The notes under the pieces are model-generated. The model was not told the origin of the DNA, searched no databases, and saw only the letters and a program-made list of their open reading frames with translations. The translations under genes were made by a program, and so were the position numbers. From IMG/VR virus record IMGVR_UViG_3300010373_000001, positions 1 to 64,000 of that record: a stretch of 64,000 bases of DNA; one strand, given 5' to 3'. This DNA is from a virus. This document shows, one piece after another, positions 1 through 64,000 of this stretch; the first letter of the stretch is position 1, and each line of letters begins with the position of its first letter.

Positions 1-87
1 AAGATTCCAGATCTCCTGATCTGGCATCTCTTCATTATCCTCGTTCTCACTCATGGGTATGTAGAGAACTGGAACTTCTTTACTCAT
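1..87 (-). CDS. Partial acidic hypothetical protein, N-terminus only
   Basis: An open frame runs from an ATG at 85-87 leftward out of the window. A strong ribosome site (AGGAGGGAAG on the minus strand, 91-100) sits just upstream and fixes the start. The 29 visible residues begin MSKEVPVLYIP and then turn very acidic (SENEDNEEMPDQE). No family can be named from so little. The hairpin at 106-142 separates it from the gene to its right, so it may be the first gene of another transcription unit. Confidence 0.6.
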   Translation of the reverse strand, partial: MSKEVPVLYIPMSENEDNEEMPDQEIWNL

Positions 88-105
88 CTTCTTCCCTCCT
101 AAGAT

Positions 106-142
106 GGATACAGCCCGGCTAGAATCTAGCCGGGCTGTATCC
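106..142 (-). terminator. Perfect 18-bp inverted repeat, probable terminator
   Basis: Two 18-base arms (GGATACAGCCCGGCTAGA and its complement) flank a single central base. The repeat lies between the stop of the gene ending at 150 and the ribosome site of the gene starting at 87. Its position fits transcription termination. Neither strand has a strong T-run after the stem, so it may be partial, act in both directions, or serve as an mRNA processing or stability stem. Confidence 0.6.
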
Positions 143-149
143 TATGTAA

Positions 150-551
150 TTACTCGTTTGCCGTCCACTCGTACTCTTCCTCTGGATCACCGCTAACAAC
201 ACGGTAATCATCAAGGCTTCCCAGATCTGGTTCCGGAACATAATCTTCCGCTGGCAGTTCTTCCCCGGTAGCAGTAAGACCAAACTCACGGCAAAGAAGC
301 TCAAACTCTTTGTTTGCCTTTACTGCGTCAGCGTCCAGTGCAAGAACCTCTTCATCTGAAGGGTCGGGCTGAACGTCAAGCGGAACTGGAAAAGAAATAA
401 TTTCTGCACTCATCGCCGGTTCCTCCATGTCATCGAGATATTCCTGAATAGCACCTTGCTTGCCTGCTCTTCTGGTTCCCGTTGGATTATGCTTTCCAGC
501 GGCAGAGGATCTGCGCAGTTCCGCTAGGTATCTTCCTGTGTCCGTGCCCAT
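150..551 (-). CDS. Hypothetical acidic phage protein
   Basis: This is an unrecognised protein of up to 133 residues. The first 45 residues are basic and polar; the rest is acidic and ends in a Glu/Asp-rich tail. The start is uncertain. The ATG at 551 has no visible ribosome site and overlaps the upstream gene by 28 bases. An internal ATG at 413 (protein begins MSAEIISFPV) follows a strong GGAGG with 9-base spacing and may be the true start. It is the last gene before the 106-142 hairpin. Confidence 0.55.
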   Translation of the reverse strand: MGTDTGRYLAELRRSSAAGKHNPTGTRRAGKQGAIQEYLDDMEEPAMSAEIISFPVPLDVQPDPSDEEVLALDADAVKANKEFELLCREFGLTATGEELPAEDYVPEPDLGSLDDYRVVSGDPEEEYEWTANE

Positions 552-799
552 GACGGTGAGTCTAGCACAGCCGGGCCACCGATGTCAACAGAAACATTTC
601 CAGCGTGAGCGATTACCTCAGGCTCTTCCACAACTATTTCTCCCTCGCCATAGCAAGTTTCGCAGTCATAGATTTCGTCCCGGTCAAGTCCGGTTCCTTT
701 GCAATCTGGGCATTCAGTAGTTTCCGCGTCGTTCCATGCTGTGTATGCCTCTGAGTAGTTGCTAAGTACAGAACTTACAGCAGATGTGTTAACCGACAA
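524..799 (-). CDS. Small protein with DnaJ-type zinc-binding motifs
   Basis: The 91-residue protein has two CxxCxGxG motifs, CPDCKGTG at residues 30-37 and CETCYGEG at 46-53. These are the knuckles of the DnaJ central zinc domain, here without a J domain. Small proteins of this kind are common in phages and may bind one zinc; their role is unknown. The only available start is TTG at 799, with GAGG six bases upstream, overlapping the end of the upstream gene by 11 bases. Confidence 0.65.
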   Translation of the reverse strand: MSVNTSAVSSVLSNYSEAYTAWNDAETTECPDCKGTGLDRDEIYDCETCYGEGEIVVEEPEVIAHAGNVSVDIGGPAVLDSPSWARTQEDT

Positions 800-2282
800 T
801 TTCTGCCTCTATTATTTCTCCTAGATCAGAGTCTTTAATAAGATCATCTGCTGTGAGTGGCTTCTCAAGTATCGCTAATTTCTCTCCTGCGCCACTGCCA
901 AACATACGTGAGAAGTAGCCAGGAGCACCATCTGTGCCTGTAGCTTCTATCTTCAGCGAGAATCCTTCACGCTCAGATTCAGCCTTTGACTTGAGCATTC
1001 TCTGAAGCCTGTCCATCTCTGAAGATAGGTTAGGATCGGCGTAACCGCCCTCTATATCCTCTGCTAGCTTCATAAATAGCACTCTCTGGGCCTGCATTTC
1101 AACAAGAGCGGCCTGTAGTGCCCTAAGCTGGTCAGTTGTGCGAACTTCAATAGGAATGTTGTAAGCACAGTTAGCACCGGGCTCAAACGCCACGCATTTT
1201 GATCTGAGGAAACATGTGTTGCATGCTCTCATTGACTCAGAGCGAGTTATGGTGAAGGTTTCAGTTCTCTCTGATTCCTCACCATCAGGATCAGTGTCCT
1301 TAGTGGTTCTGCTAGCGATTCCGATGGTTGGAATCAGTACAGTTTCCCTCTTTTTTGTGAATGCGGGAGTTCTCTCCGTGCCGCTTTCTGAGCCTAGGGT
1401 ATCAACTTCCTTACCCACGTTTTCCGGGATAGACCCTGTTCTGTTCCCCCCACTGCTAGTAACTCTTGATTCGTTAATGTAGTCAACGAACTGATTCCAA
1501 GACCAGATTGACAGTCTCAGAAGCTCAGAAGAGTCATCGTTCTCAATAGCCTCAGCATCAAAGCCAAGATCATTGAGCAGTGTTCTGTGCTGCTTTCTCT
1601 TGCTCTTGTAGTCCTTAGGGAATCTGTGCAGTTCCTTGTCACGCTCAATCCAGAGGATTGTGTCACCGTACATAGATGGTGATAGCCAAGAAGTAGAAGA
1701 TACTGAGTACCAGTAAGGTTCCTTCATTGATTCCTTGCCGGTAATTGCTGCACCGTGGAATCTCACGCTGTACTGACTGATCATAGAGCTAAGCACAGGA
1801 GCCAGATCAGCTTCAGTTGTATCGTGCTGCCTGATACCTACAATGTCGTAGTTGGAGGCCAGTCTTTCCAGTTCATCTCTACCGTACTCGCTGTGCCAGA
1901 CCGGCATAAACTTGTCTGCGGGGAGTGTGTTGTAAAAGTCGTCACGCATGGCCTGAATGTAATCGTAGCCAAGAATCTGTGCATCGAATTCAGACACCAT
2001 ATCGGCAGCCTCAATGTTCTGCTGCACAAACGCCATGTAACGATCAGACAATTCCTTTGCCTCGTCTTGAGTGTAAGAAGCGTCGTCCCTGTTGAGGGTG
2101 AATGCTCCAGAGTCAAGAAAAACTGACTGGGTGCCGGAAAAGTTATCTCCAACTTTCCATTTATCAGCGCCTTTAAGCTTACGTTGTAGTCCAACGTATG
2201 AGAGTGCGACAGCCGGTACATTTTCCTTGGCAAGAAGATCCCTCCATCCTTTCACCTCTGCGCCCGCGAAATAAAGCTTAAT
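789..2282 (-). CDS. tRNA-guanine transglycosylase/DpdA-like protein with C-terminal Cys cluster
   Basis: The N-terminal ~260 residues look like the TIM barrel of the tRNA-guanine transglycosylase superfamily: a VFLDSGAFT stretch at about residues 54-62 corresponds to the DSGGF region of TGT, and a WYSVSSTSW motif follows. Phage DpdA enzymes of this superfamily insert 7-deazaguanines into DNA. A second region near residues 353-373 holds C-x2-C-x5-C-x8-C, followed by a helical segment rich in Met and Gln. The conventional GTG start at 2255 cuts off KLYFAGAE. An ATT at 2282, overlapping the upstream TAA and seven bases after GGAG, restores it, so I prefer that start. No queuosine-pathway partner genes are visible. 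The fold call is moderate; the DNA-modification role is inference. Confidence 0.55.
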   Translation of the reverse strand: MKLYFAGAEVKGWRDLLAKENVPAVALSYVGLQRKLKGADKWKVGDNFSGTQSVFLDSGAFTLNRDDASYTQDEAKELSDRYMAFVQQNIEAADMVSEFDAQILGYDYIQAMRDDFYNTLPADKFMPVWHSEYGRDELERLASNYDIVGIRQHDTTEADLAPVLSSMISQYSVRFHGAAITGKESMKEPYWYSVSSTSWLSPSMYGDTILWIERDKELHRFPKDYKSKRKQHRTLLNDLGFDAEAIENDDSSELLRLSIWSWNQFVDYINESRVTSSGGNRTGSIPENVGKEVDTLGSESGTERTPAFTKKRETVLIPTIGIASRTTKDTDPDGEESERTETFTITRSESMRACNTCFLRSKCVAFEPGANCAYNIPIEVRTTDQLRALQAALVEMQAQRVLFMKLAEDIEGGYADPNLSSEMDRLQRMLKSKAESEREGFSLKIEATGTDGAPGYFSRMFGSGAGEKLAILEKPLTADDLIKDSDLGEIIEAEIVG

Positions 2283-2791
2283 TAGTCGTCTCCAACTTCT
2301 TTATCTTTCTCCTTCAGCCTGGCATCTTCATGCCGTGCTATCTTCTGGAGAGTCACTGCCTCTACCAGATCATCCCATGATCTAGGTACGAATTCGAAAT
2401 CTGGTCGCCACGTAGGATCAGCATATGTTGCGTGGGTAAAGCAGCAAGTATTAAAACCGCTCTTGATAAGCTCAGCACATACGATAGGATCAGGGTCAAA
2501 CACAATATCTACAATGAATCCCCTGTTCCTGAGTTCAGTAACCTGTGTTACTCTTCTCGATGGTCCTAGTGGGGCATAGGAAACAGGGCTTTCTATAATC
2601 AGGTTGTGCTTGCTAAGATTCTCTACCTTGAGCCAGTGATCAAGAGTTTTCTCTTCCTGATCAGTGAGCAATGCTATTGCAGAGGTTGAGGCGAGGCCAT
2701 TGTACAGATTAATCCCAGCCTGTATTGGCCCCGACCCGACTCTCTGCTGCATGATACCTTCAACGGTAATTGCCATGCAGATATTTGCCAT
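2282..2791 (-). CDS. Conserved hypothetical, possibly a degenerate HAD-like fold
   Basis: The 169-residue protein alternates hydrophobic strands and helices. Its N-terminal ITVEGIM sits where HAD phosphatases carry DxDGV, followed by IALLTDQ and a late IVFDPDP segment. The catalytic aspartates of the HAD family are absent, so any such fold would be non-enzymatic. I recall similar unnamed proteins in actinophages, but I cannot assign a function. It overlaps the next gene at TAATT (see the ATT-start finding). Confidence 0.6.
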   Translation of the reverse strand: MANICMAITVEGIMQQRVGSGPIQAGINLYNGLASTSAIALLTDQEEKTLDHWLKVENLSKHNLIIESPVSYAPLGPSRRVTQVTELRNRGFIVDIVFDPDPIVCAELIKSGFNTCCFTHATYADPTWRPDFEFVPRSWDDLVEAVTLQKIARHEDARLKEKDKEVGDD

Positions 2792-2792
2792 G

Positions 2793-3161
2793 TTACGTCA
2801 GTTTAAGTCCCTTTAGTGCTTGCTGGCTAAGCTGAGCGTCACGCATTTCAGCCGCCATCTGCATCTGCCTGTTTACCACGAACTGTGCTGCCATTGCCGC
2901 TGACTCCTGATTACGGATGTCTTTCATGACGATTCCGCATGAAGAGTAAACCTCATTGATACTCGGCTGTCTCGCAGAAATAATCGGCGTAGACAGATTA
3001 GGAGTCATAATGACAGTCCCATCGTCCCTGATGAAGATAATGAAAGCTGTCGTAGCCTCAATATAATCTTCGCTAGTACCTGATTGTTCTTTTACTGCTG
3101 CTGTACCACCAGGGTTCTTCTCTTCCTGGTCCGCGCCTGGCCTGATTAGTTCTACTGCCAT
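2793..3161 (-). CDS. Conserved hypothetical phage protein
   Basis: This 122-residue protein has a charged N-terminus, a beta-rich core (TAFIIFIRDDG then VIMTPNL) and a helical, Met/Gln/Ala-rich C-terminus that could form a coiled coil. An AGGACAGG ribosome site lies just before the ATG. It overlaps the tail of the gene to its right by 89 bases, which is long but both frames look coding. The function is unknown; it lies in the same tight cluster as the Acb2-like gene. Confidence 0.6.
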   Translation of the reverse strand: MAVELIRPGADQEEKNPGGTAAVKEQSGTSEDYIEATTAFIIFIRDDGTVIMTPNLSTPIISARQPSINEVYSSCGIVMKDIRNQESAAMAAQFVVNRQMQMAAEMRDAQLSQQALKGLKLT

Positions 3162-3375
3162 CTTTCCTGTCCTTTAAAAACTTTGTTCCATCTAGATTCT
3201 GAAGATCTGTTTGATCGATCTTCTCACTTTGCTCAATTAAAGCTGCATTGGCCTTAATATCGTTAACGTAGGCGATAATCCTGTTTCTGATATCGCTCTT
3301 GATAAACGGCAGAGACTTGTGCCCGCCGTCAATAAAGTCAGCTACCAGCCTTAATGTGTCAGTAAATTCACTCAT
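3073..3375 (-). CDS. Hypothetical protein
   Basis: A 100-residue frame begins MSEFTDTLRLV. Its first ~65 residues are amphipathic and helical and look protein-like. The last ~30 residues are Arg/Gly/Trp-rich and overlap the start of the next gene, so the C-terminus has an unusual composition. The start overlaps the stop of the Acb2-like gene by four bases, typical of coupled translation here. I do not recognise the family. Confidence 0.5.
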   Translation of the reverse strand: MSEFTDTLRLVADFIDGGHKSLPFIKSDIRNRIIAYVNDIKANAALIEQSEKIDQTDLQNLDGTKFLKDRKDGSRTNQARRGPGREEPWWYSSSKRTIRY

Positions 3376-3590
3376 AGATTCTCGATAATGCTCTTAGCTG
3401 CCCACATGGCAGCTTCCTCAGCCCTGGTTATCGCAAGGTTTGTTTCCCTGCACTCAGGGAAAGCTGATTTCAGCAGCATAATGAACGCCGCTCCTGTGCT
3501 CTGTAACTGAGCAGCCAGTGACATTCCTCTATCGCTAAGATTTCCCGTAATTATCTGCTGAGCTACTTCTACTCTTGTGTTTTCATCCAT
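3372..3590 (-). CDS. Acb2-like cyclic-oligonucleotide-binding protein (candidate anti-CBASS)
   Basis: A 72-residue, all-helical protein. The C-terminal pattern PECRETNLAITRAEEAAMWA matches what I know of the Acb2/Tad1 hairpin family (P-x-S-R-E-x-S-L-A-L-T-x-x-E-E-A-x-M-W-A). Acb2 forms hexamers that sequester the cyclic nucleotide signals of CBASS and, in some cases, Thoeris immunity. The start is ATG at 3590, inside a TAATG overlap with the upstream stop and after GGAGAAG; a longer open frame to 3677 merely runs through the upstream gene. Family members are often around 90 residues, so this one is short. The match is from memory of the family, not from a search. Confidence 0.6.
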   Translation of the reverse strand: MDENTRVEVAQQIITGNLSDRGMSLAAQLQSTGAAFIMLLKSAFPECRETNLAITRAEEAAMWAAKSIIENL

Positions 3591-4111
3591 TAATCTTCTC
3601 CTGGCTGCTTGTCGTACATGTGAGCAGCTTTTCTCTTCTTCTGCATTACGATGCTGTGTACCGGGCAGAACTGGCAAAGGAAAGTACTCGGCCTCTCGCT
3701 CTTACTGGTACTCATACCTTCTGCTTTACGATCACCCTTAGTGTCAGGGTATAGACGCATCTTATCTGTCATGTAATCGCCGCAGTCAGATGTCTTACTG
3801 TGCCTCTTCCAGCACTGCATAGCGTCTAGCTGGTAGTTATCCTTGACATCATAGAATGTCTGACCAAACCCTGTTCCCTCGCCGGGCGGTCTTGTGTGCT
3901 GGGCTACTTCATTAAGAATGCCCTCACGGTAAGTTTTCTTGTCCCAGTCAGCTTTCTTGACTGTGGCCAGATTACCGATATGGTTCTCATGACCAGCTAA
4001 CCTGTGATTCAGGGTGTCATCAAACTCTGGCGGTCCCTCATACATAGGCAGTTCAAATACTGCCCCATCAGTGTGACAGATCAGAATCCTGATCTTCTCT
4101 TCTGTACTCAT
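3590..4111 (-). CDS. Conserved hypothetical with Cys/His motifs
   Basis: The 173-residue protein has a small beta-rich N-terminal region and a C-terminal half with conserved-looking Cys and His: CWKRHSKTSDCGDY and later LCQFCPVHS. These may bind a metal. The PDTKGDR and CQFCPVHSIVMQK segments resemble an unnamed protein seen in actinophages. It is coupled to its neighbours by ATGA (4108-4111) and TAATG (3590) overlaps. No function can be assigned. Confidence 0.6.
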   Translation of the reverse strand: MSTEEKIRILICHTDGAVFELPMYEGPPEFDDTLNHRLAGHENHIGNLATVKKADWDKKTYREGILNEVAQHTRPPGEGTGFGQTFYDVKDNYQLDAMQCWKRHSKTSDCGDYMTDKMRLYPDTKGDRKAEGMSTSKSERPSTFLCQFCPVHSIVMQKKRKAAHMYDKQPGED

Positions 4112-4332
4112 ATTTTTGTATTAGCCTGATTTTTTGCGTAAGCCAGATCGTGATCCACGCCAAAATGTGACTTTCCTGGTTCAAGGGTTACGTCATACCA
4201 TGCGTCTCTTGCCTTGACTGCTGCATTGTAAGCGTTCAGGCAATCACGAACGTACTCAGCCAGAAGAAAGTCTGGTGTATTCGATTCGTTCTCAATTGAG
4301 TACCTGTTCATCAGGGCCTCAAGTTCTTCCAT
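4108..4332 (-). CDS. Small conserved phage protein
   Basis: This is a short helical protein containing NTPDFLLAEYVRDCLNAYN and an ARDAWYDV segment, a pattern recurring in unnamed small phage proteins. The start is uncertain. The ATG at 4332 is the first Met, but a TTG at 4341 has a better-spaced GGAG (six bases), and a TTG at 4353 has none. It is the first gene after the 4362-4381 hairpin and is coupled to the next gene by ATGA. Confidence 0.6.
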   Translation of the reverse strand: MEELEALMNRYSIENESNTPDFLLAEYVRDCLNAYNAAVKARDAWYDVTLEPGKSHFGVDHDLAYAKNQANTKI

Positions 4333-4361
4333 GAAACTCAAATTATGCTCCAAATGAGGAT

Positions 4362-4381
4362 GGCCCAGACAAAGCTGGGCC
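4362..4381 (-). terminator. Hairpin after the holin-like gene
   Basis: A 7-bp GC-rich stem (GGCCCAG/CTGGGCC) with a 6-base loop lies between the stop of the holin-like gene and the next gene. Weaker GAG/CTC pairing extends it. Only a short ATTTGG follows on the minus strand, so termination is plausible but may be incomplete. Confidence 0.5.
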
Positions 4382-4397
4382 TCTCATTAATCAATTG

Positions 4398-4658
4398 TCA
4401 GGCGCTAGGGATCTCATTAACCAGCTTCTTGACATACGCGATGATTTCCTCGATACGAGGCTCATACGGAGCAAGATAGCTGCCAAAGAAATGACCTAGC
4501 AGACCTAGCAGAGCGGGAAGCGCTGCTACTACGGCAGGGTCAAGGCTCTTGTGGAAAATCGTGGTAAATACCGCTGTAATAGCAGCTACGATTGTTCCTA
4601 CAGTAAGTCCCTGGGCCACCTTGCGGTCTGGTGTTCTCTTTGCTGTTACGGTTGCCAA
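4398..4658 (-). CDS. Small two-span membrane protein, candidate holin
   Basis: The 86-residue protein has a short basic N-terminus, a first hydrophobic segment (about residues 15-35, TVGTIVAAITAVFTTIF), a short loop, and a second segment (about 40-65, VVAALPALLGLLGHFFGSYL), then a charged tail. Two spans and small size fit a class II holin that would form the lesion releasing the endolysin. The GH25 endolysin is 1.4 kb upstream on the same strand, which supports a lysis role. No signature motif makes this certain. Confidence 0.6.
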   Translation of the reverse strand: MATVTAKRTPDRKVAQGLTVGTIVAAITAVFTTIFHKSLDPAVVAALPALLGLLGHFFGSYLAPYEPRIEEIIAYVKKLVNEIPSA

Positions 4659-4687
4659 TTTAGTTCCTTTATTGTTTATCTCTGATA

Positions 4688-5092
4688 TCAGAAGGTTGTA
4701 CCCCAGATATCCTTCATTTCCCCGGCAAGCTTCTCCTCGATCTGCTTGACCCAGGTATGTGCTTCCTCTACCTTTTGCTTGAGGACGATAATCTCATGAT
4801 CAACAGCGTCATCAACCTTAGATGACATGTTAGCTGCCCTCTGACGGGCTACCACAAGTAGCCTCTTAGCTGCATCTTCTGCAATGATAGCATCGTCGTG
4901 CAGCTTGCGCAAGTCTTCTACGGAAAGATTCTCAAGTTTCTTGGCCTCTGGACTGTGGACTACCTTAGCCACTTCTTCCTCAGCCGCATGAGCTACTTTC
5001 TCAACTTCGTCAACAACTTCCTTTTCGACAGCTTCAACCTCAGTTACGATCTTTGAGTGAGCTTTAGGTGCTGCTGGTTTCCTTGGTGCCAT
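4688..5092 (-). CDS. Coiled-coil protein next to the holin candidate
   Basis: The 134-residue protein has a Pro/Lys/Ala-rich start (MAPRKPAAPKA), then long Glu/Lys/Val heptad-like helices (VEAVEKEVVDEVEKVAH) and a C-terminal Lys/Glu helix. It is almost certainly a coiled coil. I chose ATG 5092, in a TAATG overlap with the upstream stop and after AGGG, over an ATG at 5107 with no ribosome site. It could assist lysis or be a minor virion protein; neither can be shown. Confidence 0.55.
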   Translation of the reverse strand: MAPRKPAAPKAHSKIVTEVEAVEKEVVDEVEKVAHAAEEEVAKVVHSPEAKKLENLSVEDLRKLHDDAIIAEDAAKRLLVVARQRAANMSSKVDDAVDHEIIVLKQKVEEAHTWVKQIEEKLAGEMKDIWGTTF

Positions 5093-5334
5093 TAGTGGTC
5101 CCTGCATTCTGGTCGTACTGATAGATAGTTAGGTGTGCTTACGATTCTTGTGTCTGCCAGAACCTTTGGCTGTACTTCATTGAATCCATGCCATACGCCA
5201 GCCATCTGCCTTCTTGCTGGTGCTGAGCATGGCTCAGGGAAACCGCCCCTGTTAGGTGCGTATTTCTTGAAAGTGCCGTCTGTCATTCCTTCAAACAGAT
5301 CAGCGCTGTAGCTTCTGTATGGTGCGTATGCCAT
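5092..5334 (-). CDS. Small hypothetical protein
   Basis: An 80-residue protein begins MAYAPYRSYS and is rich in Tyr, Pro, Arg and Gly with few long hydrophobic runs. The ATG at 5334 is preceded by AAGGAA; the open frame extends to 5460, but only through the upstream gene. The family is not recognised. It belongs to a run of short, polar proteins (5.1-6.1 kb) between the endolysin and the holin candidate. Confidence 0.5.
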   Translation of the reverse strand: MAYAPYRSYSADLFEGMTDGTFKKYAPNRGGFPEPCSAPARRQMAGVWHGFNEVQPKVLADTRIVSTPNYLSVRPECRDH

Positions 5335-5344
5335 AGCTATTTCC

Positions 5345-5686
5345 TTACCACATTGGTATTGTCGGGATAGAAGTTCCATCCCTTCCGGAAACTTTCCCGG
5401 AGAAATCTGTTGTGTGTGCGTCACCGATATGTGACTGCGGCTGCTGTCCGTACAGAACATCTTCTATAGTCAGCGGCTCTGATTCGTAACCTGTTCTTGG
5501 AGGATCAGCGGGGAGATTCATGTTACGTGCAATCTCCCTGTTGGTAGTCATCGGGTTTGCAGTAATAAGAGCCTGAGCACAGGTTACCTGCTCATATGTC
5601 CCGCCGTAAAAGGTGCGAGCATACTCAACACGATCATTCTGCCAAGAATGAGTAGTGTCATACGTTGTCTCAGGCTGTACTCTCAT
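5345..5686 (-). CDS. Hypothetical protein
   Basis: The 113-residue protein is polar, with an RVEYARTFYGGTYEQV segment and an ANPMTTNREIARNMNLP helix that might be a small helical bundle. The C-terminus is Gly/Ser/Thr-rich. It overlaps the upstream gene by four bases (ATGA). No family or function is recognised. Confidence 0.5.
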   Translation of the reverse strand: MRVQPETTYDTTHSWQNDRVEYARTFYGGTYEQVTCAQALITANPMTTNREIARNMNLPADPPRTGYESEPLTIEDVLYGQQPQSHIGDAHTTDFSGKVSGRDGTSIPTIPMW

Positions 5687-6060
5687 GCTACAGTTCTTCC
5701 GTTGTCTCCCTGGAAGCCTACCAGAGAATGCATTCTCTCAGTCATACCCTCAGTGTGATGATGATAGTATCCATGCTGTCTTTGTGCCGCTCTTGGGGTA
5801 GCGTTACCAGGCTTGCCTGTTCCGCCCTCACCAGAACCATCTGCTTTGGTAGGTGCTTTAGCAGCAGTTACTTTCCCGGCTACTGGTGGCTTAGGTGCCT
5901 TTGCCTGTACTGGCGCTGGTGGCTCTATGCCCTTTGCATGCTTAGGCTGATATGGTGGCTTCTTGTTCTGCCCGATAGCTGAATGAATATCCTTACCAGC
6001 GCTGTATCCGTTGGCGTGCTTGCCAGGATCAATCTTCGGGAATTGCGGTCCTAGTTCCAT
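5683..6060 (-). CDS. Pro/Ala/Lys-rich, probably disordered protein
   Basis: The 125-residue protein has a central region dominated by Pro, Ala, Lys and Gly (PPAPVQAKAPKPPVAGK) and a His-rich YYHHH stretch near the C-terminus. Such a composition indicates intrinsic disorder. It follows the endolysin gene closely (3-base gap), so it is co-transcribed with lysis genes, but no function can be read from it. Confidence 0.5.
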   Translation of the reverse strand: MELGPQFPKIDPGKHANGYSAGKDIHSAIGQNKKPPYQPKHAKGIEPPAPVQAKAPKPPVAGKVTAAKAPTKADGSGEGGTGKPGNATPRAAQRQHGYYHHHTEGMTERMHSLVGFQGDNGRTVA

Positions 6061-6063
6061 GAC

Positions 6064-6855
6064 TCACTTCTTGTAATGAAGCACGACACCCTTAGGTACT
6101 GGTGCGCTCCAGGGTAGTTTGCCGCTGAAAATGCTGTTGATATATGCTGCCTGATGTGCGCTGAACTCATGTGCCTTGTTAGAGTGCTCGCAAGTCAGTC
6201 TAAGTATAGTCGATGGAGCCGTGTCAAGTTCGTGAGCAATTTGCTCCAGGCTCAGATTGCCTAGTGACTTGTACTGCATAAGCTGTGGCTTCTGATGAAG
6301 ATTAGCTAGCAGCTTCCACACTTCTCTTGTGCCGTTGAAAACATCCTTGTCAACGCCCTTCCAGTCATACTGCTGCATCGTCCATATCCTGAACGGATGC
6401 ACGTCGGGAGGGTTACCCTCAGGCCCACCAGGATTAGCAATCCAGAAAGGACGGTCGTAAAGACCTCCTACAATGCCGCGATGAAGGAAATCATAGTTAC
6501 AGTAGATGAATACGTTCTTCTCTGTCAGCCTTGCAACCTCGTTAACAAATTTCCTTACGAGCGAACTTGTCAGCCCTTCGTGCTCCACATCAGCACACAG
6601 AATATCGTCTGCCTCTAATCCGTGCAACTTAACTTTGTTCACGAATACATGTGCCTGGGCGATGGGATCAGAAGTGTTAAGAAAATGATACGCACCGCGC
6701 AGCATCTTATCTTCCTTCATCATCGACCAGAAGGTAGAGAAATCTCCGTCTACGAAACCCGTACCTTCAGAAGCCTTAGCGATTGCGAAATCTACGTTAA
6801 GGCCCTTTAGGCTAATTAGCCCATTGTTATTACTTACATCTACACCTTTAAGCAC
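6064..6855 (-). CDS. GH25 lysozyme (endolysin)
   Basis: A glycoside hydrolase family 25 muramidase that would cut the peptidoglycan glycan chain at lysis. The protein (263 residues) opens with GVDVSNNNG, giving the first catalytic Asp near residue 6, and has ILCADVEHEG at about 86-93 with the family's DxE pair (near Asp89 and Glu91). RGAYHFLN and FIYCNY are family strands. The C-terminal ~70 residues (NLSLEQIA, then KGVVLHYKK) resemble a degenerate LysM-type wall-binding domain. I chose GTG 6855: AAAGGA lies seven bases upstream and the protein then begins at the conserved strand. The frame to 6945 runs through the HNH gene. No signal peptide is seen, so it needs a holin. Confidence 0.85.
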   Translation of the reverse strand: MLKGVDVSNNNGLISLKGLNVDFAIAKASEGTGFVDGDFSTFWSMMKEDKMLRGAYHFLNTSDPIAQAHVFVNKVKLHGLEADDILCADVEHEGLTSSLVRKFVNEVARLTEKNVFIYCNYDFLHRGIVGGLYDRPFWIANPGGPEGNPPDVHPFRIWTMQQYDWKGVDKDVFNGTREVWKLLANLHQKPQLMQYKSLGNLSLEQIAHELDTAPSTILRLTCEHSNKAHEFSAHQAAYINSIFSGKLPWSAPVPKGVVLHYKK

Positions 6856-7138
6856 TTGCTGGTCCTTTCCAATGCTCGTTGTTTGATCTTCCCAGATTAC
6901 ATGATCTGCACGCTGGCTGAACGTTATGCCTAGCATAAGGTCCACCAGGCTTAATCCTGTCTGCTTCTACTGTATCAAAAGTTAACGGCTTTGAGCAATG
7001 GGTACACTGCACCTGATGACCCTCAGTTCCCGGAGTTCTCTTAAACTGCGGGCTTGAAAGCATCCAGTTTTTTCTTGCTCTTCTGGCAGCAGCAGATCCT
7101 CTGGGATCAGTTCTGCCCGGAGATCCACCGGCTCTCAT
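6848..7138 (-). CDS. HNH endonuclease
   Basis: This 96-residue protein has the compact phage HNH layout: CTHC, then a VEADRIKPGG segment in place of the usual DH-containing strand, HNVQPAC at the second histidine and a second CxxC in CRSCN. Two CxxC pairs should hold a structural zinc. Free-standing HNH nucleases act as homing enzymes or help terminase; this one is far from the terminase. It overlaps the endolysin start by eight bases. The basic N-terminus may bind DNA. Confidence 0.75.
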   Translation of the reverse strand: MRAGGSPGRTDPRGSAAARRARKNWMLSSPQFKRTPGTEGHQVQCTHCSKPLTFDTVEADRIKPGGPYARHNVQPACRSCNLGRSNNEHWKGPASA

Positions 7139-7477
7139 TTACTTTACCGTTGACATTGGCCCGCCTTTAGCGTGCCTTCCCATCGCTGTGTCACCTGTTC
7201 TGGCTACTGCTGAAACGTCCTTAGCATGATTATAAGATCCTGCATGGCGTCCCTTTGATGGCCCGCCTACCAGAGTGGTTGAACCTGAGCTATTACCGAA
7301 CTGACTTCCTAGCGCATGTGAAGCATGCTCTCCTGAGCTAGAGCCAAACATAGCTCTGGCCTTCTCTGCCGCTCTTGCTGAAGCTTTGCCGATAGATGAC
7401 TTCTCAAGCGTGCCGCTTCTTATTTTACGTGCTAGGGACTTCTGCTGCCTCCTGCGCTGTAGTGCATTCTGGGCCAT
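7139..7477 (-). CDS. Basic, Ser/Gly-rich hypothetical protein
   Basis: The 112-residue protein begins with an Arg/Gln/Lys helix (LQRRRQQKSLARK), then becomes Ser/Gly/His-rich (GSQFGNSSGSTT). It is very basic, has no hydrophobic core and is likely disordered, possibly nucleic-acid or virion associated. It is the last of a block of similar small genes at 7.1-9.3 kb. The family is not recognised. Confidence 0.5.
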   Translation of the reverse strand: MAQNALQRRRQQKSLARKIRSGTLEKSSIGKASARAAEKARAMFGSSSGEHASHALGSQFGNSSGSTTLVGGPSKGRHAGSYNHAKDVSAVARTGDTAMGRHAKGGPMSTVK

Positions 7478-7486
7478 GTTTAATCC

Positions 7487-8041
7487 TTACATTGCATAGC
7501 GTGGAAGCATTTTCTGCATTCTCGCTACTCTAGTTGGGTCTTGTATTACAACTGGGTTCTTAGCGACAGAAACACCATACTGTTTAGCTAGCTGTATCTG
7601 CTCGGGCGGCGTCAAACCTGGCTTGCCCAGATGTGAAAGTTTTTCTACGGGATTTCCCGTTGGCTTGTATCTTACTACGTTCATGGTGTTCTCTTCCTGA
7701 ACGTAGCTAGCTTCAGCGCGAATTCTTCTCATAGGATCATATCCTGACGGCCAGAAGTAGTCCTGGTTATCAATCTTAGATCCTTTGTGAACTCCGCGCT
7801 GGTAAGAGCGCTCAGTAAGCTTTTCCTGAACTCTCTCAAGTAGTCTATCCTCGCGGCGGTCAGTAATTGTGCCAAGATAACCATCAGGGTACTCTGCGCC
7901 AGGAATCTTATTCTTAGCAGCGCGGGCAGCGTCCAGCGGTGAACGGTAGTTAATTACCGCAGCGTTACCGCCACCACCTACTGTAGCACCGCCTGGAAAC
8001 GTAGGACCGGGCTGTGTGTCTACCCACCAATTACTAGGCAT
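7487..8041 (-). CDS. Hypothetical protein of the 7-9 kb block
   Basis: The 184-residue protein has a Gly/Pro-rich N-terminus, then YRSPLDAARAAKNK and PDGYLGTITDRREDRL, and a long charged middle. It ends with a helical LTPPEQIQLAKQYGV segment and a basic tail. It is the best-folded-looking member of the block. Its ATG overlaps the stop of the upstream gene by one base. No function is recognised. Confidence 0.55.
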   Translation of the reverse strand: MPSNWWVDTQPGPTFPGGATVGGGGNAAVINYRSPLDAARAAKNKIPGAEYPDGYLGTITDRREDRLLERVQEKLTERSYQRGVHKGSKIDNQDYFWPSGYDPMRRIRAEASYVQEENTMNVVRYKPTGNPVEKLSHLGKPGLTPPEQIQLAKQYGVSVAKNPVVIQDPTRVARMQKMLPRYAM

Positions 8042-8316
8042 TAGTTCCTCGCAGCGTATGCTCTCTGCATAGTAGCGTCTTTAGGAGTACGAACTTTTTC
8101 CTTGATAGTCGTAGGGCTGGTCTTGCGTGTCTTTACCATAGCCCTGCTGTGCGTGTTGGAATTATCCAGTTCGCGTTTTCTGTCGGCCTTGCTATTGCTT
8201 TCGTACTGCTCTTTCATGAAATGAAGTTCGCGTTTGGCATGGCTCGTAGCAGAACTAACTAGAGCTTGTGTGCCCTGCGCACCGAACTGAAGCGTGCTGA
8301 TATTCCTGTTGCCCAT
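8041..8316 (-). CDS. Small basic hypothetical protein
   Basis: The 91-residue protein is mostly charged and polar (KRELHFMKEQYESNSKADRKRE), likely a single helix followed by a disordered Lys/Thr-rich tail. It overlaps both neighbours by one base, so translation is coupled. No family is recognised. Confidence 0.5.
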   Translation of the reverse strand: MGNRNISTLQFGAQGTQALVSSATSHAKRELHFMKEQYESNSKADRKRELDNSNTHSRAMVKTRKTSPTTIKEKVRTPKDATMQRAYAARN

Positions 8317-8558
8317 TAGTTCGATGTCCGGTTTCTGTCTGTCGTTCTGGGACTGATCTTTTCCGAGATCCTACCGACATTGTGACTAACATGCTGGGCT
8401 CTCACGTTATCCCACATAGTATTCTTATGAGCAGTTGCGGCACCGTGAAACTCTTCAGATCTAGATGCTTTTCTGTACTCAGCAGAATGAGCCCCCACCA
8501 TACCACGAGCATTTGCTCTCCGCAGCATTTCCTGTGGGCTAGTGGTCATGAGTGCCAT
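8316..8558 (-). CDS. Small basic hypothetical protein
   Basis: The 80-residue protein contains PQEMLRRANARGMVGAHSAEYRKAS and a His/Arg/Ser-rich remainder. It has low hydrophobicity and high charge, like the rest of the block. It overlaps the next gene by one base. No family is recognised. Confidence 0.5.
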   Translation of the reverse strand: MALMTTSPQEMLRRANARGMVGAHSAEYRKASRSEEFHGAATAHKNTMWDNVRAQHVSHNVGRISEKISPRTTDRNRTSN

Positions 8559-8561
8559 TGG

Positions 8562-8930
8562 TCAGACTCTCTGCCCGTATGCTCTCTTAGACCAGAAGTC
8601 ACCAGCAGAACCAGTGCCATCACTTCTCCTGATAGCAGGAGACATAAGCTTTACGTTTCTTTCTGTGGCCGATGACTCTGCCGCATTCTTCTTGTAAAGG
8701 GTCGCACTGATATGGAACCTTGGTCCCTGTGCTTCCTTAATAAGAGTGCGACCGCGTACATTAGCAGTCTTACCCGGTGCAGTCCCGCCTGCGGTATTCT
8801 TACGCGGAACGCTGATAGTGTTGGCAGATCTCCTGCCACTTGCGTTTACGCAGTGCTTCATCCACTTGTCACCCATTGTAGGGAAACTGCTGGTTGACTT
8901 ACCGCCGTAGGAACGTGTAGAGGTTACCAT
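8562..8930 (-). CDS. Basic, Ser/Thr/Gly-rich hypothetical protein
   Basis: The 122-residue protein is basic, with scattered Gly, Ser, Thr and Lys (GGTAPGKTANVRGRTLI) and one short possible strand (PRFHISATLYKK). It ends DFWSKRAYGQRV. It is probably largely disordered. No family is recognised. Confidence 0.5.
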   Translation of the reverse strand: MVTSTRSYGGKSTSSFPTMGDKWMKHCVNASGRRSANTISVPRKNTAGGTAPGKTANVRGRTLIKEAQGPRFHISATLYKKNAAESSATERNVKLMSPAIRRSDGTGSAGDFWSKRAYGQRV

Positions 8931-8940
8931 TTAATCCTCA

Positions 8941-9255
8941 TTAATTTGTATTGATCGTGTGGCTGAAATTAGGATTCAGTTGGTTGTATGTGCTGTCTGA
9001 ATAGCCATCATTCTTTGAGGGTAGCTGCCCATTAGGAGTTTGCCTCTGGGCATCAGCATCGCTATTCCCGTTCTGCGGGGATCTTATATTGAAATAAAGA
9101 TCCATAACAGAGTGAGGTCTGCGGGCAGCATCAGATGACTGCTGGTTAAACGCATTAGACGTAGCCTGAAGAGAATACGGGCTGCCAGTTGTGGCACCTG
9201 TTTTAAACTCAGCAGATCTTCCTGGTGCTGTAGTACTTCCTGTTACTGGAAGCAT
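8941..9255 (-). CDS. Gln/Asn/Ser-rich hypothetical protein
   Basis: The 104-residue protein is dominated by Ser, Thr, Asn, Gln and Gly with few charges, and ends NPNFSHTINTN. It is likely disordered. I chose ATG 9255 (GAGG five bases upstream) over an ATG at 9273 that overlaps the SpoVS-like gene. It is the first member of the small-protein block. Confidence 0.5.
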   Translation of the reverse strand: MLPVTGSTTAPGRSAEFKTGATTGSPYSLQATSNAFNQQSSDAARRPHSVMDLYFNIRSPQNGNSDADAQRQTPNGQLPSKNDGYSDSTYNQLNPNFSHTINTN

Positions 9256-9262
9256 AGTTTCC

Positions 9263-9538
9263 TCACGTTGCAAAAATTTTGAATACTATTGCCGTTACCG
9301 TGCCGTCTGGCATGTCAACGTCAGTAAACCCTGGCCTCATTGATAGTGTAAGACCTCTGGCCCCCACATAGCTCTGAGCGATAGCTACAGCCTTGACAGC
9401 CTGATTGACTGCCGCCGCACCTATAGCCCTGAGGATGACTTTTCTTCCGTCATAAATACCGTGTGATATTGCTGAAGCGAGCGCTGGTGCAGAAGAACTG
9501 CCCTTTACTCTCAGTACTGTATCCTGTTCAGTAGACAT
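9263..9538 (-). CDS. SpoVS-family protein
   Basis: The 91-residue protein matches the stage V sporulation protein S family along its length. It has VLRVKGSSSAPALASAI at the N-terminus, the diagnostic ILRAIGAAAVNQAVKAVAIA helix at about residues 35-54, then GLTLSMRPGFTDV and TAIVFKI. SpoVS folds like the Alba nucleic-acid-binding proteins and controls spore development in Bacillus. In a phage it could bind nucleic acid or influence host development; both are inference. A short palindrome (9550-9564) lies just upstream of its GGAG ribosome site. Family length is about 86 residues, so this one is complete. Confidence 0.85.
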   Translation of the reverse strand: MSTEQDTVLRVKGSSSAPALASAISHGIYDGRKVILRAIGAAAVNQAVKAVAIAQSYVGARGLTLSMRPGFTDVDMPDGTVTAIVFKIFAT

Positions 9539-9549
9539 ATAATGCTCCT

Positions 9550-9564
9550 ATAATAGCCTATTAT
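9550..9564. promoter_or_regulatory. Palindrome upstream of the SpoVS-like gene
   Basis: Two 7-base arms (ATAATAG and CTATTAT) flank one central base, directly in front of the ribosome site. It could be an operator or a weak hairpin. The A/T-rich arms also contain -10-like strings, so a promoter element here is possible but not shown. Confidence 0.3.
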
Positions 9565-9579
9565 TACATGTCTAGGATA

Positions 9580-9918
9580 TCACAGTTTAAGCGGCTCCAG
9601 CAGCTTGCAGAAATCCTCACCAGTCATGGTGACATACCACTTCATCGGGTCTGTCGTCCCTATTTTCTTGTGCCACACAACCCCTATATCGGCCCCGGCA
9701 TTCTTCTTCTCTGCCTCAGCCTCTTTCAGCCACTCAGACAGTAAAGTCCTTTTCTGATTTTTAACCTCTACAACTACCGCTAGGGGAGACATATCAATGT
9801 CTCCCCTGTCAGCGGCCCCCATAGGGGGATTTCTTTTTGCTGCAAATCCTTTTTCGAGAAGAGCGTTTACTACTGCTGTTTCAGCTTGCGTGCCCTTCTG
9901 CTTACTTCTGTTTACCAC
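9580..9918 (-). CDS. PD-(D/E)XK nuclease, Holliday-junction-resolvase-like
   Basis: The 112-residue protein has the resolvase-type layout: an N-terminal helix with Glu (KGTQAETAVVNALLEKGF), GAADRGDID with the metal-binding Asp, then VVVEVKNQKR carrying the E-x-K pair. A final strand is IGVVWHKK. Such enzymes cleave branched DNA during phage recombination and packaging. It overlaps the upstream membrane-protein gene by 17 bases. A second resolvase-like gene lies at 13201-13560. Confidence 0.75.
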   Translation of the reverse strand: MVNRSKQKGTQAETAVVNALLEKGFAAKRNPPMGAADRGDIDMSPLAVVVEVKNQKRTLLSEWLKEAEAEKKNAGADIGVVWHKKIGTTDPMKWYVTMTGEDFCKLLEPLKL

Positions 9919-10801
9919 CTTTTGCCGCTATCTGTAGTCTGTTTTCCTCTTTTATATCTCCCCTGCGAAGATACGCCATACCTGTGCCCGCGATACTTCC
10001 GATGATGGCTGCAATTGGCACAGCCTCCATAAACGGGGCAAGATGCACAAGCAGGATAAGATTAAAAAATGTGAAGATGGCTGTCCATCGGAACGACATC
10101 GATACCATCGAAGCTTCTCTGACGTGTACTTTATGATCCTCTGTCAGTACTACGTCTTTTGTATCTTCACTGACATACTTCAGCATGTGATTCATGACGA
10201 AATCCAGATGATAGCCCAGTAGATCTTCGTCTGTCCGTCGATCAGCTTCCATGTAGTGTCTGTACCAGGATTCATACATGTCTTGCTCGAATCCTTCAGC
10301 GACATTAACTTTAACAAGCTTGTCGCATACTGAGCATCCTGTAGAAACCATCACCGGAAAAGTGTAGGTAAAGATCGCGGGGGGAATTTCCTGAATGGTG
10401 TTGTTAAACCCACCCTCACGGTACGGTATTACCTCAGATATATAAGTACTTCCCGCACCACCAGCGCCGCCGCCCCAGTTTTCTGTTCTGGTAGTTGATA
10501 TGACTTTCCCTGTACCAGTCAGAATTCCTGTACCAGTCAGCGTTGGGCTAGCTTGCTCGATGATAGCTTTGCTCCATAGCTCCTGAGTAGGAGTTGTCCC
10601 AAACTTCTTTCTTGTTCTCTCGTCAACTACGCCCATATCTATTCCGCTGTCTATGTACTCCAGGCATACCAGATTCTCTACCCCACCGCCGATTTCGTAG
10701 ATGTAGTGATAGTACCCGCCACCGAAATCAGCAGGTTCAAAAATTTCCTTGATTGTCTTGCCTGTTATAGTGCTGTATGATTCCTTAACATGCCTCCGCA
10801 T
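9902..10801 (-). CDS. Hypothetical protein with C-terminal membrane hairpin and tail-tube-like motif
   Basis: The 299-residue protein has a soluble N-terminal ~230 residues and two C-terminal hydrophobic spans (about residues 238-275, AIFTFFNLILLVHLAPF then VPIAAIIGSIAGTGMAYL) with a basic tail. A Gly-rich linker precedes VIPYREGGFNNTIQEIP near residue 125. That stretch closely resembles VIAYREGGYNTTTQKMP in this phage's own tail tube protein. CSVCDK is a possible metal pair. The function is unknown; a membrane-anchored exclusion or injection-related role is speculation. Confidence 0.55.
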   Translation of the reverse strand: MRRHVKESYSTITGKTIKEIFEPADFGGGYYHYIYEIGGGVENLVCLEYIDSGIDMGVVDERTRKKFGTTPTQELWSKAIIEQASPTLTGTGILTGTGKVISTTRTENWGGGAGGAGSTYISEVIPYREGGFNNTIQEIPPAIFTYTFPVMVSTGCSVCDKLVKVNVAEGFEQDMYESWYRHYMEADRRTDEDLLGYHLDFVMNHMLKYVSEDTKDVVLTEDHKVHVREASMVSMSFRWTAIFTFFNLILLVHLAPFMEAVPIAAIIGSIAGTGMAYLRRGDIKEENRLQIAAKGGKQK

Positions 10802-10818
10802 TCTGCCCTCCTAAGCTG

Positions 10819-11235
10819 TTAGCTCAGTTTAGCAGCCCACTTCCACCATTCTTTCCTGGGCGGGCCGACTGCTTCCATTTCAGGGAACCTTACAGCAATT
10901 CCCTTTTTAAATGCATACTCACAGCAATCTCTTGTGCCGCGAGAGCTATCCACCGGGAAGCCTAGCACAAGATCAGCACCGCTGTCAACCATTTCGTGAT
11001 TACGAATCGGACCAGCCGCTCTACCGTGCTGATTCCAGTCCGCAATAAATCTTCGGAAGTTAGCCCGCGTAGCTTCCGCGTACATATAGGCGAAGAGATC
11101 GGCCCCCGTTGGGCAGTCCCCGAATTTTAGCATCAGAAGCAGCGGCGGTACTCCAAGATCATTGATCGCATCAAATATCAGTTCCCAGTCATAGTAGTCT
11201 CTGGAACCTGTGATGATAACTGTAGAAGAGTACAT
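10819..11235 (-). CDS. DUF2493/SLOG-family nucleotide-binding-like protein
   Basis: The 138-residue Rossmann-like protein matches the DUF2493 (YspA-type SLOG) pattern: VIITGSRDY at the N-terminus, FGDCPTGADLFA near the middle, AGPIRNHEMVDSGADLVLGFP, and SRGTRDCCEYAFKKGI. SLOG proteins bind nucleotides or nucleotide-derived signals; phage members are uncharacterised. It starts one base past the preceding stop and is co-transcribed with recombination genes. Its ligand cannot be read from the sequence. Confidence 0.7.
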   Translation of the reverse strand: MYSSTVIITGSRDYYDWELIFDAINDLGVPPLLLMLKFGDCPTGADLFAYMYAEATRANFRRFIADWNQHGRAAGPIRNHEMVDSGADLVLGFPVDSSRGTRDCCEYAFKKGIAVRFPEMEAVGPPRKEWWKWAAKLS

Positions 11236-11236
11236 C

Positions 11237-11695
11237 TTAGTCCTTGGTGTAGGTTCTTCTGGTCAGTTCCCTTGATACCAGGAACTTAGCTCTGTCCAGC
11301 CTGCGGTAGATTGTCTCGATGACCTTACGGTAGGCATAGGCTGAGCTAACCTTATCTTCCTGCCGCGCATACCCTTCGTCCATCATGACGATAGATTTCA
11401 GTTCAGAGACAGTCTTAGCTTTACCCTTGTTGTCTATCTGAAGTCCTGCCGAAACAATGTCCAGCGCTGTCTGCTCACCCTTCTCGTCAATCTCTGCTGC
11501 TGCTAGCTGTACTTCTACGTATGATAGCCAGGATTCAAACTGCCCGAATAGTACCATTAGCTCTTCAGAATTGATTGCAGTGATATCGGGTGGCAGTTCC
11601 GGGATATTAAACTCCGGCTCGTCCGGAAGAGAAAATCCCTGACCTCTTACCTGCTTGACTGCGGTATGTGATGACATACCAAGTTTGTAGCTCAT
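11237..11695 (-). CDS. Conserved helical phage protein beside the exonuclease gene
   Basis: The 152-residue protein has ITAINSEELMVLFGQFESWLSYVEVQLAAAE, a variable middle, and YAYRKVIETIYRRLDRAKFLVSRELTRRT. This pattern recurs in actinophages next to RecB/Cas4-type exonucleases. It looks like a long helical hairpin or coiled coil. A recombination accessory role is inferred from position only. Confidence 0.6.
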   Translation of the reverse strand: MSYKLGMSSHTAVKQVRGQGFSLPDEPEFNIPELPPDITAINSEELMVLFGQFESWLSYVEVQLAAAEIDEKGEQTALDIVSAGLQIDNKGKAKTVSELKSIVMMDEGYARQEDKVSSAYAYRKVIETIYRRLDRAKFLVSRELTRRTYTKD

Positions 11696-11940
11696 TCTTC
11701 CCTCTTACATGGGGCGGTCTTAGTTGCCTGGTAAACGATTCGCTTTAGCTGCTCTTCAACCTCAGTCGGTCCTACGTGCTGGTACTTCTCACAGTCTCTC
11801 ACAGCCGCTTCCTTTGTGTCCCTGACATGGATAAGGTGACGATACCCGAAGCCCTCGATAACGTAGGAGATATACTGAGTCTTATATGTAGGTCTATCCT
11901 CGTCTGAGACTGTTTTTCTGTTCTTAAACATCTTTCTCAT
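11692..11940 (-). CDS. Small hypothetical protein
   Basis: The 82-residue protein begins with a basic segment, then YKTQYISYVIEGFGYRHLIHV and a helical, charged C-terminus. It may be a small alpha/beta fold. It lies between the exonuclease gene (17-base overlap) and the helical protein gene (4-base overlap), so it is translated with them. No family is recognised. Confidence 0.5.
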   Translation of the reverse strand: MRKMFKNRKTVSDEDRPTYKTQYISYVIEGFGYRHLIHVRDTKEAAVRDCEKYQHVGPTEVEEQLKRIVYQATKTAPCKREE

Positions 11941-12904
11941 ATGCTCTGCAAAGAGAGCATCCTCCTTTTCCGTGCGGGCACTCAGGAGGTTTCCCTTCTG
12001 TGAGCGCCGATTTTATGGATTCGACATTGACTAGCATAGGCTGGAGGATATCATCTGACGGGTACACAATAAACTCACGAACCTGCTGGTTGGCCTTGAA
12101 TTCGTACAGGAACACGATCTTGTCGAACGGCATACCCATTTCCTTAGCCATCCACAGATAGATGTTGCCCTGCTTAACGTGAGCTAACAGTGGACGGTGA
12201 ATAGATTTCCACATACCCTCAACGTCGTTGATAGTTTTAGTGCCGATTTTCAGCGTGTTATTCTCGAAAATCGTCGGGGCTTCGAACTTCAGTGTGCCTA
12301 TGCCGACTGACTTGATTTCGATCAGGCAATCATGCTTGATCAGGCCACCATCAGCATGCCCGGAAACAGGCAGCGAAGTTGATCTAAGTGTAACCTCACG
12401 ATACTCCCACTCATGTTCGTGACTTGAAGCTGGATAGTTTGGCTGCCAGTTAATGTAGTCAGGAGTAAGCGGGGGCTTTACTGAGTTAGAGATCCTAGTA
12501 TCACACTTCCCGCAGTACCAGTCTCCCCAGAGGAGTCCTGTATCCGATAGCCAATCCTGCCACTTAGAATGAATTCTGTTTCCCTCGGAGAAGACATTCT
12601 CCAGTGTGAATGAATATCTGCCAGGTGGTTCTGGCATTCCTGACATTCTGTAATATGTTGCTCTAGGGCACCAATCGGCTCTAGCCATTTCGGATGGATA
12701 GACAACATTACTTCTTCTCCTGCCTCTTTCCGCATTCTTATGATGACGGGCCAGAAGAACCTTCTTTATCTCCGGCAGTACTAGCCCGGACATAGCTTTT
12801 ATTTCTGAGTAGTCAGCGAAGTCGCCTGTTTTCTCAACTCTTTTTCTCGTCGGTCCCGTCGTATCTTTCTTAAGTTTTGCAAGGCGTCTTGCTCGCTCGT
12901 CCAT
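11924..12904 (-). CDS. Cas4-like PD-(D/E)XK exonuclease with Fe-S cysteines
   Basis: A 326-residue RecB/Cas4-type nuclease. Motif II is SGHADGG and motif III is LIEIKSVGIG, supplying the metal-binding Asp and the E-x-K pair; VKQGNIYLWMAK gives the conserved Q-x3-Y helix. One Cys in ADWCPRATYY and three near the C-terminus (ECPHGKGGCSLC) fit the four-Cys Fe-S cluster of Cas4/AddB nucleases. An extra CGKC may bind zinc. It likely resects DNA ends for RecA-linked recombination. I chose ATG 12904, five bases after GGAG; this overlaps the WhiB gene by about 106 bases. Confidence 0.75.
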   Translation of the reverse strand: MDERARRLAKLKKDTTGPTRKRVEKTGDFADYSEIKAMSGLVLPEIKKVLLARHHKNAERGRRRSNVVYPSEMARADWCPRATYYRMSGMPEPPGRYSFTLENVFSEGNRIHSKWQDWLSDTGLLWGDWYCGKCDTRISNSVKPPLTPDYINWQPNYPASSHEHEWEYREVTLRSTSLPVSGHADGGLIKHDCLIEIKSVGIGTLKFEAPTIFENNTLKIGTKTINDVEGMWKSIHRPLLAHVKQGNIYLWMAKEMGMPFDKIVFLYEFKANQQVREFIVYPSDDILQPMLVNVESIKSALTEGKPPECPHGKGGCSLCRAYEKDV

Positions 12905-13197
12905 TCCCACTCCGGTCTAGCTTCCCCTTTTTCCGGGGGAAACCTCTTCCTGATTGCTTTCCGCGTTGTTTCACTTGTTCCGCCCCAGACTCCCTCTTTG
13001 CAGTTATTCGTGAGCGCAAAAATGAGGCACTCATGGCGTATAGGGCAGACCACATTATCCGCCGAACCGTTGCAGAACTCAAGAGCCGGAATATTATCTT
13101 CTTCGTCAAAAAAAGGATCATAGTCTCGGGACAGCGGAACGTTCTTGCATTTGGCTTTCGACCAGTCCGGAGGGTTCTGCCTCAAATGTAGTACCAT
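12799..13197 (-). CDS. WhiB-family Fe-S transcription regulator
   Basis: The 132-residue protein has four cysteines (17, 42, 51, 57), CPIRHECLIFALTNN and the diagnostic GVWGG turn (about 69-73), followed by a basic RKAIRKR tail. WhiB proteins carry an Fe-S cluster, bind the host sigma factor and DNA, and are confined to Actinobacteria and their phages. The gap between the second and third Cys is eight residues rather than the two typical of host proteins. The last ~35 codons overlap the exonuclease gene. It may redirect host transcription, as shown for the mycobacteriophage TM4 WhiB. Confidence 0.85.
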   Translation of the reverse strand: MVLHLRQNPPDWSKAKCKNVPLSRDYDPFFDEEDNIPALEFCNGSADNVVCPIRHECLIFALTNNCKEGVWGGTSETTRKAIRKRFPPEKGEARPEWEWTSEQDALQNLRKIRRDRREKELRKQATSLTTQK

Positions 13198-13200
13198 TAA

Positions 13201-13560
13201 TCATTGTATTTCTCCCTCACTGATATCATAAGACCCTGCGTACTTAGCTATCTGCCTGAACATGATGAAATCTTCCTTGTCAAGCACAACCACGGTCATG
13301 CCGTCCTCAGCAAACTCTACCTCAAATACAGGGGTCTTATTGTCTAATAGTGCGTTGTCCCACAACTTCCTCAGTTCCCTGGAATCCAGAGGGTAGATAG
13401 ATTTCGTGGTTGTTTTCATTTCTATCATTTCAGCGGAAGTTACGATGTCACCTTTAGAGTGCCACTGATTTCCGCTGCCAGGGGTAAGGTGCCCACCATA
13501 CTGACGGGCACCTCGCCTCTCCTGAATTTTACTTCTACGCTGATGTACCGTTCTGGTCAT
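13201..13560 (-). CDS. Holliday-junction-resolvase-like nuclease
   Basis: The 119-residue protein contains RQYGGHLTPGSGNQWHSKGDIV and MIEMKTTTKS, the phage resolvase-like pattern with metal-binding Asp and an E-x-K pair, then PVFEVEFAEDG. It would cut four-way junctions or other branched DNA. I chose ATG 13560 (AGGA just upstream; 26-base overlap with the upstream gene) because residues before it run through that gene. It sits directly after RecA in transcription order, which fits a recombination role. Confidence 0.75.
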   Translation of the reverse strand: MTRTVHQRRSKIQERRGARQYGGHLTPGSGNQWHSKGDIVTSAEMIEMKTTTKSIYPLDSRELRKLWDNALLDNKTPVFEVEFAEDGMTVVVLDKEDFIMFRQIAKYAGSYDISEGEIQ

Positions 13561-13798
13561 TATTCCTGTACGTTTCGTAAAGGGTTGCCCTGACTTCATC
13601 CTGAACAAACAATTCAGCGAACGCGAGGAATCCAAGAGCCTCGATATTGCTCAGTCCCTTGGAATTCATTACTGAATAAGTTTCGTTGCCCTCGCTATCC
13701 ATCCCCTTAGCAATAACAATTGCTGAGATAGGGGAAATCGTAACTCCCTCTTCGTCTACCCAGTCAAGAGGCAGACCTAGTGCTGTGTAATCATTCAC
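13535..13798 (-). CDS. Small conserved hypothetical protein
   Basis: The 87-residue protein has ISPISAIVIAKGMDSEGNETYSV followed by a helical SNIEALGFLAFAELFV segment. This short beta-then-helix pattern recurs in phages next to recA-like genes, with no known function. It overlaps recA by eight bases and the resolvase-like gene by 26. Confidence 0.55.
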   Translation of the reverse strand: MNDYTALGLPLDWVDEEGVTISPISAIVIAKGMDSEGNETYSVMNSKGLSNIEALGFLAFAELFVQDEVRATLYETYRNNDQNGTSA

Positions 13799-14915
13799 TG
13801 CTTAGTGCTCCAATTCCGCGACGGGTTCCGTTATCCGCCGCATTAGCTATGTTCTCAGGCAAGATCTGGTCAACAAGCTTTGGATCACTTGCTGCCTCTA
13901 GAACCTGGACAGCAAGATCTGCTCTCAGTTCGTTATCTGCCTTGATTGCTCCGATTGCGTTTTCCTTGCCCTGCCACTTATGTTCACCGTAGTAGTACCA
14001 GGCACCAGACTTCCTGATTACCCCGAAAAGGACTCCCATGATGAAGTATTCTTTTCCGAGATCGTAATCTCCTCGGTTAAAACCGAGGTAAGGCGCACCT
14101 CTAAAGTAGAAGTCAACGGCAGCAGTTTGCTGAGGAGCGGCCGACTTATTCTTGACAGTTCTGAGACGGATAGCCTGTCCGACTTTAACCGGATCAGGTA
14201 TTCCTGGTCTTTTCTCAGTGATGAAATCATCCCGCGCAACTTCAAGTCGAGCATAGAAGAAATAGTCTTTGCCGTGTCCTCCGGGCGTAGTCTGAGGAAC
14301 CCCATAGCGAGCAAACCCACCGATTTTATCTCGATACTGATTGATAATAATCCCCAGGAGAGGTCGCTCTGTTCCGTCTGATGCACGTTTTGTTGCCTTT
14401 CCTGCTTTCCTGGTGAACTTGTTCATAAGACGAGCACCTACCGCAGTAGTAAACTCGTCCATAGCCTTATCAGCTTCCTCGCCAGGAATCAGGGCAGGAT
14501 AAGAGTCAAGAACAATCATATCCACGCCACGGGATTCTGCTGCCTCAAGCATAAGCTCGAAAGCTAGCTCCATTTCCTGTGTAGGGATGATAGCCACTCT
14601 TGAGTTGTCTACTCCTAGTGCTGTAGCCTGATCAACGTCATAGGCTTCAGCAGCAATCCACAGAACCGCAAAATCTGGATCTGCTGCCTGATTTGCTGCT
14701 ACGGTCTTATAGGCGATAGCAGTTTTACCTGCTGATTCCTTGCCGATAATCTCTACCCACTGACCGGCAGGCCAGCCGCCGCCCAATGCAATATCAAGAG
14801 CCAGGGAGCCTGAGGTAAATCTTTTAGGTACTGCCAGGGCTGATGCCATAAGCATCGTGCCGTCGCCAAACGATTTGTTGATGCTATTCATAAGCATCTG
14901 TGTCTCGGGCCTCAT
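13791..14915 (-). CDS. recA: RecA-like recombinase
   Basis: The 374-residue protein has the RecA core: SGSLALDIALGGGWPAG, Walker A GKESAGKT at residues 58-65, a Walker B strand DMIVLDSYPAL, and the INQYRDKIG loop region. It would polymerise on single-stranded DNA and catalyse strand exchange. The length is near the bacterial norm of about 350. It overlaps its neighbours by four and eight bases and lies among exonuclease and resolvase genes, a full recombination set. Confidence 0.9.
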   Translation of the reverse strand: MRPETQMLMNSINKSFGDGTMLMASALAVPKRFTSGSLALDIALGGGWPAGQWVEIIGKESAGKTAIAYKTVAANQAADPDFAVLWIAAEAYDVDQATALGVDNSRVAIIPTQEMELAFELMLEAAESRGVDMIVLDSYPALIPGEEADKAMDEFTTAVGARLMNKFTRKAGKATKRASDGTERPLLGIIINQYRDKIGGFARYGVPQTTPGGHGKDYFFYARLEVARDDFITEKRPGIPDPVKVGQAIRLRTVKNKSAAPQQTAAVDFYFRGAPYLGFNRGDYDLGKEYFIMGVLFGVIRKSGAWYYYGEHKWQGKENAIGAIKADNELRADLAVQVLEAASDPKLVDQILPENIANAADNGTRRGIGALSSE

Positions 14916-15196
14916 ATAATGCCATCTTCCCTTAGCTCTTCTGTGGCAGCGGCATGTCCTTCTGCGTAGCCCTCTTCATGACCGTACATATGACCATCAT
15001 CGTAGCCTACGTTGTATCCTTCTTCCCTAACTTCCTCTGCTACATCTGAGTTCGCAAACTGCTCGATCAGGTATTCTTCTATCGTGTTAAGGAAATCCTT
15101 CTTTAAGTACTCAATTTCAATTAGATCAAGAACCGATCTTCCCATTTTGTCTATTTCTCTTAGGAGTTCAGTTAGTTCTTTTTCTATATCAATCAT
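14912..15196 (-). CDS. Coiled-coil hypothetical protein
   Basis: The 94-residue protein is an acidic helical N-terminal coil (ELTELLREIDKMGRSVLDLIEIEYLKK) followed by a Gly/Tyr/His/Glu repeat-like tail (YDDGHMYGHEEGYAEGH), which might bind metal. I chose ATG 15196, overlapping the short upstream gene by eight bases, rather than the ATG at 15232 that would overlap it by more than 40. The function is unknown. Confidence 0.5.
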   Translation of the reverse strand: MIDIEKELTELLREIDKMGRSVLDLIEIEYLKKDFLNTIEEYLIEQFANSDVAEEVREEGYNVGYDDGHMYGHEEGYAEGHAAATEELREDGII

Positions 15197-15344
15197 CTTC
15201 GCAAAGTTCCTGTATAAAGTCCCATAGGTCACGCTCGGTCGATGTTATCGGGTGAGCATGGCCTCTTCGCTCAACTACTGTGGTATATTCAGATATTTCC
15301 CTTACCTTGATACCAAGTTTTTCTTCAGCGTCTTTTCGTTTCAT
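15189..15344 (-). CDS. 51-residue hypothetical protein
   Basis: This short gene begins MKRKDAEEKLGIKV and ends with an acidic helix, WDFIQELCEDD. Its ATG forms a perfect ATGA overlap (15341-15344) with the stop of the upstream gene, follows GGTAGGTG, and its stop overlaps the next ATG by eight bases. This exact fit into the coupled string is the main evidence. The function is unknown. Confidence 0.6.
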   Translation of the reverse strand: MKRKDAEEKLGIKVREISEYTTVVERRGHAHPITSTERDLWDFIQELCEDD

Positions 15345-15784
15345 TCACCTACCATTGCCGCATCGGCCGGGTTAGGATGATAGTTATTCAGCATCTTCCC
15401 ACCAGCATTAGTCTGCATAGCCATTTGCGGCGGTCCCTCCATCGTTACTGCCTGTGGCAGAGTTCTGTCATGAACTTCCCTGCCCTCATTGTGACCGCAA
15501 TCCCAGCATCTTCTGCCAACATCAGATCTGGCTTTCATATAATTTCCGCTACCACACATCGGGCAGGTCGCCTGCGATCTTAGATGGTCTGCCTTGCTGT
15601 AGTCGTGACCATCTGCCCCTATATGGCTCTGTGATGGCCCTGGAGCCGTTGGAACGGGATTCTGTGCAGTTGACCCTAGGGTAGTTCCTTGCGCCCACCA
15701 CGGACCATCTGAGCGCGGTGGAGGCTGATTAGCTCTAGCCTCTGCCTCTTGCTGTTCTCTGATACGTTCCCAGAAATTAGGCAT
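15341..15784 (-). CDS. Zinc-ribbon protein with disordered N-terminus
   Basis: The 147-residue protein has a Pro/Gln/Ser-rich first half (ANQPPPRSDGPWW) and a zinc ribbon in the second half (CPMCGSGNY then CWDCGHNEGR). A Met/Pro/Asn-rich tail follows. Similar zinc-ribbon proteins are frequent in actinophages without known function. It overlaps both neighbours, by four and eight bases. Confidence 0.6.
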   Translation of the reverse strand: MPNFWERIREQQEAEARANQPPPRSDGPWWAQGTTLGSTAQNPVPTAPGPSQSHIGADGHDYSKADHLRSQATCPMCGSGNYMKARSDVGRRCWDCGHNEGREVHDRTLPQAVTMEGPPQMAMQTNAGGKMLNNYHPNPADAAMVGE

Positions 15785-15968
15785 TATTTCCGTCCGGGTA
15801 CTCGTATCTGTACTCAGATTTACTGATCAGCTTTCTCCATGCCGGGCAATGCTTGCAAATCTCAATATAAGTTTGCTCACTATATCTGTCCGTTATAGTT
15901 CCAGAGCCATCAGAAGTCTGGCTATAGCAGTGCCCGCCGATTTTCAGGCACTCTTCTTCTGTAATCAT
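15777..15968 (-). CDS. Small Cys-containing protein
   Basis: The 63-residue protein has three spaced Cys/His groups (GGHCYSQ, then ICKHCPAW), which resemble a small metal-binding fold. Its ATG overlaps the polymerase stop by four bases, so it is translated directly after DNA polymerase. The family is not recognised. Confidence 0.55.
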   Translation of the reverse strand: MITEEECLKIGGHCYSQTSDGSGTITDRYSEQTYIEICKHCPAWRKLISKSEYRYEYPDGNNA

Positions 15969-17950
15969 TTAGCTTCCGACCATCTTGTAGCGGCGTTTAC
16001 ATCAATCTTCAGTGGAACCCTCAAACCTAGCTTGTCAACAAGATCCTGTCCTGTCATTGCCTCGGTGAGAATATCCTTAGCCTCCTGAACCCTGTCTACA
16101 GGGCTTATGAGAACCAGTTCGTCATGAACCGTCAAACTCAATCTTATCTCAGGCGGAAGCATCCTGTCAACCCTTACCATGGCATATTTCAGGATATCCG
16201 CTGCACCACCCTGAATGAGAGAATTGAAGATCTGTCTCTCAGCGCCCATCCTGTGACCCTCATTAAGAGATCTCAGTGCGGGTACTCTTCTCTTCCTGCC
16301 GGAAAGAGTTGTGATGTACGGAACTTTCCTCGATCTTGCCTTGTCGATAACTTGCTGCTTAAACAGATGAACCTCAGGAAACATCTGAGCGTGCTTCTTA
16401 AGAAGCGCCTTAGCTGCTCTGACATCAACCTTAGCCATAGAAGCTACCTTGTTAAGACCGGCACCGTAGACCACAGCAAAACCAAGAGTTTTACCTAGAT
16501 CCTGCCTGATAACCTTGGCTTCCTTATCACCAGCCCTTACCCTGGCCGCAAACTCTACCGGGTTCTGGTCAGTAACCATAGCCGCTGTTACCGAGTGAGG
16601 ATCGATACCGTTCATGAAAGCGTCAAACAGACCGCCATGACCGATATAGTGAGCCAGAACAACTAGCTCAATCTGCTCATAATCCGCTACTACCAACTGA
16701 CAGCCATCGTCAGCAATGAAGATTCCCCGGATCAGGTTACCTAGCTCAGTAGACGGTCTGGGGATATTCTGAAGATTCGGCTTTTTGCAGGAAAATCTTC
16801 CTGTCACCGTACCGTACTGCTGGAATCCTGCATGAATTCTCTCATTGAACACCAGCTTGTCAGATTTCCCGTAACCGAGATATGAGTCAACATACGTATT
16901 CAGCAATTTACCGATATCGCCGTATTCCCTCATGGCCGCGCAAACCGGGTTTCCCTCAAACATTTCCAGCACACTGTCATCCGTGCTGTAATCCCTGATG
17001 GTAAGGTTGCCTCCTGACTGCTGATGCTTCTTACCGCCATCTGTCAGCTTGAAAGGCTTTAGCCCCTGACCATCTGGCTTAGGACCGAAGAGGATCTGCT
17101 GTCTTTGCAGAGGAGAGTTGATATTGAACTTTCTCCCGGCTTTCAGGTAAACATCTGCTTCAGCATCTTTCAGCTTGGCAGTCAGATCAACATGAAGTTC
17201 CTCAAGTCTCTCAAGATCAACTCTTGCGCCGGTTATTCTCATTTCACACATAACCTTGAGGATATCCATTTCAAGGCTGTAAACTTCCTCAAGACCCTCA
17301 GACACAATCAGCGGATAAGTGTCCTTATCGAGAAACCATGCATATTTGGCGTCACAGTAAGAATAGTAAGCTACCAGACTGAACGGGTGCTTCTCAACAC
17401 ACGAACCGATGTTCTCGAAGTCATATTTGAAACCGTACTTCTCTTCAGTTATATCTTTCAATCCCCATCGCATGCGATTTTCGTTCAGAAGCCACTGTCC
17501 GGTTTTCGTGCAACGGTATGGCCCCGGTGGCAAAAACCCAAGATAGAGTGAACAGGAAACTAGGTCATATATGACATCGTGACCTATCTTGACAAGATTG
17601 CTCCTGAACAGCGGGGTAAGAATCCGGAACACTGTCCCGCGATCCAGTTGCGCTGGTGGGGCTTCATATACTGGTACAGACTTTCTGTAAGTCTGCCCTA
17701 TTTTCTTTCCTGACTCATACGTAGCCAGAACTTTGTCAGTGCCTATGATGTTGTCGCCAATAGGATGACCGAACGGTATCACACAGGCAAACCCATCGGT
17801 TGCCAGGCTGATCCAAGAGAGGTTAGCCAGATTAGGCATCCCTCTGTTCTCACCCTGAGCCTCAACGTCAAAGGCGAACGCTTCCTTAGTCAGAATGTAC
17901 TCAACAGCGTTCTGAAGATCTTGCTCCGTCAGGATAACAGCAGGTATCAC
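15965..17950 (-). CDS. polA: Family A DNA polymerase with 3'-5' exonuclease domain
   Basis: The 661-residue replicative-type polymerase lacks the 5' nuclease. The N-terminal ~190 residues form a DEDD exonuclease (AFDVEAQGE as Exo I). The polymerase domain has motif A VVADYEQIELV (about residue 425), motif B RQDLGKTLGFAVVYG (about 490) and motif C LTVHDELVL (about 613). Motif B has Phe at the sugar-selectivity site, as in most bacterial enzymes. I prefer GTG 17950, with GAAGGGA five bases upstream. The ATG pair at 17993-17998 lies inside a strong hairpin. It is flanked by the single-strand-binding-like gene and recA. Confidence 0.88.
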   Translation of the reverse strand: MIPAVILTEQDLQNAVEYILTKEAFAFDVEAQGENRGMPNLANLSWISLATDGFACVIPFGHPIGDNIIGTDKVLATYESGKKIGQTYRKSVPVYEAPPAQLDRGTVFRILTPLFRSNLVKIGHDVIYDLVSCSLYLGFLPPGPYRCTKTGQWLLNENRMRWGLKDITEEKYGFKYDFENIGSCVEKHPFSLVAYYSYCDAKYAWFLDKDTYPLIVSEGLEEVYSLEMDILKVMCEMRITGARVDLERLEELHVDLTAKLKDAEADVYLKAGRKFNINSPLQRQQILFGPKPDGQGLKPFKLTDGGKKHQQSGGNLTIRDYSTDDSVLEMFEGNPVCAAMREYGDIGKLLNTYVDSYLGYGKSDKLVFNERIHAGFQQYGTVTGRFSCKKPNLQNIPRPSTELGNLIRGIFIADDGCQLVVADYEQIELVVLAHYIGHGGLFDAFMNGIDPHSVTAAMVTDQNPVEFAARVRAGDKEAKVIRQDLGKTLGFAVVYGAGLNKVASMAKVDVRAAKALLKKHAQMFPEVHLFKQQVIDKARSRKVPYITTLSGRKRRVPALRSLNEGHRMGAERQIFNSLIQGGAADILKYAMVRVDRMLPPEIRLSLTVHDELVLISPVDRVQEAKDILTEAMTGQDLVDKLGLRVPLKIDVNAATRWSEAK

Positions 17951-17972
17951 AGTGTTCCCTTCAGGATATGAA

Positions 17973-17996
17973 GATGGCCCGCCGAAGCGGGCCATC
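17973..17996 (-). terminator. 10-bp hairpin with UUCG loop before the polymerase start
   Basis: A perfect 10-bp stem (GATGGCCCGC/GCGGGCCATC) closes a UUCG tetraloop on the minus-strand transcript, with the extra-stable C(UUCG)G closing pair. It lies between the stop of the single-strand-binding-like gene (18010) and the GTG start of polymerase (17950). It may be an attenuating terminator, though the following TTCATAT is not a full U-run, or a translational control or mRNA-protecting stem. Confidence 0.6.
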
Positions 17997-18009
17997 ATCT
18001 GAACTAACG

Positions 18010-18714
18010 TCAGTCCTTAAGGAACTTAGCTGCCAGAACCTTAAGCTCGTCTCTTGACTTAACCTGATTCTTGGCTACGTCCTTTGTCCACAGCTTACCA
18101 TCGTAGGAAGCAATATCTTCCTTGGTAAGAGGAGATCTTCCCCAGTCATCAGCGAGATCTGATTCCTTCACGACCTCAACGGTGTAACTTGGAACACCAT
18201 TGGTGCCTGCTCTCTTAGAGACTGCAAAGTAAAGATCATCACGATTCAGCGGGGAACTTCTCTTGGAAGCTTTCTTTTCCTTGATTGCCGCTGAAGGATC
18301 TGGCGAAGCCATCCATAGCTTCAGTTCATGCTGCCCATCGGCGTGAAGTTCAATCACGTTGAAATAATCAACTGACTTGGGCCTGTCAACATAAGCGCAA
18401 AGCGGGCAGTCCTTAACAAGACATGCGAACGGCCTCTTACCTACATCAGTGGGAATCCAGTGCTGGTAGAAAGAAGTAAACGGTACTTCCTCAACAAACT
18501 TGATCAGTACTTCTGTTCCGTCATCCGGGACAGTAAATCTGTTTGGCCTGTCTCCCCTTGCGGGTGCGGCCTTATCTGATGACCATCCTGAACTGAGGAT
18601 GGAGTCAATGTCATTTTCCACTTCTTTTGTTACTCTCTGCCTAGGTGCGAATTCCTCGATGGGATCAGTTCCCGCTGAGTTGCCTGCGATTGGCTCTAGT
18701 GTGTCTCTTGGCAT
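18010..18714 (-). CDS. Single-stranded-DNA-binding-like protein
   Basis: The 234-residue protein has a polar N-terminus, then RFTVPDDGTEVLIKFVEEVPF, WIP, and CLVKDCPLCAYV, which together resemble the OB-fold plus Cys-rich insert seen in phage ssDNA-binding proteins annotated beside polymerases. A central NVIELHADGQHELKLWMASP strand pair follows. The start ATG 18714 shares a TAATG junction with the upstream stop; an earlier start at 18732 would overlap more. Its place just before polymerase supports the role, but the family match is by pattern only. Confidence 0.6.
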   Translation of the reverse strand: MPRDTLEPIAGNSAGTDPIEEFAPRQRVTKEVENDIDSILSSGWSSDKAAPARGDRPNRFTVPDDGTEVLIKFVEEVPFTSFYQHWIPTDVGKRPFACLVKDCPLCAYVDRPKSVDYFNVIELHADGQHELKLWMASPDPSAAIKEKKASKRSSPLNRDDLYFAVSKRAGTNGVPSYTVEVVKESDLADDWGRSPLTKEDIASYDGKLWTKDVAKNQVKSRDELKVLAAKFLKD

Positions 18715-18953
18715 TATGCTTCTGTTCTCCACGATAGGATGTAACTATCTTTTACATTTGTCAGAACTTTTGCTTCTGTTACTTCTTTACTCATGGCATC
18801 TATGAGCATCTGATCTAGCATGTCATAAATATCCTGAAGGGGCATCCCTTCGAATGATGGGCTGCTGGTGTCAACCGACACCGTTGCATGAATCTTAACT
18901 GATTCATAGTTACCCATGTTGATCGTGTGCTCACGACCTCTTGTAATAATCAA
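18714..18953 (-). CDS. Small conserved hypothetical protein
   Basis: The 79-residue protein has INMGNYESVKIHATVSVD, a beta-rich pattern typical of small unnamed phage proteins, followed by an acidic helix. It overlaps the MerR-like gene by four bases and the single-strand-binding-like gene by one. The function is unknown. Confidence 0.55.
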   Translation of the reverse strand: MIITRGREHTINMGNYESVKIHATVSVDTSSPSFEGMPLQDIYDMLDQMLIDAMSKEVTEAKVLTNVKDSYILSWRTEA

Positions 18954-19351
18954 CTTTTCTCCAGATCCCTGAACAGGGTTAGTACTCTCTCCCTGAACTC
19001 GGTTCCCTCTATTGACTTCCAGTGACCGTTAGCATTAGTCTCAAGAAGTCCTTCCTCCTGGGCTATCGTCCTGATACCCATGATCTGATCCCTGGTATAC
19101 AATCTTCTGCGGCCTCTTGGATCTGCTGAAGCCCTGATGTAAGTAGGCTTAGGGATAACCCCATCGTGCTCCCACTTCCTGACTGTAACCTGTGATCTGT
19201 TAAGAACGTCTGCCAGTACACCGATAGTGTAGAATCCCGTGCCCTTGAAATCCGGGTAACTGAACTCAAACTCTGAGTCAGGCTTAACTTCAGGCTGATC
19301 AGAATAATTTCTTACCGGCGTCTTGCTGCCGGGATAAAACGCCATCGTCAC
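18950..19351 (-). CDS. MerR-like helix-turn-helix regulator
   Basis: The 133-residue protein has a winged-helix of MerR type: FYTIGVLADVLNRSQVTVRKWEHDGVIPKPTYI at about residues 36-68, then RRLYTRDQIMGIRTIA. No effector-binding domain follows, so it resembles the small MerR/excisionase-like phage regulators. It may bind the inverted repeat at 20066-20088 beside the promoter of its own operon; that is inference. Confidence 0.7.
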   Translation of the reverse strand: MTMAFYPGSKTPVRNYSDQPEVKPDSEFEFSYPDFKGTGFYTIGVLADVLNRSQVTVRKWEHDGVIPKPTYIRASADPRGRRRLYTRDQIMGIRTIAQEEGLLETNANGHWKSIEGTEFRERVLTLFRDLEKS

Positions 19352-19354
19352 TGG

Positions 19355-19621
19355 TTACTCTCCTGATGGAGACTCTACGACCAGCAGCCTGTGTGCTTCA
19401 CCCTTGAGAAGCACTTCGTCTCCCCTGGTTACTTCAACTACCTGATTAACATGAACATCATCCACATCATCAGTTAGGTAGTCGATAACATCGTTGGGAC
19501 TGAAGTCACCTCTCTGAATCAGGTTCAGAATATCTGATCTGTCTACCCCGTCACCATCTAGTCCTGTAGCTTCGTCTATATCGACCTGTAATACTCCGTA
19601 CAGATCCACGATTATTCTCAT
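19355..19621 (-). CDS. Small acidic hypothetical protein
   Basis: The 88-residue protein is strongly acidic, with IIVDLYGVLQVDID at the start, DILNLIQRGDFSPNDVIDYL in the middle, and a C-terminal beta pair (VEVTRGDEVLLKG). It could be a small beta/alpha protein. It overlaps its upstream neighbour by four bases. No family is recognised. Confidence 0.5.
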   Translation of the reverse strand: MRIIVDLYGVLQVDIDEATGLDGDGVDRSDILNLIQRGDFSPNDVIDYLTDDVDDVHVNQVVEVTRGDEVLLKGEAHRLLVVESPSGE

Positions 19622-20049
19622 TGCTTAATCCTTATCAGCGAATATGTTTCGTCTGCTTCAATGATGGAGTCGATCTCGTCATCACTGATGATACCCTCCT
19701 GATTAGCTGCGTAAAGCTCATCAAGATCTAGTTCCTCCACCTGGATAACTTTAATGCACCTGTCACCCAGGCCGTGCCTGCTTATGAGTTCTCTTGCCGT
19801 GTCCTCGTCCACATACTCTGATACACGACGCTGCATCTGCAATCCTGTGTACCACACATTATCGATACACAGGGGCTCTGGAAATTCATAATTGTAGTTA
19901 CCTTTATCATCAGTGTCACCAGACATGATGATTTCCTTAAGATCATTACGGTAATCTTCACGTAATTTCTTAATTTTCGTTTCTTCATTATGACTGTAAA
20001 GATAACCATGGACTAACTTCATAACATGGTCAATAGGCTTTACGGTCAT
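19618..20049 (-). CDS. Conserved hypothetical, first gene after the 20.1 kb promoter
   Basis: The 143-residue protein has a helical start, then DDKGNYNYEFPEPLCIDNVWYTGLQ and an acidic helical C-terminus. The middle pattern recurs in unnamed phage proteins in replication clusters. It is the first gene downstream of the TTGACA-N17-TATACT promoter, so its 5' leader is only about 30 bases. The function is unknown. Confidence 0.55.
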   Translation of the reverse strand: MTVKPIDHVMKLVHGYLYSHNEETKIKKLREDYRNDLKEIIMSGDTDDKGNYNYEFPEPLCIDNVWYTGLQMQRRVSEYVDEDTARELISRHGLGDRCIKVIQVEELDLDELYAANQEGIISDDEIDSIIEADETYSLIRIKQ

Positions 20050-20065
20050 TGAAAGTAGATGCTCC

Positions 20066-20088
20066 CTTAAGTATTATAGTTACTCAAG
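20066..20088. promoter_or_regulatory. Inverted repeat at the predicted transcription start, possible operator
   Basis: CTTGAGT and ACTTAAG (one G-T pair) flank nine bases that themselves contain TATAAT on the minus strand. The repeat overlaps the end of the -10 box and the predicted +1 of the 20.1 kb promoter, where a repressor or MerR-type activator would act. Confidence 0.4.
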
Positions 20089-21633
20089 TATACCAGACCG
20101 CAGCGTGCTTGTCAAGAGGCCCCCTAACGAGTCTCCCTCCAAGTCTATCCGCCCGTAATCGTCGTGACCGGCCCCGTCAAGGACCGAGGAAGCTAGTCTG
20201 CGCTTACGCCTAAGGATTCTCAGCTTCCTTTCCTCCACTGATCCCTTAACAATCATGTTCCTAATGAATACCTTACCGAATTCTGATGAAGCTCTTACGT
20301 GCCTGCCGTTTCTCTGATCCGCCTGCCCTGCTGACCAGGGAATGTCATAGTTGATCAGGTAGTTGGCCATCGACATGTCCATTCCGTAAGCACCAGCATT
20401 AGATGACAGGAACACCCTGCACTCAGGATCATCACGGAACACTGTGTACGCCTGGTTTTTAGCCTTGGCATCCATGCCACCATGGAATTTGACGTAGCCG
20501 CAGTTCAGTCTGCTGCCAATTATGTCAAGCATATTACGGTACTCAGAGAATACTATGATCTTGTTGCCTGAAAAGGCCAGGAGATCATCTAGTTTCTCCA
20601 TGAGCACGTCCAGTTTAGGGCAGTTTGTAACACTGTCTATATTTCCTGACTGCCACAGGTTGTAGGCATATCCTGAGCCCTTATCTTCCTCGCCCAGTTC
20701 AAATAGCTGGGCCGAGTAAATGATCAGGTCGGGATGATCCATGAGCATCTGAATGCACATGTACATACCCATGACTTTACCTGACGGTGTGCTTTCGTCG
20801 TAGCCGGAATAGTATTTGTCCAGATCGAAAGACCCTGCCCTCTCCAGCTTGGTTAGTTCGTCAACAATATCTGAGGCAATGGTCTTGTACAATCCTAATG
20901 TATCGTCATCTATACTTATGTACCATTCATCCTCGTCCACTTCAGGCAGATAAGGATAAACCTCAGGACTCAGCCTTGATTTCCTGCACAAAGCAGGTCC
21001 AAGTCTCTGCTTGAGAACGGGAAGATTCTTATACGATACCGGCCACCCATACCTGTTGCGGGTGATGTAGGCACGGTCAAACAGGTCATACCTGCCGAGT
21101 ACAGTTTCATCAACCCACTGCATAATAGAGAATATCTCGTCAGGTCTGTTCTCAATAGGAGTACCTGTCAAGGCAAGTCTGTACGGAGAACGGAGAAGTT
21201 TCTTGATTCTCTTCGTTCTCTTCGCCCGGAAAGTCTTGATAGCGGTGGCTTCATCAAGCACTGTCATGCCTGGCTTAATCCTGGCTACCTGCTCATGATC
21301 ATTGATCACATTGTCATAGCCCATGATAATATAGCTGGCACTGTCCGTGCTGAGTGAGTCGTATTGTTCCTGCCGCTTTTTAGGTGTGCCGTCGATCACA
21401 AGAGGGATGGAGTCTGAGAACTGTTTTATTCTCTCAGCCCACTGGTACTTAAGGGAAGCCGGGCAGACAACAAGGCATAACTTTATAGCACCAGAGTCAA
21501 GTAACCTCTCTGCTGCTGCTATTGCTATTACTGTCTTGCCCAGCCCCATCTCGTATGCGACCAGAAGATTCTTCCTTTCAAGGAAGATCTCTACTGGCTC
21601 AGTCTGATACGGATGCAGTTTCCCCTGAAACAT
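20080..21633 (-). CDS. SNF2/DEAD-type helicase
   Basis: The 517-residue superfamily 2 ATPase has Walker A EMGLGKT (about residue 31), Walker B as LDEAT (about 128), LTGTPIENR as motif III, and a C-terminal helicase half with IIVFSEYRNM, VFLSSNAGAYGMDM and the NGRHVR arginine motif. Such phage proteins remodel or unwind DNA during replication. I chose ATG 21633; a TTG at 21645 is also possible. It overlaps a small upstream gene and ends where the 20.1 kb promoter begins. Confidence 0.82.
   Translation of the reverse strand: MFQGKLHPYQTEPVEIFLERKNLLVAYEMGLGKTVIAIAAAERLLDSGAIKLCLVVCPASLKYQWAERIKQFSDSIPLVIDGTPKKRQEQYDSLSTDSASYIIMGYDNVINDHEQVARIKPGMTVLDEATAIKTFRAKRTKRIKKLLRSPYRLALTGTPIENRPDEIFSIMQWVDETVLGRYDLFDRAYITRNRYGWPVSYKNLPVLKQRLGPALCRKSRLSPEVYPYLPEVDEDEWYISIDDDTLGLYKTIASDIVDELTKLERAGSFDLDKYYSGYDESTPSGKVMGMYMCIQMLMDHPDLIIYSAQLFELGEEDKGSGYAYNLWQSGNIDSVTNCPKLDVLMEKLDDLLAFSGNKIIVFSEYRNMLDIIGSRLNCGYVKFHGGMDAKAKNQAYTVFRDDPECRVFLSSNAGAYGMDMSMANYLINYDIPWSAGQADQRNGRHVRASSEFGKVFIRNMIVKGSVEERKLRILRRKRRLASSVLDGAGHDDYGRIDLEGDSLGGLLTSTLRSGILE
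20087..20115 (-). promoter_or_regulatory. Near-consensus sigma70-type promoter
   Basis: On the minus strand a perfect -35 TTGACA (20110-20115) and a -10 TATACT (20087-20092) are separated by 17 bases. It overlaps the 3' end of the SNF2-like gene and would start a transcript near 20080 that reads the regulators, polymerase and recombination genes. It is one of the two best promoter matches I found in the window. Confidence 0.7.
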
Positions 21634-21826
21634 GTCCTCTTTCAATCAACTGAACGCCACCATCTGCCGCGTCATACGCAAATATCTGCGGTGGGTTCGC
21701 TCTTTCCTCCGCTGTAATTATCACGTTCCCGCCTAGTTTCTTAGTCAATATGGCGATAACGTCCCACAGCCCCCTTGATACTGCCCGACTTTCTGTGTAA
21801 AACTGATTCTGATCTGCTGATTCCAT
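21599..21826 (-). CDS. Small hypothetical protein between primase and helicase
   Basis: The 75-residue protein has LWDVIAILTKKLGGNVIITAEERA and ends Val/Ser-rich. AGGAA precedes its ATG with good spacing. It overlaps the end of the primase gene by 86 bases and the helicase start by about 35. The open frame and ribosome site support it; no family is recognised. Confidence 0.5.
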   Translation of the reverse strand: MESADQNQFYTESRAVSRGLWDVIAILTKKLGGNVIITAEERANPPQIFAYDAADGGVQLIERGHVSGETASVSD

Positions 21827-22676
21827 TTATTAGTTCCTGATCTGTTAATTCTCCGGGATCTTTGCCTCTGCCGTCCCCGTAAAAGAATACGGAGACTGGG
21901 AGCTGTTTGAAATCGCGGCCAATCCTATCTGTCTCTGCCATTCCTGCACGATCATCATCAAGCGCAAGTACAAGATGTTCTGAGACTCTGTGTACAATGG
22001 CGAGCTGGCAATCGCTGACCGATACTCCGTATGAAGAAAGGCCACCTCTGATTCCGGCAGAGCTAAGGCGCACAACATCAAGTGGAGATTCGACAAGTAT
22101 GGCGGTGCCACCATGTTCAAAAGCTGGTAGACCAAAGAGAGTTTTGGATTTTTTAATACCGCCTGGATAATTTCTGTATCGTCTATCAACTGTGCTCTTC
22201 TCCTGCCAGCCCCATAGATCTCCCGTGTAAGGATCTCTTATCGGCAGCACCCATGAAAGCTTCTCAGGATTCCACAGTATTCCGTGAAGTTCCGCAGCCT
22301 CCGGTGTCAGGTTTCTTTTCCTGAGCATTTCCTCCGGAGGCTGAGTGAATCTGTAAAGTTCATGTTCACTTATGCCAAGATACGCTGGCGCGTAGGCAAC
22401 CTCTTCTTTATTGTCCCTCCAAACAGCCAGGCCAGAGTAAGCTGTTCTCTCTGCCACCCACATGTGAGCCTGTGCATACGTTGAGTTTAGCACACGCATT
22501 ACCAGTCCGTCTAGTGACCCCTTAAATCCGCAGGCAAAACAATGATGCAAGCCTGACTTAAGATTGATAGACCATGACGGATGGATTTCCTCATGATTAG
22601 GGCAGAGAGCGACAGCTTCATTACCTGTTACAGCATAGTCAATCTTCAGTTCCCTCAGTACTGCTTCTACCGACAT
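21741..22676 (-). CDS. DnaG-type primase (CHC2 zinc finger and Toprim)
   Basis: The 311-residue primase starts MSVEAVLREL and has a CHC2 zinc finger, CPNH then CFACG, at about residues 27-52. The Toprim core is ILVESPLDVVRL (Glu) and LALDDDRAGM (the DxD pair). It lays RNA primers for the DnaB-like helicase encoded just upstream. I chose ATG 22676, after CAGGTAG; the frame to 22799 only runs through the upstream gene. It is somewhat shorter than bacterial DnaG, lacking the C-terminal helicase-binding domain. Confidence 0.85.
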   Translation of the reverse strand: MSVEAVLRELKIDYAVTGNEAVALCPNHEEIHPSWSINLKSGLHHCFACGFKGSLDGLVMRVLNSTYAQAHMWVAERTAYSGLAVWRDNKEEVAYAPAYLGISEHELYRFTQPPEEMLRKRNLTPEAAELHGILWNPEKLSWVLPIRDPYTGDLWGWQEKSTVDRRYRNYPGGIKKSKTLFGLPAFEHGGTAILVESPLDVVRLSSAGIRGGLSSYGVSVSDCQLAIVHRVSEHLVLALDDDRAGMAETDRIGRDFKQLPVSVFFYGDGRGKDPGELTDQELINGISRSESVLHRKSGSIKGAVGRYRHID

Positions 22677-22872
22677 TACTACCTGCTGACTTGAACCCCA
22701 TACGAGGGGTACTCTTGTCTTGTTCCTTCTTATCCTTCTCTTCCAGAATCTCAGTGATAAGTTCCGTAAGACTGACCTTGAGGATTTCCTTAGCGCCATC
22801 TTTAGTCAAGGTAGCTTCATCATAAGCATGCTTAACCTTATGGATGACGTGGGCAATAATTCTGTAAATCAT
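22639..22872 (-). CDS. Small charged hypothetical protein
   Basis: The 77-residue protein has a helical N-terminus (YRIIAHVIHKVKHAYDEA), a central LTELITEILEEKDKKEQ helix and a disordered Ser/Gly tail. It overlaps helicase by four bases and primase by 38. It might be a small replisome accessory; this is position only. Confidence 0.5.
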   Translation of the reverse strand: MIYRIIAHVIHKVKHAYDEATLTKDGAKEILKVSLTELITEILEEKDKKEQDKSTPRMGFKSAGSNVGRSSTEGTED

Positions 22873-24149
22873 ATTGTCTTATCCTCCAGTTCCGGGGCTT
22901 CAATGAACTCGAAAGTCATTGTCTCCCAGTCAATGTCAACTACAACCTTCTCAAAATTCTCGTAGCGGGATAGTACACACGATACAGTGTGCAGATACTC
23001 TGCACGGTCCAGACCTACAACCAGATCAGAAGCCTTCAGCAAACCTGTTCCGCCCTGAATTGTGCGGGCTTCAATGCCATGCTTAGCTGAGTACTGTTTC
23101 TCCTGTACCTGAGTAGAGGCAACAACAACCAGGCTTCTTTCCAGGGCAATCATCTTTAGCTGATTGGCTACGTTCTCATTAGCCTGCCAGTCTTCAGTAG
23201 TTTTGTGCGTCTTCACGTCCTGCATGAAGTTGAATCCGTCAATGTAAACTACATGAGGATCATAGATCTCAATCTCAGCCTCGATATCCTCGAAGGTGAT
23301 CATGGATTTCTTCTTGCTGATATAGAAGTGCCCGTGACTATCACTATTGTCATCGGCTAGCTTAGCATGAAACGATCTGATGCTTGCCTTCTCTGATTCC
23401 CTTAGCTGACCTCTCCTGAATCTTGCCGGGGAAGTATGAGCACCCATAGAATACAATCTCTGCCGCAGCATGTCAGTATCCATTTCAACTGAGAAGAACA
23501 GCACATCATATCCTGCTTCCCATGCTGCTAGTGCCGAGTTAAGCATGAAGGTAGTCTTACCTGCCTTCTGCCTTCCCAGCAGTGAAATCAACTGACCGGG
23601 CTGGAATCCATAGTAATCAGTGTCAATCCTGTCGATTCCCAGCGGAACTCCTGGCTCGATAGTTCTGCTCAGCAATTCCTCAATGTCAAAGGCAGCATCG
23701 TTAAGATCATCTGCCCTGTACTGACGCTGCCTTAGATCAATACCAATACGTGCTGACTCTGACTTCAGGAGAGAGATAGACCTGTCTACCTGTCCCTTGT
23801 CATGAAGATCAATAGCCCTGCCCAGAAGATCTGCTACCAGATAGCCGTTAACTCTCTGCGCCGCCACATCAATGATTTCATTGACTGAAGGTGACATACT
23901 ATTGAGCGGAGTCAGCGGGTAGATAGCAGCCGGGAAATTCTCCCTGAAGATATCAATGGACGGTACGGTATGATGCTTGGCATAATACTTCAGCAGGTAC
24001 TCATAAGCCTGCCTGTCTGTGCCAGTGAAGATTACTTCACTGCCGCCTCCTGTGCTGTTCAGCCATGTGAGAGTGAAACCGTTCCCGATAGGTGTTGTTA
24101 TATCACCCTTGACCAGAACTCTGTTGACAATCTCGTAACCGATGTTCAA
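22869..24149 (-). CDS. DnaB-like replicative helicase
   Basis: The 426-residue protein has an N-terminal helical region and a RecA-type ATPase: PGQLISLLGRQKAGKTT with Walker A at residues 192-199, DVLFFSVEMD, Walker B VVYIDGFNFM, VVVASTQVQEK and ARTIQGGTGLLKASDLVV. It unwinds DNA at the fork as a hexamer. The following gene encodes the primase partner after one small gene. The length is close to the bacterial norm of about 470. Confidence 0.85.
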   Translation of the reverse strand: MNIGYEIVNRVLVKGDITTPIGNGFTLTWLNSTGGGSEVIFTGTDRQAYEYLLKYYAKHHTVPSIDIFRENFPAAIYPLTPLNSMSPSVNEIIDVAAQRVNGYLVADLLGRAIDLHDKGQVDRSISLLKSESARIGIDLRQRQYRADDLNDAAFDIEELLSRTIEPGVPLGIDRIDTDYYGFQPGQLISLLGRQKAGKTTFMLNSALAAWEAGYDVLFFSVEMDTDMLRQRLYSMGAHTSPARFRRGQLRESEKASIRSFHAKLADDNSDSHGHFYISKKKSMITFEDIEAEIEIYDPHVVYIDGFNFMQDVKTHKTTEDWQANENVANQLKMIALERSLVVVASTQVQEKQYSAKHGIEARTIQGGTGLLKASDLVVGLDRAEYLHTVSCVLSRYENFEKVVVDIDWETMTFEFIEAPELEDKTI

Positions 24150-24697
24150 GTATTGCTCCTGCTTTTAAACTCTTCCAGCTTAAACTTAAGATCCTGCTCC
24201 GTGTACTTCGCTGTAATTATTCTCATTGCCTCAGTTTCCTCGGGAGTCCTTCTTGCTGCCTGAATCTCCCGTTCCTGCTGTTTAACTCTCACCCCCGTCC
24301 TGACGAGTTCTTCCAAGCCCATTTTGTCCAGCACCCACTGCAAGCAGTAATCGAATCTGTCTGCTGAGCAGAGATGATTGATCGTGTAGTTGCCGTGTGT
24401 ATCCCACCAGAACAAGATGATCATCTGCTCAAGGATATCTATCCATGTGTCAGGATATTTTACCCGCACGCCTGACTCGTTGATGCGGTAGTTAAGTTCC
24501 GTGTAAAGAATAGGCCGCCCGGCAACAGGCATCCTGTCTGTCTCAGCTTCCTGCTCAAAATAGATAGCAAGATGCCAGACATCAAAGTCTACACCATCGG
24601 GCGGCTTGTCTCTGTCATACAGTTTCCTGTTGCCGTTTACGTCTGAGTACCTTGTCTCAGCCGGTCCTTCCTTACGGAGCTTAGATTTAACTCCCAC
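24146..24697 (-). CDS. Hypothetical protein upstream of the helicase
   Basis: The 183-residue protein is rich in Trp and charged residues, with DVWHLAIYFEQEAETDR, YPDTWIDILEQMIILFWWDTHGNY and a long C-terminal helix (RTPEETEAMRIITAKYTEQ). It overlaps helicase by four bases, which suggests coupled translation and perhaps a helicase-loader or replisome role; there is no motif to prove that. Confidence 0.5.
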   Translation of the reverse strand: MGVKSKLRKEGPAETRYSDVNGNRKLYDRDKPPDGVDFDVWHLAIYFEQEAETDRMPVAGRPILYTELNYRINESGVRVKYPDTWIDILEQMIILFWWDTHGNYTINHLCSADRFDYCLQWVLDKMGLEELVRTGVRVKQQEREIQAARRTPEETEAMRIITAKYTEQDLKFKLEEFKSRSNT

Positions 24698-25122
24698 TAA
24701 AAAGCTCCTAACTGATTAGGGTCAGTGAGGTACACTCCCTTACCTCCGTACTTAAATGCATGACCAATCTCGGGATCATAAATCCTGGCAATCCTGGGGA
24801 GATACGATGACTCCCTGGCGAGTCTGTCGGGAGTGCTTGACCACACTGAATAGACAGGCACGTTCTCGAAATCAAATCTCTCTGATATTCTCAGTGCCGC
24901 ATCGTCATACTCAGTGCCGTGCCCCATCCATGTGCATATCTCCAGATTGAATCCTTTATTCCACACCAGATCAAGGAACTTTGACAGGTACGGTCTGCTC
25001 AATTGGAACAGATCGACTGCCTCCCACCATCTGTTTCTTGACACAGCCTTATTGTAATCCTTGAGCTTATCTTCTGGCAAGAGGCCCACTGAGCCCTCAA
25101 AAACGATGACAATACTGGGCAT
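24697..25122 (-). CDS. HAD-like protein lacking catalytic aspartates
   Basis: The 141-residue protein begins SIVIVFEGSVGLLP, where active HAD phosphatases have DxDG, and ends RIYDPEIGHAFKYGGKGVYLTDPNQLGAF. Helices and strands between fit a small HAD Rossmann fold, but the nucleophile is absent. I chose ATG 25122, following AGG and just after the stop of a 21-codon leader frame; an ATG at 25152 has no ribosome site. The leader and its ribosome-site hairpin suggest controlled translation, and the plus-strand RNA candidate is antisense to it. Confidence 0.55.
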   Translation of the reverse strand: MPSIVIVFEGSVGLLPEDKLKDYNKAVSRNRWWEAVDLFQLSRPYLSKFLDLVWNKGFNLEICTWMGHGTEYDDAALRISERFDFENVPVYSVWSSTPDRLARESSYLPRIARIYDPEIGHAFKYGGKGVYLTDPNQLGAF

Positions 25123-25129
25123 TACCTGA

Positions 25130-25195
25130 TTAGATAAATTTCCATGCTGCATATACTTGACAAGCTTTCGTATCGTGTGCTAACATATGAAACAT
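25130..25195 (-). CDS. Possible 21-residue leader peptide
   Basis: A short frame (MFHMLAHDTKACQ... ending WKFI) begins eight bases after a very strong AGGAGGGAG ribosome site in the loop of a hairpin, and ends eight bases before the ATG of the next gene. It may be a real leader that couples translation, or the ribosome site may serve a start I do not see. No other start fits as well. Confidence 0.4.
   Translation of the reverse strand: MFHMLAHDTKACQVYAAWKFI
25157..25186 (+). promoter_or_regulatory. Plus-strand sigma70-type promoter
   Basis: A perfect TTGACA (25157-25162) is followed 18 bases later by TAACAT (25181-25186), which keeps the key T, A and final T of the -10 box. It is the only convincing promoter I found that faces the plus strand and points at the hairpins and terminator at 25197-25280. 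Confidence 0.5.
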
Positions 25196-25280
25196 ACGCG
25201 ATGCTCCCTCCTCATCGCGGCTGTAATGACAAGGACCGGGTTAAGTTGAGTTTATCTCCTTCCCGGTCCTTGTTTATTTT
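25193..25280 (+). ncRNA. Candidate antisense small RNA with CU-rich loops
   Basis: Between the plus-strand promoter and a U-tailed terminator lies an ~88-base unit with no gene on the plus strand. Hairpin 1 (25197-25219) is a perfect 7-bp CGCGATG/CATCGCG stem with loop CTCCCTCCT. Hairpin 2 (25229-25273) is a 12-bp stem whose 21-base loop contains TCTCCTT. Both loops resemble anti-Shine-Dalgarno sequence. It is also antisense to the 5' leader of the minus-strand HAD-like gene, and its loop 1 would pair with that gene's own ribosome-site loop. Expression is untested. Confidence 0.45.
25229..25280 (+). terminator. Intrinsic terminator with U-tail on the plus strand
   Basis: The 12-bp arms ACAAGGACCGGG (25229-25240) and CCCGGTCCTTGT (25262-25273) are followed on the plus strand by TTATTTT. 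The matching tail on the minus strand (CATTACAG) is poor, so the element is directional for plus-strand transcription. It directly abuts the stop of the small membrane protein gene. Confidence 0.65.
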
Positions 25281-25390
25281 CTCAGAAGTATAGTCGCCCA
25301 TAATATGAACAGTATGACTATAATTACTGCCAGCTCCCCTACTACGATGGGCATCAGCCTGGCAATCTGATACGTCTGCTCTGCTGTCAT
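25274..25390 (-). CDS. 38-residue single-span membrane protein
   Basis: A tiny frame begins MTAEQTYQIARLM, continues with one strong hydrophobic span (VVGELAVIIVILFILWATILL) and ends RK. The ATG overlaps the upstream stop by four bases (ATGA), the same coupling seen in undoubted neighbours. One-span phage peptides can act as lysis, exclusion or signalling factors; the role here is unknown. Confidence 0.6.
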   Translation of the reverse strand: MTAEQTYQIARLMPIVVGELAVIIVILFILWATILLRK

Positions 25391-26130
25391 GAAACAATCT
25401 TGTCGGAGACAAGGGCAACCTGCTCAGCAGTCAGTTCTACTTCTTTTTCGCCGGGCTTGATCTTACGGCGTCCCTTACGTCTGTACGTACCCTTAGTTTC
25501 ATCATGGTAGTACGTCTCAGTCTCCTGAGATGCCTCTTCCGGCGTGCTTTCCTCTACTGGTTCATCTTCTTCTTTGACAGACTCCCATGGAACCCCATCG
25601 ATGTATGTTCTAGCGTGATACTCACTCATAATTTCCTCAACTTTTTCAATTAATTCCGCGCCATATCCGGCGTCTCTCAGAGCGCTTCTAACCTCGTCCA
25701 GTGCGGGGGGGTTAGTATCTGTAGCCTGTTTGGCTGGCGTCGCGTCAGCGTTGACTACAGAGCCGCCTAGGGCCATCGTAGCGTCACTGCCGGAGACAGG
25801 AAACAGAGCGCGGGTCAAGTCAAGCACTGGAACGTCAAGAGATCTTGCCCAGTCTATTTCTTCGCTTAGATAATCTGTTCCTGCCACGATCAGCACAGCG
25901 TTGCTGTGATGTTCCTTCAGGCCCTTGAGTACACCTTCTATCTGAACTATCTGATAGTCCTGATGCACCGTATCCATCCAGGCTAGTACCTGACTGACTC
26001 CGGGCTGTTTCTCCGGAAGCTCTGCGACAACTGCAATTTCTGGCTCTCGCGGAAGAAAATCATCAAGAAGCCGGGCAGCGTTTTCGTACTTGATATCTCC
26101 CCAGCCTATGATTCCTACATATAAGTCCAC
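25387..26130 (-). CDS. Rossmann-like hypothetical protein with charged tail
   Basis: The 247-residue protein has an alternating strand/helix N-terminal half: VGIIGWGDIKYENAARLL, EIAVVAELPE, AVLIVAGTDYLSEEI and VPVLDL, resembling a nucleotide-binding or SLOG-like fold. The C-terminal half is acidic, then Lys/Arg-rich. I chose GTG 26130, five bases after AGGAGG. It is the first gene after the 26.2 kb promoter and leads the replication block. No family is certain. Confidence 0.55.
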   Translation of the reverse strand: MDLYVGIIGWGDIKYENAARLLDDFLPREPEIAVVAELPEKQPGVSQVLAWMDTVHQDYQIVQIEGVLKGLKEHHSNAVLIVAGTDYLSEEIDWARSLDVPVLDLTRALFPVSGSDATMALGGSVVNADATPAKQATDTNPPALDEVRSALRDAGYGAELIEKVEEIMSEYHARTYIDGVPWESVKEEDEPVEESTPEEASQETETYYHDETKGTYRRKGRRKIKPGEKEVELTAEQVALVSDKIVS

Positions 26131-26171
26131 ATGTTCCTCCTGTATTCGGGCGTGTACTGGCCCGTCCGGGC

Positions 26172-26201
26172 AGTATACCACACCGGGAGGGGGTCTGTCT
26201 A
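26172..26201 (-). promoter_or_regulatory. Sigma70-type promoter at the late/early gene border
   Basis: On the minus strand TAGACA (26196-26201) and TATACT (26172-26177) are separated by 18 bases. It overlaps the stop of the last virion-block gene and reads into the replication genes. A small GC-rich palindrome (CTGCCCGGACGGGCCAG) immediately follows the -10 box and could be an operator or a leader hairpin. Confidence 0.65.
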
Positions 26202-26513
26202 TAGGGTGGGAATATAGGATGTTTTAACCGGGGGCTTACGTCTCTTCTTTCTTACCGGCAATCTCGCCCTGATGCTGTCCGGGATTTCCAGCGGCTCTAT
26301 ACCTTCCGCCCCTGATAGTTTGTGCAGCAGAACTACACCAGCAGTAGCAGCAAAAGCTACCAGCAGTGAGCGCTGCATCTCAAAGGTCCAGAGATAAGAG
26401 ATGATGATCACGATAACGGGTGCCAGTCTTACCGGGATTCGGAACCAGGCTAGATACCTGAGAATTTCCCAGCTACTCATGGCAGCGAATGATACGAGTA
26501 CGAATTCAAGCAT
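26199..26513 (-). CDS. Small membrane protein after the fibre genes
   Basis: The 104-residue protein has two or three hydrophobic segments (LEFVLVSFAAMSSWEIL, VRLAPVIVIIISYLWTF and LLVAFAATAGVVLL) and a basic, Pro-rich tail. I chose ATG 26513 after AGGAA. Its size and place at the end of the virion block fit a holin-like protein or a virion-associated membrane protein. A second holin candidate sits beside the endolysin. Confidence 0.55.
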   Translation of the reverse strand: MLEFVLVSFAAMSSWEILRYLAWFRIPVRLAPVIVIIISYLWTFEMQRSLLVAFAATAGVVLLHKLSGAEGIEPLEIPDSIRARLPVRKKRRKPPVKTSYIPTL

Positions 26514-26520
26514 TGTGTTC

Positions 26521-28257
26521 CTATTGTGTGTACGGAATATTGTAAACCGGCTGAGCATATGATATACCAAGAGGTACGTGTGCCGCAAGTGTGTTCAGGA
26601 AAGCCTGCTGCTTTACCGCGAACTGATCGTAGTAGTACGAACGTGTCAGTCCTGGTGTGCCGCCAGTCTCCCAGAAATAGTTAGTGCCGAAATCACCGTC
26701 GAAGTAGAAGCTAAGTAGCTGACCCGCTTCTATCAGTACTGCATCCACCCAGAAACTTGTGGGGTATGAAACATCTGATCCAGAGGCACTGATGATTGTG
26801 AAAGTCTGCGTTGATGACGAAGCTGTAAACGTAAAGTTCGGACGGAACCAAACCGTAGTATCAAGATCAGCCGCGTTAGCAGGAACGCCACCGTAAGGTA
26901 TATCACCGTAAGCACCGCCAGTACCATATGGATCGCCAATATCAACACAAGCAGCAGTTCCATTGCCGCAGGCAAGGACAATGTTCTCCAATCCTGGTCC
27001 CGATCTAACGAAAGCACTCAGAATATATTCGTCACCTGTAATCAGGTTGGGAATAGTAATCTGGCAGCCGTCGCTAGCCGCATGCACGGTTACTTTCAGG
27101 CTGCATGTGCCTGAAGTAAATTCGAAGTCATCAAACTCAATGATGTCACCCACTGATACAGTAGTGTCTCGCGTCACTGTTCCCGTGCCTGTTCCTGACC
27201 ACCCTGAGGATGAAACCTCGATGCTTGGGTTAGGGCAGAAGTTAAGACGGTTAGGATGAACTATAGTATTGACTTGCTTAGGTAGCTGGTAGGCAGTAGG
27301 TGCGGGGGTACTTCCTGTTAGCGGCAGAACTTCAGCCTGAATGTTAGCAAGGTTCTGTGTCCCTCCGTGAAGTACGCTAGAGTACTTGAAACCTAGTGCC
27401 ATGTAGGCAGCACGATTCCAGACCGAACTTCCATCTGCTGCTAGCTGGTCTAGCGGAGGATAGAATACACTGTAGATTCTGTTGTAATTGTTAGAAGTAC
27501 CTGACTGAGTACCAGCATTATTCCAGCCGGGATAAGACATGGCAGGATCAGGATCAGTTAGCTCGAAGATACCGAAGCCGGTAAAAGCAGCAAGAGGGTT
27601 CTGTACTCCTGAAAATACAAGATCACCGTGCGACTGGATAGTTCCCTTAGCTACAGTAGCCTGAGATATCTGAGCGATGTCCAGGGCATGAACTATATTA
27701 CCTGCCGAAATAATATTACCAACAGCAGTGACAGGAAACTCAAAGACCTGGATGGACCTGCCGAATGGTAAATCCAGCCACTCACATCCTATCTGATCAC
27801 CATCACAGTAATCATGGGCTGGAGAGTTAGGCTCAATCTGCACACCCGAAATCCAGAACACCGTTGACTGCTTAGTGGTGGTGTAGACAGTCATGAACAG
27901 TTCCTCGCCCGGTGAGGCAGGAATGTCGTTGATGATTATTCTAGTCCACTCGTTCTTCAGGGTAACCGGGAAGGTTGCCTGAAGAGTTCCGCCAGGATCA
28001 ATGGAAACACTGATGTTTATACTGCCTGATCCGATGATGAACAGTGATGCTGAACAGACTGAAGAAGCGGGAATAACACCGCTGATAGTACGGCATCCTT
28101 CACCCGCACTATTTCCAGGGCAGGTTACCCTAAGAGACTGACCGCCGAATAGTGCTTTTGTTTCGTCAAGAAACAGTTCACCGGCAAGAATCTCAGAGTA
28201 ACCCAGAAGCCCCTGCTGGAATGCCGGGTTGGGAATAAGGTTAGTTGTAAATGGCAT
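26521..28257 (-). CDS. Tail fibre/receptor-binding protein with two carbohydrate-binding-like modules
   Basis: The 578-residue protein contains two jelly-roll modules of the type that begins with an N-P motif: NLIPNPAFQQG at residue 6 and NFCPNPSIEVSSSGW near 340, each ending in an FWISGVQIE or FWVDAVLIE strand. Such modules in tail fibres bind sugars. It is the last large virion gene, where receptor-binding proteins usually lie. The C-terminus (YYYDQFAVKQQAFLNTLAAH) may trimerise. Confidence 0.7.
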   Translation of the reverse strand: MPFTTNLIPNPAFQQGLLGYSEILAGELFLDETKALFGGQSLRVTCPGNSAGEGCRTISGVIPASSVCSASLFIIGSGSINISVSIDPGGTLQATFPVTLKNEWTRIIINDIPASPGEELFMTVYTTTKQSTVFWISGVQIEPNSPAHDYCDGDQIGCEWLDLPFGRSIQVFEFPVTAVGNIISAGNIVHALDIAQISQATVAKGTIQSHGDLVFSGVQNPLAAFTGFGIFELTDPDPAMSYPGWNNAGTQSGTSNNYNRIYSVFYPPLDQLAADGSSVWNRAAYMALGFKYSSVLHGGTQNLANIQAEVLPLTGSTPAPTAYQLPKQVNTIVHPNRLNFCPNPSIEVSSSGWSGTGTGTVTRDTTVSVGDIIEFDDFEFTSGTCSLKVTVHAASDGCQITIPNLITGDEYILSAFVRSGPGLENIVLACGNGTAACVDIGDPYGTGGAYGDIPYGGVPANAADLDTTVWFRPNFTFTASSSTQTFTIISASGSDVSYPTSFWVDAVLIEAGQLLSFYFDGDFGTNYFWETGGTPGLTRSYYYDQFAVKQQAFLNTLAAHVPLGISYAQPVYNIPYTQ

Positions 28258-30320
28258 CAGGTGTTCTCCACAATTGGTCCGTGGAATGTAGCGCTCTGGT
28301 TGAAGGTGGAAGTGGTAGCCAGAACAGAAGTTCCATTCTTAAGTACAGTGATGGAAGATCCGTTAAGCTGCACCACCATCCTATCACCGGGCGCAAAAGT
28401 TGATGAATAAGTTCCGAGTGTTGTCCAGACTCCACCGTTGTTAGTCCTTAGTGTCGAGTAGTCTGCCCTGATATAGTGTGTGTCATCTGTCCACCGCAAA
28501 GCAAGTCCCTGTGACTGCCCGCCTTCAGGTCCGGTTAGGAATGTGACTCCAACCTGAGTATCACTTACCCCGCTGCTGATCATAGCTGATGTTCTCTGCC
28601 CAACCATACCAGGATAGATGCAGCCATTAGCGAACGGCGAAAGTTTAAAGGTTCCGGCTTCCTGAATCCAGGTAAAGTTACCGTCGTCAGTTGTCCTGCC
28701 GTTAAGATTTGTTCCTGCTTTGTTGCAGAAGGAATCGAATGCCAGTTTGTCAGGTGTTGCTGCTGTTCCTGGTGACGGATTGCGGGCAAACACCCTGGAG
28801 ATAAGATTACCTGTGCTGTCATACCATTCAACGAACGGGGTAACCTGCACGGCTGCTGAGCCGGTTGAGTACTGGCTGATGCAGATAGGATATCTTGGCT
28901 CGGGCGAAACTGGCTGCCAATCAAGGGAAGGTGCCGCGTTATACGGTGGCTGTGATCCCTTTGATGCTCTCAGAGCAATGAAAGGCTGACCGCTGAAGGT
29001 TACTATGTCGTCAGTGTGATAGAACTTAGCAGAGTCCCAGGCAATATCAGGCAGCGAGAAGGGAACAGGAATACCATCAGCAATAACCTGATAGATATCA
29101 GGAGAGTAAGGGGCCGCCACTGAAGTAGCTTCAGCGGAAGTTCTGGAGATGGATCTTACCCATAGATCCTGGCTGCTTGATCCTGCCTGATTGATAATTC
29201 TCAGGCTTGAGGTTCTGAAGAACGCAGAGTTGGACGGTGACGGTACACCTAGCGTCTGCTGAATAGAGTTAGCTATCGGCGTGCCGTTTGTCACGATAGG
29301 GTAGATAACTTCCCAGGTATTAATTCCGCCCGTAACTGAGTTGGCTAGATCAACAGTGTCGTTAACGTTAATAATAGCCTGCCACCATGTATTGCTGGAT
29401 GACGTGCCAGTAGGAGCATTGCCTCTGTTCCCGGCAAGGATGCACTGATACCAGTAGTTCGTGCCGAAGGAAACTCTTTCTCCCACGATGTACTCAGTGT
29501 TGTTAAACCATACTGGGTAGTTAGGATCAGTGAATCCTGACTGATCGTTCTCCAGCATTATATTGTTGCCGATTTGCAGGTCAGAGTTCCATCCTGTCAG
29601 GGCAGAGACTTCTGTCTCGATACCTGTGACAGTCCCGCGCTTCTTATTGATGTCCGCGTTGAAGTAGATAGCCTTGCGCAAAGTGTAAGGATGGATGTCA
29701 GGATTGATATTGATACCAAGTTCCTGAGCTAGAGAGTACAGATCTGTTAGCGGTATCTTCCAGGGATTGTTGATATCCCTGTAAGTTGCGTACTGAGTAC
29801 GTAACAGATCCATACCCCATCCTATGACCTGCATGTACTTCTCAAGGAAAATATTCCCGGTGAAGTCAGCAGTCAGTTCATCGCCTGATGATGCGGCATT
29901 AGTGAAGTAGCCGGGCATCAGGTTAATCATCCACTCAGTTGTGCTGAAGTCAGCAATCGCAAGGCATGCTGTTAACCCAGACCTCACCCATACATTACCC
30001 TCGAAGTCCAGCAGAACATAGATGCCGTAGTAGTGATACGACCCAGGCAGAACTGTATGATCTTTGAAGAAACTGCCAGGATAGTTCTCTGAGTCGAACA
30101 GTATGTCCCCGTCATCCTCGTCAACAGGGTAGCCAAATCTGTTCCTGATCAGTCTGTAAGCAAGGATAGTTCCCTTGGGCTTAGTCCACGTCAGGTAGAT
30201 TGTCTGATAATCTACCGACGCGGAAGTAAACGGCTCAACCCTGTAGTCAGGAGGGGTAGAGAAACCATAGTATCCCTCAGTAGGCTGAGTTCCGTATTTG
30301 GTAACGCCGTAAACAGCCAT
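28257..30320 (-). CDS. Tail protein I-like baseplate wedge/fibre-attachment protein
   Basis: The 687-residue protein has an N-terminal Fn3-like region (about 30-110). A helical domain follows, with FLEKYMQVIGWGMDLLRTQYATY, IPLTDLYSLAQELGI and TLRKAIYFNADINKKRGT, which is the phage P2 gpI-type tail protein signature. After a linker come beta-sandwich domains and a C-terminal lectin-like fold (ALRWTDDTHYIRADYS). P2 gpI-type proteins link baseplate and fibres. It overlaps the receptor-binding gene by one base. Confidence 0.75.
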   Translation of the reverse strand: MAVYGVTKYGTQPTEGYYGFSTPPDYRVEPFTSASVDYQTIYLTWTKPKGTILAYRLIRNRFGYPVDEDDGDILFDSENYPGSFFKDHTVLPGSYHYYGIYVLLDFEGNVWVRSGLTACLAIADFSTTEWMINLMPGYFTNAASSGDELTADFTGNIFLEKYMQVIGWGMDLLRTQYATYRDINNPWKIPLTDLYSLAQELGININPDIHPYTLRKAIYFNADINKKRGTVTGIETEVSALTGWNSDLQIGNNIMLENDQSGFTDPNYPVWFNNTEYIVGERVSFGTNYWYQCILAGNRGNAPTGTSSSNTWWQAIINVNDTVDLANSVTGGINTWEVIYPIVTNGTPIANSIQQTLGVPSPSNSAFFRTSSLRIINQAGSSSQDLWVRSISRTSAEATSVAAPYSPDIYQVIADGIPVPFSLPDIAWDSAKFYHTDDIVTFSGQPFIALRASKGSQPPYNAAPSLDWQPVSPEPRYPICISQYSTGSAAVQVTPFVEWYDSTGNLISRVFARNPSPGTAATPDKLAFDSFCNKAGTNLNGRTTDDGNFTWIQEAGTFKLSPFANGCIYPGMVGQRTSAMISSGVSDTQVGVTFLTGPEGGQSQGLALRWTDDTHYIRADYSTLRTNNGGVWTTLGTYSSTFAPGDRMVVQLNGSSITVLKNGTSVLATTSTFNQSATFHGPIVENT

Positions 30321-30323
30321 GTA

Positions 30324-31028
30324 TCAGCCTGACGTGAAGTTTCCTGTGAATGAACTTACCATGCAAGCCTTGACTGACAGGTTGGTAATGTTCTGGTTAG
30401 CATTAGTCGTGCCGTTTTCTGATACGCCGCTGATTCTGTCTCCCTTGTGTGCTGGACCTTGCCACCATACGGTAGAGTTAAGCGGACGCCTTCCGAATAG
30501 CTGCCATCTGCCGGGAATTCCGCCGAAGATATTATTGCCGGGGAATTCCCAGTTGATCAGGTGATCAGAAAGAATGTTGTTAAGTCCGTTAAGACACAGA
30601 CGGAAGTGAGAAAATCCTATGTCCCACCAGTCCCACGTCTGGGTAGCGGTAACAATCCACCAGCCATCAGCCGGGAAAGTAATGTCAGTACCGTTGTGCA
30701 TCTTGTGCGGATCGAAATCTGGCTTATAGAAATTCAGATTACCGCCAGTGTTATTAGCACAAGTGATCTTCTGCTGTGTCAGTGAGCACACCGGCATCTG
30801 ACGGTTGGTCATAGCGTCAGTGATTCTCTGGCTGACTGTCTGGTATGCAATTGGAGTACCCAGAGGGGGTGATGGTTCTATCTGGGGATTGGTTCCCAGT
30901 GTGCTTTCGATAGCGATAGTCTCTGCCGCGATACTATTCGGGTCGATAGCGAAAACAATATTTTGCTGGTCAATCTTGTCTGTCCAGCTAAAAACCCCGT
31001 TAGGGTAAAGGGCCTGGATTGAACTCAT
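30324..31028 (-). CDS. C1q-like tail/baseplate decoration protein
   Basis: The 234-residue protein has an N-terminal segment typical of fibre shafts, then a beta-rich C-terminal domain with KMHNGTDITFPADGWWIVTATQ and LFGRRPLNSTVWWQG, resembling C1q/TNF-type jelly rolls. It sits between baseplate J and the gpI-like protein and is probably a minor baseplate or fibre part. Confidence 0.6.
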   Translation of the reverse strand: MSSIQALYPNGVFSWTDKIDQQNIVFAIDPNSIAAETIAIESTLGTNPQIEPSPPLGTPIAYQTVSQRITDAMTNRQMPVCSLTQQKITCANNTGGNLNFYKPDFDPHKMHNGTDITFPADGWWIVTATQTWDWWDIGFSHFRLCLNGLNNILSDHLINWEFPGNNIFGGIPGRWQLFGRRPLNSTVWWQGPAHKGDRISGVSENGTTNANQNITNLSVKACMVSSFTGNFTSG

Positions 31029-31035
31029 ATGTTCC

Positions 31036-32556
31036 TCACTCGTTATTGATTCCGCCTGTAGCGGTGATGAAAATAGTTCCAGCTACAGGAACTTCCGAGG
31101 CCCTGAACTGAAGCGGGTTAGTGTTTGACTGAGTGACATCTGTCCTGGTCATGATGTTTACATTAACGTAAGATACACCAGCTACGGCCATGATAGCGGC
31201 GTAAACATCTGACACATTAAGAAGTGTGCCGAACGTGGTTGACGGCGGGCTGATCAGTGCTTGCAAAGCTGTGGTCACATTCGCCACTACTACAGCCTGA
31301 CTGTAGTTGTCCTTAACGTTCAGGGTAATCCCGTTAGATACAGCACCGATATTCACCGGGATAAGTGCGGGTGTTCCAATGGTTACCACTACACCAGCCA
31401 GTGTCTTGTCCTGAAAGTACTCAAGAATATTAGTGCTCAGACCGCTGGAAGGTGCCTGGTAGTTAGGACCAAGAACGTACAGTGTGACAGAAGTAGAGTG
31501 GTTTGAGATAGCAGATGACTTCAGTACTCCCGGCACATTCAGGGCAAGATTAGCAAAGTCCTGAACTGATACCGCTCTCTGCTGGGTAGTATAAGACAGT
31601 GGAGCATTGGCTCTGATCTGATCGTTAGTCTCAGGATCAGACCCTCCTGTCATTGCTGTTGCCTGGTAGAGAGTAGAACCCTCTGATAGTGCGGGAATTG
31701 ATACCCCTGTGATTGGGGTAACCATGATCCCTACTGAACCCATAGGCTGATTACCTGCTGAACCCTGACCGATAGTAAAGGAAGCATAAATAGTCTGCCC
31801 GATACCAGGAATCTCACCGTTAAGGTTGTCACCGAATGTGATGTTAGTTATGTTATTCTCGTCAACGAATAGAGAGTAAACTTGCTCGTCTGCCCCGGAA
31901 TCTACCAGGAAGGTAACCTGATTCCATAGAACAGGAGTAGTCACGGACGAAACGAATACAGAAACAGAACCATCTTCTACAAGTGGCTGCGGAATCTGGA
32001 ATGACTGTCCCGCTGTTCCGTCTGAAACACCTATGATCTGCTGTGTAGTTGTGACTCCCTGCCTTACATCTACGGTTGCTGTTCCTCCTCCTGACGGTAC
32101 GTCAAGATCAGCAAGTGTTTCGTAGATGACTGGGGAATCAGAGTTAAGCTGAAAGCTTGTGGAAAGCTGAGTACCGGCCGGGACAATAACATCTTCAATA
32201 GTAGTAGCATCGGTCTGGAAAGTTACTGTACCTGTAGCGGGAGATCCCTGTGTTGGTATGTAACCTAGAAGCTGAGCGATATTAAGGATGCTTCTTCTCT
32301 GCGTGGCTGTTGCAAGATATGATTCCTGAGTCAGCCTGTCACCGTAGAAGGAAAGGATGTCACCCAGATAGGCAACAAGCTCAACAAGCATGACACCGAA
32401 GTCACCCTCGGAAGTTGTGTCCCATTCTGGCATGATGATTGATGCGTAGGTAAGCATCGAGTTAACGAAGCCTTCCCAGTCCTTTGACGTGTAATCAATA
32501 GAAGAGGGAACCTGAAGTACCGGAAAGAACGCTAGGTTCGGTTGTGTTGTTGCCAT
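31036..32556 (-). CDS. Baseplate J-like protein
   Basis: The 506-residue protein matches baseplate assembly protein J (T4 gp6-like): DYTSKDWEGFVNSMLTYA, MLVELVAYLGDILSFYGDRL and SYLATATQRRSILNIAQLLGY at the N-terminus, and AVSVQDFANLALNVPGVLKS in the middle. It forms the wedge ring of the baseplate. It overlaps the gp25-like gene by one base. Confidence 0.88.
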   Translation of the reverse strand: MATTQPNLAFFPVLQVPSSIDYTSKDWEGFVNSMLTYASIIMPEWDTTSEGDFGVMLVELVAYLGDILSFYGDRLTQESYLATATQRRSILNIAQLLGYIPTQGSPATGTVTFQTDATTIEDVIVPAGTQLSTSFQLNSDSPVIYETLADLDVPSGGGTATVDVRQGVTTTQQIIGVSDGTAGQSFQIPQPLVEDGSVSVFVSSVTTPVLWNQVTFLVDSGADEQVYSLFVDENNITNITFGDNLNGEIPGIGQTIYASFTIGQGSAGNQPMGSVGIMVTPITGVSIPALSEGSTLYQATAMTGGSDPETNDQIRANAPLSYTTQQRAVSVQDFANLALNVPGVLKSSAISNHSTSVTLYVLGPNYQAPSSGLSTNILEYFQDKTLAGVVVTIGTPALIPVNIGAVSNGITLNVKDNYSQAVVVANVTTALQALISPPSTTFGTLLNVSDVYAAIMAVAGVSYVNVNIMTRTDVTQSNTNPLQFRASEVPVAGTIFITATGGINNE

Positions 32557-32951
32557 TATTCATTAACCACCGTGCCACCGACAAGAACGGTAGCTGTAAG
32601 GACAGGAGTGAAAGCCTGATCAGCGGACTGAGTAAACTCGACATCAACATTGACGATGCCAACTTCTGCTTGCGACACGTCAGGAATGACATCAATTACG
32701 TTAATGTTTGGTTCCCATCTAGCTAGTTGTCCTGAAATATCGTTCTTGATTTCTACAGTGGCAGTCTCAACTCCCGGACTGAAAAGATATGCCGGAAGGT
32801 CTACACCGTAGTCACCGAGCATAACTCTTTCCCTAGGTGGAGTCTCAACAATAGACTCGACTCTCTGGAGAGCTATGCGATCAGGGTCAGTCGTAGTAGC
32901 AATTGTGCCCTGAGGTGTCAGAGCGAATGGATTAAGAAAATTTCTGCCCAT
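32556..32951 (-). CDS. Baseplate gp25/gpW-like protein
   Basis: The 131-residue protein has the gp25 pattern: ALQRVESIVETPPRERVMLGDYGVDLPAYLF, where E-R-V-x-x-x-x-Y-G is diagnostic, then a beta-rich C-terminus. It joins sheath to baseplate in contractile tails. It is four bases downstream of the spike gene and overlaps baseplate J by one base. Confidence 0.85.
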   Translation of the reverse strand: MGRNFLNPFALTPQGTIATTTDPDRIALQRVESIVETPPRERVMLGDYGVDLPAYLFSPGVETATVEIKNDISGQLARWEPNINVIDVIPDVSQAEVGIVNVDVEFTQSADQAFTPVLTATVLVGGTVVNE

Positions 32952-32954
32952 GTT

Positions 32955-33872
32955 TTATGCCGTTGCTGGGATAGTATGATGGAAACTTATTTGTGTGACG
33001 TGCGAATTAACGTTGAGCAGCGAAAGATTTCCGCTTGTATCTATTTTAATGCACGGCTGATTGTAGTTAATGTTCGTTGTCTGAGCGCTTACTGACGAGC
33101 CGGAAACATTAACGTTGCCGTTGTTCAGGGTAAGAGCACCAGAGTTCAGTGTGATATTGGATGCTCCCGCGTTGTTGGAGAACTGCTGACCACCAGGACC
33201 GAACTGGAATGGCAGGGAACCTGAAGTAATCGTGAAGTTACCTGTAGGAATCTGAGTACCTGAGTCAACACTACCATGAATGTTGTTCAGTGTCCCGGTT
33301 GTGTCAGTAAGAGAACCTGATGTACTCGACGTAAATCCTGTCGTGACTGTGTTGGATACAGCAGCAGCACCAGTTACAGCAGTTGCCGGGAAGTAATGAA
33401 CGTGAGCAGGAGTGTTAGTAATCGTGGCAATGACTGTGTTATCTGTAGTCGTACCGCTCTGGATATTACCGATCACTTCTATATCACCAGAGGAAGTCAG
33501 CCTGAACTGTGCTGGTACAGCACCAGATACATTGCTCCATCCACCAGAGAGTGTCATCGTGTTAAACGGTGTGGTTGTGACAATTGGCGGGAAAGATGTG
33601 CCTGCCACATAGTATACCGGCCTGTTTATGTCCCCGCCAATAAATGCACAGGTAATATACTCACCGATGGCAGGTACGCCTTTGGTATGAGGGGGAGACA
33701 TTCTCTCTGCCCAGTTTGAGATGGCTGTACCTAGAACCTGAGGCACGCGCATTTCTATACGTGCTTGCCCTAAGGGATCTCTGTTGTTATAGCAGAGCGC
33801 TCCGTACACACCGAAAAGCCGGTGCTGTGGGTCAGCGCCAACTCTGTCGAGAATTCTTCCTGTGTTAGTCAT
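32955..33872 (-). CDS. Baseplate spike/OB-fold protein (gp5 or gpV-like)
   Basis: The 305-residue protein has an N-terminal OB domain (LFGVYGALCYNNRDPLGQAR, WAERMSPPHTKGVPAIGEYITCAFIGGDINRPVYYV) as in gp5/VgrG central-spike proteins. The rest is Gly/Ser/Thr/Asn-rich beta repeats that likely form a trimeric shaft. It would be the membrane-puncturing tip. No lysozyme domain is present, unlike T4 gp5. Confidence 0.8.
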   Translation of the reverse strand: MTNTGRILDRVGADPQHRLFGVYGALCYNNRDPLGQARIEMRVPQVLGTAISNWAERMSPPHTKGVPAIGEYITCAFIGGDINRPVYYVAGTSFPPIVTTTPFNTMTLSGGWSNVSGAVPAQFRLTSSGDIEVIGNIQSGTTTDNTVIATITNTPAHVHYFPATAVTGAAAVSNTVTTGFTSSTSGSLTDTTGTLNNIHGSVDSGTQIPTGNFTITSGSLPFQFGPGGQQFSNNAGASNITLNSGALTLNNGNVNVSGSSVSAQTTNINYNQPCIKIDTSGNLSLLNVNSHVTQISFHHTIPATA

Positions 33873-35050
33873 CTTGTCACGCCGTCATAAATTACAGCCT
33901 GGTTTGCGCTCACCCATAGATTCTGCTGTAGTTTACAGGTTGTAAACTCCGGTGTTATTTTAGCCGCATTCTTGATTTTAGGGATAGTGCCACCAGTATT
34001 GCGAAGGATTTCCACGCGGGAGATATATCTGTCAGCCACAGAGTATGTTGTGTAAGAAGATTTAAGGACATGTGTTACTGCTCCTACAATCCAGTATCCT
34101 TGTGTGTCTACCGGCATCTGCAAACCCTGTAGCAGAATCATCTTGCCCGGATAGACCAGGGTAGTACCGAAAAGTTCTGCTGTAGCACTGATCCACCACT
34201 GAGACAGTCCTTGCCAGGCATTGATTCTCCTGTGCCCCTCGTTAAGAGAGGTTACATAGTGCTCAGAGGTAATCTCATCAAGGATAGGTGACTGATCTGG
34301 CATGGCCTTAACGTGGAAGATATTTCCTGTGTGTTTATCAAGACCATACAGTGAGCGCTGAGAGATAGTTGCTCCGGGAAGGTTACCGCCCTCATGCAAG
34401 CGGAATTCTCTCATAGTATCTTGCTTGGTGTAAAGCTTGTCCATCCTGTACTGAGGCACAGCTACCTTAGATGCTGAGTCAAGTACAGCGGCAGGATCTA
34501 TGTAGTACAGAGTACCACCGGAAACCCAGAAGCGGTAGCCTACCTTGTTGGCAATTCTTTTCAGGAAGCTGAAGTCAGACTCATTACCCTGAACTTCATA
34601 AGGCAGAACCCAGTCGCTCTTAGTCAGCACGGCTCTCATGCCGTACTCATGAGCAATCTTCTTAGCCAGGTAAGTTGGGGTAACTTCTCCCCATCTTCTG
34701 CTCTTGTCAGTATTCATCGGCTTTGATGTGCCTGTGCATACGTAAGTTATCTGCAAGGCTTTCGAGCCGGAATCGGCGTTGTCATCTACCTTGTGGTGAT
34801 TGACGTAGCCGTACCACGTAGCTATATTAGCAGGTCTTCTGCCCCAGACAATCTCGACAGGAGCATTGTCCTTCCACAGCTTCATGATGTTCAGGTCAGT
34901 CTTGTTCCTGAAGTACTCAATCCTGATGAAGAAAAGATCATGCTCTCCCCACGCCTGGCGTAGTTCTACGTCAAGCGGCTTGTCCTTGATCGGCACACCG
35001 TTAACCTTAATCGAGTAGATTACCGGCCCGACTGGTACTGCTTTTGCCAT
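33869..35050 (-). CDS. Baseplate hub protein (gp27/gpD-like)
   Basis: The 393-residue protein starts with VIYSIKVNGVPIKDKPLDVEL and contains EVQGNESDFSFLKRIANKVGYRFWVSGGTLYYI, the hub segment common to phage D/gp27-type late control proteins, and NEGHRRINAWQG. It carries the spike at the tube end. It overlaps both neighbours by four bases or one base. Confidence 0.78.
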   Translation of the reverse strand: MAKAVPVGPVIYSIKVNGVPIKDKPLDVELRQAWGEHDLFFIRIEYFRNKTDLNIMKLWKDNAPVEIVWGRRPANIATWYGYVNHHKVDDNADSGSKALQITYVCTGTSKPMNTDKSRRWGEVTPTYLAKKIAHEYGMRAVLTKSDWVLPYEVQGNESDFSFLKRIANKVGYRFWVSGGTLYYIDPAAVLDSASKVAVPQYRMDKLYTKQDTMREFRLHEGGNLPGATISQRSLYGLDKHTGNIFHVKAMPDQSPILDEITSEHYVTSLNEGHRRINAWQGLSQWWISATAELFGTTLVYPGKMILLQGLQMPVDTQGYWIVGAVTHVLKSSYTTYSVADRYISRVEILRNTGGTIPKIKNAAKITPEFTTCKLQQNLWVSANQAVIYDGVTR

Positions 35051-35322
35051 TAGATGTTAGGGATTCTGATAATAGTTCCTGCGGTCAGAACTGTCCAGTC
35101 CATGATTTCCGGATTGGCGTCAGCAATTCTCCACCATACCTTAGAGTCTCCGTAAAAAGCATGAGAGATCAGATCTACTCTGTCCAGTCCCTTGACCATG
35201 TAGTTAATGTAATTGAACGTATAGCTGGAAGGATCTCCGGGCACAATGACAATCCTGTCTCCCGTTTTTGTACTTACGGTAACAAGATCAGAGTCAGAGT
35301 ACCTTGACTCGTCAGATATCAT
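35050..35322 (-). CDS. LysM-containing baseplate protein
   Basis: The 90-residue protein ends in a LysM domain (DRVDLISHAFYGDSKVWWRIADANPE, then LTAGTIIRIP). In contractile tails a small LysM protein (T4 gp53 or gpX-like) sits in the inner baseplate. Its place between the tube-associated and hub genes is canonical. Confidence 0.8.
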   Translation of the reverse strand: MISDESRYSDSDLVTVSTKTGDRIVIVPGDPSSYTFNYINYMVKGLDRVDLISHAFYGDSKVWWRIADANPEIMDWTVLTAGTIIRIPNI

Positions 35323-36098
35323 CTGCCAGACCTTCCTGAGTTTGTAGTAGGGGGTGTTACGCCTGGATGAAGAACAGGACCACCACCGGGCCTAGGATTA
35401 GTGACAGGACCACTGCCGAATCCTTTACCTGGATCTGCTGTCTGTTCTTTCGGCGGAAGCATGGTGAAGGAAATATCCATAACACATCTCATGGGAATCA
35501 TCTTCTGGGTGAAGTGCGTAACAGTCACGTCCCACTCAGAAACATAACCAAAGTAAGCAAGTACCGCACCATCACCGAAATAAACGTAAGCCGGGATAAG
35601 CTGCATGATTCCCTGATGTCCAGCAAAACTTGATGAACTGATAGTGTTGGTTACTTTACCACTGGTTGTGTATCCCATAGTCATGCCAGTGAACTGCTGC
35701 ATTGCAAAGATGTCAGCCATCACGCCAACTACTGAAGGATCGCTAGTGCTGCTCCCATTCTTAGCTGTTCCGTTAGCTGTGTACGATCCCCACAGTTCAT
35801 AGGTTCTATCGTAGAGCAGTGACCATGATACAGTCTGGCTCAGCGGAACCCTTAGGTCTGATGTATCTCCCGGCACGGGGAACTGCAATGTTGCCCCGAA
35901 GTTTTGGTTGATAGAGTAGCTTGCCTCTACTGTTGCCGGATTATACAGGAAGTTAACTCTAGCCTTGCCGCCGAGATTAGGATTAGATGATTCCCAGACC
36001 ATCGTGCCTCTCTTGAGCTTGCCAAACTCTCTTCCCTCAAGAGGGAACTGAAGAGTCTTGATCCTGTCATCAAAATCCGGCTGAATATAAACCGTCAT
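35319..36098 (-). CDS. CIS tube-type inner tail/baseplate protein
   Basis: The 259-residue protein has KARVNFLYNPATVEASYSIN and later MIPMRCVMDISFTM, the pattern of the contractile-injection-system tube-protein N-terminal family that caps the tube at the baseplate. A Pro/Gly-rich tail follows. It sits in the usual slot between tape measure and LysM gene and overlaps both by four bases. Confidence 0.7.
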   Translation of the reverse strand: MTVYIQPDFDDRIKTLQFPLEGREFGKLKRGTMVWESSNPNLGGKARVNFLYNPATVEASYSINQNFGATLQFPVPGDTSDLRVPLSQTVSWSLLYDRTYELWGSYTANGTAKNGSSTSDPSVVGVMADIFAMQQFTGMTMGYTTSGKVTNTISSSSFAGHQGIMQLIPAYVYFGDGAVLAYFGYVSEWDVTVTHFTQKMIPMRCVMDISFTMLPPKEQTADPGKGFGSGPVTNPRPGGGPVLHPGVTPPTTNSGRSGR

Positions 36099-39000
36099 AG
36101 CTTCCTGCCTGTACCGATTGACTTCAGCACATCTTCTGACGACAGATGCCTGACAATCTGGTCAGCTATCATGCGACCCGACTTGGATGCATCAAACTCG
36201 CCACCATGATCAACGTTAACAACGATAGCACTTGCCCCAAAGTTAAGGTGGATATTCATTCCTCTTGAACTGAACTTATCGTGAACGATATCTCTTTCGC
36301 CCGGTATTCTCCACGGGTTCTGTGCGGGCAGTGCGTGCTGCCCCTTAAGAAGATGCATAGTATCCGCATTGCTTCTTACCTGAGCGTCCTTGCCAAAGTT
36401 AACTAGCTCGGGTCCACGGTCACCTACAACTCCCCAGCTACCGGCTTTAGGATCTCCACCACCTGAGTACCAGTTGTGTGCTAGATGGAATGCTTTAGCA
36501 CCAGAAGGTGTCTTGTACCTTCCAGCTACATAGTTAAGCATCCATAGTTCCTGAGTCTTAGGGTCAGCATTGCCGCCCATTGAAACAGGTCGTCCAGCTT
36601 GCGGATACTTAGAAGCAGGGAGAGCCTGGGCAATTCCGAAAGCACCAGATGATCCTGGTCCCGGATTCATTCCGGTAGAACCACCTTCCCAAACCAGATT
36701 GTTATAACCTGATTCAGCCATAACAAGCCAGTCCAGTGCATCCCATTGAGGACCACTGCCCCAGCCATATGCACCAGCAAGCTTCTTCATCAGCGTTTTG
36801 TTCTGACCTATAGTGCCGCCGCCAATGATACCGCCTGTCGGACTGTGACCAGTCCGACCGCGATTTTTTCTGTTACCGCCAGCAGATAGGGGACTAGCTG
36901 AGCCCATTAGCTGAGCCGCAGCACCACCACCTCCACCAGCACCAGCTAGCGCGGCAAGTTCACCGATATTACTTGCGGCCCCAGCTTCACTGAAGTTGAT
37001 ACCCGAAGATGCTGCACCACCTATAGATGATCCTGAGTCACCAGTGTTACCAGTAATAGTATTACCTGGGCCACCGCCTATAGGCTGAGACATACCACCG
37101 CCGAGGCCACCTTTAACTCTGGCAGCGTGTGCCCATTCACCGGGATTGTATCCACGGATTGTTACATCAGCACCAGTATGAGGAGCTTCGATGATCTGCC
37201 TGTTGTTAATCATCATGGCTTCGTGGCCAGGATTGTTGGGTGTACCGAATGAGCCAGCGGCAAACAGAATGTCACCAGCCTGAACAGAATTTCTTGCTAC
37301 CGCTCTCTTGCTAAGGAACTGCCACTGCTCTTCAGATGTTCTGGGTAGCCTGACACCAGCCTGAGCATAAGCGTACTCAATAAGACCAGAGCAATCGAAA
37401 CCTGTCTGCGGAGAATCCCCGCCCCATACATAAGGTGTACCTACAAATTGCTCAGCAATCTTAACAGCATTCAGTGCGGAAGCAGATGCCCCGCCTGTAG
37501 CTGATCCCTTATTGCCTTGCTTCTGGCTGGACTGTGGCACTGAACCACCAGCACCACCAGAACGGTTAGGCTGCATGTTACCAAATCTTGCATTGAAAGC
37601 AGCTTGACCACCGCCCCCACCACTGAAGAGGCCACCTATATCATGTAGTAATGTGCCCCAGCTATTCCATGCGGAATTAGGTCCACCTGGACCTTGCTGA
37701 AGCATTGTGGTCCCGTTCTTATTGTGCATAGAGTTAAGACCAAGAAGAAGGGCACCGACCCCAGCAGTACCTACGGCACCACCTAAAGTCAATCCTCCAA
37801 GTCCAAGCTTAGCCAGCATACCGCCTTCTGCTGCGCCTGTTCCGCCAGCTACCAATGAACTAGCAGCACCACCTGTCAGCATTCTTCTCATGATAAGACC
37901 CTGAACCATGCCACCGCCAATTGTGTTGGCTAGATGACTGGCAGCACCTCCACCCAGAGAACCAGCAAATCCCCCGGCGAATCCACCTGGGCCTGACAAT
38001 CCCATTGTGTTCATCAGGCTTGTCAAAGCTGAGTTGAATGACTCAAGAGTTCCTGTAGCGGCAGTCAATCCGGCATTAAAACCGTTAGCTATATCAGCTT
38101 GCCTTGAAGTTCCGATAGCCTGGTTGTTCTTGATCTTCTGAATGTCTGTAGTAGACACACCAAGGTCAGACAGTCTTTGCTGGGCAGCTTTCATGCTACC
38201 GACTGTTCCTTGAGAAGCCTGATTGATAAGAGACTGAGCCTGATTAGTATTCAGTCCGCGCTGGAAAAGCTGGTTGTATGCCTGAAGGAAAGGTGTCATC
38301 TGTGTTGGGTTCAGACCAAGAGCCTGAATAGATGCGTTAGCCCTTCCTCCCATTCCCAGTCCTTTATCAAGGGCCGATGATGAAACAGATCTTCTGCCAC
38401 CATACAATCCCTGAATAAGAGACTGAGCAATCATAGCTGAGGATGCGGGAGGCCCGCCACCCAATCCCCTAGGTGTTACGGGGAAACCCATAGCCATCAT
38501 TCTCTGGCTAAGGGTTGGGCTGTAAAGCTGCTGAGCTAGTGCTGATGACTGCTGCATTGACAGCATAGGATTAGAAATCCCGAATGCTGCTGTAGCGCCA
38601 AAACCTGCACGTCCAAGCGAAGTAGACATGAAGCTAGGGCTTCCGCCTAGATACTGCAATTGCTGAGCACCAGCTATAGCATCAAGCGGACTGGCAGCAA
38701 GAGCGTTAAGGTTAGTGTTGTTAACACCGAATGCCTGACGGAAACTCATAGACTGTGCGGCCTGATAGCCGTTGCCTATGTTCATTCCCAGTCTGGACAT
38801 ACTAGCGTAAGCATTCATGCCAAGCTGAGTACGCATCATAGAGCTTCCCATGCGGGAAAATGCTCCGTAAACTACTGAACCTGTACCACCTGAAGGAAGA
38901 GGATTCATACCTCCACCGCCGCCAGTGGTAGCACTTAGCATACCGAATGTCATAGGCGGTCTTACATTACCTGCACCACCAGGACCACCGCCACCTATTC

Positions 39001-39271
39001 CTGGCGGGATATTCTGCAATGCGAAAGGATTATACGGTCTTGCAAAACCCTGAGTCATACCGCCTTGCTGCTGTGCGGTAGGCAAGCTGCCGCCACCAAT
39101 CCCGCCGCTAAGATTCAGTCTTCCTATTGCATCAGTCAGTTTAGTAACAGACTGGTTAAGGGTATCTACTGATTCTTGCAGGTGATTGGCACCAGCGCCA
39201 TTAAAGAGAGTGCCACTAGCACCACCGAGGTTTCCCTCTGGTACTGGCCATCCCCCTTCATCAGTTGCCAT
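36095..39271 (-). CDS. Tape measure protein with NlpC/P60 and transglycosylase-like domains
   Basis: The 1058-residue protein is the longest in the tail block. The first ~580 residues are Gly/Ala/Met/Gln-rich helices with two membrane-like Ala/Gly/Leu stretches. An NlpC/P60 domain follows at about 600-720 (QFVGTPYVWGG, FDCSGLIEYAYAQAG with the Cys near 626, NPGHEAMMI with the His). At about 830-945 a lysozyme/transglycosylase-like domain has WLVMAESGYNN and GAFGIAQALP, with its Glu. These would open the host wall during injection. The length sets the tail length. Confidence 0.85.
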   Translation of the reverse strand: MATDEGGWPVPEGNLGGASGTLFNGAGANHLQESVDTLNQSVTKLTDAIGRLNLSGGIGGGSLPTAQQQGGMTQGFARPYNPFALQNIPPGIGGGGPGGAGNVRPPMTFGMLSATTGGGGGMNPLPSGGTGSVVYGAFSRMGSSMMRTQLGMNAYASMSRLGMNIGNGYQAAQSMSFRQAFGVNNTNLNALAASPLDAIAGAQQLQYLGGSPSFMSTSLGRAGFGATAAFGISNPMLSMQQSSALAQQLYSPTLSQRMMAMGFPVTPRGLGGGPPASSAMIAQSLIQGLYGGRRSVSSSALDKGLGMGGRANASIQALGLNPTQMTPFLQAYNQLFQRGLNTNQAQSLINQASQGTVGSMKAAQQRLSDLGVSTTDIQKIKNNQAIGTSRQADIANGFNAGLTAATGTLESFNSALTSLMNTMGLSGPGGFAGGFAGSLGGGAASHLANTIGGGMVQGLIMRRMLTGGAASSLVAGGTGAAEGGMLAKLGLGGLTLGGAVGTAGVGALLLGLNSMHNKNGTTMLQQGPGGPNSAWNSWGTLLHDIGGLFSGGGGGQAAFNARFGNMQPNRSGGAGGSVPQSSQKQGNKGSATGGASASALNAVKIAEQFVGTPYVWGGDSPQTGFDCSGLIEYAYAQAGVRLPRTSEEQWQFLSKRAVARNSVQAGDILFAAGSFGTPNNPGHEAMMINNRQIIEAPHTGADVTIRGYNPGEWAHAARVKGGLGGGMSQPIGGGPGNTITGNTGDSGSSIGGAASSGINFSEAGAASNIGELAALAGAGGGGGAAAQLMGSASPLSAGGNRKNRGRTGHSPTGGIIGGGTIGQNKTLMKKLAGAYGWGSGPQWDALDWLVMAESGYNNLVWEGGSTGMNPGPGSSGAFGIAQALPASKYPQAGRPVSMGGNADPKTQELWMLNYVAGRYKTPSGAKAFHLAHNWYSGGGDPKAGSWGVVGDRGPELVNFGKDAQVRSNADTMHLLKGQHALPAQNPWRIPGERDIVHDKFSSRGMNIHLNFGASAIVVNVDHGGEFDASKSGRMIADQIVRHLSSEDVLKSIGTGRKL

Positions 39272-39470
39272 TCGACTGTCTTTCTGCTTTGACTTTAGCT
39301 TTCTTGTACCAGTATTTTCTCTCTCTGACAGAGAGGTTCTTTATACTTTCCAGACCGAGGAAAGGGAACTGATCGAAAATGTTCTCTATCTCTGTGTATG
39401 TCTGGTAGTAGTTCAGACCTTTTTCCCCATCAGATGTGGAGAAACAAATTACCCAGTCCCACGGCGACAT
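39261..39470 (-). CDS. Second tail-assembly-chaperone-type protein
   Basis: The 69-residue protein starts MSPWDWVICFSTSDGEKG and ends with SVRERKYWYKKAKVKAE, a basic motif common in small proteins before tape measure genes. It overlaps the preceding 301-residue gene by 41 bases in another frame and the tape measure by 11. A GAGG six bases before its ATG allows direct initiation. In many phages such a pair is made by programmed frameshift; I see no classic slippery site. Confidence 0.55.
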   Translation of the reverse strand: MSPWDWVICFSTSDGEKGLNYYQTYTEIENIFDQFPFLGLESIKNLSVRERKYWYKKAKVKAERQSNGN

Positions 39471-40335
39471 TCACATCCTCGCCGCAGGCAGCACACTTAT
39501 GCTTAATCTGGTCGTACTTAGGGCCAGGCTGACCATCACTAAGAGCGTCAAGGATCTTGTGCCTGTCCACCATTCCCATTGTCCTGATCATTGAGGGGAA
39601 CGCTGCGATAGTATGAACTGTCCCGGATGAATCCGTGATAGCCTCTACACATTTCTCCAGCAAAACTGACTGACGTTCTGCCATCGTAAGTTCTGAATCT
39701 TCGTAGACAGTAATCTGGTCATTGCCGCTGGCTAGTCTTACGTGGGCAGTCCTTCCCTTGCGCAATTCGATATCAAACTCAATCTTGTTAGCCGGATCGT
39801 CCAGCTTGACAGACGGAATGTCATCGATCGTAAAGGTAAGCTTTGCTTTTACCCCGCAGCTAGGACAGTTCCAGGGATCAATCTCAATATCCTCACCGTA
39901 AGTAGACTTACGGATTCCAAGGATAAGCTGTTCCCTGTCACCGATAAGAAGTTCACCTAGCAGCTTCTCAGTGAGACTGACTGGATACTCACCGATTCTG
40001 AGAACGCCCAGCTTAAGAAGCCTGTCAACAAAATGAAACTGGTTAAGAGACTGTGCGGCCCTGGAAAGAGCTTCCTCGTCTGAGCCGTTTAGTTCCTTAA
40101 CTAGTACAGTCCTGGTTACCTTACCATCTTTCAGCAGACCTCCCGGCAGATTCACAAGGTCATCTGCCGGGAGGGTTATAACCGGGATCTCTGCTGTACT
40201 GGCTTCAGTTATTAGTGCGGCAATTTCTGCATTAGCCTTGTCTGGATCTTTCATAGGATCAATCCAGTCGGCTGGTGGATCGGATACGATAACCGGGTCA
40301 GACTTAACTGCTTTGGTTCTCGTTCTTGTCTCCAT
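39430..40335 (-). CDS. Tail assembly/baseplate chaperone-like zinc protein
   Basis: The 301-residue protein lies between tail tube and tape measure, the slot for tail assembly chaperones or T4 gp26-like proteins. It has two CxxC pairs, WNCPSCGVKAKL near residue 155 and HKCAACGEDV near the end, which probably bind zinc. A helical middle (EALSRAAQSLNQFHFVDRLLKLG) is present. The exact role is inferred from position and from this composition. Confidence 0.6.
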   Translation of the reverse strand: METRTRTKAVKSDPVIVSDPPADWIDPMKDPDKANAEIAALITEASTAEIPVITLPADDLVNLPGGLLKDGKVTRTVLVKELNGSDEEALSRAAQSLNQFHFVDRLLKLGVLRIGEYPVSLTEKLLGELLIGDREQLILGIRKSTYGEDIEIDPWNCPSCGVKAKLTFTIDDIPSVKLDDPANKIEFDIELRKGRTAHVRLASGNDQITVYEDSELTMAERQSVLLEKCVEAITDSSGTVHTIAAFPSMIRTMGMVDRHKILDALSDGQPGPKYDQIKHKCAACGEDVNVAVGLGNLFLHI

Positions 40336-40359
40336 TTATTTCTCCGTATGTTAGTTTAA

Positions 40360-40929
40360 TCAGATGCTATTTCCAGTTGGAGGAGGAGCATCAACATTAC
40401 CGATAGCCTTGGCAACCGTGTAGTCAAAACCTTCATGAGCCAGAACTAGCTGGCTGATGAATAGCTGGTTAGCACCAGCGTCAAGGTCTGACCAGGCTAC
40501 TGAAGTAGGCCATGCATTATAAATTCTGAACTGTGCTTTTACCGGCACAGAAGCGGCTGTAACGGGATGGTCTAGGATCTGCACGTCAATGGTACGACGG
40601 AAGTCCTGACCTGCCTGCTGAGTACCAGAACCCTGCATAACTGTGAATAGCTGAGCCATCCACGCAATACTCTGATCAGTACCCACAGCTACACCCTTTG
40701 ACAGAGTGATTGGCGAGAAGTCTGCCTGACCGGGCATTTTCTGAGTAGTCGTGTTGTAGCCACCCTCACGGTAGGCGATAACATCGACAGTAATGTTCAG
40801 ACCTGAGACTGACATGAAACCAATGTTGATAGCCTTGCCATTCGGCGGGCTGATAGACACAAGGAACTTGAAGTTACGCAGAGGGTCTGTGCTTAGGTGA
40901 GCAATAGATGATTGCTGCTGTACGGCCAC
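40360..40929 (-). CDS. Tail tube protein (gp19-like)
   Basis: The 189-residue protein matches contractile tail tube proteins: NFKFLVSISP at the start, VSGLNITVDVIAYREGGYNTT, a KMPGQADFSPITLSKG loop and a QFRIYNAWPTSVAW strand near the C-terminus. It forms the rigid inner tube through which DNA passes. It follows the sheath gene by ten bases, the usual order. Confidence 0.88.
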   Translation of the reverse strand: MAVQQQSSIAHLSTDPLRNFKFLVSISPPNGKAINIGFMSVSGLNITVDVIAYREGGYNTTTQKMPGQADFSPITLSKGVAVGTDQSIAWMAQLFTVMQGSGTQQAGQDFRRTIDVQILDHPVTAASVPVKAQFRIYNAWPTSVAWSDLDAGANQLFISQLVLAHEGFDYTVAKAIGNVDAPPPTGNSI

Positions 40930-40938
40930 GTCAACCTC

Positions 40939-42492
40939 TCACGCTGTAGTAGTTGTGGTAGTAGTTCCGGTGTTCTGGAACTGGCTAATGGTGATCAGGA
41001 TGAATTCCGCAGGGCTTAGCAATGACACAGCAACTTGGCAATTAACGATACCGGCCTGCGCTGTAGCAGGAGTGTTGTTTGTGTCGTCGCAGATAACTGC
41101 GAAAGAATCAGCCGGAGTTGAACCACCGAATACACCAGCCTGTAGCTGCTGAGTCAGATAGTTCGTGATCACAAGAGTAATCTGCTTCCATAGTGCAGGG
41201 TTGTTTGGCTCGAATAGAGCAAACTGAAGCAGGAAGGTAAGGTCATGCTCAAGCTTGATAAGCTCGCGCCTTACCGCAACGTATCTGTCAGGGTAGCCCT
41301 GTTCCAGAGTACGGGCACCCATGATAGCCGGGAAATATCCTGGCACGAATCTTAGGGCATTAATGTTGTTCGCATTCAGAGTGTCAAGGTCATCGTTAGT
41401 GAACCTTGCTTCGAAGTCGATAACGTTAATAGCACCAAAAGATACACCAGCGGGTGACTGATGCGGACCCTTAGCTGCGTCTGTTCTTGACCAGATTCCC
41501 AGCACGGAACCACCAGGCGGAAGCCATACGGTAGCACCAGGCAGTGAGGAAGCCGGGTCAGATACAAGAATGAATGGTGCGTAGATCGTTGCGTAGGTAG
41601 AAGCGGTGATAGAAGATCCACCAGTTACCATGTTCAGGTATCTCTGAACAACGTCAGCACTTGTCTCAGGCGGGTTAGGTACAGGACCATCAATAACAAG
41701 CATGATGTCCCCGCGTCCCTCAGCCCATGCAATAAGATCATTCAGGATTGTTACGTCAGTAAGACCAGGAATGTTAAGGTTAAGCGCCTGACCCTGAAGA
41801 GTGTCGAAAGCAACGGGGATAAGAGTTGCGATACTTGGTGAGGTTACACCATCTGATCCACCAGCAAGAGGGGTAGCTGAGATCAGTGCCGGGTCATTAA
41901 CGCCCGGCTGGTATGAACCAGAAATAGTAGGAACAACCTTGACGAACTTGGAACCTGAAACGTTAGAGTTAACGATTGATACCACATTACGGTTGTCGGC
42001 CGGGTTAATGCTCAGGTCAATGAATCTCTCGACCAGATTAACCGGGGCTGTACCGTTGTAGTAGATGTCAACGTTGAAACGTCCCGCGTTTCCAGCGGTA
42101 GTAATAGCAACGTAAACGTTGTTAGCCCACGCTCCGGGTGAATAAGCATTAACCGTCAGCACATTATCTGGCGGGCTATTCACATCCTGAAGGTTCAGTG
42201 ATGCACTGGTGGCATCAGAGTTAGGGATTCTCAGCACGAAGCAGCCGGTTCCGCCGTTAAGGAAGAACTCATACACAGCATAGTGCAGCGGACTGCCATT
42301 AGCTGTAGCAAAGCCTCCGTAAAGCTTAACGAACTGGCTCCATGACTTTACAAAAGTAGGAACAGTTGGACCCTGATTGAATACTGCCGCAAATGCACCG
42401 ACAGCTTCTCCGGGAATAAAGCCGTTCCCAGTCAGGGGCTCAAGAATTTCCTTGATGAAAATTCCTGGGCGACCTGTAGTTGGTGTAGACAT
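40939..42492 (-). CDS. Contractile tail sheath protein
   Basis: The 517-residue protein starts TGRPGIFIKEILEP. It has a variable middle (about 100-300), then INVIDFEARFTNDDLDTLNANNINAL, and a conserved C-terminal domain (RRELIKLEHDLTFLLQFALFEPNNPALW, then ITNYLTQQLQAGVF). These are hallmarks of phage sheath proteins. It defines the tail as contractile. The promoter-like site near 43331 and the terminator-type gene lie upstream. Confidence 0.9.
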   Translation of the reverse strand: MSTPTTGRPGIFIKEILEPLTGNGFIPGEAVGAFAAVFNQGPTVPTFVKSWSQFVKLYGGFATANGSPLHYAVYEFFLNGGTGCFVLRIPNSDATSASLNLQDVNSPPDNVLTVNAYSPGAWANNVYVAITTAGNAGRFNVDIYYNGTAPVNLVERFIDLSINPADNRNVVSIVNSNVSGSKFVKVVPTISGSYQPGVNDPALISATPLAGGSDGVTSPSIATLIPVAFDTLQGQALNLNIPGLTDVTILNDLIAWAEGRGDIMLVIDGPVPNPPETSADVVQRYLNMVTGGSSITASTYATIYAPFILVSDPASSLPGATVWLPPGGSVLGIWSRTDAAKGPHQSPAGVSFGAINVIDFEARFTNDDLDTLNANNINALRFVPGYFPAIMGARTLEQGYPDRYVAVRRELIKLEHDLTFLLQFALFEPNNPALWKQITLVITNYLTQQLQAGVFGGSTPADSFAVICDDTNNTPATAQAGIVNCQVAVSLLSPAEFILITISQFQNTGTTTTTTTA

Positions 42493-42495
42493 ATA

Positions 42496-43227
42496 TTATT
42501 CCTCAAAATTTAGCTGAGCGACACTCCACTCAATCGGGACACCAACACTGAGAAGAGTTTTGCTCTCGATAAGATGATTGGCGGTGATATCGGTAGTGCT
42601 TGAGTATTCACTCAGATCAACATTAATCTCCTTGACAGGAGGGTATGTATATATTGTGGGCAGAAGCTCAGAGAAAACCCTGACCTTATAGTCCACCCAG
42701 AATATTCTTTTTCCGTTGTTGTCAGTTCCGGACCTTAGATCGGGACCGCCAATTAGTTGCATCGTTCTCTTTGTCCCGTCTTGCGGGATGTCAAGGAATC
42801 CGTATTTAGGATGAAGTCGTTCGTATTGTGCTAGTGCGGAAACCAACGGAATAGTATGCTCGTGCATGAAACGCGAGTAAACTGTGACCTGATAGTCGAA
42901 GTTGTACGGTATCGGGAAGTACGAGTAGTACGGACCAGCTAACGGGTCGAATGTAGTAGTGTCAGGACCAGTGTCCTTCCACCATGGAGCAAAGCCTTCC
43001 GGCGCATAAGGGAGAGTAGTGAAGCCATCATGCATTCTCTCTGGCGCTGGATACCATCCCTGGTGAGTAATAATAACTATAGGGAAAGTAAGATCAGCTA
43101 CTTCTGATTCGGGCAGCCTGAAGCGGACAGGCACGGGCCTGCCGCTTACAGGAGAATTTGCGTCAAAAACTCTTAGCCCCTGAAGCTTGAGCTTCAGTGC
43201 GCCATCTTCATTAAGAAGCCAGGGCAT
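42496..43227 (-). CDS. Probable tail terminator/completion protein
   Basis: The 243-residue protein begins MPWLLNEDGALKLKLQGL and contains DLTFPIVIITHQGWYPAPERM and YFPIPYNFDYQVTVYSRF, a mixed beta/alpha pattern as in tail terminators. I chose ATG 43227, after GGAGGA. Its place directly before the sheath gene supports a role at the head-tail junction. No firm family match can be made. Confidence 0.6.
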   Translation of the reverse strand: MPWLLNEDGALKLKLQGLRVFDANSPVSGRPVPVRFRLPESEVADLTFPIVIITHQGWYPAPERMHDGFTTLPYAPEGFAPWWKDTGPDTTTFDPLAGPYYSYFPIPYNFDYQVTVYSRFMHEHTIPLVSALAQYERLHPKYGFLDIPQDGTKRTMQLIGGPDLRSGTDNNGKRIFWVDYKVRVFSELLPTIYTYPPVKEINVDLSEYSSTTDITANHLIESKTLLSVGVPIEWSVAQLNFEE

Positions 43228-43330
43228 TATATCCTCCCCCTGACATAGCGCATACAAACTGGCTGCAAGAAGGCAGCGTTAAGAACATAGGTAACTCCAG
43301 TCTGTATGAGCAATTGTATTTCGCATGATC

Positions 43331-43339
43331 AGTATATCA
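43331..43339 (-). promoter_or_regulatory. Extended -10 promoter candidate before the tail operon
   Basis: TGATATACT on the minus strand (TG, one base, TATACT) is a full extended -10 element in one of the few noncoding gaps of the virion block. There is no good -35. It would read the tail terminator, sheath and tube genes. A 5-bp hairpin at 43262-43277 follows in the leader. Confidence 0.4.
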
Positions 43340-43342
43340 GAA

Positions 43343-44425
43343 TCAGGCGAACGAGTTACCTGCCTCTGCATGCTGATTCCAGAATGTAGTCAGCAAATTA
43401 TTTGCAAGAGGCGCGACAGTATATGCTCCAACTGTAGTCACAGGACCATGAGTAAATCCTGTAGCGTGAAGGTCGGAACCTGCCACTGCACCATAGCAGT
43501 TGTTAGTGAACGTAGTAGAGTCCACTCCCAGATGGTGCATTGATACAGCCTGGCAGACTGCATTATTATACAGGCTGTTAGCCAGGCCAGCTAGGGTCGT
43601 TGAAATGCTTGAACTATTCAGGCGGCAAGCCGGAACAGTAGGGTGGAAGAAGTTTGATCCGATGCCGGTGAAGTGGATATGCTCCATCTTAACTACCTTG
43701 CATCCGTTAAGCTCAATAGCGCAGTTGTTGAATACGCTGTTGATAATCATGTCCTTCAGGGTAAGCTTAGTTACCTGAATGAAGAACATGGCGGTGCATC
43801 CTGCGGTCAGGCTTCCTATACCTACGGTGTCCCATCTTCCACCGGATACCATGATGTTTTGCTGACCAGGAGTGTTGTTAGTACCGAAGCGGCAATTAGT
43901 CAGAAGAAACTGTGGTGTAGATAGTCCTACGATTCTTCTCATCCATGCGCCCTCGGCAAGATGAAGCCATGTGTTAGATCCGATGACAACATAATCAGCT
44001 AGCGAATAAACTCCAGCCGGAACCCATACCTCACCACCACCAGCAGCAGCAGCGTCATCCAGTGCCCTCTGTATGGCCGCAGAAGCGTCCTGGCCGTTGT
44101 TTCTTGGTGCGCCGTAGGTTGCCACTACATCATAAACGTTAGTGAACGTACCGCCGACTGAGCCAGGCTGAGCGATAAGCTGTGGTGGGATAGTACCATC
44201 ACTGTTTAGCTGTACTAGACCATTAGGAAGATTTACCCCAGCCAGAAGAGGGCTGACAAGACTGTTAGCAAATGCCCTGTCGCCATGAGGATCAGAAGGG
44301 AAGTTGGCTGAGTGCTGATCGATAGTATGCTGAGCATTAGCGGCGTCAGCTTCTACCTGATTGATAGCAGTGTTTAGCTCGTCGCCCCAGTCAAGCTGAC
44401 CGTCTACCGGAAGTGTGATTGGCAT
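43343..44425 (-). CDS. Pectate-lyase-like beta-helix protein, candidate depolymerase tailspike
   Basis: The 360-residue protein has an N-terminal helical and linker part, then YDVVATYGAPRNNGQDASAAIQRALDDAAAAGGGEVWVPAGVYSL, the classic opening of a pectin-lyase-fold beta-helix, followed by NTWLHLAEGAWMRRI and irregular beta coils (LTLKDMIINSVFNNC, MEHIHFTGIGSNFF). It probably binds or cuts a surface polysaccharide. I chose ATG 44425; the frame to 44461 runs through the upstream gene. It is oddly placed between connector and terminator genes. Confidence 0.75.
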   Translation of the reverse strand: MPITLPVDGQLDWGDELNTAINQVEADAANAQHTIDQHSANFPSDPHGDRAFANSLVSPLLAGVNLPNGLVQLNSDGTIPPQLIAQPGSVGGTFTNVYDVVATYGAPRNNGQDASAAIQRALDDAAAAGGGEVWVPAGVYSLADYVVIGSNTWLHLAEGAWMRRIVGLSTPQFLLTNCRFGTNNTPGQQNIMVSGGRWDTVGIGSLTAGCTAMFFIQVTKLTLKDMIINSVFNNCAIELNGCKVVKMEHIHFTGIGSNFFHPTVPACRLNSSSISTTLAGLANSLYNNAVCQAVSMHHLGVDSTTFTNNCYGAVAGSDLHATGFTHGPVTTVGAYTVAPLANNLLTTFWNQHAEAGNSFA

Positions 44426-44426
44426 T

Positions 44427-44939
44427 TTAAGGTTGGCTCCATTGTGCGAATAGTTGATCATCTACCAGTTCGTCTGGCTTCATCTGTGTTGCTTCAAGTC
44501 CTACGATGATGTCTCTCTGCTGAATCTGCCCGCGAATTGCCAGGGCCAGAACACGGAAGATCTTCTGATCGTAGTAAAGTCTGTCGTTAATATAGTTACC
44601 AGTCTGAATATCAGCATAGGTCATACCCACACCTACAAACTGATCGAAAGCAATAGAAGCTGTCAGGGTGTCATTGTAGTAGAAACCCATGTCAGTGTTC
44701 TCATTCTCGCCCTCAAGGTGAGTCACATGAAGGCAGGGAACTCTAACCGCAGGCTTGTAAACACGGCCAATGCCAGTAGCTTCGTCATAGATAGGGTCTA
44801 CTATAGTAGCGTCCTGATCTAGCCTGAAGTAGTCTATCCAGTCTCCTGAGACATCTCTCCAGCCGCGCATTCCCTTGAAGATACGGTCAGTTTCCTGATC
44901 AGCAGACCAGCGGCCTTTCTTCCAGTCCAGCTTACCCAT
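44427..44939 (-). CDS. Head-tail connector-type protein
   Basis: The 170-residue protein contains SADQETDRIFKGMRGWRDVSGDWIDYFRLD and a beta-rich middle, FGF-like without a known motif, then LALAIRGQIQQRDIIVGLEATQMKPDELV. Its location among head-completion genes supports a connector role. It overlaps the upstream gene by one base. The family is not certain. Confidence 0.5.
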   Translation of the reverse strand: MGKLDWKKGRWSADQETDRIFKGMRGWRDVSGDWIDYFRLDQDATIVDPIYDEATGIGRVYKPAVRVPCLHVTHLEGENENTDMGFYYNDTLTASIAFDQFVGVGMTYADIQTGNYINDRLYYDQKIFRVLALAIRGQIQQRDIIVGLEATQMKPDELVDDQLFAQWSQP

Positions 44940-45262
44940 CAGATACCGCGCTTCTTCAGGGCACTGACGAACTTCTTACCGTCAGCAGTAAGATTCTTAG
45001 AGTGCTGAACCGTAGGATCAAACTGCTGAGCCTGCTGAAACAGATGCATGGCAAGTCCCTGACCCTGGAATTGTTTTCCTACGTCAAGGCGTGTTACACC
45101 GCCAACTGGCTCACTCCTATAAGCAGGATCAGTGTTCCAGTAGATCTGTCCCACTAATCCGTGGTCAGGATGATGAGCTTCAATGCTTCCCATTCCGCCA
45201 CTGATATCTTTCTCAAGATTCAGATCACCGAATTGCAACGGCTGCAAAACTCTTCTTGCCAT
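44939..45262 (-). CDS. Short GNAT-like acetyltransferase-type protein
   Basis: The 107-residue protein has VGQIYWNTD, then TRLDVGKQFQGQGLAMHLFQQAQQF, which matches the acetyl-CoA-binding motif A of GNAT enzymes (Q-x-x-G-x-G/A), and ends TADGKKFVSALKKRG. The usual N-terminal strands are short, so it may bind but not catalyse. It lies among head-completion genes, coupled by one-base overlaps. Confidence 0.55.
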   Translation of the reverse strand: MARRVLQPLQFGDLNLEKDISGGMGSIEAHHPDHGLVGQIYWNTDPAYRSEPVGGVTRLDVGKQFQGQGLAMHLFQQAQQFDPTVQHSKNLTADGKKFVSALKKRGI

Positions 45263-45477
45263 TATGCACCCTGACCATTCTTGAAGTTCTCTGTTCTGCT
45301 GGCTTCAAATTTATTATTGCAGCCTGGGCAGATGGGACGAACCTTAGAGTCTACCTTATTGTCTGCGGCACTATATTTAGCCATCATCTTGCAATCTTTA
45401 CCGCAAAGAGTAGTTTTTCTGTCTGCGGTAAGATGTTCCTGCCTTCCGCCCGGTGATCTTGCATATAGATGTCCCAC
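45262..45477 (-). CDS. Small zinc-finger-like protein
   Basis: The 71-residue protein has two Cys pairs, TLCGKDC and PICPGCNNKF, separated by about 25 residues, consistent with one zinc site. It overlaps both neighbours by one base, so it is expressed with head-completion genes. The function is unknown. Confidence 0.55.
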   Translation of the reverse strand: MGHLYARSPGGRQEHLTADRKTTLCGKDCKMMAKYSAADNKVDSKVRPICPGCNNKFEASRTENFKNGQGA

Positions 45478-46289
45478 TACATACCCTGACCATTCCAGAT
45501 CGGTGAAGGAATACCGCTATCGTCAACCCAGTGCTTGTCAATTGGCGGGTTCTCACGCTCTGGCCAGATATGGTCATCGTACTCACGATCAACGAAAATC
45601 GGAACAAGTCTGCCAGTAGTGCGGGAAACTCTTCTAAGCTTTAGTGTTTCAGTACGGTACATACCAACGTTTAGCTGAGCACACATTCTTTCGTATCGCT
45701 CTTGCAGGTCATTGATATGTCCCATAAGCTGAGCATAACGAGCGGTACGGTTAATGTTCGTACCCTCTGCGGTCTGAATGTCGGCATCAGTAGCAGCGTC
45801 GTTAGCTAGTACCCATAGCGTGTTGATAGTAGCCAGGGTTACCAGCATCGGCTCTTCAATAGCAGGCAGATTGTCCAGAGTCATAGGAGTTCTGCGATAG
45901 CTAATGAATCCTTGCCTGGTATGCATTCTCTCAGTGATTGTCCTACCATGAGTATGCTGATGCAGAGAGTCGTTAATTTGGGTAGTCAGATCGTTATCAG
46001 TGAACATTCCCCACGCATAGCCCTGAGTCAGAACAGTCGCACCGTTGGCAACCTTGTCATTCAGCGTGATAAATCCAAGCTCTTCGTCCAGAACGTAGTC
46101 AGTTGTAGAACTAAGCAGGGTTGTCTGGGCGCCGTTGATGATAGTTACCTGAAGAGTATTAGGATCTATATTCTGCTTAGGCAGGTCGTATAGCTGAGTC
46201 ATGCCATCACCCAGGGATGAAGTCATGAAAGGCTGGAGCGGGTCACCAATCTCGTTCCTCACTCTGGCTATCATGTCTGACATTTGCAT
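45477..46289 (-). CDS. Head completion/adaptor-type protein
   Basis: The 270-residue protein begins MSDMIARVRNEIGDP and has helical stretches (EPMLVTLATINTLWVLANDAATD, then HINDLQERYERMCAQLN), typical of adaptor proteins that bind the portal. LITLNDKVANG-type beta strands occur before them. The ATG at 46289 follows AAGGAA. The assignment rests on position and this pattern. Confidence 0.55.
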   Translation of the reverse strand: MQMSDMIARVRNEIGDPLQPFMTSSLGDGMTQLYDLPKQNIDPNTLQVTIINGAQTTLLSSTTDYVLDEELGFITLNDKVANGATVLTQGYAWGMFTDNDLTTQINDSLHQHTHGRTITERMHTRQGFISYRRTPMTLDNLPAIEEPMLVTLATINTLWVLANDAATDADIQTAEGTNINRTARYAQLMGHINDLQERYERMCAQLNVGMYRTETLKLRRVSRTTGRLVPIFVDREYDDHIWPERENPPIDKHWVDDSGIPSPIWNGQGM

Positions 46290-46299
46290 TAGCTATTCC

Positions 46300-48600
46300 T
46301 TAGTAAGCAAAATCTTCGCGGACTATCGAAGTCTGGGTTATTCTCTGGGATACTACTTCCCCTACATTCCACTCTATTATATCCTGCTTAGTGCGGGAAA
46401 CAATGGTGTTGAATACGGTCTGCTGCTGCCTGTTAGTACGCTGAATATCATTCCAGTTGCCCGCCCTGAAAGCTGACACCCTTTTCCTGCTATTCCAGGT
46501 CGTAGACTTCTGCGTGGTTACCTCGAAGATAAAGTTCCACGTACTAGTCTTAGCCGGGGCGAAAGCTGGGGCGAAAGTAATCGGGTGCATAGTTGACTGA
46601 AGAACCCTGGCATTAAACTTGAATGTTCCTGGGATCTCAGTCAGGTGATATCTGTACCTGACCTTGAATGACGTATTCAGGAAGGCTTTCCTGGCCACAC
46701 GTACTCTGAAGCTTACAACCTTCTGGGTTACAACATGCTTCTCTGCTCTCCAGGCAGTAGCTTTCTGGGTGATCTTGTTGTTCAGAGTTTCCCAGTGAAT
46801 AGACTTCTGCTTTGTCAGCGCGAAGTTATCCATGTAACGAACAGCAGCCTTACGCGGAATCCTTAGCTTCAGGGTCCAAGCTGTTCCAGCGCTACGGGAT
46901 CTTCTCTGGTTAGTCTTCCAGGTAGTAGCCTTCTGCTTAACTACAGGAGTAGCCTTAGCGTTCCACCATACTGCGTTCTTCTTAACCCCGGAGTTAAGAG
47001 CGTTGTACTTGACCGCTCTGTGTACCTTCAGGCTCGTATCGATGTTCCACTTTATAGCCACCGTAGAGGGCAGCAAAGTATCAGCAGCAATAGGATGGGT
47101 TACCGGCTGCTCGATACCGTAGTATCTCGTTCTCGCGTCAGTTGGGATAAAGATACGAAGCAGGGTGTTAAATCTAGTGCGCCTGAATGTGGAAGCGCTC
47201 GTGTTGAGCATCCACAATGTACGCTTAGTGGTTACTCTCTGGCTGAGAACGTTCCAGGTAACATCAGAAGTTGCGGCTCTTCTTACATCATTCTGCCAGG
47301 CAACCTGATTGTCATCGTAGCGCCAGTCTACGGGATGAACTACTACATTCGGCAGGCCAAACTTATAGCCCATACTGATCTTGTGGCGTCTGTAATAGTT
47401 ATCCCACTGAGTTTGCCCCAGCGTAGTAATCTGCTGCTCGGTAATCTTCCAGGCAGCCGCAGCGCGTGAAGCTTCAGTGGTGAATGTCGTCCATCTTACT
47501 ACGCCGACAGTTGATGTTCTCTTAATGCCGTAATAGATAGGAGATACTACTGGGCGCAGAATTGTCGGGTAGAATACCGACAGCGGAGTGATAGGGGGAG
47601 CCTCAAAGGCAGTGACGTTAGCTGTTTCCATGAAGGAACCAGAGTCACTGTCGATGATACCAGTCAGCGCATTAGCGGAAGTCTCGGTGAAGGTTCCTGA
47701 ATCAGAGCTAACAATCAGAATACTAACCGATCCGGCTTCCGAACTTGCGGTGAAGAAATCGGTATCGGAAAGACTAGCATGAACTGAACCAGTCTCATTG
47801 AAAGTTCCGGAGTCAGAAACAACTACATCAAAACCAGGAGTGTTCTCAGTAAAGGTTCCTGTATCAGTTCCCCTGATTTGGATCTGCACGTTAGCAGACT
47901 CACTGAAGGAACCTGTGTCTGATCCAGTCTTAGTAGTTCCAGCGCCAAAAGTTAGCTGAACCTGTCCAGCATGACCAGCACCACCAGCAGAACCGAAACC
48001 ACCACCTCCACCACCACCAGGACCAGTTGAAGGAGTATTACCTACACCAGCACCAGAACCATTACCACCAGGACCACCGCCTGTTACAGCGGTTGCACCA
48101 GCACCAGGACCAGAGTTAGTAGCGTTAACTCCATTGTTTCCGGCTGATGCTGATCCGCCAGAACCACCACCACCAGATCCCCCATCAACTTTGGAGTTAT
48201 TAACGCCTCCACCAGCACCACCGTCAAAGTGAATACTATTGGTAGACCCAGTTCCTCCTGCTCCACCAGTAGCATTAGAGGTATTAGACGAGGTAGCACC
48301 AAAACCGTTATGGGCTACGACACCACCATGCGAAATATCAAAGGCAGAGTTAGTTCCAGCAGTACCGGCAGAACTTCCACCACCGCCGCCAGAGCCAACT
48401 ATAATTGCATAGTTAGTACCTGGAACAACTGTGTAAGCTGCTTCAGCGGCGTATTCTCCACCGCCTCCACCGCCTCCAGCGTTAGAAGATCCTCCTGTAC
48501 CTCCACCGCCACCGCCCCAGCATTCAACAAATACTGAAGTAACACCAGCGGGTGCAGTCCATGAAGTAGAGCCAGCGGTAGTAAATGTCGTTGTAGTCAT
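46300..48600 (-). CDS. Glycine-rich adhesin-like protein with two kinds of repeat
   Basis: The 766-residue protein has three parts. Residues 1-220 are a Gly-rich domain starting STSWTAPAGVTSVFVECWGGG, as in surface adhesins. Residues 225-345 carry about six repeats of the form SDSGTFTETAN every ~22 residues. The rest (about 350-766) is a basic, Trp/Thr-rich array with units such as TQKATAW and TQKSTTWN. The first domain is paralogous to the gene at 60227-60967. It is probably a virion surface or fibre protein; no catalytic motif is seen. Confidence 0.6.
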   Translation of the reverse strand: MTTTTFTTAGSTSWTAPAGVTSVFVECWGGGGGGTGGSSNAGGGGGGGEYAAEAAYTVVPGTNYAIIVGSGGGGGSSAGTAGTNSAFDISHGGVVAHNGFGATSSNTSNATGGAGGTGSTNSIHFDGGAGGGVNNSKVDGGSGGGGSGGSASAGNNGVNATNSGPGAGATAVTGGGPGGNGSGAGVGNTPSTGPGGGGGGGFGSAGGAGHAGQVQLTFGAGTTKTGSDTGSFSESANVQIQIRGTDTGTFTENTPGFDVVVSDSGTFNETGSVHASLSDTDFFTASSEAGSVSILIVSSDSGTFTETSANALTGIIDSDSGSFMETANVTAFEAPPITPLSVFYPTILRPVVSPIYYGIKRTSTVGVVRWTTFTTEASRAAAAWKITEQQITTLGQTQWDNYYRRHKISMGYKFGLPNVVVHPVDWRYDDNQVAWQNDVRRAATSDVTWNVLSQRVTTKRTLWMLNTSASTFRRTRFNTLLRIFIPTDARTRYYGIEQPVTHPIAADTLLPSTVAIKWNIDTSLKVHRAVKYNALNSGVKKNAVWWNAKATPVVKQKATTWKTNQRRSRSAGTAWTLKLRIPRKAAVRYMDNFALTKQKSIHWETLNNKITQKATAWRAEKHVVTQKVVSFRVRVARKAFLNTSFKVRYRYHLTEIPGTFKFNARVLQSTMHPITFAPAFAPAKTSTWNFIFEVTTQKSTTWNSRKRVSAFRAGNWNDIQRTNRQQQTVFNTIVSRTKQDIIEWNVGEVVSQRITQTSIVREDFAY

Positions 48601-48930
48601 TTACTCCTCAGTTCTGTCTGGCCACGCAGTTATCTCGCCGGTTTTAAGAAACTCTTCTTCACGTTCTTTACAGCAACCTGAAGGCTTATGAGTCTGAGCT
48701 ACCCTGTAGGCATGCTCGATGCCCCGGTCAGTGTTCACCTGGAACATATGAGTACAGCAACCGGGGCACCAGAAGTTTATATACTGGCCATCATTTACCA
48801 GAACACCTAGCCAGCCACCTTCATCTAGAACATGCTGGAAACCCGCTTCAGACTGCTCTTCTTTGTGTGACGGAAACGGGTCTTTATTTCTCCAGCGCTC
48901 AGCTAGAACCGCTGAGTGGACATGAGCCAT
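48601..48930 (-). CDS. Zinc-binding hypothetical protein
   Basis: The 109-residue protein has FWCPGCCTHMFQV and a later SGCCKE with histidines, a likely metal site, and a disordered start. It lies between two adhesin-like genes. A similar short Cys/His protein is common in actinophage structural blocks; the function is unknown. Confidence 0.55.
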   Translation of the reverse strand: MAHVHSAVLAERWRNKDPFPSHKEEQSEAGFQHVLDEGGWLGVLVNDGQYINFWCPGCCTHMFQVNTDRGIEHAYRVAQTHKPSGCCKEREEEFLKTGEITAWPDRTEE

Positions 48931-48946
48931 TCGGAATCCTGTAGGA

Positions 48947-49534
48947 TCAGGTAAGCGTTACCGATGTCTGGAACACCCAGATAGCGCCAGATCCCTTAGT
49001 CCCAAATGAGGCAACCTTATGATTAAGCATAACTGGGCTTGTTCCAGTACCGGCAAAGGTATCAGAGTTAGCTGGTGAAGCTGCAATTACCCAGCCCCAT
49101 TCCTGCCATGCGAAGTTGCCATCAGAAGATCCGTATGTTGACTGTCCTGATATCAGTCCGTTGGACTGAGTTGGGAAAGATGCATCCATAACAATGTAAC
49201 GGCTGTTACCTGTTGAGTTAGCAGTTAGATGTGTGTCAGCCACAGTAGCGGCAGTCGTAGAGTTTCCTACCCCAGTCAGAGCATTAGCGTTAGCGAAAGA
49301 TGTTCCGCCGCCGCCAATGATAAGTGATGTGATCCTGTTAAGGCCGAGAGTAGTCAGAAGGTTTCCTGACTGCTCTACGATCCCATCCTCAGGGCTATCG
49401 AATAGCCCGATCATGAAATCACCAGTAGGATCTGGGTAGTATCTCTGGGCATACCTAGCCTGATCCAGACTGTATTTCAGCACACGGGCATGTGCGTTCC
49501 AGGTAATGCCGTCGTTGTGCAAAATATTTTCCAT
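48947..49534 (-). CDS. Minor virion protein, fibre-associated
   Basis: The 195-residue protein has GDFMIGLFDSPEDGIVEQSGNLLTTLGLN, a Gly/Ala/Thr-rich middle, and FAWQEWGWVIA near the C-terminus. This beta-rich layout is shared with 51633-52145 and 61839-62309, so the three look like one decoration or fibre-base family. The role is inferred from location. Confidence 0.5.
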   Translation of the reverse strand: MENILHNDGITWNAHARVLKYSLDQARYAQRYYPDPTGDFMIGLFDSPEDGIVEQSGNLLTTLGLNRITSLIIGGGGTSFANANALTGVGNSTTAATVADTHLTANSTGNSRYIVMDASFPTQSNGLISGQSTYGSSDGNFAWQEWGWVIAASPANSDTFAGTGTSPVMLNHKVASFGTKGSGAIWVFQTSVTLT

Positions 49535-49540
49535 TGTTCC

Positions 49541-51037
49541 TCAGGTTACGTATGCGTAGAAGTTGTATCCAACTGTGCCAGTAATGGCTGTCAGAGTAGT
49601 TGACAGTGAGGGAGGAGTAGTCTGGCCAGTGTTAGACACACCATAAAGAATAGGTGCCGCTGACACTAGAGCAACGTTAACGGGATCGGCCGTAACCATG
49701 AAGGTTGGCATTGTTCCTGAAGTCTCTGCGATCATAACACCAATGTAGTACAGACCCTCAGAAGGAACCACATAAGGTGTTCCAACTGCTAGAGACTGTA
49801 CCGCATTTGCTGTGTGGAATGTGGTAGCAGCGTCGGTCTGGTCTGCTGTAACCGCAACAACTGATCTAGCTGAGTTAGCCAGAACGTACCATCCGTGAGT
49901 ACCGCCAGTCTTAACTGTGCTAGATAGCCACATGTTGATGTTGGTTACAGTAATACCCTTAGGGAGATAGATACCTGTTAGGTAAAGTGATCCTGATGCC
50001 AGAGCGGCAGAAGTAGCTGTAGCTCTCTGCCTCTCAAATGTCTGAGCTAGTGTTCCCGTAGGAGCTAGTGCCAGTCCACCAGTGCTGGTGTTAGTCAGGG
50101 AAAGAGTATTACCTGTCTTGGTAAGACCTGTTCCTGCTGTGATTTCTCCTGCGCCTGAAAACTGGGTCCAGTTAACAGCAGTAGTTCCTACTGTGAAAGG
50201 ACCGGCTGAAGCTACAGTGAAACCCGAACCAGCATTGACTGTGCCGATTTCCACGAATACATATGCACCGGGGAATTCAGCAGCCTGATCCATGTCAAGT
50301 GCTCTGGTAAGAACGTAAGCCACACCAACAGCACCAGCAGTTGATACGAAGTAGATACCGTTATTAGCGGCGGTTGCCTCGTTCTGTACCAGGATTCTTT
50401 CGCTAGCGGCCATTGTATGACCGTCAACGATAAGTGCTCCCGTAGAAGATGCTGTAAGAGTAGCGCCTACTCCGGCTGTGCCGTTAGAATATGTGTTAGC
50501 TGGCAGAGTAGTTGTGGTAGCCACAACTACTGAAGGCTTTGTGCTTAGACCCTGTGCTGTTGAGTCAACGTAAGTCTTGTTCGCTGCATCAGTTGGATTA
50601 ACTGGCGTAGGAGTAGTAACCGTTCCTGTAAAGGTTGGGCTAGTCAGACTCTTATTGGTAAGAGTCTGGCTGTCCGTTGTTCCTACTACAGCGCCAGTGA
50701 TACCATGTACAGCAGTTGATGCCGCAATGTGGACCTGAGGTTCATTATAATCCTGAGCCGAAACACCGTGAACAACTACAGCGCCCTGCGAATGCGCTTG
50801 TGCTGAAGTTCCGTCGATGCCTCTGGTGCAAGGAAGTGTGTAAGGTCCAGTACCAGTCGGTGCTGAGGTTACTGAGATAGCTTCCTGAGTTGAAAGACCC
50901 CAGTCAATAAGCACAGTGAAAGGATAAGAAGTTGGAAGTCCCGTAATGCTGTTAACAGAGGGGTTACCTGAAGAGGCTACAGATGAAGCAAGAGCCGTAG
51001 GTGCAGCAGTAGAACTGTAGAACCTGTTCTGAGTCAT
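49541..51037 (-). CDS. Tail fibre-like protein
   Basis: The 498-residue protein has TLTNKSLTSPTFTGTVTTPTP and PTDAANKTYVDSTAQGL, repeats typical of phage fibre shafts, and a C-terminal beta-rich tip (YYIGVMIAETSGTMPTFMV). The middle (HTMAASERILVQNEATAANNGIYF) is a common fibre domain. It lies in the adhesin block between capsid and head-completion genes. Confidence 0.7.
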   Translation of the reverse strand: MTQNRFYSSTAAPTALASSVASSGNPSVNSITGLPTSYPFTVLIDWGLSTQEAISVTSAPTGTGPYTLPCTRGIDGTSAQAHSQGAVVVHGVSAQDYNEPQVHIAASTAVHGITGAVVGTTDSQTLTNKSLTSPTFTGTVTTPTPVNPTDAANKTYVDSTAQGLSTKPSVVVATTTTLPANTYSNGTAGVGATLTASSTGALIVDGHTMAASERILVQNEATAANNGIYFVSTAGAVGVAYVLTRALDMDQAAEFPGAYVFVEIGTVNAGSGFTVASAGPFTVGTTAVNWTQFSGAGEITAGTGLTKTGNTLSLTNTSTGGLALAPTGTLAQTFERQRATATSAALASGSLYLTGIYLPKGITVTNINMWLSSTVKTGGTHGWYVLANSARSVVAVTADQTDAATTFHTANAVQSLAVGTPYVVPSEGLYYIGVMIAETSGTMPTFMVTADPVNVALVSAAPILYGVSNTGQTTPPSLSTTLTAITGTVGYNFYAYVT

Positions 51038-51043
51038 TGGTTA

Positions 51044-51619
51044 TCAGCCCTGTGTATCGAAGTCAACTTCGAAAGTGAATCCATCGTTGTTAACTGGAGC
51101 GGAGTTCGTTGCTGTCCTTCTTACCCAGATTGCCGCACAGAAGTTAGGTGCGATAGTTCCTAGCTGGATACCATTCGTGTATGAAGGGGAAACAGGTGCC
51201 GATACTGAAGGCCCTACCCATCCTGATACACCAACGGGTGCGTTTGTTGCTGCGGTAATCTTCACGGCCTGTTGTGAGGAAGAGCCTTTAGTAGAAGCAC
51301 CAGTAGGGTCAGCCGCAATTGATACGGTTGCGCCGCCAGGAACGAATAGCGAGTTAGGAAGCCACACTACTGTATTTAGCATAGAGTTTCCGCTACCTGT
51401 GTTATTTAGAATGAACACACAAGCGTAGTCTACCTGATCAGCCGCGTTCTGGGCACCAGTAATGTCGGGGAAAAGATTGTTTAGAGGGGTCGATGACATC
51501 TGTGTGGTGGAAATATAATTTCCCCAGGAATCACCGGGAGCACCTGTTACTGAATTACCTGACGTAGCGCCCGGTGCAGACAGCATGAACAGGACATCTG
51601 TGCTAGCAATAGCTGTCAT
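51044..51619 (-). CDS. Virion surface protein, beta-sandwich type
   Basis: The 191-residue protein is Ser/Thr/Ala-rich with regular hydrophobic strands and contains DQVDYACVFILNNTGSGNSML and FTFEVDFDTQG, the look of a decoration protein or small fibre-head domain. It is between two fibre-type genes. No specific family is recognised. Confidence 0.5.
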   Translation of the reverse strand: MTAIASTDVLFMLSAPGATSGNSVTGAPGDSWGNYISTTQMSSTPLNNLFPDITGAQNAADQVDYACVFILNNTGSGNSMLNTVVWLPNSLFVPGGATVSIAADPTGASTKGSSSQQAVKITAATNAPVGVSGWVGPSVSAPVSPSYTNGIQLGTIAPNFCAAIWVRRTATNSAPVNNDGFTFEVDFDTQG

Positions 51620-51632
51620 ATTGAATCCTATA

Positions 51633-52145
51633 TCATGATTGATTAGTTGTTATTGCATCAGCAGCTATAGCGATTTCCTGTGTGGCAAGTACCTGTTGCG
51701 GTGCATCAAGAGTCCAGGTATAGGCAAGATTGCCAACTGTTCCTGATGCGACTGTAACCAGAGCTAGCCACTGGGCAGCCAAAGTCATATTTGCAGAGAC
51801 AGGCCCGAAAATAAGCAAGCCGTTATTGGTGCTTACTGACGGCAATGTATCTGTCGCCGGGTTGAATGTTACTGCAATACGGGAGTAACCTGCTGTTGTT
51901 ACTTCCTGAAGATCGGATATAAAGACAGCACTGCTAGGATCTGCTGTGCAAAGAGCAAGATATCTTGATCCGGCCGCTACCCACGCGGTTCCATTGAACT
52001 CGTTTACAACGTAGCTGGCTGAAGAATTAATCCAGTACTGACCTGGAATTGGAGTTGATGGTGCAGTACCGGCAACAACAGGAGTCGTTAGACCAAGCAG
52101 CGAGTTAAGCTGTACCTGTGCCCCCCATGGTGCAATGCCCGTCAT
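51633..52145 (-). CDS. Virion surface protein related to neighbouring fibre-base genes
   Basis: The 170-residue protein has PIPGQYWINSSASYVVNEFNG and RYLALCTADPSS, then GYSRIAVTFNPATD and GLLIFGPVSANM, a beta pattern shared with 61839-62309 (GYSRQTLTSVSF and YAFFYDAAV). It probably decorates the head or forms a fibre base. Confidence 0.55.
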   Translation of the reverse strand: MTGIAPWGAQVQLNSLLGLTTPVVAGTAPSTPIPGQYWINSSASYVVNEFNGTAWVAAGSRYLALCTADPSSAVFISDLQEVTTAGYSRIAVTFNPATDTLPSVSTNNGLLIFGPVSANMTLAAQWLALVTVASGTVGNLAYTWTLDAPQQVLATQEIAIAADAITTNQS

Positions 52146-52583
52146 TTACTGTCCTATATAAGCTAGTCGGCCCTGAGCCTCTAGGTGCTTTGCCAGATCT
52201 ACTGGAACTTTATATGAGAAGCCAACCTTGAATGAAAAAGTATTCAGTGAGCCCATTACTGCGGGTCTTCCTGTATCCGGATCACCTGGATCGACTACTT
52301 GCCTGCCGAAAGTCATATCTGTGATGTCAGAATTAACTCTAATTGTCCTAATAGGACTATTGATTTCGACTGGCGCTTTCTCGATACTCTCGTCTAGAGG
52401 AACGTCCGCTCCTGTGTAGTCGATAACGGTATCGTAATCTTCTTCTCTTTGTGCATTGACCATAGCAAGATGTTGTGCTTGCTCTTTTAGTTCTTCTTTG
52501 TGTGCTTCAGCTAGTCTCTGAGTAGTAATCCCAGTAAAGTCTGCGGGGCTCTTGCCCGAAGTTCTGGTCTTTGGTGCTGTCAT
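52146..52583 (-). CDS. Hypothetical protein next to the major capsid gene
   Basis: The 145-residue protein has a charged helical N-terminus, IRTIRVNSDITDMTFGRQV, and a C-terminal SFKVGFSYKVPVDLAKHLEAQGRL segment. Similar proteins follow capsid genes in many phages. It is separated from the capsid gene by a strong hairpin. The function is not known. Confidence 0.55.
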   Translation of the reverse strand: MTAPKTRTSGKSPADFTGITTQRLAEAHKEELKEQAQHLAMVNAQREEDYDTVIDYTGADVPLDESIEKAPVEINSPIRTIRVNSDITDMTFGRQVVDPGDPDTGRPAVMGSLNTFSFKVGFSYKVPVDLAKHLEAQGRLAYIGQ

Positions 52584-52619
52584 TTTTATCCCTAATTACT
52601 TGTTCGAAATTTGATTGTA

Positions 52620-52642
52620 TCCCCCTCCATATCGGAGGGGGA
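52620..52642 (-). terminator. Terminator after the major capsid gene
   Basis: A 9-bp stem (TCCCCCTCC/GGAGGGGGA) with a 5-base loop lies just past the capsid stop at 52662. TACAATCAAATTT follows on the minus strand, A/T-rich without a clean U-run. It likely lowers read-through, making capsid the most abundant product. Confidence 0.7.
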
Positions 52643-52661
52643 CAACAGTCACGTAATAAAA

Positions 52662-53663
52662 TCAGTTAGTCTCTGCGATCAGAACTGCCTGATCGGTGAT
52701 AAGACCAAGACCCCAGATCGCGTACCATGCTAGAGCATGCTCACGACCGAAGTCCAGAATACCACCGTCTCGTAGCTCTACAGGCAGCGAGATAGCATGC
52801 CCGAAAGCGTTGTCACCAATGAAGATGGCATCGTACAGAAGAGGACCGGATGAACCCTGTACGTAGTTATTGAATACCTGAGTGGTTTCAATGAAAACTA
52901 CGTCATTCAGACGGCCAATTTCACCCAGAAGGAAGTTGCCAGGTGCGGCATACTTAGTCACTTCAATAAACTCAGGGTCATCCCTAAGCTGACGTGACTG
53001 GTGAGGGTGAATGAAGCAGACGTAAGTCTCGCCTAGCCTCGGCACGTTCTTGGTAGCAAGTGTCTCCTGTGCGTCCTTAACTACAGCAGTTGTGAAGCTG
53101 AAGTTACCTGCTGAAAGCGCAGAAGATGAAGTTGCCGCAGAACCGTGGTCATAAGGCGAAAGCGGAGTACGAACAGCAGTTGACAGAGCAAACTTGTTGT
53201 ATCCCCAGATCTTTGAGGATGCCTGCATCAGTGTGTCTCTTGCACTGCCGTCAAGATAAAGGGCCATGTTACGGCCAAGCAGACGTGAACCAGATGCCAT
53301 AACGTCATCAAATGATGCGTTCAGCAGCAGTTCTGATACTGCAATAGCGAAGCCCTGCTCAGCTACGGTGATGTCAAACTGAGAAGCTGTAAGAGGGTTA
53401 GTAGCCATACGCACACCTTCAACAAGCTGTGAAGCTGCACCTAGGTTGTTGTACCTCATGAAATGAATGGTCAATCCCGGCTGTACGTTTAGTTCAGTCT
53501 TCTTTACAGCAAACTGCTCAAAACGCAAAATCGGCATTGCCTGGAACAAAATTTCTTTCGACCAGATTGTCTGGACCGCTGGGGTAAGCTGTGAACCTCC
53601 ACCAGCATAAGCTGTTGGTGATGCGCTCAGAAAGCTAGTACCAGTGATAGCACTTCCTGCCAT
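52662..53663 (-). CDS. Major capsid protein (HK97-fold type)
   Basis: The 333-residue protein has an N-terminal region and AQAMPILRFEQFAVKKTELN followed by LTIHFMRYNNLGAASQLVEG, as in phage coat proteins with the HK97 fold. FAIAVSELLLNASFDDV and YVCFIHPHQSRQLRDDPEFIEV are the capsid helices and loop. It sits after portal and scaffold and before a strong terminator, the usual arrangement for the most abundant virion protein. Confidence 0.82.
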   Translation of the reverse strand: MAGSAITGTSFLSASPTAYAGGGSQLTPAVQTIWSKEILFQAMPILRFEQFAVKKTELNVQPGLTIHFMRYNNLGAASQLVEGVRMATNPLTASQFDITVAEQGFAIAVSELLLNASFDDVMASGSRLLGRNMALYLDGSARDTLMQASSKIWGYNKFALSTAVRTPLSPYDHGSAATSSSALSAGNFSFTTAVVKDAQETLATKNVPRLGETYVCFIHPHQSRQLRDDPEFIEVTKYAAPGNFLLGEIGRLNDVVFIETTQVFNNYVQGSSGPLLYDAIFIGDNAFGHAISLPVELRDGGILDFGREHALAWYAIWGLGLITDQAVLIAETN

Positions 53664-53690
53664 AGCAGAGTACCTTTCGTGTAAGTTATT

Positions 53691-54557
53691 TTAATTTAAT
53701 AGACCCTTGTTTTGCCCTGCTTTATCCAAGCCCGACTGCTTTCTGTACGCCGCGAATTCCTCCATGCTCATCGCATTGATCTGTTCTGCGGTGTAAGTTC
53801 TCTGCCCTGTTAGATTGTCCAATGGCCCAGATGGACCGAAACCTGTTGGCGCGACCCCGGTTGGCCTGCCTTGTCCTGGGTTTACCGGAGTTTGTCCGGT
53901 CATGCTAGCTACTATATTAGCAGTTTTCTGAATTGCTTTGGTTAGGCTAGCATCAATTTCTTCTTTTGTATTGCCGCCAATGTAATCAACAAAATCCTCG
54001 GCTAGCTGCTGGTTAGCAATAGCCTGGGCAACTACCTGCTGAGTATAAGCCTGAAGTTCGAAGAGCTGCCTCTCCTTATTCATGAAAGCTCTCTCAGCTT
54101 CCATGTCCTTCTTAAACTGTTCTTTCTCAGCGTCCCACTCTGCGGCTCTTTTAGTAATCAGCTCTTCTGCTGATAGCTTAGCCTCAGCGGCTTTCCTGGC
54201 TACTTCGTCTGCTTCTTCTCGCTGCTGTTTTGCAGCAGCTTCTCTGGCATTCTCAGCTTCAGATAGTCTCTTTAGTTCCTGCTGGAATTCAGCAGCCTGA
54301 TCCTCAGCCTTCTTCAGCCTGTCATATACCTTGTCCTTTTCCTGCTTTCTTGCAGCTTCAAGCTGTTCTGCTGTGAAATACTGCTGTCCGGGAGGAGGGT
54401 TATTAACAGTGATATTCAAGGGTGAAGCATCAGCCGGTGGTACGGGGGGATTAACCGGAGGCTCGGTTGGCGTACTTCCGCCAGCCTGCAATCTGATTGG
54501 ACCTCTTTTACCGTAGCCGATGATCTGGCCGGGCATGTTTGTGTTCGGCATATACAT
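53691..54557 (-). CDS. Capsid scaffolding-type protein
   Basis: The 288-residue protein has a Pro-rich N-terminus, a long charged coiled coil (KQEKDKVYDRLKKAEDQ, then AEKEQ-type heptads) and a short C-terminal helix, the layout of phage scaffolding proteins that template the procapsid. No protease motif is seen. It lies between portal and major capsid genes, the canonical position. Confidence 0.72.
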   Translation of the reverse strand: MYMPNTNMPGQIIGYGKRGPIRLQAGGSTPTEPPVNPPVPPADASPLNITVNNPPPGQQYFTAEQLEAARKQEKDKVYDRLKKAEDQAAEFQQELKRLSEAENAREAAAKQQREEADEVARKAAEAKLSAEELITKRAAEWDAEKEQFKKDMEAERAFMNKERQLFELQAYTQQVVAQAIANQQLAEDFVDYIGGNTKEEIDASLTKAIQKTANIVASMTGQTPVNPGQGRPTGVAPTGFGPSGPLDNLTGQRTYTAEQINAMSMEEFAAYRKQSGLDKAGQNKGLLN

Positions 54558-54599
54558 TATCTCTTTCAGTTAACTTACAGTTTTCCGTTTAAACCACGA

Positions 54600-56318
54600 T
54601 TAAGAATTATCTGTGTTATTTATATTTCTTCTCTGCGGCAGTTTAGTGCCGTATGCCATTGTCACGATGTCTTCCATCGTGTTATCTCCAGCCAACCCTG
54701 TGATATCTCCCAGTGATGGAAGATCAGGCAATGGCTGGTTGTCAATGGCAGCATCAGGCTTTCCAGGTTCGCCTTCCTTTGGCTTATCATCCTGCTCGGC
54801 GTAACCTTCAGGTACTAGCCCTGTCAATTTCATAATTATAGCACTGATATGTGCTTTTAGAACCTGCATAGCAGCTTCCTGCTTTGCGTCTACTATTCTT
54901 TCCTCGAACAGCTCAGCCAGTTTCTCGTCTGGGAATTCTTCACCCAGTTCACGAAGAGCACCGACTTTAGACTCAAGCCCAAGAGCCTGCTTTACCTGGA
55001 TTTCTGACAGCTTAATTGTCTCGTCAACCGGCAGTGGTGGTGGCCACACAATGCTGACATTGTAAATGTCGTCATCACCTGGATTAAGGATTAAAGGCTG
55101 TTCCTCTGTTTCCTTGATACCATCGGTTTCCGGATCGTACATCAGAGTCTCTGGCTCAAACAGGAACAATGTCTTGAGAGCCATCCTGCTTATTTCCTTA
55201 AGACCAACTTCGTACTGAGTTCTCTTCTGGTCATAGGCAAGCATAGTAGGCATGTACTGGATAGCCAGTGCCACGCCTGATGTACTAGAGATAGACTGAG
55301 CTTCACCCAGAGCCGTTTGCGGGATGCCGATCATCTCGTGCATTCCCAGCTTTAGCATCTGAAGGAACTCAATAGCGGCAGGAAGTCCCTCAGCACCACC
55401 GCTTAGGTTAGTGATCTTGGCATCTTTAGACGCAAGAGCCCAGATCTTATTTGCTCCCTGCTCAAGATTAGAAGCTTTTCCTCCGGTGATAACTGTCACG
55501 GGTGCCGTGTGATAGTTAATGATGTCAGAAACGTCAGTTGCTTTTTCGTTAAAGTCCCTGTTCAGAGGTATAACGTCCATGACATCTGATAGACCCCATG
55601 GAGAAGCAGAGGCAATACGGTTAGCAACATGAACAACCGGAATGAATCCTAGCGGATTCTCCCTGCGGTCAATCAGTTCGTCGTTAACGTATTCCTCAAT
55701 GGTGTCATCAGTAAGAATTTCAACGTAGGTGAATACCTGACGTGTTCCCTCCGGTGCTGTGCCCCAGAAACGGTACTTGATCTTAAACCTGATCAGGCGA
55801 TCCCTGTCATGAGGATGCCATTCCGGGAAACAGAAGCTTGCGTTAATGGGCAGGATTCTTACCTTGCCCTTATGTACTGAACCTACTGCATCTGTGTAAG
55901 GAGGTTCCCATGCAACCTTAACGAAAGAGTCTCCCTGAACACTTCCCTGGTTGCCGATTTCCCATAGTAGCTGCTGCTTGTTATTGTCCTTCATCCAGAT
56001 ACGGTCAAGCAGAGCGGGGATAATGTGCTGGAATTTCTTAGGTGACTGGAATGTAACTCCGCGAGAGAAGGTAAAGTTTACCATCCAGTCTGATAATGCA
56101 CGCACATAGTTGAAAGTTATCTGCGGCTCTCCTGGCTCTCTTCTGTAAGCCCAGTGATGCCCAAGATAGAATGCCCAAGCTTGAGCATAGCGGTTAAGTC
56201 TGGGTCCATGAACCTCAAACTCTTCGTCAGCTAGCTCGACCAGACCTAGAGGAGAGATAGCAACAGTAAGGTCGCTACCAGCAGCCCTCATGGATGGGCT
56301 TACAAAATCAATGCTCAT
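54600..56318 (-). CDS. Portal protein
   Basis: The 572-residue protein matches portal vertex proteins: RYAQAWAFYLGHHWAYRREPGEPQITFNY near the N-terminus, NPLGFIPVVHVANR, DVIPLNRDFNEKATDVSDIINYH, and a helical SGVALAIQYMPTMLAYDQKRTQY stem/crown region. It forms the ring for DNA entry and tail attachment. A strong hairpin lies just upstream of its gene. Confidence 0.82.
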   Translation of the reverse strand: MSIDFVSPSMRAAGSDLTVAISPLGLVELADEEFEVHGPRLNRYAQAWAFYLGHHWAYRREPGEPQITFNYVRALSDWMVNFTFSRGVTFQSPKKFQHIIPALLDRIWMKDNNKQQLLWEIGNQGSVQGDSFVKVAWEPPYTDAVGSVHKGKVRILPINASFCFPEWHPHDRDRLIRFKIKYRFWGTAPEGTRQVFTYVEILTDDTIEEYVNDELIDRRENPLGFIPVVHVANRIASASPWGLSDVMDVIPLNRDFNEKATDVSDIINYHTAPVTVITGGKASNLEQGANKIWALASKDAKITNLSGGAEGLPAAIEFLQMLKLGMHEMIGIPQTALGEAQSISSTSGVALAIQYMPTMLAYDQKRTQYEVGLKEISRMALKTLFLFEPETLMYDPETDGIKETEEQPLILNPGDDDIYNVSIVWPPPLPVDETIKLSEIQVKQALGLESKVGALRELGEEFPDEKLAELFEERIVDAKQEAAMQVLKAHISAIIMKLTGLVPEGYAEQDDKPKEGEPGKPDAAIDNQPLPDLPSLGDITGLAGDNTMEDIVTMAYGTKLPQRRNINNTDNS

Positions 56319-56375
56319 TTGCTACTTTCTCTGCCATTTAAGTGTCCCGTATTAGTTGTTCTTAAACCTGAGGAT

Positions 56376-56404
56376 GCCGGGAGTACTTTTTGAGTACTCC
56401 CGGC
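56376..56404 (-). terminator. Strong terminator before the portal gene
   Basis: A perfect 12-bp stem (GCCGGGAGTACT/AGTACTCCCGGC) with a 5-base loop lies between the stop of the 56412-56636 gene and the portal gene. ATCCTCAGG follows on the minus strand, with no long U-run. It divides the TerL-adhesin unit from the portal-capsid unit. Confidence 0.7.
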
Positions 56405-56411
56405 AGAAGAT

Positions 56412-56636
56412 TTAGCCTCTTCTTACCCTCGGTTTTGGTGCGTGCAGTACATATGTTCCGGGTCTTCTAACATCAGTTCCCGGCTTCTTAAGAGGTGATT
56501 TTCTCTTAGCACCCAGCCTTGTTTCCGGCCTGTACCCTACCAGAGTTCTTCTGTGATGAAACTCTGGTACAACGGTATGACCTTTCGTGTGCCGGGTTGG
56601 CTTTTTGAACTGCCCCGGATTTAGCGGCGCAGACAT
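56412..56636 (-). CDS. Small very basic protein
   Basis: The 74-residue protein is rich in Arg, Lys and Pro (KRKSPLKKPGTDVRRPG) with histidines and almost no acid residues. It could bind nucleic acid or the capsid interior. It is the last gene before the 56376-56404 hairpin. No family is recognised. Confidence 0.5.
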   Translation of the reverse strand: MSAPLNPGQFKKPTRHTKGHTVVPEFHHRRTLVGYRPETRLGAKRKSPLKKPGTDVRRPGTYVLHAPKPRVRRG

Positions 56637-56640
56637 AAGC

Positions 56641-57099
56641 TTAGTCCATTACTTCCGCAGGGTTACGACGCTCGTAACGCTTGCCTGAAGGGTTAGGAGC
56701 ACCACGGTTAACCTGCTCGTACTTCCTTTCGGCAGTAGCGTAGTCTGCACCATGAGAGAACTCACCAAGATATGTTGGTGCCTCTACCCATGCGGCAGAA
56801 CCTACGTGAGCACGTTCCCTCATTGTTTCCGCTGGCCACTTCTCATATACATTCATGTTATGATTCGGGCGGCCCGGTGCGGGAACGTATCCCTGCCTGA
56901 TACCGTTTTCAAACTCATTGGGAAGGTCGGTGTCAGTTGCCAGACCTTCCTCGAAACGCAATGGGCCAACCTGTCCTGACTGGTTTGGTCCCGACTTTAC
57001 CTCATAAATAGTCCCCGGACGCTCTGGGTAGTGATCTACCGGAGCAAGAGGTGACCTGTTTGGAGTGGCCTGAGTGTAGCCAAAATCCTTATTTGCCAT
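56641..57099 (-). CDS. Hypothetical protein of the head gene block
   Basis: The 152-residue protein is polar, with YPERPGTIYEVKSGPNQ, a long disordered-looking middle, and PTYLGEFSHGADYATAERKYEQVN. Similar proteins occur near portal genes in actinophages. The function is unknown. Confidence 0.5.
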   Translation of the reverse strand: MANKDFGYTQATPNRSPLAPVDHYPERPGTIYEVKSGPNQSGQVGPLRFEEGLATDTDLPNEFENGIRQGYVPAPGRPNHNMNVYEKWPAETMRERAHVGSAAWVEAPTYLGEFSHGADYATAERKYEQVNRGAPNPSGKRYERRNPAEVMD

Positions 57100-57116
57100 T
57101 TTATCTTCTTTCCTTA

Positions 57117-57527
57117 TCAGCCAGTGCCGGTTACGGTGTAACCCATTGTCTGTGCTGAGATAAGTTTAACTGTAGTTCCGGGGCTAGCGATACCGCCTGC
57201 TATAGATGATCCCATAGGGGTTACAGTCTGGGGGATCGTTGTTATCAGTGTTCCTGCCGGAACATTCATCAGACCTTGTGTCCAGTATGGTTCTGCATTA
57301 TCAAGTATAACCGTCTGATTGGGCGCAATTTGCTCGTCATCCTGGCCACCGACAGTTGGTGTAGTTCCATCCACTGTAGCGTAAATAGGAGCCGGGGTTG
57401 TGCCACTCTCATTAGTAATTTCAACAGCACCATAACGGATAGGAACAGAGCCCGATCCGAATGTAATAGTTGTGACAGTGTTCGCTACAAGAGTACCGTT
57501 TGCTGTCTCTACTGCTGTGAATGGCAT
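57117..57527 (-). CDS. Small beta-rich virion surface protein
   Basis: The 136-residue protein is almost all beta-type sequence with VPIRYGAVEITNESG and a Pro/Gly/Thr-rich end, typical of a capsid decoration protein. It lies in the surface-protein run between TerL and portal. There is no specific family. Confidence 0.5.
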   Translation of the reverse strand: MPFTAVETANGTLVANTVTTITFGSGSVPIRYGAVEITNESGTTPAPIYATVDGTTPTVGGQDDEQIAPNQTVILDNAEPYWTQGLMNVPAGTLITTIPQTVTPMGSSIAGGIASPGTTVKLISAQTMGYTVTGTG

Positions 57528-57528
57528 A

Positions 57529-58158
57529 TCAGGCCCTTAGTCCTGCCCATACTTTTGAAGCGTACCCGATCTGACCTGAAAGAGTCAGGGAAGCAGGAAG
57601 AGTTGCCTGCACGCCATAGTCAGAGGTAATCGGCGCAGACGCCAGAGTTACACCAGCGTTACCGAATGCGATAGCACCACCAGAACCGCCTGTTGGGTAA
57701 GTTACACCAGCAAGCACGGGCTGTACTGACCAAGTAATTGTAGTGAACAAGTAGTAGTAGTTACCGCCAACAAGGTTAGCTGAAGCGGCAAACGCTACGG
57801 GGGTCAGAGCGGTGTTCACAATAGCTGCGTGAGCATCTACTGATGTGGCTAGCTGTGCCCCTGTGGCTGAGTAAAGCCCGGAAAGGAAAACAGTAGTTGT
57901 TCCTGTAGTTGTGAAGTAATAGTCAACGTGGCCTACAGTGCAGTTAGCCGGAACATAAATTCTGGTTAGCAGACCGTGAGTTGAGGCCGGAAAGTTAACT
58001 GTAGCAGTGGCGTCATCTAGTTCAAGGCTCCAGGCATTGTACCCATTCTGGAGAGACGGCACGAAAAGAGTTGAGCTTGCGTTGGCATAGCTCTCAAGAG
58101 AAGCTAGCTGCTGGTCTGTCCAACCAGTAGTGTTCTCGATTCCTAGGGACGTAGCCAT
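57529..58158 (-). CDS. Virion surface protein
   Basis: The 209-residue protein has DQQLASLESYANASSTLFVPSLQ and AWSLELDDATATVNFPAS, then Gly/Ala/Thr-rich strands, resembling a small fibre or decoration domain. Its start region carries two DNA palindromes (58161-58192), one holding its ribosome site in a hairpin loop. Confidence 0.5.
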   Translation of the reverse strand: MATSLGIENTTGWTDQQLASLESYANASSTLFVPSLQNGYNAWSLELDDATATVNFPASTHGLLTRIYVPANCTVGHVDYYFTTTGTTTVFLSGLYSATGAQLATSVDAHAAIVNTALTPVAFAASANLVGGNYYYLFTTITWSVQPVLAGVTYPTGGSGGAIAFGNAGVTLASAPITSDYGVQATLPASLTLSGQIGYASKVWAGLRA

Positions 58159-58160
58159 AG

Positions 58161-58192
58161 TGTTAGTCCTAACATGGATGTAAATATTTACA
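58161..58192. promoter_or_regulatory. Two adjacent palindromes before the 57529-58158 gene
   Basis: TGTAAATATTTACA (58179-58192) is a perfect 14-bp palindrome. TGTTAG-TC-CTAACA (58161-58174) is a perfect 6-bp hairpin. On the minus-strand mRNA the second places its AGGA ribosome site in the loop region. This looks like an operator plus a translational control element; neither is shown. Confidence 0.4.
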
Positions 58193-58205
58193 GTCTTATT
58201 GTATC

Positions 58206-60209
58206 TTACCTAGAATGCCTCTTGTAAACAGGTATTCTCAATTTAGCCATCCAGTCTCTAGGACCGAGAATGGCAGCAATTACTATCTGACCTGCGTGAC
58301 CAGCAAAAGCTTTAACGGAAGTATTAGATGAAGGTCCAGGGATATTCAGGTTTACTGTTCCTGCACGGGCTGAAACTGATGAAGCTGAAGCAGTTCCAGG
58401 TACAGTAACCTTTACCGTTCCCGTCTTTGCCGATACTGCTACAGTAGCAGTGATTCCGTGAACAACAGCGTCAGCGCTTACTATACCCGGCGTTGCTGAA
58501 ATAGTTACATGAGCAGTTGTGCCCTGTACTGTTTCAGAAACAGTACCAGGAATAGCAGCCACAGTTGCGGTTGCTGTTACTCCTGTGATAGTTACATTTA
58601 CAGTCCCCGGATTTGCGTGGGCCGTAGCCTGAGCAACAGATCCGGAAATAGTTTCAACGATTGTTCCTGCAATAGCCGCGACGGTTGCCGTAGCTGTGAC
58701 ACCAGGAACATTAGCTGATAGCTGCAATCCTCCAGGGTTGGCTACTACAGTTACCGTACTGGTAATGCCGCCAACAACAGTTGCCTGACCAACTACACCA
58801 TCAGGAGCAAATGCATTGACATTACCAGAAGTTCCGTTAATATCAATCTCAATATTACCGGCAACAGCCTGTACAGGAGAGTTAACAACAGTTCCGGGAG
58901 CGGAAATCGTAACTGTTCCGGCTATGGCTGCTACGGATGCTGTAGCAGTAACACCGCTAACTGTTACCGCAGCAGTTACAGTTCCGGGATTAGCAACCAC
59001 ATTTACATTAGAGGCTACGCCAGGAGTGGTTACATTAACTGTACCGGCTATAGCTGTAGCTGTTACTGTTGCTGCTGTGCCAGGAATGTTTACTACAGCA
59101 GTACCATTATTCGCTGCTGCATTAACATTTGAAACTGTTCCCTGCGGATTTACTTTTACTGTACCGGCTTGAGCCGCAACTGTATCTGTAGCAGTTGTCC
59201 CGGTAATAGTCTCAACAACTGTGCCCGCGATAGGTGTAACAGTAACAGCAGAAGCTACCCCCGCTGGGGAAATTGTTACTGTTCCTGCAACTGCGGAAAC
59301 TGTAACTGTGCCAGTAGGACCAGTAACACCAGTTGATCCAGCACCGCCAGGATTAGCTGTGACAGTTACAGCAGCAGCCACTCCTGGTATAGATTCAGTT
59401 ACCGTTCCTGCTACTGCGGCAGCAGCTACAGTAGAAACTGTTCCCGGAATAGCTTCTGTTACTGTTCCGTTTACAGCAGCTACAGTTACGGTTGCCGTAA
59501 CACCAGTGACATTTACCGGAACTCCGGAGGTAACAGGCAGCAGTTCAACTGCTACCATTCCCCACCAGTCAGCACCAGCGCTGTTTGTCCAAGATAGGAG
59601 AGTGGTTTTGCCGGTGCCTAGCGACGCCTGATCTTCAAACATACCGTTGCCAGCAGCATCGGTATTATTGATATCTTCTTGCCAGCGGATTGTAGATGAC
59701 GGACCAGCGGTGAAAGTTCCCCCGCCGTTATTTCCGCCGTAGGAAGTAGCAGCAACTATAAGGCTACTTGCTGTCGTGTTAGCTACAGCGATAATTCCAG
59801 ATGAACTATTACCAAATGCGGTTACTGCTGTCCCGATACTTGATACACCACCGTAGGTGGTTGCACCAGCCCATATTGGGGGGCCACCAGTAACGGTAAC
59901 AGTATTAGATCCTGTAGGCAAGCTGCCAAGCTTGCCGTACATAGCCACGCCACCAGATGTCCCATTATTGCTTGGGATAAATCCGATAAGTGAAAGTGTT
60001 GCTGCACCATAAGTAACATTAGTTATGGTGTTAGTTCCGCCATTGGTTTTAGCAGCAACGATAATGCAGTTACCAGCATTACCATTAACCAGTGCTCCTG
60101 AAGCCCCCGCGTATCCAGCAGTGGCATCAAGCGTTACCGTTGTTTGAGGCTGTGGCGCGGTTGGCAGAATCTTTGGCGGTATGGGAAAGCCGCGACCTAG
60201 AATAGCCAT
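58206..60209 (-). CDS. Surface protein with about twenty 20-residue tandem repeats
   Basis: The 667-residue protein has an N-terminal jelly-roll-like region (residues 1-230, with TTVTLDATAGYAGASGALV and ATSYGG). Then come about twenty degenerate 20-23-residue units of the form PGVTATVTVAAIAGTVTETI, each one or two strands, and a basic end (KLRIPVYKRHSR). It may form an extended beta-solenoid fibre. The repeat region also opens long frames on the plus strand; those are by-products. No host-binding motif is recognised. Confidence 0.6.
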   Translation of the reverse strand: MAILGRGFPIPPKILPTAPQPQTTVTLDATAGYAGASGALVNGNAGNCIIVAAKTNGGTNTITNVTYGAATLSLIGFIPSNNGTSGGVAMYGKLGSLPTGSNTVTVTGGPPIWAGATTYGGVSSIGTAVTAFGNSSSGIIAVANTTASSLIVAATSYGGNNGGGTFTAGPSSTIRWQEDINNTDAAGNGMFEDQASLGTGKTTLLSWTNSAGADWWGMVAVELLPVTSGVPVNVTGVTATVTVAAVNGTVTEAIPGTVSTVAAAAVAGTVTESIPGVAAAVTVTANPGGAGSTGVTGPTGTVTVSAVAGTVTISPAGVASAVTVTPIAGTVVETITGTTATDTVAAQAGTVKVNPQGTVSNVNAAANNGTAVVNIPGTAATVTATAIAGTVNVTTPGVASNVNVVANPGTVTAAVTVSGVTATASVAAIAGTVTISAPGTVVNSPVQAVAGNIEIDINGTSGNVNAFAPDGVVGQATVVGGITSTVTVVANPGGLQLSANVPGVTATATVAAIAGTIVETISGSVAQATAHANPGTVNVTITGVTATATVAAIPGTVSETVQGTTAHVTISATPGIVSADAVVHGITATVAVSAKTGTVKVTVPGTASASSVSARAGTVNLNIPGPSSNTSVKAFAGHAGQIVIAAILGPRDWMAKLRIPVYKRHSR

Positions 60210-60226
60210 GGGTTAATTAATTCTTT

Positions 60227-60967
60227 TCACCACAGAGATGCATCATGTACTGGTACTCCGGGAGGCTGAATTACTGGTGGAGTTATTGTCCAGATAAGAA
60301 TAACCTGACCGGCAAAACCAGCACCACCAACACGGTTAGTAGTAGCAGTTCCGGATTCTCCGCCTCCACCGCCTCCACCTGGGCCTGAGACTGGAGCATT
60401 TCCTACACCACCAGCGGAACCTGTTCCTCCAACACCACCGATACCTCCACCAGTAGGAGGAGTTCCGGCAGCATTAACGCCACCAGCACCACCAACTGAT
60501 CCTGTACCGGCAGAAGATCCTCCACCGCCGCCAAGATGTGTTGAACCTGCTCCTGTTCCGCCTAGACCACCATCAAAGTGAACAGTGTTAGTTGACCCTG
60601 TTCCTCCAGCACCACCAGCACCGTTAGCTGTACCGCCAACGCCAAGAGAACCACCATGAGCGGTAACTGTGGTGAACCCGGTCATAGTAAAAGTTGAGCT
60701 ATTACCATTACCACCATTACCTGATGAACCAGCAGAACCAGCAGCCCCTACTACAGCAGTAAAAGCAGTACCAGGAATAATACTTCCTGTTTCCTGGGCA
60801 AACTCTCCACCACCGCCACCACCAGAACCGTGAACGGTAACAGCACCAGATCCGCCACCGCCACCGCCACTTCCCCAACATTGTGCTATTAGGGAAGTGG
60901 CGTTGGGCGGAACGGTGCCGTTGTTTGTTCCGGCAGAAGAGAAAGTCTGAGTGAAAGTGTAAGACAC
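60227..60967 (-). CDS. Glycine-rich adhesin-like protein
   Basis: The 246-residue protein starts with a beta-rich PNATSLIAQCWGSGGGG domain and is then Gly/Ser/Thr-rich with GGVNAAGTPPTGGG-like runs, ending FAGQVILIWTITPP. The first domain is paralogous to residues 1-220 of the gene at 46300-48600. It is probably a virion surface or fibre protein. Confidence 0.6.
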   Translation of the reverse strand: MSYTFTQTFSSAGTNNGTVPPNATSLIAQCWGSGGGGGGSGAVTVHGSGGGGGGEFAQETGSIIPGTAFTAVVGAAGSAGSSGNGGNGNSSTFTMTGFTTVTAHGGSLGVGGTANGAGGAGGTGSTNTVHFDGGLGGTGAGSTHLGGGGGSSAGTGSVGGAGGVNAAGTPPTGGGIGGVGGTGSAGGVGNAPVSGPGGGGGGGESGTATTNRVGGAGFAGQVILIWTITPPVIQPPGVPVHDASLW

Positions 60968-60976
60968 TCTTTTACT

Positions 60977-61486
60977 CTATTCTCTCCAGGTAATGTAGCA
61001 GATAGCGTTTACCGCAGATGCCGCAGTAACCCTGATACGAAGAGCGTCACCAGCTTTAATCATTGGCTCTCTTCCTAGCGGCCATTGCTTGATATAAGTG
61101 TTGGTAGACAACACCTGATAGTCATAAAGCTGAGTAGAAGTAATAGTACCTTCTGCCGATGCAGTAAATCCTGAAGCACCTGTTCCGATAGTTAGCTGTG
61201 ATGCCTGTTGTCCGGGGTTAGTTACATTTGTTATGTCTACTGCGGCAGAAGTGTATGCCGTAACGGTAGCGAAAACTGTTCCCGTGTCGATTAGTTCAGT
61301 TCTAATAGCGGCAGGGGAACCGTCGAATGAGATTCCCCATTCAACGATATTGATATTACGGCCTGATGGGGGTGCCAACTGCATGAGTGTTTTAACTGTA
61401 GCTCCTGTGGTTACCGGAGTTATAGCTGCTGTCGCACCTGAAGTTGGTATATGACCATTGTAGGCCGAGTAGATATTTTCAGCCAT
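60977..61486 (-). CDS. Virion surface protein, beta-rich
   Basis: The 169-residue protein has NINIVEWGISFDGSPAAIRTELI and a central IGTGASGFTASAEGTI, ending DALRIRVTAASAVNAICYI. The strand pattern fits a small jelly roll. It lies in the TerL-to-portal surface block; no family is certain. Confidence 0.5.
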   Translation of the reverse strand: MAENIYSAYNGHIPTSGATAAITPVTTGATVKTLMQLAPPSGRNINIVEWGISFDGSPAAIRTELIDTGTVFATVTAYTSAAVDITNVTNPGQQASQLTIGTGASGFTASAEGTITSTQLYDYQVLSTNTYIKQWPLGREPMIKAGDALRIRVTAASAVNAICYITWRE

Positions 61487-61488
61487 AA

Positions 61489-61839
61489 TTACACCAGTTC
61501 ACAAATAAGATCTACTGAGCAAAGCTGGTCCGATCCAGTGGTGTTAGTAGTGAATATATCAAAAACCGGAGAGTTACCGCTGTGTCCCATGTGGAAGGTA
61601 GGAATATCAATAGTTACACCAGCGGGCACATTAAATAGAAAACCGATTATATGAACATCTTCTGGTAGTTGCGTGCGCCACGGAAAAGGGCTGAGCATGT
61701 TCAATTGAAAATTAGAGTCCGTAGACTCTGATGTCCATGAAACTGTTAGCTCAAATGGACTTGATCCATCAATGCGTGTATTGAGAAGTGTATATAGAAC
61801 GCTTGCTTGATACGAAGCATCGTCGTGAATAAAAGCCAT
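61489..61839 (-). CDS. Virion-associated hypothetical protein
   Basis: The 116-residue protein begins MAFIHDDASYQASVLYTLLN and has strands FELTVSWTSE and HIIGFLFNVPAGVTIDI. I chose ATG 61839 because its TGATG junction with the upstream stop mirrors other coupled genes here; the longer frame to 61935 only runs through the upstream gene. The function is unknown. Confidence 0.5.
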   Translation of the reverse strand: MAFIHDDASYQASVLYTLLNTRIDGSSPFELTVSWTSESTDSNFQLNMLSPFPWRTQLPEDVHIIGFLFNVPAGVTIDIPTFHMGHSGNSPVFDIFTTNTTGSDQLCSVDLICELV

Positions 61840-62309
61840 CAGCTTGAAGTCCAAGTGATCAGGCCAGATCCACTGATAGTAAGAGTGAATGTGGCAGCGG
61901 TTGTTGCCTGTGTTCCGCCGAAATCCCAGTAGCACATCAGAAGCCTGGTTGTGTCGTTGGTGTCAACAGCAGCGTCATAGAAGAATGCGTACTTGTCTGA
62001 GAAGGTTGCGGAAGTCCATGAAGGATTAGCACAGGTAAGAGTGTTAACCAGACCAGACTGAGAGAAGCTTACTGAGGTTAGTGTCTGGCGGGAATATCCA
62101 GCGCCAGCCTCTTCAGTAAGAGCGCCACCGCCACCTGAACCAGAGTTGGCAAGGAACTGGGAAACAGTTGTGTATGCCTCAGTTGCGGCAACCCAGTTAA
62201 AGGTTCCTGTTGCCAGTCCTACCTTAAGAGTGTCTACGTTGTTCAGGGAGAATGTCTTAGTTCCCATTCCCTGAGTGAAGCCGGGGAAAACGTGTGCTGT
62301 AACGGCCAT
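61839..62309 (-). CDS. Minor virion protein of the fibre-base type
   Basis: The 156-residue protein has DTLKVGLATGTFNWVAATEAY, GAGYSRQTLTSVSF, and YAFFYDAAVDTNDTTRLLMCYWDFGG, a beta-sandwich pattern common to phage tail or decoration proteins. Related proteins lie at 48947 and 51633. It is near the terminase end, so head or tail association is likely. Confidence 0.55.
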   Translation of the reverse strand: MAVTAHVFPGFTQGMGTKTFSLNNVDTLKVGLATGTFNWVAATEAYTTVSQFLANSGSGGGGALTEEAGAGYSRQTLTSVSFSQSGLVNTLTCANPSWTSATFSDKYAFFYDAAVDTNDTTRLLMCYWDFGGTQATTAATFTLTISGSGLITWTSS

Positions 62310-62319
62310 AATATGTCCT

Positions 62320-63162
62320 TTAGAAAATAACTAGTGTTCCGACTGATATGACCGGAACCTGAGATGATGTAATAACTCTGACCCAGATCTGGTAAGCACC
62401 AACGGCCAGAACTAGCCCGCCATTTGCGGGGCCAACAAGAATCTGGGCAACGTATGGAGGATTATCTGAAGCCCACGCACCATTATGCCAGTCTCCTGAT
62501 TGTGGCTCAGCACCGCTTGGGATGAAAGCAAACTGCACAGGGAAATCTGTAGGATTGATTCCCAGGCTGCCGATCATTGCGGTAATGTCAGATGACACAA
62601 ACTCAGTGGAAACCGCAGCGATTCTCAGCACGTCATCCTGTTCCATGTTATTGATAGAGCCGGGAATAATCAGGGATTCCAGATGCACTGGAACCGAGGA
62701 AGCTTTGGGAACCGTGATATCGTACTCAAGCCCATCGAGAAAATGTTCTTTAACGTGGTAGGTAAATGAGGTTGGCGTGGTACTGGCGTTATCTGTTGCT
62801 AGTAATGCTACAAATAGCTTACCGTAATACAGATGAATTTTCCCGTTGCCAAATTCATTCAGTCCCACGGGGCTAAGATTCTGCCCGGCGAATCTCTGAG
62901 GGAATGTAGCTGTGGTTGTCCCGTCCGTTACCGTGATAGATGAACTGGGAAAGAAGGTAAAGAATCCTGATAGCGGATTCCCATCGAAATCAAACCTGTT
63001 AGTGAAGACCTGAACGTAAGTAAGACCAGTAGGAAACCCTGGCTCAGAGAACGGATTAGGCGGTGTTAAATTGTAAGACTGGTTTTGAGCAGTCCATGCA
63101 GGAGTCCACCAGGCATCAATAAGAGGCTGGCCCTGATAGTCAATTCCTGTCTGAGCGGTCAT
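62320..63162 (-). CDS. Minor virion/tail-type protein
   Basis: The 280-residue protein has a beta-rich sequence throughout, with TYVQVFTNRFDFDGNPLSGFFTFFPSSSI, LTYHVKEHFLDG-type strands, and ends AYQIWVRVITSSQVPVISVGTLVIF. It resembles fibre-adaptor or tail-decoration proteins. It is the first gene after the terminase in transcription order. Confidence 0.5.
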   Translation of the reverse strand: MTAQTGIDYQGQPLIDAWWTPAWTAQNQSYNLTPPNPFSEPGFPTGLTYVQVFTNRFDFDGNPLSGFFTFFPSSSITVTDGTTTATFPQRFAGQNLSPVGLNEFGNGKIHLYYGKLFVALLATDNASTTPTSFTYHVKEHFLDGLEYDITVPKASSVPVHLESLIIPGSINNMEQDDVLRIAAVSTEFVSSDITAMIGSLGINPTDFPVQFAFIPSGAEPQSGDWHNGAWASDNPPYVAQILVGPANGGLVLAVGAYQIWVRVITSSQVPVISVGTLVIF

Positions 63163-63203
63163 TACTCACCGTAATTTCATTAATTGCTGACAGACCCATT
63201 TTA

Positions 63204-64000
63204 TCATCTGCGCCTTCTCTGATAGAGGATGTTCTGGTATACTTCCGCTTCCTCTGCTTCCTCGTAATCCATCTTGGTAAGAATGCAGGCCATTGACAAT
63301 GAATCCGGGTAGTCATCGTGTGCGTTAGCAGCTTTAGGAGCCTTGGCTATAAAGTACGGACCCTTGTACTCTGATTCAAGATCTTCCATTTCCTGATAGA
63401 ATCTCTGGAACTTACGAAGTCTCTTAACTTTAGAACCTGCTGGCCAGGAAATCTGCTTGCGGTCCATCAGGTTTCTTAGGTGAGCCCATCTTACTGTCTG
63501 CTCTGACTGCGCTGAGCCAAGCTCAACAAATTCTATATGCGGATTAAGAACCTGAAGCCTCTGGCAGACTGTATCTCCCAGGCCGCCGATATCTATACCG
63601 ACTTTCCATACACGGTAGTTAGCCAGGAACTCAGTGATCCTGAAGTACTGCTCTTCCCAGTCCATACCTTCAAGGTCAAGCCAATTCAGTACGCGGTGAT
63701 GATATAGCCCGAAAGGATCAGGATTATCCCAGTCAACAAAGACAACAGTAACAATTGTACGATCCTGTTTTCTTGCACAGTCGATACCGACGACAACTGG
63801 GGTTTTGTGATAGGCGTGTACCACTGACTGCATCGAAATGTCCCCAAGTTCATCCAGCTTCTCGCTGGTGGTGAACATACCCTTGTCGAGAATCCACATA
63901 ACCCTGTAGGAAAGCTTGAACTCGTCCGAATCTTCTCCAAGCCTGTCACGCTCTTTAGTTGCCCTCTTAAGATAATCAGGGTTATACTTGCCGACTGTTT
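63204..64000 (-). CDS. Terminase large subunit, C-terminal part
   Basis: The frame is open to the right edge, so the ATPase domain is outside the window. Visible is the RNase H-like nuclease domain: VVVGIDCARKQDRTIVTVV (first metal Asp), VGIDIGGLGD and HDDYPDSLSMAC (later acidic motifs). FKLSYRVMWIL precedes it. This enzyme cuts and packages the genome with the portal. An internal ATG at 63899 is not the start. Confidence 0.8.
   Translation of the reverse strand, partial: TVGKYNPDYLKRATKERDRLGEDSDEFKLSYRVMWILDKGMFTTSEKLDELGDISMQSVVHAYHKTPVVVGIDCARKQDRTIVTVVFVDWDNPDPFGLYHHRVLNWLDLEGMDWEEQYFRITEFLANYRVWKVGIDIGGLGDTVCQRLQVLNPHIEFVELGSAQSEQTVRWAHLRNLMDRKQISWPAGSKVKRLRKFQRFYQEMEDLESEYKGPYFIAKAPKAANAHDDYPDSLSMACILTKMDYEEAEEAEVYQNILYQRRRR

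What the first reader, a model, noticed from the sequence alone, without database searches (positions are those of the whole stretch)
25157..25280. Candidate phage antisense small RNA with two anti-Shine-Dalgarno loops
The sequence shows a plus-strand promoter (TTGACA, 18 bases, TAACAT) followed by two perfect hairpins and a U-rich tail that exists only on the plus strand. All protein genes here are on the minus strand, and this unit fills the only noncoding gap between two tiny minus-strand frames. The hairpin loops read CTCCCTCCT and ...TCTCCTT, complementary to ribosome sites. Loop 1 also mirrors the AGGAGGGAG loop in front of the leader/HAD-like gene, which would permit a kissing-loop antisense contact. 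C-rich loops that block ribosome sites are known for several small RNAs in Gram-positive bacteria; a phage-encoded one of this layout would be new to me. Any hairpin has a mirror on the other strand, so direction rests on the promoter and the U-tail.
Basis: partly seen in the sequence, partly recalled or inferred. Interest (0 to 1): 0.75.

Follow-up and report, generated by a model that had tools for sequence, protein, structure and literature searches.

The report
Conserved phage antisense small RNA
Between two gene blocks of an uncultivated phage, and at the same place in three related phages, lies a ~90-base RNA gene on the strand opposite to the neighbouring genes; it has its own promoter, an unchanging loop that matches ribosome-binding sites, and a terminator, so it probably blocks translation of selected messages.

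Summary
Three relatives, found through DnaB or HAD proteins and not through the RNA, carry the same element at the same site. In two of them (HAD 43% identical) the promoter TTGACA-N12/13-TGTGN-TANNNT, the 9-nt loop CUCCCUCCU and the second-loop motif AGUUGAGU are identical, while the stems are rewritten: 14 of 19 pairs changed on both sides and 98% of cells stayed paired. A covariance model from these three finds the element in the held-out fourth phage (E about 1e-4) and nowhere else searched. In one relative, hairpin 1 is a 16-bp stem with five G-U pairs on this strand only; the opposite strand does not form it. The promoter motif occurs 8 times in the 115.6-kb genome (0 in the reversed control).
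Not supported: loop 2 as a second anti-Shine-Dalgarno loop (not conserved), and the kissing-loop argument (the 'mirror' loop is the same DNA read backwards). No Rfam family matches. Most likely mechanism: the exposed C-rich loop pairs with Shine-Dalgarno sequences, like actinobacterial 6C/B11 RNAs, but it is not a member of 6C. Targets, and transcription itself, remain unproven.

The parts
25157..25162 (+). -35 element TTGACA
   Evidence: identical in L023 and L024 at the same place
25176..25186 (+). extended -10 element TGTG-C-TAACAT
   Evidence: TGTGNTANNNT shared with L023 (TGTGTTACTAT) and L024 (TGTGATAGAGT) and with seven other sites in this genome
25192..25283 (+). predicted small RNA, about 90 nt (start about 6 nt after the -10, at the first base of hairpin 1)
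   Evidence: inferred; hairpin 1 begins 5-7 nt after the -10 in window, L023 and L024
25197..25219 (+). hairpin 1, 7-bp core stem with 9-nt loop
   Evidence: 7/7 pairs kept in L023 and L024, 5 of them with changes on both sides
25204..25212 (+). loop 1 CTCCCTCCT, extended anti-Shine-Dalgarno sequence
   Evidence: identical in L023 and L024, CCCCCTCCT in L014
25229..25273 (+). hairpin 2, 12-bp stem of an intrinsic terminator
   Evidence: 9 of 12 pairs with changes on both sides
25244..25251 (+). conserved motif AGTTGAGT in loop 2
   Evidence: identical in L023 and L024, GTTGAG in L014
25274..25283 (+). U-rich tail TTTATTTTCT, antisense to the stop codon of the 38-aa ORF
   Evidence: 8 of 10 T against 2 of 10 on the minus strand
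25130..25195 (-). 21-codon ORF MFHMLAHDTKACQVYAAWKFI overlapping the HAD start; carries the sRNA promoter on its other strand
   Evidence: not conserved as a protein in the relatives apart from the promoter-bearing stretch
24697..25152 (-). HAD-like gene (151 aa), first conserved gene next to the sRNA and possible cis target
   Evidence: homologues in Streptomyces phages and IMG/VR phages; predicted fold nearest to HAD phosphatases, weakly
25274..25390 (-). 38-aa single-helix membrane peptide ORF upstream in the sense direction
   Evidence: similar 43-aa ORF at the same place in L023

Best explanation
The element is a phage small-RNA gene read from the + strand, opposite to the neighbouring genes. 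The phage's own type of promoter (TTGACA-N12/13-TGTGN-TANNNT) starts an RNA of about 90 nt at the first base of hairpin 1. Hairpin 1 displays a fixed 9-nt single-stranded loop, CUCCCUCCU. Hairpin 2 with the U-rich tail ends the transcript and displays a second fixed motif, AGUUGAGU. The RNA most likely acts by pairing loop 1 with Shine-Dalgarno sequences of the AGGAGG(GAG) type, keeping ribosomes off. Targets would be chosen phage and/or host messages in trans, and the overlapping leader/HAD message in cis. Shown: presence, conserved promoter, conserved loops, covarying stems, strand. Inferred: transcription, exact ends, SD pairing, targets.
For: Relatives were found by protein, not by the RNA: L023 and L024 through DnaB, L014 through HAD. 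Same promoter, loops and order upstream of HAD in L023 and L024. The promoter motif has 8 hits in the genome with 0 in the reversed control, and it is the only hit in each of the two 17-kb relatives; the other seven read towards same-strand genes or the tRNA cluster. A covariance model from the window alone finds L024 (E 9e-11) and L023 (E 8e-6) on this strand. Over three sequences 98.2% of cells are paired and 14/19 pairs have double changes; structures slid by 1-3 columns give at most 58%. The model finds held-out L014 with loop CCCCCUCCU (E 9e-5) and nothing else in 362 kb. Strand: L024 hairpin 1 has 16 pairs incl. 5 G-U on this strand (-15.7 kcal/mol); the other strand does not form it (-5.0). 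Loop 1 reaches -10 kcal/mol or better with the region upstream of 38 of 201 called genes, against a mean of 20 for shuffled loops. C-rich loops that block ribosome-binding sites are established for mycobacterial B11/6C RNA (PMC10470900).
Against: No transcript data. L014 lacks a recognisable -35 box. Tails in the three relatives are only moderately U-rich (5 of 10). No perfect 9-nt partner of either loop exists in the window apart from the locus itself, and AGGAGGG is not enriched among AGGAGG sites (13 of 56), so no specific target stands out. One shuffled loop did as well as the real one in the target count (max 38). The host and its messages are unknown. The pair count was made on an alignment fitted to the structure.
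Confidence: 0.62

Rival explanations
1. Cis-only antisense RNA: it regulates just the overlapping sense message (small membrane ORF, leader ORF, HAD-like gene), through full complementarity or convergent transcription, with no trans targets.
For: It lies antisense to the gap in front of HAD, and its promoter lies inside the leader ORF. The only perfect complements of both loops in the window are at the locus. It stays linked to HAD in all four phages, even in L014 where the cassette is inverted against its neighbours.
Against: A cis antisense RNA is complementary to its target whatever its sequence, so nothing would hold loop 1 and AGUUGAGU fixed while the stems change completely. In L023 the downstream gene has its own SD, about 50 nt away from loop 1.
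Confidence: 0.18
2. The conserved loops bind a protein (or a ribosomal component), so the RNA works as a decoy or scaffold and not by pairing with messages.
For: Two fixed loops (9 and 8 nt) on free stems look like binding sites; the second motif, AGUUGAGU, has no evident pairing role. No enriched pairing target was found.
Against: Loop 1 is an extended copy of the 16S anti-SD core CCUCC, the form used by known C-rich sRNAs (PMC10470900), which is an odd coincidence for a protein site.
Confidence: 0.13
3. Sense-strand (minus) mRNA leader: hairpin 2 ends or protects the upstream message, and hairpin 1 presents the AGGAGGGAG ribosome site of a short leader ORF coupled to HAD; the + strand promoter is incidental.
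For: In the window AGGAGGGAG stands 8 nt before the ATG of a 21-codon ORF overlapping the HAD start. Both hairpins also fold on the minus strand in the window and L023. In L023 and L024 a sense copy of CUCCCUCCU in hairpin 2 could mask the SD.
Against: L024 does not form hairpin 1 on the sense strand. No start codon at a normal distance in L024; in L023 only a TTG inside the stem, and the 73-aa gene there has its own SD. A sense leader does not explain the conserved + strand promoter, AGUUGAGU, or the U-tail side.
Confidence: 0.05
4. DNA-level feature or chance: inverted repeats as protein-binding or replication sites, with the promoter match accidental.
For: Perfect inverted repeats exist on DNA too.
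Against: Five G-U pairs in one relative's stem favour RNA. Free covariation with fixed loops and a fixed promoter in independent genomes excludes chance.
Confidence: 0.02

Closest known systems
6C RNA / B11 sRNA of Actinobacteria (Mycobacterium, Streptomyces)
   Same: Short RNA of two stem-loops; cytosine-rich loop meant to pair with ribosome-binding sites of several messages without a known chaperone (PMC10470900, PMC8388888). The nearest named phages infect Streptomyces, so an actinobacterial host is plausible.
   Different: Only loop 1 is C-rich here and its six C are interrupted by U; loop 2 carries AGUUGAGU. No Rfam match to 6C or any family. Encoded by phages, antisense to a gene border.
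C-rich-loop sRNAs of Staphylococcus aureus (RNAIII, RsaE-type; from own knowledge)
   Same: C-rich hairpin loops that occlude Shine-Dalgarno sequences.
   Different: Bacterial, different structures and motif (UCCC), no sequence relation.
c4 RNA of phages P1 and P7, sar RNA of P22, OOP RNA of lambda
   Same: Phage-encoded small RNAs that act on messages; c4 pairs from loops around a ribosome-binding site (PMC12197685).
   Different: Known ones belong to temperate enterobacterial phages and have one specific target each; unrelated sequence and context.
Non-coding RNAs of actinophages (mycobacteriophages D29 and Kampy, Rhodococcus phage WC1)
   Same: Highly expressed phage non-coding RNAs in actinobacterial hosts (PMC10986025).
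   Different: Located at genome ends or the middle, of unknown function; no anti-SD loop was reported in the text read, and there is no sequence link that could be tested here.

Membership tests
6C RNA (actinobacterial) | two stem-loops, each loop with six or more cytosines | tested here: not met
   loop 1 CUCCCUCCU has six C, interrupted; loop 2 is AGUUGAGU-rich with few C
6C RNA (actinobacterial) | match to a known Rfam covariance model | tested here: not met
   no family at gathering score in 64 kb; 6C not among matches up to E 10
6C RNA (actinobacterial) | C-rich loop pairs with ribosome-binding sites | not testable with these tools
   complementarity only
Phage-encoded small RNA gene | own promoter in the right place | tested here: met
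   TTGACA-N12/13-TGTGN-TANNNT in window, L023, L024; 0 in reversed control; not recognisable in L014
Phage-encoded small RNA gene | intrinsic terminator on the same strand | tested here: met
   hairpin 2 with more T on this strand in all four, strongly only in the window
Phage-encoded small RNA gene | conserved, covarying structure | tested here: met
   14/19 pairs changed on both sides; model finds held-out L014
Phage-encoded small RNA gene | transcript detected | not testable with these tools
   no RNA data for this uncultivated phage
Cis-antisense RNA | lies opposite a transcribed message and alters it | tested here: inconclusive
   position met; effect not testable

The most novel reading that the evidence does not exclude
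A new family of RNA genes in 110-115-kb phages whose fixed loop imitates an extended 16S anti-Shine-Dalgarno sequence and so reshapes translation broadly during infection (host and early phage messages), with AGUUGAGU as a second contact.
Probability: 0.25. Interest if true: 0.8.

Novelty: new variant of a known kind. Interest (0 to 1): 0.6.

Why it matters
Regulatory RNAs of non-enteric phages are known mainly as unexplained transcripts. Here one can be defined from sequence alone: promoter, start, two fixed loops, terminator and conserved position. If it blocks ribosome sites, phages have independently arrived at the same solution as 6C/B11 and the staphylococcal C-rich RNAs, and the fixed loop gives a direct, simple test of phage control of translation.

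Tried and rejected
Rfam: nothing at gathering score, only chance-level weak matches. DNA similarity in named phages: none. Scan of IMG/VR for CTCCCTCCT-N26..36-AGTTGAGT: 22 hits; only L023 and L024 have the hairpins, the promoter and the context, the other 20 contigs are chance. An exact loop scan gave two unrelated contigs. Five named Streptomyces phages (BRock type) and G005-G009 carry HAD but not the RNA. Genome contigs gave no relative with the locus. Small peptide on the + strand: the frames through loop 1 (MLPPHRGC... in the window) have no start codon in L023 or L014 and no SD, so rejected (read from sequence). Sense-leader reading rejected mainly on L024. Trans targets: the best RBS matches in the genome are at 115587, 72388, 10812, 73220 and 87456 on the minus strand, but with no enrichment over other AGGAGG sites, so none is claimed.

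Full report
What was checked. The window is bases 1-64000 of a 115,610-base IMG/VR virus record. The described parts are real: TTGACA-18-TAACAT at 25157-25186, a 7-bp hairpin with loop CTCCCTCCT (25197-25219), a 12-bp hairpin (25229-25273) and a tail with 8 T in 10. The 104-nt stretch folds far better than shuffles (z = -5.3), and 12-bp perfect stems occur at only four places in 64 kb. All major genes here are on the minus strand. The element sits at the border between the tail-gene block and a replication block (HAD-like, DnaB helicase, primase, DNA helicase, DNA polymerase).

Relatives were found without using the RNA. Protein searches with HAD and DnaB alignments gave Streptomyces phages of the BRock type, more distant IMG/VR phages, and three nearer ones: L014 (record G004, HAD 32%), L023 (G001, DnaB 59%, HAD 43%) and L024 (G002, HAD 43%). 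In L023 and L024 the gap upstream of HAD holds the same element.

What is conserved. On the strand opposite to HAD: the promoter (window TTGACAAGCTTTCGTATCGTGTGCTAACAT, L023 TTGACAACCTCCTGTTACGTGTGTTACTAT, L024 TTGACATCTGCCGGGGTCTGTGATAGAGT), then hairpin 1 with the identical loop CTCCCTCCT, then hairpin 2 with AGTTGAGT in its loop, then a T-richer tail that overlaps the stop codon of the upstream gene in all four phages. The stems differ almost completely: CGCGATG/CATCGCG, TGTACAAAGTT/AACTTTGTACA, and a 16-bp stem in L024. On the model-fitted alignment 98.2% of cells pair and 14 of 19 pairs change on both sides; sliding the partner by 1-3 columns drops pairing to 45-58%. Caveat: three sequences, on an alignment fitted to this structure. 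However, a model from the window alone finds the other two with E 9e-11 and 8e-6, and the three-sequence model finds L014, which was not used, at 4859-4936 on the strand opposite to HAD with loop CCCCCUCCU (E 9e-5), and nothing else in 362 kb or in the other records searched (best other E 0.8).

Strand. Three things break the tie. (1) The promoter motif TTGACA-N11..14-TGTGNTANNNT occurs 8 times in the genome, 0 times in the reversed control and 0.00 times expected in the window by shuffling. Seven of the eight read towards same-strand genes or the tRNA cluster; the eighth is this one. In G001 and G002 the only hit is the sRNA promoter. (2) In L024 hairpin 1 has 11 Watson-Crick and 5 G-U pairs on this strand (-15.7 kcal/mol); on the other strand those five become A-C mismatches and the hairpin is not formed (-5.0). 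(3) The base of hairpin 1 begins 5-7 nt after the -10 box in all three, where a transcript should start, although the stems differ in length. L014 is the weak point: it has a -10-like TATACT upstream but no clear -35.

How it probably works. A constant loop on changing stems means the loop contacts something that does not change with the locus. Loop 1 is an extended anti-Shine-Dalgarno sequence, and its pairing energy with regions upstream of called phage genes is high (38 of 201 genes at -10 kcal/mol or better; shuffled loops average 20, best shuffle 38). This fits blocking of ribosome sites, as shown for mycobacterial B11 (PMC10470900). The best phage sites are minus-strand RBSs at 115587, 72388, 10812 and 73220, but there is no enrichment over other AGGAGG sites, and host messages are unknown, so no target is claimed. 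The second constant motif, AGUUGAGU, has no explanation; it may be a second contact. In L023 and L024 the 5' arm of hairpin 2 (AGGAGGGGG, AGGAGGGAG) is complementary to loop 1 of the same RNA, which could make the RNA self-limiting; this is not seen in the window.

Loop 2 as a second anti-SD loop is not upheld: the matching bases are CTCCTT in the window but GTCCTC, ATCCTAG and CTATTC in the relatives. The kissing-loop argument is circular, since AGGAGGGAG in front of the leader ORF is the complement of loop 1 itself.

Comparison with the known. It works most like 6C/B11 RNA but fails membership (second loop not C-rich, no model match). As a phage RNA it is comparable with c4 RNA of P1/P7, which pairs from loops around an RBS (PMC12197685). 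Actinophage non-coding RNAs of unknown function are on record (PMC10986025). In the literature held (open-licence papers) I found no phage RNA with this layout; that is not proof of absence. I call it a new RNA family and a new variant of a known kind.

Scores. That a + strand small-RNA gene exists here: about 0.88. That loop 1 acts by pairing with Shine-Dalgarno sequences, given that it exists: about 0.65-0.7. Combined about 0.62.

Noticed in passing
window 1-123 and record end 115488-115610: The record has a 123-bp direct terminal repeat, so the contig is probably a complete genome of about 115.5 kb.
   Followed up: partly
record 68.6-88.5 kb (L062, L063): About 33 tRNA genes, close to a full set, in one cluster on the minus strand, with the same promoter motif just upstream of a tRNA at 76836-76864.
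   Followed up: partly
L014 3735-5450: In this relative the cassette 311-aa gene / 65-aa gene / sRNA / HAD is inverted relative to the tail and DnaB genes on both sides, yet the sRNA stays with HAD; divergent promoter-like sites stand at 3652-3733.
   Followed up: partly
L023 6137-6169, L024 5743-5776: Hairpin 2 of the sRNA carries AGGAGGGGG/AGGAGGGAG, complementary to its own loop 1: a possible internal switch or self-block.
   Followed up: partly
window 24697-25152: The HAD-like protein lacks the usual DxD (VFEG instead); its predicted fold (pLDDT 89) is nearest to HAD phosphatases and the T4 polynucleotide kinase phosphatase domain, but only weakly (E above 0.01).
   Followed up: partly
window 559-588, 10959-10988; record 73250, 76836, 80481, 93480, 114105: A phage promoter consensus TTGACA-N11..14-TGTGNTANNNT could be used to map the transcription units of this genome.
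   Followed up: partly
window 106-142: A 17-bp perfect hairpin GGATACAGCCCGGCTAG-AAT-CTAGCCGGGCTGTATCC near the terminal repeat, upstream of an AGGAGGG ribosome site.
   Followed up: no
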